25,583 bases of DNA from a virus: positions 1 through 25,583 of the IMG/VR virus record IMGVR_UViG_3300040787_000007; one strand, given 5' to 3'. The notes beneath the pieces were generated by a model, which was given only the letters and a program-made list of their open reading frames with translations, was not told the origin of the DNA and did no database searches. Each line of letters starts with the position of its first letter. Position 1 is the stretch's first letter. The position numbers and the translations under genes were made by a program. Positions 1 through 25,583 of this stretch are shown here, in pieces.

Positions 1-49
1 GGGCGAGGTCATGCCAGCGCGGGGCGTTTGTCAGGTCGAGCGTCAGCAT
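1..49 (-). CDS. Partial tail gene, N-terminal 16 codons only
   Basis: An ATG at 49-47 on the minus strand opens a frame that runs off the left edge and encodes MLTLDLTNAPRWHDLA. It starts 2 nt after the stop codon of the tail tube gene, so it belongs to the same structural operon. In lambda-like phages the gene after the tail tube is usually a tail assembly chaperone or a short tail protein that precedes the tape measure. That role is inferred from position alone; 16 residues are too few to place a family. Confidence 0.6.
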   Translation of the reverse strand, partial: MLTLDLTNAPRWHDLA

Positions 50-51
50 TC

Positions 52-993
52 TCAGTACACCTCGATGTCGTTGATCAGAGTTGCGGTGCACATCCGGCCG
101 ACCACGCTGTCGCGGGCGGCCTGCCAGTCGAAGGTGGCCTGCACGCCTTGCGGCCCGGAGATCTCGATCCGGGGGCGCGGCAGGTAGACGGCGTGCACGG
201 TGAAAGTGAAGCTCTCGCCCGAGGGCAGGACGTAGGCGAATTCCATCTCGCAGGGATCGCCATTGATGGCCTGCGTCACCAGCGTCTGGTCGGCGAAGCG
301 GACCTCGATCCGACCGGTCAGCGCGGCGATGGACGGGTCCGCCCCGTCGATGCGGCCGTCCGAGCGGATCGTCTCGATCCGGTCGAGGTTGTTGGCATAG
401 GTGATCTCGGCCGAGACCACGTTGCCGAGGGCGGTGCCATTCCGCGTGATCGCGCCGTTGAAGTGCCCGAAGCGCTTCAGTTCCAGCGCGGCGGGTGTTC
501 CGGCGCTGGTCGTCGTGCCCACCGTCTCGCCCTGCGCCACCAGCCGCGCCGTGGCGGTCAGCAGGCCCGAGCGCTGCATCTGCCAGGTGATCTGGTCGAG
601 CACGCAGCCCGAGTACATCGCATAGCGGGGCACCTCGGGCATGCCGGTCTCGATCGACATCGAGGGCAACGTCCAGGACCCCGACTGAAATTCGTGGCTG
701 AACGGGGCCTCCGCGCCCGTGGTGGTGGGTGGCCCGAACGCCGCCTTCAGCCAGAAGCCGAAGGCCTCGGCGTCGAGCGGCACCACGACATCGCCATCGG
801 CCGTCACCGCGTCCTTGATCGGCGCCAGCGGATCGCGCCCGTAGCCGAGAAGCTCCGAGTTCAGCAGCGGCTGCTCGGCCCCCAGCGAGGTGCTGGCGAA
901 GGGCATGCGGGTGAATCCGCTCGCGGGCGGCGTTCCATAGGTCGTCTCGAACGCAAGCGCCATCAGCGCCCGCGCCCCCTGGGCTCGTGCCAT
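52..993 (-). CDS. Phage tail tube protein
   Basis: This 313-aa protein resembles the phage tail tube family (Phage_tube_2 type). Its N-terminus reads ALMALAFETTYGTPP, followed by beta-rich segments such as GDVVVPLDAEAFGFWLKAAFG. Such proteins stack as hexameric rings to form the tube of a non-contractile tail. The start has a good ribosome binding site, GAGGAG placed 6 nt before the ATG. It lies 24 nt after the tail-terminator-like gene, and the next tail gene starts 2 nt after its stop. Family recognition comes from sequence pattern and gene order; no alignment was possible. Confidence 0.82.
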   Translation of the reverse strand: MARAQGARALMALAFETTYGTPPASGFTRMPFASTSLGAEQPLLNSELLGYGRDPLAPIKDAVTADGDVVVPLDAEAFGFWLKAAFGPPTTTGAEAPFSHEFQSGSWTLPSMSIETGMPEVPRYAMYSGCVLDQITWQMQRSGLLTATARLVAQGETVGTTTSAGTPAALELKRFGHFNGAITRNGTALGNVVSAEITYANNLDRIETIRSDGRIDGADPSIAALTGRIEVRFADQTLVTQAINGDPCEMEFAYVLPSGESFTFTVHAVYLPRPRIEISGPQGVQATFDWQAARDSVVGRMCTATLINDIEVY

Positions 994-1017
994 GGTGTTC
1001 TCCTCGGGTTGTCGGAG

Positions 1018-1437
1018 TCAGCCGAGCGGATCGGCCGTGGAATAGTGCAGCACCACCGGGATCACGGCCGCCTTCAGGCTCGCCGCGCCCTCGACCGGCA
1101 GATCGACGGGCCGTGGCGCTTCGGCCTCGACCCAGTCGCAAAGCCCGCCCAGCGTCCGGTCGGCGGCGAGCGCAGCCCCGATGCTGGCGGTCAGCGTGTC
1201 GAAGGCCGCGTCACGGTCGGCACCTTGAACCACTGCCTCGATCTCAGCCCGTTGCTGGTAGTGGTAGCGTAGCGGCGACAGGGTGACATCAGGCTCCCCC
1301 GGCTCGCCGTCGCGCAGGATCAGCAGCCCCTCGGCCGGAACGCGCTCGGGCAGCACCTCGCCGCGCAGGGCGGTGGCGGGCAGCGCCGAGAGCCGCGCGT
1401 ACAGCGCGGCGAGGATGGTTTCGCGAGGGCTGGGCAT
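1018..1437 (-). CDS. Tail terminator / tail completion-like protein
   Basis: This 139-aa protein begins MPSPRETILAALYARL, typical of small tail terminator or minor tail proteins (lambda gpU-like fold) that act as a ring capping the tail tube. Related proteins in Rhodobacterales phages are often labelled acyl-CoA transferase; nothing here supports such an enzyme activity. The position just upstream of the tail tube gene fits tail completion. No clear Shine-Dalgarno precedes the ATG, and the upstream gap of 178 nt separates it from the rest of the head-tail operon because a plus-strand gene sits there. It may need its own promoter or antisense read-through across that gene. Confidence 0.68.
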   Translation of the reverse strand: MPSPRETILAALYARLSALPATALRGEVLPERVPAEGLLILRDGEPGEPDVTLSPLRYHYQQRAEIEAVVQGADRDAAFDTLTASIGAALAADRTLGGLCDWVEAEAPRPVDLPVEGAASLKAAVIPVVLHYSTADPLG

Positions 1438-1615
1438 GGTGGTTGGCTATCGGCGAGGCATGACAAAGACTCGTATGCTCCAAGACGCGCGCCGAACGGT
1501 AGTTGTTCTCGGCGAACATGGCTACAGCCACTGCGCACACCTCGCGATTAGGCGTTTCTTGGTCCGTGCTTGGCGGCTATCGTAAACTCACTGCAGACGG
1601 TTCAACGGAGCGTTC
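1438..1615. promoter_or_regulatory. Divergent intergenic gap with candidate promoter for the membrane moron
   Basis: This 178-nt gap lies between the minus-strand tail terminator gene and the plus-strand membrane protein gene. On the plus strand a weak sigma70-like pair is visible: TTGGTC at 1559-1564 and TAAACT at 1583-1588 with an 18-nt spacer, about 28 nt before the start codon. The ribosome binding site GGAG is at 1607-1610. No convincing promoter is seen on the minus strand. Small frames inside the gap look like extensions of shadow frames, not genes. Confidence 0.35.
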
Positions 1616-2506
1616 ATGGGATTCCTGGGTGACTTGGTCATTATTGCCGGTGCGCTAGCAGCAATTGGTGTGGCGCTCGACAAAGTCATTCTGCCCCGTC
1701 ATGACCTTGCCCTAAAACGCGCTCTCTTGAATTTCTGGGTCTATCTGAGTGATGTCCGCCCAAAAGCGCTACCACGCGCGACAGCGGCTACATATTTGCG
1801 CTTTGTGCGACGGTATATCGGGCCGGACATCCGGTCTTGGCGCTTCATCCTAACATCTGTTGTCATCAGCGCCGTCATGACAACAGTGTTCTTCTTCGTT
1901 GGTAAGGCCATTCGCAATGCGATACTGCGCGCAATCGATCCAGACTTTGGAACTTTCTTTGAGTTATTCCCTGCATACCTAGAGATGTACCAGCTCCATT
2001 TGGATAAAGCCTTTGTTTATCCTGTTAATGCGGTCTTCGACATACTCACCGTAATGTTCACCACGCTTCTGGTCACACGCTTTTTCCTTAGCAGAAGCCT
2101 GATCCGAGCCTCCCGGTTTGTATTGCTCGACCTCGCTCTTTGCGCGTTGCTGTTCTACGTATGCCTCTTTCTTATCGTAAGCCATGACGTAGCAACATCA
2201 CCGCAAGGTGGCCTCTTAAAGTTTCATCAACATATCGGACAACACCTCGGCGAGTCTGCGATGTTCGCCCATTGGCTATCATCAGGCATGGCTTATAGCG
2301 CAACAGTGTTCTACCCAACACTTATCTACCTTGTAGTCTTCATCATATTTATTATGGCGGCGACTTTCATTCGCTTGCTGAAAGGCATTGGCCTATTTTA
2401 TGCAGAGTCCGCCGTAGATAATGAGAAATCCGTATTCTTCGTCACCGGCACATTCATCGGGATTATTGCGGCTTTCACGAAAGCTGCCGCGCAATTGCTA
2501 GCCTAA
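1616..2506 (+). CDS. Six-helix inner-membrane protein of unknown function (moron)
   Basis: This 296-aa protein has about six hydrophobic helices, near residues 5-26, 77-98, 137-158, 167-188, 231-252 and 272-293. Polar stretches with many Arg and Lys lie at 28-76 and 253-271. I recognise no family. The gene is on the strand opposite to the structural operon, inserted between the DUF6441 and tail terminator genes. Sampled lines are only about 38-48% GC against roughly 65% around it, and it uses codons such as TTA and ATA that its neighbours avoid. It has its own ribosome binding site (GGAG, 5 nt spacing). These are the marks of a recently acquired phage cargo gene expressed from the prophage. 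Superinfection exclusion or another host-membrane role is an inference. No clear terminator is seen in the 55 nt after the stop. Confidence 0.85.
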   Translation: MGFLGDLVIIAGALAAIGVALDKVILPRHDLALKRALLNFWVYLSDVRPKALPRATAATYLRFVRRYIGPDIRSWRFILTSVVISAVMTTVFFFVGKAIRNAILRAIDPDFGTFFELFPAYLEMYQLHLDKAFVYPVNAVFDILTVMFTTLLVTRFFLSRSLIRASRFVLLDLALCALLFYVCLFLIVSHDVATSPQGGLLKFHQHIGQHLGESAMFAHWLSSGMAYSATVFYPTLIYLVVFIIFIMAATFIRLLKGIGLFYAESAVDNEKSVFFVTGTFIGIIAAFTKAAAQLLA

Positions 2507-2561
2507 ACAGGTCTGAACCCGAAGTCGCCGATTAGCAAACGGCTGCAGATTCGGATCGCGG

Positions 2562-3200
2562 CTATGATCTTCTGATCCGCTCATCCACCCAGTTCGCCAC
2601 GATCAGCCCCGGCACACTGTCCAACGCTCGATCTGCATCCCGCGCCAGATCCAGCCGCTTCGGCAGTTCCACCTGCGGCACCAGGAAGAAGATCGGTGCG
2701 GTGACCTTGCCGCGCCCGGTCTTGGAGCGAGACACCACCGCCTGACCCTTCGTGTTGAGCCGTCCCTCCGCCACCAGCAGGCTCGGCCCCGTGCGACGAT
2801 AGATGAAGCGCAGGCGCAGCCCGCGTCGCCGTTCCCATTCACCGGGCGTAATCCGGCCGCCGCGCAGGGACTTGCCTGCGGCGGGCAGCGGGATCGCCAG
2901 CCAGAACCCCTCCTTCGAGCGGATCAGCGGGCCGGTGTCGTGGGCGCTGATGATGACCGGGGCTTTCGACCAGACGAGGGCCGCGGCGTTCAGGCTCTCG
3001 CCAGCCTTCGGGTAGGTCTGGCTCCGGATCGAGTTCGCGAGCCGCCGGCCGAGCCCGGCGCCGGTGATCTGGCCGCGCCAGGCGGTCTTGAGCCCGGTCC
3101 CGGCCTCGCGCATGGCGACGGTGACAGCCTTCTCACCGGCCTTCACCTCGGCGGCCATGGCGGCGACAAGATCCGGCGTGATGTCGAGCTTCAGCTTCAT
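2562..3200 (-). CDS. DUF6441 family tail completion protein
   Basis: This 212-aa protein begins MKLKLDITPDLVAAM and contains a conserved-looking segment, AWRGQITGAGLGRRLANSIR, around residues 40-60. This is the pattern of DUF6441, a family found in Rhodobacteraceae phage structural operons between the head-tail joiner and the tail terminator. The placement corresponds to HK97 gp10-like or lambda gpZ-like minor tail proteins that help to complete the tail end. It starts 5 nt after the FII-like gene. The role comes from position; the family call is by memory of the sequence pattern. Confidence 0.72.
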   Translation of the reverse strand: MKLKLDITPDLVAAMAAEVKAGEKAVTVAMREAGTGLKTAWRGQITGAGLGRRLANSIRSQTYPKAGESLNAAALVWSKAPVIISAHDTGPLIRSKEGFWLAIPLPAAGKSLRGGRITPGEWERRRGLRLRFIYRRTGPSLLVAEGRLNTKGQAVVSRSKTGRGKVTAPIFFLVPQVELPKRLDLARDADRALDSVPGLIVANWVDERIRRS

Positions 3201-3205
3201 CTCGA

Positions 3206-3517
3206 TCAGGCCGGTCGCAGGTCCACGGTCCAGACGAGCCGCTCGCGGTCGCGGGCGGGCTCGCCCTGGATGAGGAAGGCCTCGCCGTCGATCTCGATGC
3301 GGTCGCCGGGGCGCGGGTTGGCGACCTCGGCGAGGCGCAGGTCCAGCCGGGTGGTCTCCGACCAGATGCGTGCCTCGCCGAAGCCGGTGACGTCGTCGGG
3401 CCGGCGCAGGATCACGCGGACCAGCGCGGGCATGCCGCCCTCGGCGATGTAGACGACGTCGCGCGCGAGATGCGCGTCCGCGAAGAGCGCGTCGAGGGCG
3501 GCAGCGAAGGCGGTCAT
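3206..3517 (-). CDS. Head-tail joining protein, lambda FII-like
   Basis: This 103-aa protein begins MTAFAAALDALFAD. Its second half, GDRIEIDGEAFLIQGEPARD (residues 71-90), is typical of small beta-rich head-tail attachment proteins of the FII type, which fill the interface between the finished head and the tail. The open frame extends far upstream, but the start at 3517 is preferred: the ATG overlaps the capsid stop codon by one base (TGATG), so translation is probably coupled, and the upstream extension only shadows the capsid gene. Confidence 0.75.
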   Translation of the reverse strand: MTAFAAALDALFADAHLARDVVYIAEGGMPALVRVILRRPDDVTGFGEARIWSETTRLDLRLAEVANPRPGDRIEIDGEAFLIQGEPARDRERLVWTVDLRPA

Positions 3518-4530
3518 CAGGTCCGCCGCGCCGATCGCAGCACCTGCGGTCGGGTGCAGATCGGCAGCGGGTTGCTCTCGATCTCGAGCCGCACCCACTC
3601 GTCGCGATCCCGGTCGGGGATCGTGCGGGCGTAGAGCGGCTGGCCCAGCGTGTTCACCGTCTCGAAGGTGTCGGCGGGGGCGTAGTAGATCTCGAAGAGC
3701 CCCTCGATGCCTTCGGGATAAAAGAACGCCTTGTCGGTGGGCACCGTGAAGCCGACGCCGCCCCGGTAGCGGCGGAAGGTGATGCCGCCGAAGCTGACCT
3801 CGTCGGCCACGCGGCCGCGCAGATCGGCCGCGGCGGCGGTGTTGAGATAGGTCTCCCGCACCTCCTTGTGGGCGACGAGATCGGCGAAGAAGGCCGAGCC
3901 GCATTCGGCGCGCACCTGCACGGCGCCGGCCGAGAGCCCGCCCATCGAGTCCTCCACGCTCTCGATGAGCGCCTGGCAGCGCTTCCGCAGGGCACCCGAG
4001 GCCGGGCTCGCGTTGTCGAGGTCGAAGTCGATCTCGGCCGCCGGGGTGATGCCGAATTCGGTGAAGTAGTTCACCACCGTGGCTTGGTCCTTCGGGTCCT
4101 TCACCAGCCCCTGGATGCCGTTCAGGAGGTGGTACTCGAAGGTGGTCTCGGCGTCCTGGCGGAGCTTCCTGAGCCGGTAGGCCACCTCGGTCTGCACCTG
4201 CTGGGTGGCACTCTCCGAACCGAAGTCGCGGACGGACTGGATCTCGGAGGCCCAGAGCACGTCCTGCTTCTTGAACTGGCGGCAGACGAAGGCGCGCATC
4301 TCGCGCCGGTCGGGAACCTGCTGCTCGTAGGCCGAGCCGCGCTCGGAGAACGGAATGAGCGACAGCGTGCCGTCGCGGCTCTCGATCACGACGGTGCGGG
4401 AGCGCACGCCGCGCGGGCTGAAGAGGGCCGAGCCCGAGAGCAGCGCCGGCTTGTAGGGGATGTTTTCGAGCGCACGGGTGAGCTCGACGATGGTGAAGGC
4501 ATCGCCTTCGAAGATGTCCATGGTGGCCAT
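3517..4530 (-). CDS. Major capsid protein, lambda gpE family
   Basis: This 337-aa protein resembles the major capsid protein E family. Features include MDIFEGDAFTIVELTRALEN near the N-terminus, the stretch YKPALLSGSALF, and the helix-rich segment VAYRLRKLRQDAETTFEY. It would assemble the icosahedral shell with the decoration protein encoded just upstream. The start at 4530 has a strong AGGAGG Shine-Dalgarno 7 nt upstream; a longer frame to 4707 would run into the decoration gene and is rejected. It follows the decoration gene by 25 nt and overlaps the next gene by one base. The length is close to that of lambda gpE (about 341 aa). Confidence 0.9.
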   Translation of the reverse strand: MATMDIFEGDAFTIVELTRALENIPYKPALLSGSALFSPRGVRSRTVVIESRDGTLSLIPFSERGSAYEQQVPDRREMRAFVCRQFKKQDVLWASEIQSVRDFGSESATQQVQTEVAYRLRKLRQDAETTFEYHLLNGIQGLVKDPKDQATVVNYFTEFGITPAAEIDFDLDNASPASGALRKRCQALIESVEDSMGGLSAGAVQVRAECGSAFFADLVAHKEVRETYLNTAAAADLRGRVADEVSFGGITFRRYRGGVGFTVPTDKAFFYPEGIEGLFEIYYAPADTFETVNTLGQPLYARTIPDRDRDEWVRLEIESNPLPICTRPQVLRSARRT

Positions 4531-4555
4531 GAGGATGCCTCCTGCAGGGATTGGG

Positions 4556-4921
4556 TCAGCGGACGAGGATGCCCGCGGCGAGAAGCGCCGTGTGGGCAGC
4601 CGCGATCTCGGCCGCGTTGGGGGTGCCGGCGAAGACGAGATCGTGGCGATTGACGATGGCGGGGCCGCGGACGATGGCGACGGCCAACGCATCGCCGGCG
4701 CTCGCATCCGCCTTGCCCCAGAGCACGGCGACGGCGGTTTCGGTGCCGTCGACCGCGGCCGGATCGTGCGCGGCGTACTTGCCCGAGGCGGTGATCTTGC
4801 CCAGCACGGTGCCGGGTTCGAGCGTGCCCGCAGCGACGGTGATCGTATCGCGGGTATAGTCGCGGAAGGCTTCCCAGACGAGGAAGCCGCCGGGGTGCGT
4901 GCCTTCGACCAGCGTGGTCAT
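4556..4921 (-). CDS. Head decoration protein, lambda gpD-like
   Basis: This 121-aa protein has the layout of gpD-like decoration proteins (HDPD family): an N-terminal VEGTHPGGFLVWEA, then GTLEPGTVLGKI, and a C-terminal segment rich in Ala and Val that includes NRHDLVFAG. Such trimers bind the expanded capsid at three-fold sites and stabilise it against internal DNA pressure. Its place between the head protease and the major capsid gene is the lambda order C-D-E. The ribosome binding site AAAGGA is 7 nt before the ATG, and the gene starts 4 nt after the protease stop. Confidence 0.9.
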   Translation of the reverse strand: MTTLVEGTHPGGFLVWEAFRDYTRDTITVAAGTLEPGTVLGKITASGKYAAHDPAAVDGTETAVAVLWGKADASAGDALAVAIVRGPAIVNRHDLVFAGTPNAAEIAAAHTALLAAGILVR

Positions 4922-4925
4922 GGTG

Positions 4926-5951
4926 TCATCCTTTCAGCTTGAAGGTGCGGGCGACGACCTCGCCCCAGGGGCGCGCGGCCGAAGAGCGGCCGGGCTGCGG
5001 GTGATGCGGCGCGATGTCGGGCTCCGCCTCGGCCTTTGCGGCGAGGAGCGCGGCGCGCACCTCGTCGAGGCTGGCGTCCGTTTCGAGGAAGCGGCCGGCC
5101 ATCTGCGGCTGGCCCGCGAGGCGGCAGAGATCGACGACGGCTCGGGCATGCCCGATGGCCTCGGCCCGGATCGCGGACGGATCGGGCGGCGAACCGCTCG
5201 GTGGCGGGGTTTCGGCGGGCGGCTCCGAGGTGTCGGAGGCGGCGGCTAGCTCCTCCTCGGCGTCCTCGACCTCGTCGCCTCCGGTGGCGTCGTCGGTATC
5301 CTCGTTCGCTTCGACCTCGGCGTCGTCAGGCTCGGCGCCGGGCTCCAGCTCGGCTTCGACCTGCTCCACCAGCACCGGCGGCGCATTGCGGAAGCGCCCG
5401 ATGTCGAAGTTCGCGGCGATCCGGACAGGCTCGACCAGCCGGTCGGCGAAGCCCTGCGCCACAGCGTCCGACGCATCGAACCAGGTCTCGGCGGACATGA
5501 GCCTAGACACCTCCTCAGTCGTTCGGCCGGATTTCGCGGCGTAGCCCGAGACGAGGCTGCCCTTCACCTTGTCGAGCGCCTCGGCCATGGCGCGCATGTC
5601 CTCAGCCGTCCCCATCACGAGGCCGGCTGGATCGTGGATCATCAGGAAGGCGTTCTCGGGCATGACGATCTCGTCGCCGGCCATCGCGATGTAGGAGGCC
5701 GCCGAGGCGGCAATGCCGTCGATCCAGACCGTTACCGGGCCCGCGTGCCGTTTCAACGCGTTGTGGATCGCGACCGCATCGAAGACCGAGCCGCCGGGGC
5801 TGTTGAGCCGCAGATCGACCGGCGTGCCCTCGGGCAGTGCGCCCAGTTCGGCCAGAAAACCCTTCGCCGAGACCCCGTAGGCGCCGATCTCGTCATAGAT
5901 CGCCACTTCCGCACCGGTCCCCCGGGCGCGGATCGCATACCAGCTTGCCAT
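4926..5951 (-). CDS. ClpP-like head maturation protease with acidic C-terminal tail
   Basis: This 341-aa protein has a ClpP/S49-type serine protease domain at about residues 1-180. Visible motifs are LNSPGGSV at 50-56, GIAASAASY with candidate catalytic Ser83, and FLMIHDP with candidate catalytic His106. Residues about 195-265 are very rich in Glu, Asp, Ala and Pro, and a helical tail follows. In lambda the equivalent gene C carries the scaffold Nu3 in its 3' part; no separate scaffold gene is seen here, so the tail may serve as scaffold (inference). The start at 5951 has AGGAG 7 nt upstream and lies 4 nt after the portal stop; a longer frame to 6059 lies inside the portal gene and is rejected. 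Confidence 0.9.
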   Translation of the reverse strand: MASWYAIRARGTGAEVAIYDEIGAYGVSAKGFLAELGALPEGTPVDLRLNSPGGSVFDAVAIHNALKRHAGPVTVWIDGIAASAASYIAMAGDEIVMPENAFLMIHDPAGLVMGTAEDMRAMAEALDKVKGSLVSGYAAKSGRTTEEVSRLMSAETWFDASDAVAQGFADRLVEPVRIAANFDIGRFRNAPPVLVEQVEAELEPGAEPDDAEVEANEDTDDATGGDEVEDAEEELAAASDTSEPPAETPPPSGSPPDPSAIRAEAIGHARAVVDLCRLAGQPQMAGRFLETDASLDEVRAALLAAKAEAEPDIAPHHPQPGRSSAARPWGEVVARTFKLKG

Positions 5952-5955
5952 GTCG

Positions 5956-7476
5956 TCACTCCTGTTCGGTGGCCGGATCGGTCGCCGCGGCGCCGTCGTC
6001 CGTATCGTTGCCAGCGACATTGCCGGGCTCGGCCCGCCGTGCAGGCGTCGCGCGGGCACCCTGCGTCTCGCCGGGGCTCGTGCGGTAGCGCAGGCCGAGA
6101 CCTGTCGCGCGCGCGGCGTCGGCAGCGTTCTCGCGGTCCACTTCCTCGATGTCGTAGCCGGTGGCCTCGACCACCTTGCGCCGCGAGGTGATGCCGGCCT
6201 CCATCGCCAGCACCTGCGCCTGGATGTCCTTCAGCGGATCGACCCAGTCCCAGCGCGGCGGGATCCATTGCACCGGTCGCACCGTCGCGGGATCGGCATC
6301 GAGCGCGCCCGACAGCACCGCCGTCTCCAGCCAGCGCTGCCACACCGCGCGACAGAGCTGGTGCACAATCACGCCATGCTGCAGCTGGCCGATGCGGCGG
6401 CGGAACTCGACGAGTTCGGCGCGCAGGGACGAGTAGTTCGCCTGTCGCACATCCCCGGTGACGAGGTGATAGGGCAGCCCCAGCGAGGCCGAGACCGCCA
6501 GCAGCGTTCGGTACTGGAATGCCTCGTAGCCGCCGCCGACATCCGCCGGCGACGAGAACTTCACGTCCTCGCCGGGCAGCAGCACCTGCATCGTGCCGGG
6601 CTCGAGGCTCGCAATGGCGGCGCCGTCGAGATCCGCTTGCGTTTCGCCCATCATGGGCTCTTCCGGCGCGGTCTTGGTGATGAACCCTGCGAACATCGCC
6701 GCGGTCTTCTTCCGGTCGAGTTCGGCGTCGTCGTACTGGTCGAGCAGGAACAGCCGCACCATGGCCGGCGCGATATGCGGTAGTCCCCGGATCTGGCCCG
6801 CGTCGATCGGCCGGTAGATGTGCAGCACGTCGGCCGCCGGCACGCGCACAGTCTCCGGGATCACCGCCCCCTGGTCGGTGCTGTCACCCGGATGCCGGCG
6901 GCGGAAGTGGTAGGCCACGCGTCGCCCGATCGCATCGAACTCGATCCCGCAGCGGATGCGGTTGCCGTTGGCTGCCGTCTCGGTCTTCTCGAAGGGCAGC
7001 ATCTCGGACTGCAGGAGTTGCAGCTGAAGCGGCACCAGCAACCCGTCTGCGACCCGACGCACGCGCATCCGGACGAAGCATTCGCCCGCGACGAACATCT
7101 CCCGCGCGACCATGGCCTGCAGACCGTAGAAGTCGGTCAGCCCGTCCGCGTCGGCCTCGTCGGTCCAGGCGAGCCAGAGCCGCTGGACCCGGTCGCGCAG
7201 ATCGCCGTCCCCGATCAGCGAGGATGGCTTGATGCCGTCGCCGACAAGGTTCGCGGCGAAGGCCTCGCAGGCGTTGGCGGCATAGCCGTTGGTCACCACC
7301 AGCTCGCGGGACCGCGCCAAGAGCCGAGGACCGCCCGAGGCAACCAGCGCGTTGATGTTCTCGAGCGGCGGGTTCCATCCGCGCAGCCGCCGCTTCGCCA
7401 TGGCGCCCTCGAGACGGGCGCGCACGGCAGCGGGGCCGCCGGCGGACCGGCGGCGGAAGCGGTCGAAGATGCCCAT
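5956..7476 (-). CDS. Phage portal protein, lambda gpB family
   Basis: This 506-aa protein matches the lambda-type portal family in length and pattern. It begins MGIFDRFRRRS. It contains RSRELVVTNGYAANACEAFA near residues 55-75, a central region with DVLHIYRPIDAGQIRGLPHI, and GLPYHLVTGDVRQANYSSLR before a tail that is Ala-, Thr- and Asp-rich. Portals form the dodecameric ring at the unique capsid vertex through which DNA enters and leaves. It lies between the gpW-like and protease genes as in lambda (W-B-C). It starts 4 nt after the gpW stop. Confidence 0.92.
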   Translation of the reverse strand: MGIFDRFRRRSAGGPAAVRARLEGAMAKRRLRGWNPPLENINALVASGGPRLLARSRELVVTNGYAANACEAFAANLVGDGIKPSSLIGDGDLRDRVQRLWLAWTDEADADGLTDFYGLQAMVAREMFVAGECFVRMRVRRVADGLLVPLQLQLLQSEMLPFEKTETAANGNRIRCGIEFDAIGRRVAYHFRRRHPGDSTDQGAVIPETVRVPAADVLHIYRPIDAGQIRGLPHIAPAMVRLFLLDQYDDAELDRKKTAAMFAGFITKTAPEEPMMGETQADLDGAAIASLEPGTMQVLLPGEDVKFSSPADVGGGYEAFQYRTLLAVSASLGLPYHLVTGDVRQANYSSLRAELVEFRRRIGQLQHGVIVHQLCRAVWQRWLETAVLSGALDADPATVRPVQWIPPRWDWVDPLKDIQAQVLAMEAGITSRRKVVEATGYDIEEVDRENAADAARATGLGLRYRTSPGETQGARATPARRAEPGNVAGNDTDDGAAATDPATEQE

Positions 7477-7480
7477 GGGT

Positions 7481-7696
7481 TCAGAGAGCCTTCGCCGTCG
7501 TTACGCGCACTTGCCGGACAATCCGACGCCCCTCGGCCGCGGCGATCTCGCGATCCAGCGCCTCGATGGCCCGGTCGATCTCGGCCACGCTGCGATAGTC
7601 CACGGTCTTGCCGTCATAGCTGACCCGCGCCACGCCCGAGGACCGCTGCGCGGTCAGGGCGTCGCGCCGGGCGCGGAGCTCTGCGGCCGTGGCCAT
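7481..7696 (-). CDS. gpW-like head-tail joining protein
   Basis: This 71-aa protein resembles gpW: an N-terminal helix with AAELRARRDALTAQ, a middle beta hairpin with ARVSYDGKTVDYRS, and a second helix with IDRAIEALDREIAAAEGRR. gpW closes the portal after packaging and provides the site for the next joining protein. It sits between the large terminase and the portal genes, exactly as in lambda (A-W-B). It has AGGTG 4 nt before the ATG and starts 3 nt after the terminase stop. Confidence 0.88.
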   Translation of the reverse strand: MATAAELRARRDALTAQRSSGVARVSYDGKTVDYRSVAEIDRAIEALDREIAAAEGRRIVRQVRVTTAKAL

Positions 7697-7699
7697 GGA

Positions 7700-9694
7700 T
7701 CACCTCATGTAGTTCGAGCGCACCGTGCGCCGGCGCGGCATCGTTCGTGTCGGGACGGCCGGCGCCGTTGCCGGACCGGCTTCGGATCCGTCCTGCTTCG
7801 CCACCCCGAGCTGCGCTTCCAGATCGGCCCACCGCGCCTCGGGCCAGCGATCCGCCCCGAGGATCCACGCGGCCGCGCGGGCATAGACCCGGGTGTCCAG
7901 CGCCTCGTTGCGCTCGCGGAGCTTCTGCCATTCGAGCCGCGTGAGGCCACGCTTGCCCTTCACCGTCACCAGCTGCTCGGCGGTCAGCTGCTTGAGCCAT
8001 TCGCCGTCCGCCCAGTCCGGCAGGTGGATGGTGCCGGGCGGGCACAGAGCGCCCACCGCCTGTTCCTCCCTCGTCGGCCGGTCCTGCCGCAGGAAGCGAT
8101 AGGTCTCGGCCTTGAAGGTCGAGGTGGCCACGGTCCAGAGCCGGGCCCCGCGCCGGAGCCGCTTGCCCGCGACGGTCGCGTCGACATAGGTCGGCCCGGT
8201 CACCGGGCTCGTCCGGGTGAACCCCTCGACACCCTTCACCGGCGCAACCTGCGCGAACCCGACCTGGCGCGACCAGGCATAGACCGCGCTGGTCTCGTAG
8301 CCCGTGTCGATCGCGAGCCGGGCGAGCGACAGCAGCTGCCCCGAGGCGTGCGTCCAAGTCCGTCCGAGCAGATCCGTCAGCTGCTGCCAGCAGGCCTGAT
8401 CACCGGGGCCGCCCTCGAGCACAAGGTGATCGACGAGCCAGCTTTCCAGCCCGCGGCCCCAGGCCCAGACGTCGTCCTCGATCCGGTCCTTCTGCACGTC
8501 GACGCCCGCGGTCAGCAACAGCCCGCGCTCCGGCACCGTGCCTGACGCCCATGCCTCGCGCCGGTCCGCCAGACGCTGCCAGTCGGGCGCCTCGCCGGTT
8601 TCCATCCAGGTCTCGCCGAGGATGGTGTTCCGGAACGCCCGCATCGCTTCGTCGCTACCCCGTGCCGCTTCATGCGCCCGCGCGATCCGCTGCCAGCTGA
8701 GCCAACCCACCGGCGAATAGAGCGCCGAGAGGTGATAGCCGACCGTGGTTGGATCGGCGGCCGTGGCGGTCGCCCGCCATTCACCGCGCTCGAGCATCCT
8801 CGTCTTGTGGTGCTCGGCGATGGGCCGCTCGCAGCTCTCGCAGTGATACTCCGCCGTCTCCGGGCGCCCCTTCTCCCAGCGCAGCCGGTCGAACTTCAGC
8901 CACTGCATCGCGTCGCAATGCGGGCACGGCGCGAAGTAGCGCCGCTGATCGGATGCCTCGAACTCCCGCTCGATCCGGGAAAGCCCGCGGATCGTAGGGG
9001 TCGAGACAAGGAACACCTTGCGCCTGTGGGCGAAGGTCAGCGACCGGGCTTCCGCCAGCGTGACCGGATCGCCTTCCTCGTCGGCGGACGCGGGATAGGC
9101 GTCGACCTCGTCGAGGAAGATGTAGCGCGCCGGGGTCGAGCGCAGTCCCACCGCCGAGTTCGCGCCGGTCATGATCAGGATGCCGCCCGCGAACTCCTTC
9201 GACAGCATCGTGTTGCCCGCATCCCGCGAGCGGGCGGGCTTCACCCGCTCCCGCAGGTCCGGGCTCTCGTCGATCAGCGGGTCGATCCGCTGGCGCGAGT
9301 TGCGCTTGGCCAGCTCCACCGTCGGCTGGACGGCGAGCATCGGCCCCGGCGCCTGATGGATCACGAAGCCGATCCAGTTGTTGCCGGCTTCGGTCGCGCC
9401 GACCTGCGCTGCCTTCATGAACACGATCCGCTGCGTGGGATCGCCGGGCGAAAGCCGGTCCATGATCTCGCGCATGTAGGGCGTGCGCGCGGTCCGGTAC
9501 TGCCCCGGCTCGGCCGAGGCGCGCGAAGCGAGTTTCCGGTGGCGGTCGGCCCAGCTCGAGACGGTCAGGTCCGGATCGGGGCGCAGACCTCGCGACCAGG
9601 CGCGGATCAGCGCGGCGGCGCCGTCGAACCCGAAAACATCGTCATCCAAGCCCGGGTCGGATCTCCGCGAGGCTGTCGAGCTGGGCGCGGACAT
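7700..9694 (-). CDS. terL: Terminase large subunit, lambda GpA type
   Basis: This 664-aa protein combines a packaging ATPase and a headful- or cos-cutting nuclease. The ATPase shows a Walker A-like stretch KAAQVGATE at residues 94-102, in the deviant form usual for GpA, and Walker B YIFLDEVDAY at 191-200. Four cysteines in CPHC (257, 260) and CESC (285, 288) form a probable zinc site typical of this family. The C-terminal half has acidic nuclease-like segments such as GVDVQKDRIE and AIDTGYETSAVY. The ATG at 9694 has GGAGG 3 nt upstream and overlaps the small terminase gene by 53 nt. A TTG at 9649 would shorten the overlap to 8 nt but has no ribosome binding site. Confidence 0.93.
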   Translation of the reverse strand: MSAPSSTASRRSDPGLDDDVFGFDGAAALIRAWSRGLRPDPDLTVSSWADRHRKLASRASAEPGQYRTARTPYMREIMDRLSPGDPTQRIVFMKAAQVGATEAGNNWIGFVIHQAPGPMLAVQPTVELAKRNSRQRIDPLIDESPDLRERVKPARSRDAGNTMLSKEFAGGILIMTGANSAVGLRSTPARYIFLDEVDAYPASADEEGDPVTLAEARSLTFAHRRKVFLVSTPTIRGLSRIEREFEASDQRRYFAPCPHCDAMQWLKFDRLRWEKGRPETAEYHCESCERPIAEHHKTRMLERGEWRATATAADPTTVGYHLSALYSPVGWLSWQRIARAHEAARGSDEAMRAFRNTILGETWMETGEAPDWQRLADRREAWASGTVPERGLLLTAGVDVQKDRIEDDVWAWGRGLESWLVDHLVLEGGPGDQACWQQLTDLLGRTWTHASGQLLSLARLAIDTGYETSAVYAWSRQVGFAQVAPVKGVEGFTRTSPVTGPTYVDATVAGKRLRRGARLWTVATSTFKAETYRFLRQDRPTREEQAVGALCPPGTIHLPDWADGEWLKQLTAEQLVTVKGKRGLTRLEWQKLRERNEALDTRVYARAAAWILGADRWPEARWADLEAQLGVAKQDGSEAGPATAPAVPTRTMPRRRTVRSNYMR

Positions 9695-10226
9695 GGGCCT
9701 CCAGTACCTTCTGCATCAGCGCCGCCTCCACCTCGCACCCGTCCCCCAGCGCCGCGGTGAGCTCCGAGGCCATCAGCGCGGCGACCCGCGCCGGCCAGGT
9801 CACCCACGCATCGCGCTCGTCGCGCGCGAGCCGGAACATCTGAGTCTCTGCCCGCGCACGGTCGACCAGTTCCCCCTTCAGCTTCTGCAGCCGGATGCGC
9901 CGCTCCTGCGCCTTCAGCACCTCGTTCGCGGTCTTGGCCTGCAGGAAGGTCGTACCGCCGCCGACGGCCGGGGCGGACAGCCCCTGTTCCCGTAGCGTGT
10001 CGCCGACGGCGGCGACGGCGGCCTCGGGCACGGGTTTCAGCTTCGGCGCGGGCGGCTTGCGGGTCTTCGACGGGTCCGTTGTCTCTGCGCGCCGCTTGTC
10101 CGAAGCTGCGGCGTCGATGCTGCCATCCTTGTGCAGGACCAGCCGGCCAGAGGCCTTCGCCTTCTGGATCGCGCCGCGCGAAAGCCCGACATGGGCGGCG
10201 TACTGGCGCTCGCTCATGCCCTGCAT
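9642..10226 (-). CDS. terS: Terminase small subunit, Nu1-like
   Basis: This 194-aa protein begins with a winged-helix-like DNA-binding segment, SERQYAAHVGLSRGAIQKAK (residues 5-24), followed by a probable wing with GRLVLHKDGSIDAAA. A Lys/Pro-rich linker lies at about 50-75. A helical region with FLQAKTANEVLKAQERRIRL then matches the Nu1-like small subunit that recognises the packaging site and recruits the large subunit. The gene directly precedes terL and overlaps it. The start at 10226 has GAGG upstream. It is the first gene of the leftward structural transcript, preceded by an AT-rich intergenic region that probably holds its promoter. Confidence 0.85.
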   Translation of the reverse strand: MQGMSERQYAAHVGLSRGAIQKAKASGRLVLHKDGSIDAAASDKRRAETTDPSKTRKPPAPKLKPVPEAAVAAVGDTLREQGLSAPAVGGGTTFLQAKTANEVLKAQERRIRLQKLKGELVDRARAETQMFRLARDERDAWVTWPARVAALMASELTAALGDGCEVEAALMQKVLEAHVRAQLDSLAEIRPGLG

Positions 10227-10337
10227 CGCCGGCCTCGATTATCATTTAAAGTCAGGTGCTTATAGCGTTGATAAGCCGGGCCAGCGGAGCGAACGTCCAT
10301 CCTGCAAGGACGATGCAACTCACCCGGAGCTACCACG
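10227..10337. promoter_or_regulatory. AT-rich divergent control region between terS and the plus-strand island
   Basis: This 111-nt gap separates terS (minus strand) from a plus-strand gene. It contains the only AT-rich patch in the area (about 10237-10275). An inverted repeat CTTAT...ATAAG is at 10259-10263 and 10271-10275. Promoter-like boxes TTATAG at 10260-10265 on the plus strand and TATAAG on the minus strand overlap it, but no good -35 element is evident. It is a plausible late-promoter or operator site; the call rests on composition and divergent layout. Confidence 0.4.
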
Positions 10338-10610
10338 ATGACAACCCGCCTGAACCCGATCACGACCCCGCGCCACGAACTCCGCGCCGAGAAGGCGCGC
10401 CGGAACAAGGAAGCCGCGCTCGCGGCATTCATCGGCAAGAAGACCGAGATCGACGAGATGCTCGCCCGCCTGCAGGCGCTCAGCGACGATCACTTCAACG
10501 CCCGCCCCGACGAGATCAACTGGGGCCATGTCGGCACCCTCGAACACTACGCCAGCCTGCTGAAGCGCATCACCGACAGCGCCTTTGGCGAGGGCGAGCA
10601 CGCCCGCTGA
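10338..10610 (+). CDS. Small conserved-looking phage protein, function unknown
   Basis: This 90-aa protein is highly charged. A basic N-terminal half with HELRAEKARRNKEAALAAFI suggests a long helix, and an acidic helical second half includes IDEMLARLQALSDDHFNARP. I recognise no family. The start at 10338 has GGAG 8 nt upstream. It is the first of three genes on the plus strand, opposite to the packaging operon, and opens a small island that ends at 11497. Its GC content matches the rest of the phage, so it is probably a long-term resident. Confidence 0.72.
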   Translation: MTTRLNPITTPRHELRAEKARRNKEAALAAFIGKKTEIDEMLARLQALSDDHFNARPDEINWGHVGTLEHYASLLKRITDSAFGEGEHAR

Positions 10611-10706
10611 TCTCCGGCACTGCCGGAACTCCCGCCGCGCGCCGTGCGCGGCTCGGGGTCGTAGGAGGGTCGCGACGGTCGCGGCCCCGACCAAGGAGAC
10701 GACCCC
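10611..10706 (+). promoter_or_regulatory. Leader with two perfect hairpins before the DUF3489 gene
   Basis: The 96 nt between the two plus-strand genes hold a 6-bp perfect hairpin at 10613-10627 (TCCGGC/GCCGGA, 3-nt loop) and a 7-bp perfect hairpin at 10634-10652 (GCCGCGC/GCGCGGC, 5-nt loop). A short palindrome GTCGCGAC lies at 10669-10676. The ribosome binding site AAGGAG at 10693-10698 sits 8 nt before the ATG. Neither hairpin is followed by a run of T, so these are not classical intrinsic terminators. They could stabilise the mRNA or control the downstream gene. Confidence 0.4.
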
Positions 10707-11297
10707 ATGACCAAGCTTTCCGACACCCAGCTCGTGATCCTTAGTGCCGCTGCGCAGCGCGAGGACCGCAACGTCCTGCCGCTCCCCGGCTCGCTCCGCG
10801 GCGGCGCCGCCGCCAAGGTGGTCGGCGCGCTCCTCTCCCGCGGGCTGATCGCCGAAACCACGACCGACAGCCAGACCAAGGCGGACGCCGCGCTCAACCG
10901 GATCTGGCGCAACGAAGAGGACGGCAACGCCATCCTCCTGCACATCACGGAGGCCGGCCTCGCCGCGATCGGCGTCGAGCCGGAGAGCGGCGACAGCGCC
11001 ACCACGGGCGCCGACGAGGCGCAGAGCCCGGAAGCCCCGCAGGACGCCCCCGCCGAGGCAGACCGCGCACCCAAGGCGCGCACGCCGCGCACGGGCACCA
11101 AGCAGGCGAAGCTGATCGAGATGCTCCGCACCGAGGGCGGCGCGACCATCGACGAGATGGTCGCGGCCTTGGACTGGAGGCCGCACACGGTGAGGGGTGC
11201 GCTTGCCGGCGCGCTAAAGAAAAAGCTCGGTCTGACCGTCACCTCGGAGAAAGTCGAAGGAAGAGGGCGCTGCTACCGTATCGAGGACGCCGTCTGA
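10707..11297 (+). CDS. DUF3489 domain protein, probable DNA-binding winged helix
   Basis: This 196-aa protein has two domains joined by an Ala/Pro/Glu-rich linker (about residues 91-128). The C-terminal part (129-196), with TKQAKLIEMLRTEGGATIDE and a segment containing DWRPHTVRGALAG, is the DUF3489 pattern, which looks like a winged helix. The N-terminal domain (1-90) also looks like a helix-turn-helix fold with LSDTQLVILSAAAQRED. The biochemical role of the family is unknown; a DNA-binding regulator is likely. A strong AAGGAG site precedes it, and the next gene overlaps its stop by one base. Confidence 0.82.
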   Translation: MTKLSDTQLVILSAAAQREDRNVLPLPGSLRGGAAAKVVGALLSRGLIAETTTDSQTKADAALNRIWRNEEDGNAILLHITEAGLAAIGVEPESGDSATTGADEAQSPEAPQDAPAEADRAPKARTPRTGTKQAKLIEMLRTEGGATIDEMVAALDWRPHTVRGALAGALKKKLGLTVTSEKVEGRGRCYRIEDAV

Positions 11298-11497
11298 TGC
11301 CGCGGTACAGGGTCAAGATCACCCGTGCCGTCACCGAAAGCACCTGCGTGACCGTCGAGGCACTGTCCCCGGAGGCGGCGCAAGCCGTCGCCTTCGTGGC
11401 GCTGGCCGACATGGAGGACGCCTTCTGGACCCTTGATGAGGGTTCGTGGAATGCAGGCCCCGCCTACATCACAGCAGTCGAGCCCGCCGATGTGTGA
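11297..11497 (+). CDS. Small protein of unknown function
   Basis: This 66-aa acidic protein has a beta-strand start, MPRYRVKITRAVTESTCVTV, followed by a helix with SPEAAQAVAFVALADMEDAF. I recognise no family. Its ATG overlaps the stop codon of the DUF3489 gene (TGATG), so the two are probably translated together. It converges with the minus-strand DUF7220 gene with only 9 nt between the stops, leaving no room for a separate terminator. Confidence 0.65.
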   Translation: MPRYRVKITRAVTESTCVTVEALSPEAAQAVAFVALADMEDAFWTLDEGSWNAGPAYITAVEPADV

Positions 11498-11506
11498 TGC
11501 CCGGCG

Positions 11507-11716
11507 CTATCGCCAACGCTCGAACAGTCGTCGCAGCAGGTAACCCCGCGCCAACGACACGCCGACGAAGGCAAGGCCGATGGTCAGATGCTCCGCGAGT
11601 CCAGTCTCGATCCCGAACCACGGGAACACCACGATCTGCGTTGCGATGGCCAGAACGTAGCCAACGACAACGTTTGCCGCGGCCTCGACCATCGACATGG
11701 TCCGGCTCTGCTTCAT
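11507..11716 (-). CDS. DUF7220 family small membrane protein
   Basis: This 69-aa protein has two predicted membrane helices at about residues 10-31 and 42-62, followed by a basic end, LLRRLFERWR. The pattern matches DUF7220, a family of small phage membrane proteins of unknown role. The gene overlaps the stop of the cytosine methyltransferase gene by 4 nt (ATGA) and is the last gene of the early leftward operon. Confidence 0.75.
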   Translation of the reverse strand: MKQSRTMSMVEAAANVVVGYVLAIATQIVVFPWFGIETGLAEHLTIGLAFVGVSLARGYLLRRLFERWR

Positions 11717-12702
11717 CGCAGGCTCTCCATGAAAGCCGTCACGAACTCCGCCGCGAGCGGCGGAACGATCGCATTGCCGTAGCCCCGCAAGAGCCCCATG
11801 CGGCCGGGTATCCCATCAGCCAGCGGGAATGTTCCGGGCTCAACGGGCCGCCAGCGGTCATCGCGGCAGAGGAGCCAGTCCGGATCTCGCCAGACGCCGT
11901 CCGTCGCATTGGCCCCGGCAGGGTCGGCGCCATCGACCAGTCCACCAGCTTCACCGTCCTGCGGCTCGCATCCGTGTTTCCGGCCGCGTTGTATCGCTTC
12001 GTGGCGGGCGAGCCCGCCATCGCCGTCGGCCAACCCGCCAGCCAGACCTGTCGGCCGAGCAGCGCATTGATCGGCACCGACCGGCATTCCGATCCGTCCT
12101 TGTGATCCCTCGCCGAGGCCGTCGCCCAACCCGCGAGTGACTGCTTCCAAGGCGACGGCGCCGAAGAACAGTCGCTGGCGGATGTGCGGCGCGCCGATGC
12201 CCGCAGCCGGCAGATCGGCCGCCGCGACGGCGTAAGATGCCGCTTCCAGGTCAGCCGCCAGAGCGTCGAACCACGCCCAGCCAGCCGGGCCCTCAACTGC
12301 CGCGCGAGACTTTCTGCCAACCGGTCCGAGCACTGCCGCGCTCGCGACCTGCTCGCCGAAGACGAGCTCCGGGCGGCAGGCTGCGACGAGCCGCAGGAAG
12401 GCCGGGGCGAGGTGGCGGTCATCGTCCTGTCCCTTCCGCTGCCCGGCCTGACTGAAGGGCTGGCAGGGCGGCGAACCGGTCCAGACGGACAGATCCTCCG
12501 CTACGCCCGCGAGTCGCAGCGCATATGGCCAGCCGCCGATGCCGGCGAAGAAATGACATTGCGCGAAGCCGCGCAGCTCGGTGGGCTCCACCTCGAGGAT
12601 GGACCTTTCGTCCACTTGGCCCGCGGGCAGAAGCCTGGCCGCGATCAGTTCCCGCAGCCAGGCGCAGATCGCGGGATCGGCATCGTTGTAGTAGACGGCC
12701 AT
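11713..12702 (-). CDS. C5 cytosine DNA methyltransferase
   Basis: This 329-aa protein shows C5-methyltransferase motifs in the usual order: motif I FAGIGG at 52-57, motif IV SPPCQPFS at 77-84 with nucleophile Cys80, motif VIII QRLFF at 176-180, and motif X GYGNAIVPP at 307-315. Motif VI, normally ENV, reads EQV at 117-119. The target recognition region (about 181-290) is short and Gly-rich. It would methylate cytosine in a specific but unknown site, probably to protect phage DNA from restriction. No matching restriction enzyme gene is adjacent. Its ATG overlaps the stop of the preceding methyltransferase gene by one base. Confidence 0.88.
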   Translation of the reverse strand: MAVYYNDADPAICAWLRELIAARLLPAGQVDERSILEVEPTELRGFAQCHFFAGIGGWPYALRLAGVAEDLSVWTGSPPCQPFSQAGQRKGQDDDRHLAPAFLRLVAACRPELVFGEQVASAAVLGPVGRKSRAAVEGPAGWAWFDALAADLEAASYAVAAADLPAAGIGAPHIRQRLFFGAVALEAVTRGLGDGLGEGSQGRIGMPVGADQCAARPTGLAGGLADGDGGLARHEAIQRGRKHGCEPQDGEAGGLVDGADPAGANATDGVWRDPDWLLCRDDRWRPVEPGTFPLADGIPGRMGLLRGYGNAIVPPLAAEFVTAFMESLR

Positions 12703-14021
12703 CAGGCGGCTGCATCGGCCTTGTCGCCCAGCCGCTCGGCCTTCACCTCGGCGAAAATCCGGCCATCGCCGTCGAGGATCGCCTCGCGCCCGGTGTCGGC
12801 CTGCCAGCGTTCGACGGCGACATCGACGTAAGCCGGGCTGATCTCCATCGCGAAGACGCGGCGGCCATTCGCTTCGCCCGCCATGATCTGCGATCCGGAG
12901 CCGCAGAATGGCTCATAGCAGAGGCCGCCACGGGCGACGTGCTGGCGCATCGGAATGCCGAAGGCATCGAGCGGTTTCGGCGTCGGGTGGTCGGGCCGGT
13001 CATCCCTGGCGAAGGACGGCATCTCCCAGGTCGAGGGCAGCGTCTGCTCGGCGATCTTCGGCGGCCGGTTCGGGCGACGCCAGCCCATGAAGCAGGGTTC
13101 GTGCTTCCACAGGTAGTGGGACCGCGTGAGGACGCCCCGGTCCTTCACCCAGATAATTTGTTGGTGGACGAAGGCCCCGGCCTTCTCCCAGCAGGCCTCA
13201 AGCATCGCCTGGCGGCGGGAGGCGTGCCAGCAATACCAGGCGGCGTCCTCGGTGATCGCCTCGGCGACCGCGGCGGCGATGAACCCGTCGTAGAGGTCCG
13301 CGCCCTGGCTGCTGTCGTCCCAGGTGACGCCGTAGGACTGCGACCAGTCCTTGTTCCGGGTCGGGTGGTTCGAGCCATCGTAATCGACGAGATACGGTGG
13401 GTCGGTCGCGAACAGGATCGCCCGCTCGCCATTCATCAGGCGGCGCACATCGACCGCGCTTGTGCTGTCGCCGCAGAGCAGCCGATGATCGCCGAGGATC
13501 CACAGATCCCCCGTCTGCGACGCCGGATTGCGGGGCGGCTCGGGGATGGTCACCGGCGGCAGGGAGCCCCCGGCGCCACCTTCTTCACCGTCGTCTTCCG
13601 CGACGTAGGCCAGCAGCTTGTCGAGTTCGCCGTCCGAGAAGCCGACCAGCGACAGGTCGTAGTCGTCAGCGAGCAGGTCCTGTAGCTCGGCCGACAGCAG
13701 CGCTTCGTCCCAGCTTGAGAGTTCCGTGAGCTTGTTGTCCGCGATGCGGTATGCCCGGCGCTGCGCTTCGGTCAGGTGGCCCAGAACGATCACCGGCGCT
13801 TCAGTCAGACCTAGCTGCGTGGCGGCCAGCACGCGGCCGTGGCCCGCAATCAACTCGCCGTCCTCGCCGACGAGGCAGGGCACGGTCCAGCCGAACTCGG
13901 CCATGCTGGCGGCGATTTTTGCGACCTGGTCGGGCCCGTGCACCTTCGCGTTCTTCGCGTAGGGTTGGAGGCGCGCAAGCGGCCACATCTCGATCCGCTC
14001 GGGGGCGAAGGCGAGGTTCAT
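12702..14021 (-). CDS. ParB-like domain / DNA methyltransferase fusion
   Basis: This 439-aa protein joins two parts. The ParB/sulfiredoxin-like domain (about 8-135) contains GELIAGHGRVLAA at 55-67. The N6-adenine or N4-cytosine methyltransferase domain (about 170-415) has DPPY at 207-210, HPTPKP at 345-350 and the AdoMet-binding EPFCGSGS at 370-377. Motif IV before motif I makes it beta-class. Such fusions are common in phages and usually act without a cognate nuclease. The start at 14021 has AGGA 6 nt upstream; an upstream frame to 14123 is repeat-derived and less likely. The target site cannot be told from the sequence. Confidence 0.9.
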   Translation of the reverse strand: MNLAFAPERIEMWPLARLQPYAKNAKVHGPDQVAKIAASMAEFGWTVPCLVGEDGELIAGHGRVLAATQLGLTEAPVIVLGHLTEAQRRAYRIADNKLTELSSWDEALLSAELQDLLADDYDLSLVGFSDGELDKLLAYVAEDDGEEGGAGGSLPPVTIPEPPRNPASQTGDLWILGDHRLLCGDSTSAVDVRRLMNGERAILFATDPPYLVDYDGSNHPTRNKDWSQSYGVTWDDSSQGADLYDGFIAAAVAEAITEDAAWYCWHASRRQAMLEACWEKAGAFVHQQIIWVKDRGVLTRSHYLWKHEPCFMGWRRPNRPPKIAEQTLPSTWEMPSFARDDRPDHPTPKPLDAFGIPMRQHVARGGLCYEPFCGSGSQIMAGEANGRRVFAMEISPAYVDVAVERWQADTGREAILDGDGRIFAEVKAERLGDKADAAA

Positions 14022-14056
14022 GCAGGTTCCTGTCGATGATAGGTCGGCATCCGCCG

Positions 14057-14331
14057 GGCTGGACTCCGGCGCGATGGGGTCCGCCGGCTTCCGGCTGGAC
14101 TCCGGCATCCGCGGGGTATCCACCCCGCGCGGCCGGTCAGATGCTTGAATTCACGAGGGTTTCGTGGCGTCGCGGGTGGACGCTAGACTCCGGTGGCTTC
14201 CCAAAAATCTGGCCCTGTCGCTGGCGAAATGCCGAGCTTCGCCCGCCAGCATACGAATATCGCCAGGAAGGAACCGGAAACTCAATGGGTTAGTCCATCG
14301 GACGCCGGCTGGACCCTTCGCTGGACCCCGG
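14057..14331. repeat. Degenerate dispersed repeats, core CTGGACTCCGG
   Basis: Two exact 14-bp copies of GGCTGGACTCCGGC are at 14057-14070 and 14093-14106, exactly 36 bp apart. Diverged copies follow at about 14182-14192 (CTAGACTCCGG core), 14304-14315 (GCCGGCTGGACC) and 14321-14331 (CTGGACCCCGG). The first two are also flanked by GGCATCCGC. Function is unknown; candidates are binding sites upstream of the methyltransferase operon or the remains of a repeat-rich insertion. Confidence 0.6.
14111..14128. other. Perfect 7-bp hairpin
   Basis: GCGGGGT at 14111-14117 pairs with ACCCCGC at 14122-14128 across a 4-nt loop. It lies about 90 nt upstream of the ParB-methyltransferase start. No T-run follows on either strand, so it is not a standard intrinsic terminator, though a factor-dependent or regulatory role is possible. 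Confidence 0.45.
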
Positions 14332-14494
14332 AAGCCAGTGCCGCGGCCTCTGCCCGCGCGCTCCTCTCCCGAGTATGCCCTAATTGATAGCCTCAGAAAG
14401 GAAGTTTGTCTCGGCGCCCGATGTCTCGCAGGAAAGTGTCTCGCGAATGCGGCAAGACTTGACAGCCGGTATTGCCCGGCGACTGCACGTATTA

Positions 14495-15574
14495 TCAGGC
14501 AGGCAGTCTGTTCGACGTCTGAAGTTGCTCCAAGGCGATGGCGACCAGCCGACGATCGAAGATCTTCAACTTGCGCTGTCCAGCGGCTTCCCCACCGGCC
14601 CAGCCCTTAAGACCTTCCATCACTCCCTCAACAGTCGGTTCGATATCGTCGTGCTGCATCATCCAGTCGACAGTCGCCAGAAGTTCCATGCCGAGAGGCG
14701 ACTCGAACCCATCGATGGTGGCCGAAGCCCATTCCAGTACGCTTGAGAACTGCTTCCCTTCACCCGAGTTCAGATAGGCTTGCACTCGATCATATTTGGC
14801 GTCGTTGAACCAAATGAGATCCAAGGGATCGGCATCGGCTAGGCGTTTGTCGCACCGGAGATAACTGCCGTCGAGACTATCGAGCAGCTTCGTGAGGTTA
14901 TGCGAATAAGGTCCGTACTTGTTTGCTTGGAACCTGAACTTGAGCGCATCCGACCCTCCGAACCGCGTCACGCCGCGCTCGAGGAACCAACCCAGCTTCT
15001 GGACCTCAAGAATCGAGCACTCGATCCCAAGGAGGGAATACCGACGCACCATCTCAGCCATCAGTGCGCGTGCCGGGGTGAGCTTCTCAACACCGGTGCG
15101 CTTGGCGACATTCTGATACTTGGAAGTCGGCTCGTAGACGATGGCATTGACCCCATCAAGTTCCGCCAATGCCGCCTCGATAAGGGGACGCACGTCTTGC
15201 CAGTCGAGGCCACCATTACCACAACCAAGCGGGGGGATCGCAATCGAATGAATGTCCTTCTCGCGAATTACCCGGACCAGGTCCTTCAATCCATCTTCGA
15301 CCCATTCAATTTTGGTCTTCACCCGCCAGTGGGTCTTCGTCGGGAAGTTAATAATCCAACGCGGCCCGAAGAGTTCCTTGTTCTCTGTGACGAACATCTT
15401 GCCAATGCGTACTTCGTCAGCATCGCAAGCGCGCGAATAGGCTTCGAAGTTGCGCGGGAATTGTTCCTTGAACATCAAGGCAATTCCTTTGCCCATAATT
15501 CCGACCGTGTTCACGGTGTTCACGACCGCGTCAACGTCGGCTTCCAGTAGATTACCTTTCGCGTACGTTATCAT
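14495..15574 (-). CDS. darG: DarG macrodomain antitoxin (DNA ADP-ribosyl glycohydrolase)
   Basis: This 359-aa protein has an N-terminal macrodomain (about 1-155) with GNLLEADVDAVVNTVNTVG, then GIMGKGIALMFK and NFPTKTHWR. Lys80 in the FPTK motif sits at the position of the catalytic lysine known for DarG. The C-terminal domain (about 165-359) corresponds to the DarG part that binds and inhibits DarT. DarG removes ADP-ribose from thymidines in DNA and thereby reverses the toxin. It overlaps darT by 4 nt (ATGA), the usual toxin-first layout. Sampled GC is near 50-55%, lower than in the phage core genes, which suggests transfer. It appears full length and intact. Confidence 0.93.
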   Translation of the reverse strand: MITYAKGNLLEADVDAVVNTVNTVGIMGKGIALMFKEQFPRNFEAYSRACDADEVRIGKMFVTENKELFGPRWIINFPTKTHWRVKTKIEWVEDGLKDLVRVIREKDIHSIAIPPLGCGNGGLDWQDVRPLIEAALAELDGVNAIVYEPTSKYQNVAKRTGVEKLTPARALMAEMVRRYSLLGIECSILEVQKLGWFLERGVTRFGGSDALKFRFQANKYGPYSHNLTKLLDSLDGSYLRCDKRLADADPLDLIWFNDAKYDRVQAYLNSGEGKQFSSVLEWASATIDGFESPLGMELLATVDWMMQHDDIEPTVEGVMEGLKGWAGGEAAGQRKLKIFDRRLVAIALEQLQTSNRLPA

Positions 15575-16215
15575 CGGAAATACCAGCCCGGTTGCGCCAC
15601 GATCTTGAGTTCGAGCCCAACCTCCTCCCGTTGCCGTTCGAGTGTTCCTTTTTCGTTCTCACTCAGGCAGACTATGCCTGCAAGTTGCTCGACAGGCAAG
15701 TGCCTGTGTATAAGGGCTTCGGCTTGGTAGCGGTCCGTCTTCTCGGGGTCATCGACGTCACGCTTGAAGTCCCTTCGCTGCAGGATACCCCAGTCGATCT
15801 TGTCGAGGTCGTCGAGCGAGGTGAAGAACTGTGCGGTCTGGAGGTAAGCGTGACGATCCGAAAACACGGTTGCCACCCCACGATCAGCAAGCCCCCGAAG
15901 TGATGATACCATGATCACGATCTCCCTGTTCGGGAACTGGCGTATCCCACCGTAGCCAGTCTTGATGTTGTACATCATCATTGAAAAAGGCGTGAAGTAA
16001 AACGGGATATAATCCGACAACGTCCCACCAGGCGGTACAGGAACGTTTCGAGCTGTCCGGCGCTGGATCAATTCAAGATTCCCGATTCGAACAAAATTGG
16101 GATCCTGCACGTCAGAATTCTTACAGCGAAGCCCATTTGTAAGGATCCACGGCACATTGTCGATGTGCGTGATCCTGAAGATCAGAGCTTTTTCGGCAGT
16201 CAAGTTGTTGGCCAT
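15571..16215 (-). CDS. darT: DarT toxin, ssDNA thymidine ADP-ribosyltransferase
   Basis: This 214-aa protein has the DarT (DUF4433) pattern. An N-terminal NAD-binding segment runs from FRITHIDNVPWILTNGL to QRRTARNVPVPPGGTLSDYI, followed by PFYFTPFSMMMYN. The motif SDRHAY has His122, and the ARTT-loop end has YQAEALI with Glu166 as probable catalytic glutamate. DarT attaches ADP-ribose to thymidine in single-stranded DNA and blocks replication; DarTG systems are known to abort phage infection. It starts 34 nt after the DUF6362 stop with only a weak ribosome binding site (ACGAG). A poor promoter-like TTGAGG/TATCCA pair overlaps the upstream gene end. All expected key residues appear present. 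Confidence 0.93.
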   Translation of the reverse strand: MANNLTAEKALIFRITHIDNVPWILTNGLRCKNSDVQDPNFVRIGNLELIQRRTARNVPVPPGGTLSDYIPFYFTPFSMMMYNIKTGYGGIRQFPNREIVIMVSSLRGLADRGVATVFSDRHAYLQTAQFFTSLDDLDKIDWGILQRRDFKRDVDDPEKTDRYQAEALIHRHLPVEQLAGIVCLSENEKGTLERQREEVGLELKIVAQPGWYFR

Positions 16216-16249
16216 GTCTCGTTATGGATACAGATCGGCTCGATCTCCC

Positions 16250-16687
16250 TCAAGATGCTGTATAGCGCTCAGCGCCCTCTACCACGAAGTTGATCGAGCG
16301 GTTCTGCGGCACCCGTCTCTCGTTCAATCGCCACACGATCACCGCGATGCCGTACTGCCAGCGCCGGTTCGCCGTTGCCCGACTGATCCCGAGTTCCCAG
16401 CAGATCGGCTTCCACGGCGTGCCATTCGCCCGAAGCCAGACGAGCCTAGCATCGTCCTTCTCCAGCCAGCGGAGCCAGAGCATCGCCTCCTCAGCCTGCG
16501 TGATCTGTCGCGGGCTGGGCCTTGGCCGCCGCATCTGCGGCTCCTGACCGACCTTGTCGGCGAAGCTGTGGAAATACTCTGGCCAGGCGTTGAAGAAGCC
16601 CTGCGGCATCACGCCCGGCAGCTGCCGCGTGACGTCCGCCGCAAGCTCCAGCCGGTCCTGCACCTGCGCTGTGGTCCACTCACCCAT
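16250..16687 (-). CDS. DUF6362 family HTH protein
   Basis: This 145-aa protein begins MGEWTTAQVQDRLELAADV and includes a run around residues 28-42, QGFFNAWPEYFHSFAD. A C-terminal helix-turn-helix (about 89-112) contains PWKPICWELGISRATANRRW. This matches DUF6362, a phage family with a DNA-binding look and unknown role, perhaps a late regulator. The start has GGGAGG 6 nt upstream and overlaps the 67-aa gene by 8 nt. It is the last core gene before the DarTG cargo. Confidence 0.78.
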   Translation of the reverse strand: MGEWTTAQVQDRLELAADVTRQLPGVMPQGFFNAWPEYFHSFADKVGQEPQMRRPRPSPRQITQAEEAMLWLRWLEKDDARLVWLRANGTPWKPICWELGISRATANRRWQYGIAVIVWRLNERRVPQNRSINFVVEGAERYTAS

Positions 16688-16883
16688 GGCGCGCCTCCCG
16701 TTCCCGCTTGCCGTAGAGCCGCTCGCCGAGTTGGCGCACCAGTTCGCGCTCGGGCCAGGTCAGGCGATGGTCGTCGATGGCGACGGCCAGCAGCCCCTGT
16801 TCCTTCCAGCCGTCGCGCTTGACCTCGTCGGGGTTGCGGCGGTGACCGCCATAGCCCTTGGGCGTGAACCGCATGCCGCTCAT
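16680..16883 (-). CDS. Small basic protein of unknown function
   Basis: This 67-aa protein is rich in Arg and Lys: it begins MSGMRFTPKGYGGHRRNPDE and ends with a helix containing ERELVRQLGERLYGKR. I recognise no family. It has a strong ribosome binding site (GGAGGTG, 4 nt before the ATG), overlaps the RuvC-like gene by 4 nt (ATGA) and the DUF6362 gene by 8 nt. The tight packing argues that it is a real gene. Confidence 0.68.
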   Translation of the reverse strand: MSGMRFTPKGYGGHRRNPDEVKRDGWKEQGLLAVAIDDHRLTWPERELVRQLGERLYGKREREARHG

Positions 16884-17398
16884 TGCACACCTCCCCGGGT
16901 CTCCAGCGCCCAGAGCAGGATCGCGATGGCGTCGGCCTCATTGTCGTCGGCGGGGCTGAAGCCGCGCGCCCGGGCGGCCGCCATCATGGCGTCCTTGTTC
17001 GCGTTGCCCTTGCCGGTGGCGTGGCGTTTGATGGTACCGACCGGGACGCCCTGATAGGCGACGCCCGCGGTCTCCGCCCATGCCGTCAGCGTGGCCAGCA
17101 GCCCGCCATAGACATGCGCCGCGTCGGTGCCGACGTGCCTGCGCACTTCCTCGAAGTGGATCGCGGTGAGGAGACCGGCGTCGTGAGCCAGCTGCTCGAG
17201 CCAGCCCCGGAACCGCAGGTAGCGCATGCCGCCGCCGTCATAGCGGCTGGGCCGGAAGGACACGGTGCCGCTGGTGATCAGACCGTCCGCAGCCTGCAAG
17301 GCCCAGCCGGTCGTGGTGCCGAGATCGAGGGCGAGAACGACCGGCACGCCGGGGCACGGGGCGCTCATGGGTGTCGGGGTCAGAGATGCGTGGGCCAT
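16880..17398 (-). CDS. RuvC-like Holliday junction resolvase
   Basis: This 172-aa protein has the RNase H/RuvC fold motifs. The first strand VLALDLGTTTGWAL has Asp25, the second acidic site is HFEEVRRH (Glu83/84), and the C-terminal DNEADAIAILLWA has Asp156. A Lys-rich loop ATGKGNANKDAM precedes the last motif, as in phage resolvases. It would cleave branched DNA during replication or before packaging. The start at 17398 has AAGGAG 6 nt upstream and is preferred. An upstream ATG at 17458 overlaps the primase stop (ATGA) and has GGGAG; it would add 20 residues without a recognisable domain and remains possible. Confidence 0.85.
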   Translation of the reverse strand: MAHASLTPTPMSAPCPGVPVVLALDLGTTTGWALQAADGLITSGTVSFRPSRYDGGGMRYLRFRGWLEQLAHDAGLLTAIHFEEVRRHVGTDAAHVYGGLLATLTAWAETAGVAYQGVPVGTIKRHATGKGNANKDAMMAAARARGFSPADDNEADAIAILLWALETRGGVQ

Positions 17399-17454
17399 GA
17401 TGGGCTCCTTTCCGGTTTGGTGCTCGATGGGATGAGGGGCGGGGCGTGCGGGGC

Positions 17455-20382
17455 TCATGGATCGAGCTCCCGCAGCCAGTCGGGGATGGGTGAACCTCGG
17501 GAACCTGCCGCCCGAGGTTCACAGGGAGGTTCACACGCACAAGGCTCTGAATTCACGTGGCTTTGTGAACCTCGCGAACCTTGTGAACCTTTTCCGGCAT
17601 CATCCTTCGCATGTGCGTGCGCGCGCGTGTGCGTAAGGGTTGGGAGAGGTTCACAAGGTTCACAAGGTTCACATTTGCCATTTCGATCAATGGCTTGATC
17701 GTGTGAACCTCGGTTTTGGAGGTTCACACTCGCGGCCCGAGGTTCACACGCATCAGACCCTCGTGCGCCGGATTGCGGACGCGACGGTTGCGTCGAGACC
17801 TTCAGCTGCCATTTGACCGCCCGCCGAAACGTGCCCGCCTGCACCAGCCTGAGGGTCAGATCGCCCACCCGGAACACGCGGTCCCGCATCTTCTTGATGG
17901 CGATCCCGAAGCTGGTCTTCTGCGCGCGGTCCGTGTGGCCGGTGATAGGCGGCGCCGGATCGCAGAACAGGGCGACGTCGAAGAGGTCGGCCGCGCCCAC
18001 CTCGGCGGTTCCGAACCGGTCCCACCAGGCGGCGATGAAGGCGCTCCAGCCCGCGCCCTCGCTGTCGGAGGCCTCCATCATCTCGTCGAGATTGCCGAGG
18101 AAGCCGGGAATGCCAGCGACCTCGAGCACGCCGCCCACGACATGCGCCCAATTCTCGAAGGAGCCGATGGTGCGCGCACCGCGCGGACGACCGGCGGCGA
18201 TCCACGCCTGGCAGAGCGTGAGACAGGCGGCGACCAGCCGGGGGCGGTTGGCACGCACCCATGTCATCAGATCGGGATGGCGGAAGCCGGTGCGCTGCCA
18301 GGGGCGCTCCTCGTGGGGATCGAGCCGGATGCGCAGGAGGCGGCGCGCCATCTCGTTGGAGAACTCGGGGTTGTTGCCTGTGGCGATCCAGAGGCAGCGG
18401 ATCGGCAGCCGCGCCATTTCCGATGCGCCGAGGATCCGGTCCTCCCAGAAGGGCGCCGTCAGGGCGGCCGCGACGGCGGAACTGTCAAGCTTGGCGCGCA
18501 GGTTGTCGATCAGCACGATGGCGGGGATCTGGTGCAGCTTGGCGGTGACGCGCTTGCGCCATTCGTCGTCGTCGCGCCCCTCGGTCATGACGCTCGCGCC
18601 CGAGCCGGTGAGGATGGTGGCGACGGCATCGACCATCAGCGTGGCGCCGGAGCCGGGGCTGGGCTTCTCGATCAGGTGCAGCGGCGTCGGCCCGTCGATC
18701 ATGCCCCGCAGGAAGCCGAGCAGCAGCAGCGCGATCACATGCGCCATCTCGGCGGGGCCGACGAAGGGGAAGTCGCCGAGCAGATCCTCGCAGAGCAGAT
18801 TGCGGGCTGCGGCAACTTCGGCGGCGGACGGCTTGGCCGGAATGGTCGGCACCACGAACCCGGGCGTCGGGGCGTAGAGAAGCCGCGCGTCGGGATGATA
18901 GCCCGGCGTGGTCAGCAGCGTGCCGCCCCGGCCAAAGACGGGTGTGTTGACGATGCCCACCAGCACGGGCAGCGCGGGGTCGGGCGTGGCCAGCACGGAT
19001 TTAACCACGGCGATCGGCGGCGGGGCCGCGACCAGCTCGCCCTTACCGTTCAGCTTCTTCCAGTGCGCCAGCCGCGCCAGCATGTGACGCAGCCGTTCCT
19101 CGGTAATCGCGGTGGCGACCGGACGGCCCTCGTCGTCGGGCACCACCCATGTCGGCTGCCCGGCGAAACGGAACACCCATGGCGTCCGGTTCGAGGCCAT
19201 CAGCAGGCTCCAGACCCGCTCGACCGAGCGGGCGAGATCGCCCTCGTCGGCGCGCAAGGTGGGGATGGCCTCGCCGCTGCCCTGATAGTTGACCGGCCGG
19301 TGCTGCCCGATCAGCAGTGTGGGTTCGGCCTCGGTGATGGCCTCCGCATCGGCGATCAGGGCGGCGACAGCCTCGGGCCCCTCGCGCAGCAGCAGGTCGT
19401 TGAAATCCTCGCCTTCCTCGGGCGGCAAGACGACGGCCACGTCGCGCCCTTGCGCGCGCAGGCGCCGGGCGGCGGCCTCGGCGGCCCGCAGACCGGCCCC
19501 GGAGGTGTCGTTGTCGGCCAGGATCAGCACGCGCCGGACGCCAGGCGGCAGATCGACCTGTTCGAGGCCCGATGTCGACAACGTCGCCCAGACCGGCAGA
19601 TCGGGGCATGCGGTCATCACCGCGAGGCCGGTCTCGATGCCTTCGGATAGAGCCAACCGATCGCCGTTGCCGAGCGCGGCCAGACGCACGGCGCCACCCG
19701 CCACTCGGCCCAGCATCTTCTTTGCCTTGTCGAGCGGCGCCTTGGTGACCGCCACCTCATCGGTGGCGAGGTAGCTGCGGTGCAGGCCGATGACCGCGCC
19801 ATCGCGGTCGCGGACCTGTCCAAGCATGGCCGGATAGCCGGTCTTCGTCTCCCAATGGGTCAGGTCAGGGTGAAACAGCAGATCTGCGGCCTCGGGCACC
19901 ATCAGGCCGCGTCCGGTCAGATACCGCGCGACCGGGGAGCCCGTGATCGGCTGCGCACCCGTCATGATGTGCGCGATCTCGAGCGCGGGATCGCGCTTCA
20001 ATGGAGGTGGCGTCGGTGGCGCGCGACGTTCCGGCGCGCCTGGCGAGATGCCCGCGAGTTCTGCTGCCTCGACGATCAGGGCCCGGCCGTCGAGCCCGGT
20101 CGCTTCCTCGATGGCGCTGATCGGACCGCCGCCCTGATTGCCGTCGAAGTCGATCCAGTCGCCAGCATGCGCGCCGCGCAGGGTGATGACACAGGAGCCG
20201 GTATTGCGCGGCGCGTCGCCCCGGATGTTGGCGAGCCGCCACTCGTCGCCCGACCTGCGCCCGCGCGGAAACAGGCGTGGCACCCATATCTCGGCGGTCT
20301 CGCGCAGGCGCGCCACCACCAGATCGAGATCGTAGCGCAGGGGCTCGCCGCCGAGCGGTTTGGCGTCGTTGAGGTCAAGCAA
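17455..20382 (-). CDS. Toprim primase fused to P-loop-like domain
   Basis: This 975-aa protein probably primes and drives phage replication. The N-terminal region (1-120) resembles the DUF7146-type primase start, with GDAPRNTGSCVITLRG. The toprim domain (about 240-335) has Glu247 in SEGIE and Asp290/Asp292 in LADNDTSG. The C-terminal ATPase-like domain (about 540-700) has Walker B AIVLIDNL at 621-628 and sensor-like WIATGNN, but its Walker A-like PGSGAT (576-581) has Ala580 where Lys is expected. Residues about 870-960 are a low-complexity tail with CEP and GSQ repeats encoded by a DNA repeat array. The start is TTG at 20382, overlapping the helicase stop by 8 nt. No ATG exists before the conserved N-terminal region. 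Confidence 0.88.
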   Translation of the reverse strand: MLDLNDAKPLGGEPLRYDLDLVVARLRETAEIWVPRLFPRGRRSGDEWRLANIRGDAPRNTGSCVITLRGAHAGDWIDFDGNQGGGPISAIEEATGLDGRALIVEAAELAGISPGAPERRAPPTPPPLKRDPALEIAHIMTGAQPITGSPVARYLTGRGLMVPEAADLLFHPDLTHWETKTGYPAMLGQVRDRDGAVIGLHRSYLATDEVAVTKAPLDKAKKMLGRVAGGAVRLAALGNGDRLALSEGIETGLAVMTACPDLPVWATLSTSGLEQVDLPPGVRRVLILADNDTSGAGLRAAEAAARRLRAQGRDVAVVLPPEEGEDFNDLLLREGPEAVAALIADAEAITEAEPTLLIGQHRPVNYQGSGEAIPTLRADEGDLARSVERVWSLLMASNRTPWVFRFAGQPTWVVPDDEGRPVATAITEERLRHMLARLAHWKKLNGKGELVAAPPPIAVVKSVLATPDPALPVLVGIVNTPVFGRGGTLLTTPGYHPDARLLYAPTPGFVVPTIPAKPSAAEVAAARNLLCEDLLGDFPFVGPAEMAHVIALLLLGFLRGMIDGPTPLHLIEKPSPGSGATLMVDAVATILTGSGASVMTEGRDDDEWRKRVTAKLHQIPAIVLIDNLRAKLDSSAVAAALTAPFWEDRILGASEMARLPIRCLWIATGNNPEFSNEMARRLLRIRLDPHEERPWQRTGFRHPDLMTWVRANRPRLVAACLTLCQAWIAAGRPRGARTIGSFENWAHVVGGVLEVAGIPGFLGNLDEMMEASDSEGAGWSAFIAAWWDRFGTAEVGAADLFDVALFCDPAPPITGHTDRAQKTSFGIAIKKMRDRVFRVGDLTLRLVQAGTFRRAVKWQLKVSTQPSRPQSGARGSDACEPRAASVNLQNRGSHDQAIDRNGKCEPCEPCEPLPTLTHTRAHAHAKDDAGKGSQGSRGSQSHVNSEPCACEPPCEPRAAGSRGSPIPDWLRELDP
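17489..17748. repeat. Iteron-like array of a 9-bp repeat, candidate origin
   Basis: Ten exact copies of AGGTTCACA or its complement lie at 17515-17523, 17527-17535, 17564-17572, 17582-17590, 17647-17655, 17656-17664, 17665-17673, 17702-17710, 17720-17728 and 17740-17748. Near copies are at 17489-17497, 17498-17506 and 17573-17581. Several are head-to-tail: three exact units in tandem at 17647-17673 and three at 17564-17590. Copies at 17701-17710 and 17720-17729 form a perfect 10-bp inverted repeat with a 9-nt loop. All are inside the 3' end of the primase gene. Repeats inside a replication gene recall the lambda origin within gene O; the origin role is inferred. Confidence 0.85.
17609..17635. 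other. Alternating purine-pyrimidine tract
   Basis: Twenty-seven consecutive bases alternate purine and pyrimidine without a break, mostly GC and GT steps. Such tracts can adopt Z-DNA under negative supercoiling. It lies between the two three-unit blocks of the 9-bp repeat array, which makes a structural role in the array plausible. In the primase it encodes a THTRAHAHAK-like stretch. Confidence 0.7.
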
Positions 20383-21658
20383 GGATCACCAGACCTTTCT
20401 CGGCCCGCGTGATCGCGGTGTAGAGCCAGCGGTTGCGGTCGGCGGCGCTGCGCCCGAACCCGTCGTCGAACACGACGACGTTCTCCCATTGCGAGCCCTG
20501 CGACTTGTGGCAGGTGATGGCGTAGCCCCAGCTGGACTCGATCAGCCCGCGCCGGATCTGCCACTCCCGTCGCCCGCGCTCGGGGTCGTAGGCGACATGA
20601 TCGGCGTATTCGCCGCGCCAGAAGCTCTGCCGTCCGCCGAGGCTCACCCCGTCCTCGGTCTCGACCATGGCGCTGAAGGCGAAGGCGTCGTCCGGATCCT
20701 GCAGCACCTCGGTGAGGGTCAGGAACATGCCGTTGATCAGCCCGAGATCGTGGCGGTTCTTGAGGCAGATGATCTTCTCGCCGCCGCCTGTCGGAAAATC
20801 CGCACCGAACCCGGCCGCGCGCTTCATCGCGGTGTTCAGCCAGCGCCGCGTCGCGTTGGTGCCGCAAATCACCTGACCGCCCTGCAGCATCTGCGCGGGA
20901 CCGACCTCGTGGCGCGACATCTTCCAGACATGGTCGTCATGCGCGCCGGGTGGGATCGGCAGCCCCTCACGGGCCAGCGTCGCGAGCCGCAGGATGGCGC
21001 TGTCGCCCGCCTGGCGGTGCACCTCGGTCAGCATCACGTCCGGCACGGTCTCGGTGAAAAAGCCCGTGTCCTTCACGGGCGGCAGCTGCCCCGGATCGCC
21101 CAGCACCAGGATCGGCTTGCCGAAGGCCATGAGATCGTGGGCCATCTCCTTGCCCACCATAGAAACCTCGTCGAGCACCAGGAGGTCCGCGTCGCGCAGG
21201 ATCGACTGCTCGTTGATCAGGAACTTCGGCTGGTGGATGTCCTCGAGGCGCAGCTCGAGCTGGGTGATGCGCGTCATCGCGAACCCGCGCTCGGCCGGAC
21301 CCATGCGCGGCAGGTCGCGCCGCAGCGCCAGCAGATCCTCGGTCGCGCGCGCGATCTCTTCGGGCGTCGCCTCGGAGACGCGGTAGATCAGGCTGTGGAT
21401 GGTCTGCGCGGGCGTGCCCTTGCGCGTCATGACGAGCGCCGCCTTGCCGGTGAAGGCGGCGAATATCACGACGCCAAGCCCGCCCGGGGTCATCGGCTCA
21501 AGCCCGAGCGCCTCGATCGCCATGGCGGTGATCGTGGTCTTGCCGGTCCCGGCATAGCCGAAGAGGCGGAAGATCTGCTGCTCGTCCCGCCGCGTCTCGT
21601 ACCAGTCACGGATCGCGGCGATGGCGTGGCCCTGGGCTTCGGAGAGGGTGATGGTCAT
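20375..21658 (-). CDS. RecD-like superfamily 1 DNA helicase
   Basis: This 427-aa protein has the helicase motifs in order: Walker A GYAGTGKT at 34-41, motif II LLVLDEVSMV at 159-168, motif III GDPGQLPPV at 187-195, motif V GYAITCHKSQGSQ at 378-390 and motif VI LYTAITRAEKG near 415-425. It resembles RecD2/Dda-type 5'-3' helicases and probably unwinds forks or recombination intermediates. The start at 21658 has GGGAGGG 6 nt upstream and overlaps the nuclease stop by 4 nt (ATGA). A longer open frame reaching 22141 lies inside the nuclease gene and is rejected. Confidence 0.92.
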   Translation of the reverse strand: MTITLSEAQGHAIAAIRDWYETRRDEQQIFRLFGYAGTGKTTITAMAIEALGLEPMTPGGLGVVIFAAFTGKAALVMTRKGTPAQTIHSLIYRVSEATPEEIARATEDLLALRRDLPRMGPAERGFAMTRITQLELRLEDIHQPKFLINEQSILRDADLLVLDEVSMVGKEMAHDLMAFGKPILVLGDPGQLPPVKDTGFFTETVPDVMLTEVHRQAGDSAILRLATLAREGLPIPPGAHDDHVWKMSRHEVGPAQMLQGGQVICGTNATRRWLNTAMKRAAGFGADFPTGGGEKIICLKNRHDLGLINGMFLTLTEVLQDPDDAFAFSAMVETEDGVSLGGRQSFWRGEYADHVAYDPERGRREWQIRRGLIESSWGYAITCHKSQGSQWENVVVFDDGFGRSAADRNRWLYTAITRAEKGLVILA

Positions 21659-22428
21659 GCGCGGCCCTCCCAGCAGCGGGTTGCGAACGGGCAGAACCGG
21701 CAGAGGAAGAAGTCGGGACTGGTCGCGATGCGGGGCAGCAGAACGCCTGCGTCCGCGGCGCGCAGCACGTCGACCGCCTTGTCCGACAGCGCCTGCGCGG
21801 CGGCCGGATCGAACGACACATGTTCGTGGTAGAGCTCGCAGGTGTCCTTGTTCAGTGCGGTGAAAAGCGCGGACCCGAGGCCCATGTATGCCATGTAGAT
21901 CTGCATCTGGCCGAAATAGACGGGCTTCGAGAGCTGCACGCCTTTCTTCGCGGTGTCGGACCAGGACGAGGCTTTCAGCGCCTTGTGTTCCCAGAGCAAA
22001 GGCCATTCGAGGCCGATCTCCGGGCCATCGACGATCACGCCGTCCACATGGCCGCGAATGCGTCCACTCGCCGTCTCGAAACCGAACGGGCCGCCAGCTT
22101 GCGTCTGCGTGCGCAGAGCGAACCCGGCCTGCCGGAGCCAACGGATCGCCAAATCCTCGAAGACATGCCCGGCCGCGAAGATGCGAAGAACGCGCCCCTC
22201 GAAATCCTTGCCGGGATCGGGCGGCGTGTGTGTGACCTCGTAGACCAGCCGCCGCGCGCAGGGTTCGCCGATGCGGCTGGCGCCCAGATAGTTGCGCGGG
22301 CGCTGGCCCTCGCGTTCGGCCTCCAGCGCAGCGTCGATTTGGCGGTTGATCCGCGCGCCGAGGGGTTCGGGATCCGAGGCGTCGCGGCCATAGACGAAGC
22401 CCGAACCGTGATTGAAATCGACCAGCAT
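21655..22428 (-). CDS. Cas4-like PD-(D/E)XK nuclease with Fe-S cysteines
   Basis: This 257-aa protein shows PD-(D/E)XK nuclease signatures: His88 in GHVFE, Asp129 in GHVDG, Glu147 and Lys149 in WEHK, and Gln174 and Gln176 in GQMQIYM. Four cysteines, Cys57 (GEPC) and Cys243, 246 and 252 (CRFC...RC), have the Cas4/AddB spacing for a 4Fe-4S cluster. It is probably a DNA exonuclease acting with the adjacent helicase and the RecA-like ATPase in phage recombination. No CRISPR or cas genes are near. The start at 22428 has AGGGGG 5 nt upstream; an upstream start at 22452 would overlap the preceding gene. Confidence 0.87.
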   Translation of the reverse strand: MLVDFNHGSGFVYGRDASDPEPLGARINRQIDAALEAEREGQRPRNYLGASRIGEPCARRLVYEVTHTPPDPGKDFEGRVLRIFAAGHVFEDLAIRWLRQAGFALRTQTQAGGPFGFETASGRIRGHVDGVIVDGPEIGLEWPLLWEHKALKASSWSDTAKKGVQLSKPVYFGQMQIYMAYMGLGSALFTALNKDTCELYHEHVSFDPAAAQALSDKAVDVLRAADAGVLLPRIATSPDFFLCRFCPFATRCWEGRA

Positions 22429-22438
22429 CCGCACCCCC

Positions 22439-22867
22439 TCAGAACGGCACATCGCCGTTGTCGGACTGGCGCTGCATCGAGGCCTGAAAGCCGTCGACGC
22501 AGGCCTCGATCACGCGGTCGATGTCCGCGGCCGGGCGGTCGAAGAAGGGCTCCATCAGGCCCATCTCCGTCAGCGCCTCGGCGAGCATCCGGCGGGCCTC
22601 CACGATGGCGCGCGTCTCCATGTCGGTCTTGTCGATCATGCCGTGGTTCCTTTTGGCGTTGGCCGAGCCCGCCATCAGGCAAGCCATCGAGCAGAAGCGG
22701 TAATGAGGGTGACGGTCCCAGCGCAGGCCGTGGCAGTAGCCGAAGCCCCGGGCCTCGCGACCGCAGTGAGCGCAGGGCACGCGCCGGGCGAGATCGGCGC
22801 GCGAAGGATGGCTCCGCCCGTTCGCGGCTGAAACGCTCCCCCGCCGCCTTTCCGAGACGCCGCTCAC
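22439..22867 (-). CDS. Small zinc-finger-like protein (possibly DUF6511-like)
   Basis: This 142-aa protein has a cysteine cluster, CAHC at 32-35, Cys45, and CSMAC at 59-63, separated by His-rich residues, which suggests a zinc-binding domain. The second half is helical and ends DNGDVPF. The start is taken as GTG at 22867 because it overlaps the stop codon of the preceding gene by 4 nt (GTGA) and the frame upstream only shadows that gene. The first part of the pattern recalls DUF6511, but I am not sure. The role is unknown; position suggests DNA metabolism. Confidence 0.7.
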   Translation of the reverse strand: MSGVSERRRGSVSAANGRSHPSRADLARRVPCAHCGREARGFGYCHGLRWDRHPHYRFCSMACLMAGSANAKRNHGMIDKTDMETRAIVEARRMLAEALTEMGLMEPFFDRPAADIDRVIEACVDGFQASMQRQSDNGDVPF

Positions 22868-23097
22868 CCCATGAGCAGCAGGTCCAGCGTGTCGCGCTCC
22901 TCCTTGTCCGGGGCCGCGGTCCGGCGCTCGGAGGACAGCACGATGAACCGGCTGATGGCGTTCGAAGCCATGCATTCCAGATCGCGCCGGGTCAGGCTGG
23001 CGATGGGGCGGTCGAGACGCCCGCGCGCCTCGAGCCAGCGTCCCATCGCGAGCGCCGCCTCCGTGGTGACATGCGCCTGCCATTCGTCCGGGCTCAC
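22864..23097 (-). CDS. Small protein of unknown function, GTG start
   Basis: This 77-aa protein starts with GTG at 23097, overlapping the stop codon of the upstream gene by 4 nt (GTGA). It is mostly helical, with WQAHVTTEAALAMGRWLEAR, then DLECMASNAISRFIVL, and ends LDLLLMG. I recognise no family. No good ribosome binding site is seen, so it probably depends on translational coupling. A longer open frame to 23319 exists but its N-terminal part is a shadow of the upstream gene. Confidence 0.66.
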   Translation of the reverse strand: MSPDEWQAHVTTEAALAMGRWLEARGRLDRPIASLTRRDLECMASNAISRFIVLSSERRTAAPDKEERDTLDLLLMG

Positions 23098-23819
23098 GGG
23101 TTCAGCCAGGCCGGACCGTTGCCGGGTTTGGCGGCTGGCGGCGTCTGGTTGCCGGGTTGGGCGGGAGCCGTCGGCGCACCCCAGGCAGGCGCCGCGGGTG
23201 CGGAGGCCGCCTGCGGCTGGCCCCAGGCCGGGGTCGCGGGCTGCGCGGGTGCTGCGGCGGGCCGGGGTTTGTTGGACGGCTGCGCGGGCACGGTCTCGCC
23301 TGCCATCACCTTCTGCCATTCGGGCGCGGTGGGCAGCACGACATGGTCGAGCTTGTTGGCGTCCTTGTAGGCGGGGTTGCGGCTCGGCTCGATCTGGATC
23401 TTCGCGACGAAGCTGATCCCGTCGAGATCGGCGAGCCCGCGCAGCACCCGCTTGGCTTTCGCCGCCTCGCTCATGTCCTCGGGGTTCAGCCCCAGCGCGC
23501 TGTCGATCATCGCGCGGAAGGTCGACTTCGAAATCTTCCAGCCGATCGACTGGCCCTGCTCGTCGAGCTTGCCGCCCTGCACGGTGAAGTTCTGCCAGAA
23601 CTTGCGCCGGACATGCGGGCCTTCGGCGACGGTGAACTCGGCGTCGAGCATCAGCACGTCGCTGCCGGGCTGGTTGGAGGCCTTGAGCAGCCCTCGATCC
23701 GCATCGCCCGTCCCGTCGGTACCGCCCTTGCGCAGCGTCATCACCACCTTGGCGAAGGTGCCATCGGGGATCAGGTCACCGGACTGCTGCGGCTCCACGT
23801 CGTTCATGTCGAAGGTCAT
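23094..23819 (-). CDS. Putative ssDNA-binding protein, DUF669-like
   Basis: This 241-aa protein has a folded N-terminal part (about 1-175) with LDAEFTVAEGPHVRRKFWQN, a pattern like DUF669 phage proteins that bind single-stranded DNA. A disordered Ala/Pro/Gln-rich tail (about 177-241) repeats PAW three times and ends PAWLNP, which resembles the flexible partner-binding tail of SSB proteins but lacks the acidic tip. It sits directly after the RecA-like ATPase gene, the usual company of such proteins. AAAGGA lies 7 nt before the ATG. The family call is moderate, the functional call is inference. Confidence 0.7.
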   Translation of the reverse strand: MTFDMNDVEPQQSGDLIPDGTFAKVVMTLRKGGTDGTGDADRGLLKASNQPGSDVLMLDAEFTVAEGPHVRRKFWQNFTVQGGKLDEQGQSIGWKISKSTFRAMIDSALGLNPEDMSEAAKAKRVLRGLADLDGISFVAKIQIEPSRNPAYKDANKLDHVVLPTAPEWQKVMAGETVPAQPSNKPRPAAAPAQPATPAWGQPQAASAPAAPAWGAPTAPAQPGNQTPPAAKPGNGPAWLNP

Positions 23820-23823
23820 GTCG

Positions 23824-24678
23824 TCATCCTTTCCGGGGTTGGTTGATCTTGGTGAGGAGCGCGCCGAGATCGGGCGGCTCGGTCAGGTCGAGCCTGCCGC
23901 TGCGGTCCTTGGCCGGCAGGCCGAACGGATTGCCGGACTGGCAGACGAGGCGGCGCGCGTTGCCCTTGTCGGGATCGTGCCGCCAGGTCGGGGGCGCATC
24001 GGGGCCCGCACCGGGATCCTGCGTGAACAGGCTCATCGTCAGCACCTGATCGACGATGCCGGGGAGCTCGCGGGCGACCTTTCCGCCGTCCATCTGCGGC
24101 TGCCAGGTCACGCGGTTCATGTCGTCGACGACCTTCTCGAGGATGCCGACGAAGATGACGGTGCGGCCGGGCGCGTGCTGAAGGTGCTTGAGAAGCCCGA
24201 TGACCTCGCGCGCCAGAAGCCCGTAGGCGCCGCGCGTGTCCGGTTTGCCGGTGCGTTCCGACAGCGCCTCGGGCCGGGTCTTGGCCCATGCCATGGCCTG
24301 GCGTGTCAGGTCGGTGATGCTGTCGACGAAAATGATGCGCTTGGTATCGATCCTCTCGGCCAGCTCGGGATGCTGCGCCCGCAGATGCGCATGATGCGCC
24401 TCCGAGAAATGCTCCTCGGGCTGGGCGGCCGGGTTCGCGCCGCCGATCAGGCAGGCGATGTCGACCGCGTCGGAAAAGCGGCGGATCGGGATGCTGTCGC
24501 CCGGCCAGTCCTGGACGGACTTGAGACCAGCCTCCAGATCGACGCAGAGCGTCTCGGCGGGCGGCAGGGTCTTCAGCAGCGTGGTCTTGCCCGCGCCGCT
24601 CGGCCCGAACAGCGCCATGGTGGTCTTGCCCTGCGCCTCGCGCAGCCGGTCGTCGGCGGAAATGATGCGCAGGCTCAT
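23824..24678 (-). CDS. RecA-like AAA ATPase, Sak4 / AAA_24 type
   Basis: This 284-aa protein has Walker A GPSGAGKTT at 25-33 and Walker B RIIFVDSITDL at 114-124, with short RecA-core spacing, as in phage Sak4-type single-strand annealing or recombination ATPases (AAA_24). With the neighbouring DUF669-like protein, nuclease and helicase it forms a recombination module. The start at 24678 has GGGAGG 6 nt upstream and overlaps the previous stop by 4 nt (ATGA). A longer frame to 24882 only shadows the upstream gene. Confidence 0.87.
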   Translation of the reverse strand: MSLRIISADDRLREAQGKTTMALFGPSGAGKTTLLKTLPPAETLCVDLEAGLKSVQDWPGDSIPIRRFSDAVDIACLIGGANPAAQPEEHFSEAHHAHLRAQHPELAERIDTKRIIFVDSITDLTRQAMAWAKTRPEALSERTGKPDTRGAYGLLAREVIGLLKHLQHAPGRTVIFVGILEKVVDDMNRVTWQPQMDGGKVARELPGIVDQVLTMSLFTQDPGAGPDAPPTWRHDPDKGNARRLVCQSGNPFGLPAKDRSGRLDLTEPPDLGALLTKINQPRKG

Positions 24679-25208
24679 TGATCGCCTCCCTGCGGGACGA
24701 TCTCGATCTTCAGCGTCCCGGGCCGGACGGTGCGCGCGCGCTCGAAACCGGCGCGGATCGCATCGGGCCAGGCGGCGTATTTGCGCTCGGGCACCTTGAA
24801 CGCGATGTCGACATACTGCGCGGGATCGTCCCCGGCGGCGCGGATGCGCTCGACTATTGCGGCGAGGCGATCCTGATCCCAATCGACCCGTTTCGGCAGG
24901 TCGGCGACCACGGTGAAATCGCCGTCGTCGAACCGGATCGTGCCAGTATCCTTGTTCGCGGCCTGCCGCTCCTCTGCGGCGCGGGTGGCGTAGCGGACGG
25001 TCAGAGCGCCATCGAGGCGGGCCTTCGCTGCCTTGTCGCGCTTCAGGCGCTCGTCGACGTCGCGCTGCAGGATGGCCAGCAGTTCGACGGACAGCTGGGC
25101 GATGTCCTGAAGGCCGAGGCCCGGCAGATCGTCGATGGTGGGAGTGTTCGCGGGGAACGGCATGTAAGGGTCTCCATGATCGGCAAAAAGGGATTGGAAG
25201 GCGGTCAT
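24675..25208 (-). CDS. Conserved-looking phage protein of unknown function
   Basis: This 177-aa protein contains a long helical middle (about 45-95) with AILQRDVDERLKRDKAAKAR and a C-terminal domain with DFTVVADLPKRVDWDQDRLA and an acidic/aromatic segment. I recognise no family by name. The ATG at 25208 overlaps the preceding stop by one base (TGATG) and has AGAGG 7 nt upstream. A GTG directly before it and an internal ATG at 25163 with GGAG are alternatives. Location just before the Sak4-like ATPase suggests a recombination or replication accessory role. Confidence 0.75.
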   Translation of the reverse strand: MTAFQSLFADHGDPYMPFPANTPTIDDLPGLGLQDIAQLSVELLAILQRDVDERLKRDKAAKARLDGALTVRYATRAAEERQAANKDTGTIRFDDGDFTVVADLPKRVDWDQDRLAAIVERIRAAGDDPAQYVDIAFKVPERKYAAWPDAIRAGFERARTVRPGTLKIEIVPQGGDQ

Positions 25209-25561
25209 CACGCGGCCTCTCGCTCGGCGAGCAGAAGCGCGGACAGCGAGACCGCAGCGGCCTTCGGTTTGGGGCGGGCGACGGCGATGTAGGCGAACTG
25301 GTCGGGGCCCGTGCGCTCCTGAACCAGGTGCACGAGGCCCTGTTCGGCCGCCCAGAAGGCGCGCGACCCGAGCCGGGCCAGTTCCGCGCGCTGCTGATCC
25401 GGCAACCGGGCGAACATCGGGAAGATGTCGAGAACCAGAAAGCCGCGATGGTATTCGAGCCGGTCGCCCGGCACGGCCTGCGCCACCCAGGCGCAGAACT
25501 CGATCTCGGTGAGCGGTCGGCGGGCGCGGACCGTGATGAAGGGGGTGGTGCCCATGAACAT
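25208..25561 (-). CDS. Small phage protein of unknown function
   Basis: This 117-aa protein begins MFMGTTPFITVRARRPLTEI and includes an acidic/aromatic middle with GDRLEYHRGFLVLDIFP. I recognise no family. The first ATG (25561) is preferred because a perfect AGGAGG at 25567-25572 lies 5 nt upstream; a second ATG 6 nt later is possible. It is the first complete gene of the leftward operon in the window, and its promoter probably lies beyond the right edge. Confidence 0.72.
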   Translation of the reverse strand: MFMGTTPFITVRARRPLTEIEFCAWVAQAVPGDRLEYHRGFLVLDIFPMFARLPDQQRAELARLGSRAFWAAEQGLVHLVQERTGPDQFAYIAVARPKPKAAAVSLSALLLAEREAA

Positions 25562-25566
25562 GATCT

Positions 25567-25572
25567 CCTCCT
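25567..25572 (-). promoter_or_regulatory. Strong ribosome binding site AGGAGG
   Basis: A perfect anti-Shine-Dalgarno match on the minus strand, 5 nt from the ATG at 25561. It settles the start of the 117-aa gene. Confidence 0.75.
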
Positions 25573-25583
25573 TTCGCCTCTAC

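Follow-up and report, generated by a model that had tools for sequence, protein, structure and literature searches.

A repeat array inside the gene of a TOPRIM primase-helicase is a probable self-read replication origin in a family of alphaproteobacterial prophages

The alpha protein of phage P4 is a primase-helicase whose C-terminal domain binds short iterons resembling GGTGAACA, and these iterons (ori and crr) lie outside the alpha gene. The O protein of phage lambda is neither a helicase nor a primase. Its iterons are located within the gene of the protein that binds them (PMC6022878). SaPI Rep proteins use their C-terminal domain to recognize an iteron origin situated immediately 3′ of their own gene (PMC7581432), and PICI origins consist of two iteron sets flanking AT-rich DNA (PMC6092414). 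SCCmec Cch2, a D5-type helicase, also binds short repeats just downstream of its own gene (PMC7581432). Intragenic iterons, as in lambda O, and primase-helicases that read adjacent iterons, as in SaPI/PICI, are therefore both already known.

The DNA analyzed here, which we call the window, is a complete virus record of 25,583 bp from a temperate phage that carries terminase and portal genes and is not a satellite. Thirteen sites of a 9-bp word, AGGTTCACA/TGTGAACCT, occur within 260 bp in both orientations, ten of them exact (at 17515, 17527, 17564(-), 17582(-), 17647, 17656, 17665, 17702(-), 17720, and 17740) and three near (one mismatch at 17489 and two mismatches each at 17498-17506 and 17573-17581), and our renewed search returned the same count as the initial annotation. 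The array lies within the final 110 codons of a primase-helicase gene (Table 1), and the overlap between the stop codon of this gene and the start codon of the RuvC-like gene leaves no intergenic room for an origin. The C-terminal half of the primase matches primase/helicase phage families, and the lambda-O family was absent among its Pfam and PHROG matches. We consider it very probable that the array is an intragenic iteron origin of the SaPI/PICI pri-rep-ori type that is read by the product of the gene containing it, its origin activity being deduced from the features described below. The array, its layout, the selection acting on its DNA, and the covariation of residues and bases can be read from the sequences themselves.

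Table 1. Coordinates in the window of the array, its parts, and the genes and domains around it
Feature	Position	Strand	Remarks
Whole 13-site array	17489..17748		Wholly within coding sequence; coding-strand word TGTGAACCT
Outer left sites	17702..17748		17740-17748 (>), 17720-17728 (>), 17702-17710 (<), coding-strand arrows; found in most relatives
Left 28-bp spacer, AT-richer, candidate melting site	17674..17701		57% AT in the window
Triplet >>> of exact 9-bp units	17647..17673		Site search
Central perfect alternating purine-pyrimidine tract, 28 bp	17608..17635		Sits between the mirrored triplets
Triplet <<<	17564..17590		Middle unit 17573-17581 degenerate in the window
Right 28-bp spacer, AT-richer	17536..17563		Mirrors the left spacer; 37-bp site-to-site offset on both sides
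Outer right sites	17489..17535		17527-17535 (>), 17515-17523 (>), 17498-17506 (<, 2 mismatches), 17489-17497 (<, 1 mismatch)
Primase-helicase gene, 975 aa	17455..20382	-	TOPRIM primase + D5-like helicase
Primase domains	Residues: DUF7146 135-234; TOPRIM 243-337 (PF13362); D5-like helicase about 400-790	-	
Primase C-terminal parts	Residues: winged helix 774-862; repeat-coding tail 866-975	-	
Predicted reader, winged-helix domain, residues 774-862	17797..18063	-	AlphaFold2 secondary structure; word covariation
Recognition helix 818-830 (predicted)	17893..17931	-	R819, T823, I827 track word bases 6, 7, 8
Wing tip F852-R853-R854-A855 (predicted)	17818..17829	-	Tracks word bases 1, 3, 5
RuvC-like gene	16880..17458	-	Its ATG overlaps the primase stop codon (ATGA)

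Counting copies with at most one mismatch, we observed 11 in the window against 2.0 expected (100 shuffles, maximum 5). No further exact copy was found in the window record, or in a 49-kb relative that shares this word, and neither of them holds a second cluster of it. When the tail was re-drawn 4,000 times with synonymous codons, the commonest 9-mer never exceeded 7 copies, compared with the 10 observed, so codon bias and amino-acid content were rejected as its cause; the initial annotation had already judged codon bias insufficient and selection at the DNA level likely. Both of the head-to-tail triplets it described are present, although the second has a degenerate middle unit, and the inverted repeat at 17701-17729 is present as it stated. 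Neither DnaA boxes nor CcrM (GANTC) sites were found inside the array.

The array sites are built from codons that the remainder of the primase gene seldom uses. TGT accounts for 7 of the 7 Cys codons in the tail versus 2 of 7 in the core, and TCA for 5 of the 12 Ser codons versus 0 of 30.

About 170 loci came from scans of viral contigs and GTDB genomes, with Rhodobacterales, Roseomonas-like bacteria, Rhizobiales, and Magnetospirillum-like genomes as the main sources, and each locus was searched de novo for its commonest repeat in place of a fixed 9-mer. More than 160 related alphaproteobacterial prophages and viral contigs have an array at the same position in the gene with a near-identical layout, and it was found in every examined locus that holds the full primase 3′ end. 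On the coding strand, the layout is near-constant (> > <, 28-bp spacer, >>>, center, <<<, 28-bp spacer, > > < (<)), while the 9-bp word is variable. About 30 words were found, including TGTGAACCT, GGGGAACCT, TGTGAGCCT, CGTGAGGGT, GGGGAACAT, TGGGGACCT, GGGGAATGT, GGGGAACGT, GGTGGACGT, TGGGGGTCT, and GGGGGGAGT, plus others, and all sites of one locus are altered together. A search of relatives for the same 9-mer, a check proposed by the initial annotation, is misleading: most of the family escapes it, as many relatives carry another 9-mer in the array, and the contigs it does return are a mixture. The 83 dereplicated loci fall into 34 word states; on the helicase-core tree, these imply no fewer than 54 changes. 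Four loci (L036, L037, L041, and L078) hold two words, as if caught mid-change.

The distance from a triplet to the next outward site is 37 bp in 47 of about 75 loci on the left and in 46 of about 65 on the right, an equality on both sides in most loci that makes the candidate origin a near-dyad. The AT content of the left spacer has a family mean of 53%, against 33% in the gene, and is the higher of the two in 75 of 75 loci; the mean of the right spacer is 52.5%. The central alternating tract has a family median of 27.5 bp, compared with 10 bp for the 2.2 kb that come before it in the same gene. Since the triplets are inverted, with a 32-nt arm that is 88% complementary, they might be thought to form an mRNA hairpin for stability or for translational coupling to ruvC. 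We give this reading hardly any credence, because the outer sites, in both orientations, are equally conserved, because a stem needs pairing only and not one identical word at a dozen sites, and because a hairpin would not covary with the winged-helix domain.

In almost every locus the repeats keep the reading frame, and the protein ends in conserved residues (PDWLRELDP), as would be expected if the repeats were selected as a peptide (CEPCEPCEP...GSQGSQGSQ); they might also be a recombinogenic minisatellite, in either case with no DNA-binding role. However, the synonymous re-drawings fall short of ten copies, the forward (CEP) and reverse (GSQ) sites encode unlike peptides and yet change together, slippage does not produce dispersed inverted sites at a fixed spacing, and the words follow the predicted recognition helix and wing of the protein itself. 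Moreover, in five loci (L040, L041, L209, L285, and L269), the open reading frame stops within the array and the site layout runs on beyond the stop, indicating that it is the DNA that is kept. Such an explanation is extremely improbable, and we rejected a peptide-level or slippage origin of the repeats on the re-drawings and on the layout beyond the stop. If the array is the origin, the terminal peptide repeats of these primases (CEPCEPCEP, GEPGEPGEP, and WGPWGPGGP) would be shadows of DNA sites and not a protein feature.

In L289, L292, L293, and L294, distant relatives of the window protein, the array is non-coding and immediately follows the 3′ end of the gene. In the Azospirillum locus L294, inverted triplets of AAACCCACT enclose an AT-rich stretch, and the other three have repeats of their own. 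In the family of the window, the frame extends through the array and closes in an ATGA overlap with the following gene. With the array still non-coding in the distant relatives, coding sequence would here clearly have overwritten an origin. In the related large phages RpAliso, RcXuper, Caulobacter phage RBC11, and phiAsp2, we found no array within the 6.4-6.5 kb examined near the gene.

Close sisters with another word point to the primase as the reader. Four loci with the word GGGGAACCT (L021, L022, L024, and L071) show 92-100% identity by segment to the window protein up to residue ~830, but only 46-54% over residues 831-865. The DNA of three of them (L022, L024, and L071) stays at 88-100% identity to the window until about 600 bp ahead of the stop, falls to 41-66% at -400 to -200, and has 86-98% over the first 600 bp past the stop. 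By these alignments, the other-word sisters differ from the window mainly in the predicted winged helix and the array. The neighboring proteins show no such break. The RuvC-like protein has 93.8-95.3% identity to the window in different-word sisters versus 93.2-95.3% in same-word sisters, the corresponding values for DUF6362 are 76-92% and 76-78%, and the helicase, Cas4-like protein, and DUF6511 of different-word sisters are as close to the window as those of same-word sisters. DUF6362, the RuvC-like protein, the Dda-like helicase, the Cas4-like protein, and DUF6511 were therefore rejected as readers, since among close sisters none of them changes with the word. DUF6362, one of the binders suggested by the initial annotation, was moreover detected in only 99 of 163 loci, some of them truncated, and that suggestion can be set aside.

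The same comparisons bear on whether the array serves as a regulator's operator or is bound by some other phage protein (RuvC-like, DUF6362, DUF6511, the helicase, or a distant repressor). It does adjoin genes for candidate binders, but these neighbors do not follow the word, DUF6362 was found in 99 of 163 loci, the position of the array is not a promoter but the 3′ end of a long gene, and exact words outside the array are near chance (24 versus 15.6 expected, with several of the 24 being extensions of the array). We regard this role as highly unlikely. A regulator or operator role was rejected as no second cluster of the word was found in the window record or in the 49-kb relative.

To relate the word to the primase, we used an unbiased mutual-information scan of 463 protein columns (residues 405-867) against each word base. 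The top columns for bases 1, 3, 5, 6, 7, and 8 were residues 854, 853, 855, 819, 823, and 827, respectively, while bases 2, 4, and 9 are nearly invariant and hence uninformative. In the contingency tables, H at residue 853 goes with G at base 3 (47 of 48 loci) and other residues (R/Q/E/S) with T (35/35); A at residue 855 goes with A at base 5 (63/63); R or K at residue 819 goes with A at base 6 (57/58) and other residues with G (25/25); T at residue 823 goes with C at base 7 (56/58); and M or I at residue 827 goes with C at base 8 (31/31). Bases 1 and 8 read less cleanly than the others. The association was also found in independent sister pairs taken on a tree built without the winged-helix domain, with 12.6 concordant and 0 discordant of 13 pairs for base 3 (p = 2.4e-4), 8.9 and 0 of 9 for base 6, 11 and 0 of 12 for base 7, and 9.9 and 0 of 10 for base 8; control core columns were not significant in this test. 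The bases of the word are thus linked to residues 819/823/827 and 852-855 of the same primase, and, as the word has been altered dozens of times in step with the predicted reading domain, a protein-to-DNA reading code becomes visible in the sequences. Together with the exchange of the winged helix and array between close sisters, this covariation strongly favors another binder named by the initial annotation, the primase itself.

AlphaFold2, run on 76 relatives with a mean pLDDT of 84, predicted helices at 774-790, 797-805, and 818-830 and strands at 836-839, 842-852, and 855-862, a C-terminal unit of three helices plus a hairpin. In this model, residues 819, 823, and 827 are spaced one turn apart on the third helix and residues 852-855 are at the tip of the hairpin, which is how the recognition helix and wing are arranged in a winged-helix domain. 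A Foldseek comparison with the PDB retrieved the D5-type primase-helicases NrS-1, monkeypox E5/vaccinia D5, African swine fever PrimPol, and SaPI5 PriRep1, with a probability of 1.00 for SaPI5 PriRep1, NrS-1, and D5/E5, although the superpositions of the whole model were loose (TM 0.3-0.5). A PDB sequence search with profile A2 matched no chain. Family membership is therefore assigned by fold, and the winged helix is a prediction based on secondary structure and covariation.

Three further scans gave 33 loci with a reader region new to the training set, and their words were predicted from the training table, with the predictions frozen before the actual words were extracted. Bases 3, 5, and 6 were predicted almost without error (32/32, 32/33, and 31/32 correct, respectively), and bases 7, 8, and 1 somewhat less well (27/33, 25/32, and 23/31). 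The word of L313, GGGGAGTGT, which is not in the training set, was predicted exactly. Overall, the code was correct in 170 of 193 calls versus 160 for the nearest core neighbor, a modest gain because most new loci have a neighbor with the same word; where the nearest core neighbor has another base, the code was correct in 19 of 31 calls. The errors were concentrated in a Roseomonas-type clade and at bases 1 and 8, indicating that the residue-base table is incomplete there.

We propose that the origin is written into the 3′ end of the gene of its own initiator, a TOPRIM primase fused to a D5-type helicase and a C-terminal winged-helix domain. The winged helix would recognize TGTGAACCT, with R819, T823, and I827 contacting bases 6-8 and the wing tip (852-855) contacting bases 1-5. 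Copies of the protein would settle on the two mirrored sets of sites and form a pair of helicase rings facing opposite ways. The DNA would then open at the AT-richer spacers, at the central alternating tract, or at both, and bidirectional replication would be primed. Word and reader would change together, sometimes by recombinational exchange of the whole cassette of winged helix plus array. In this scheme, we infer the binding, the loading of the rings, the site of melting, and the firing of the origin. The initial annotation's reading of the array as a candidate origin is strongly supported.

The mean coding-strand GC skew flips sign at the array, and the neighboring genes are co-oriented in the window. 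GC skew was lower 5′ of the array and higher 3′ of it in 44 of 51 loci (p = 2e-8), a small change that weakly fits bidirectional replication from the array and that differing gene content could also cause. As covariation tells the reader and not the purpose, the winged helix of the primase might read the array as a partition/pairing or copy-control (handcuffing) site, with replication starting elsewhere. Plasmid iteron arrays do act in copy control. Nevertheless, we consider such a role unlikely, since the reader is fused to a primase and a helicase, the array coincides with the sign change in GC skew, neither the window record nor the 49-kb relative yielded a second array, and the two iteron sets, AT-rich spacers, and mirror symmetry match the anatomy of PICI/SaPI origins (PMC6092414).

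More tentatively, the origin specificity of this family may be under diversifying selection, the word being rewritten at all sites while the layout stays fixed and the initiator residues change in step; we hold this to be possible, with the odds somewhat against it. If true, the driver would be selection against origins shared with co-resident prophages, satellites, or decoys, which could titrate the initiator or hijack it. The family would then hold a large, readable set of mutually incompatible origin specificities, among them the two-word loci as cases of ongoing change. How an initiator and its dozen sites shift specificity together is an old problem of plasmid and phage incompatibility, and about 30 matched reader-word pairs in one architecture, with near-deterministic residue-to-base rules and a cassette swap in phages that are otherwise almost identical, make it directly testable. 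The array would also serve as an origin marker for many uncharacterized alphaproteobacterial prophages and would predict which of them are replication-incompatible.

We found no description of the array or of a winged-helix word code in this phage group in the openly accessible literature. As far as this literature shows, three elements are new. A TOPRIM-D5 phage family combines intragenic iterons with a primase-helicase predicted to read them; coding DNA holds a fixed near-dyad arrangement that includes an alternating tract; and there is a turnover of about 30 words with an accompanying residue-to-base table.

The lambda-O analogy drawn by the initial annotation holds in that the iterons lie inside the gene of the predicted binding protein, an origin within an initiator gene. 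It does not extend further, as the sites here are in the 3′ tail, the predicted reader is the C-terminal winged helix of a self-sufficient primase-helicase, and no homology to lambda O was found; the nearer mechanistic kin are the SaPI/PICI primase-helicases with downstream iteron origins. Like phage P4 alpha, the protein is a primase-helicase with a C-terminal iteron-binding domain, which is predicted here. Unlike the window array, the SCCmec Cch2 site has three iterons only and is non-coding in a Gram-positive chromosomal cassette. With SaPI/PICI (SaPI5 PriRep1, SaPIbov1 Rep, and E. coli PICIs), the window shares a D5/Primase_Cterm-type helicase fused to a primase, a predicted C-terminal DNA-binding domain for iterons, and a candidate origin at the 3′ end of the gene, and the window protein gave a Foldseek match to 7ola/7pds. 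Two iteron sets and AT-rich DNA are likewise present, but the window has two AT-richer spacers around a GC-rich alternating center. In contrast to SaPI/PICI, its element is a temperate phage and not a satellite, its primase is TOPRIM and not AEP, and its iterons are coding, the downstream non-coding position being seen only in the four distant relatives. The central alternating purine-pyrimidine tract and the extensive turnover of the word with a readable residue-base code are further additions to the SaPI/PICI plan.

Another natural swap of the wing, the hairpin of the predicted winged-helix domain, and the 9-bp repeat word was found among the related loci (L numbers). The end of the helicase and winged-helix helices 1-2 are identical between the L283 group (L283, L281, L282, and L223) and L279/L222, but the former has the wing GTYQGV with the word GGTGGACGT, whereas the latter has GVKHQA with GGGGAACGT. 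In the array region of L036, L037, L041, and L078, two words, TGTGAGCC and TGTGAACC, lie adjacent to each other, possibly reflecting an ongoing switch of specificity.

Five bacterial genomes carry two prophages of the family, and their comparison, which consists of counts only, bears on the proposed incompatibility between origins, in which selection against shared origins would drive word diversity: the words differ between the co-residents in three (L235/L239, L221/L234, and L251/L252) and are the same in two (L193/L194 and L216/L248).

Adjoining the replication module, a low-GC stretch (about 55%) of the window encodes a DarT ADP-ribosyltransferase (PF14487) and a macro-domain DarG-like partner (14495-16215, minus strand). 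Since this pair had a match in only one of approximately 170 related loci (L214), it looks like recently gained cargo. The DUF6362 gene contains an imperfect tandem repeat (30-bp unit, 2.3 copies; 16434-16500).

Distant primase-helicase relatives have non-coding arrays, which are probably origins.

Non-coding repeat arrays directly downstream of distant primase-helicase relatives
Locus	Position	Source
L289	4036-4371	Archaeal virus
L292	4029-4360	Streptomyces plasmid
L293	4115-4277	Methylobacterium plasmid
L294	3869-3989	Azospirillum plasmid
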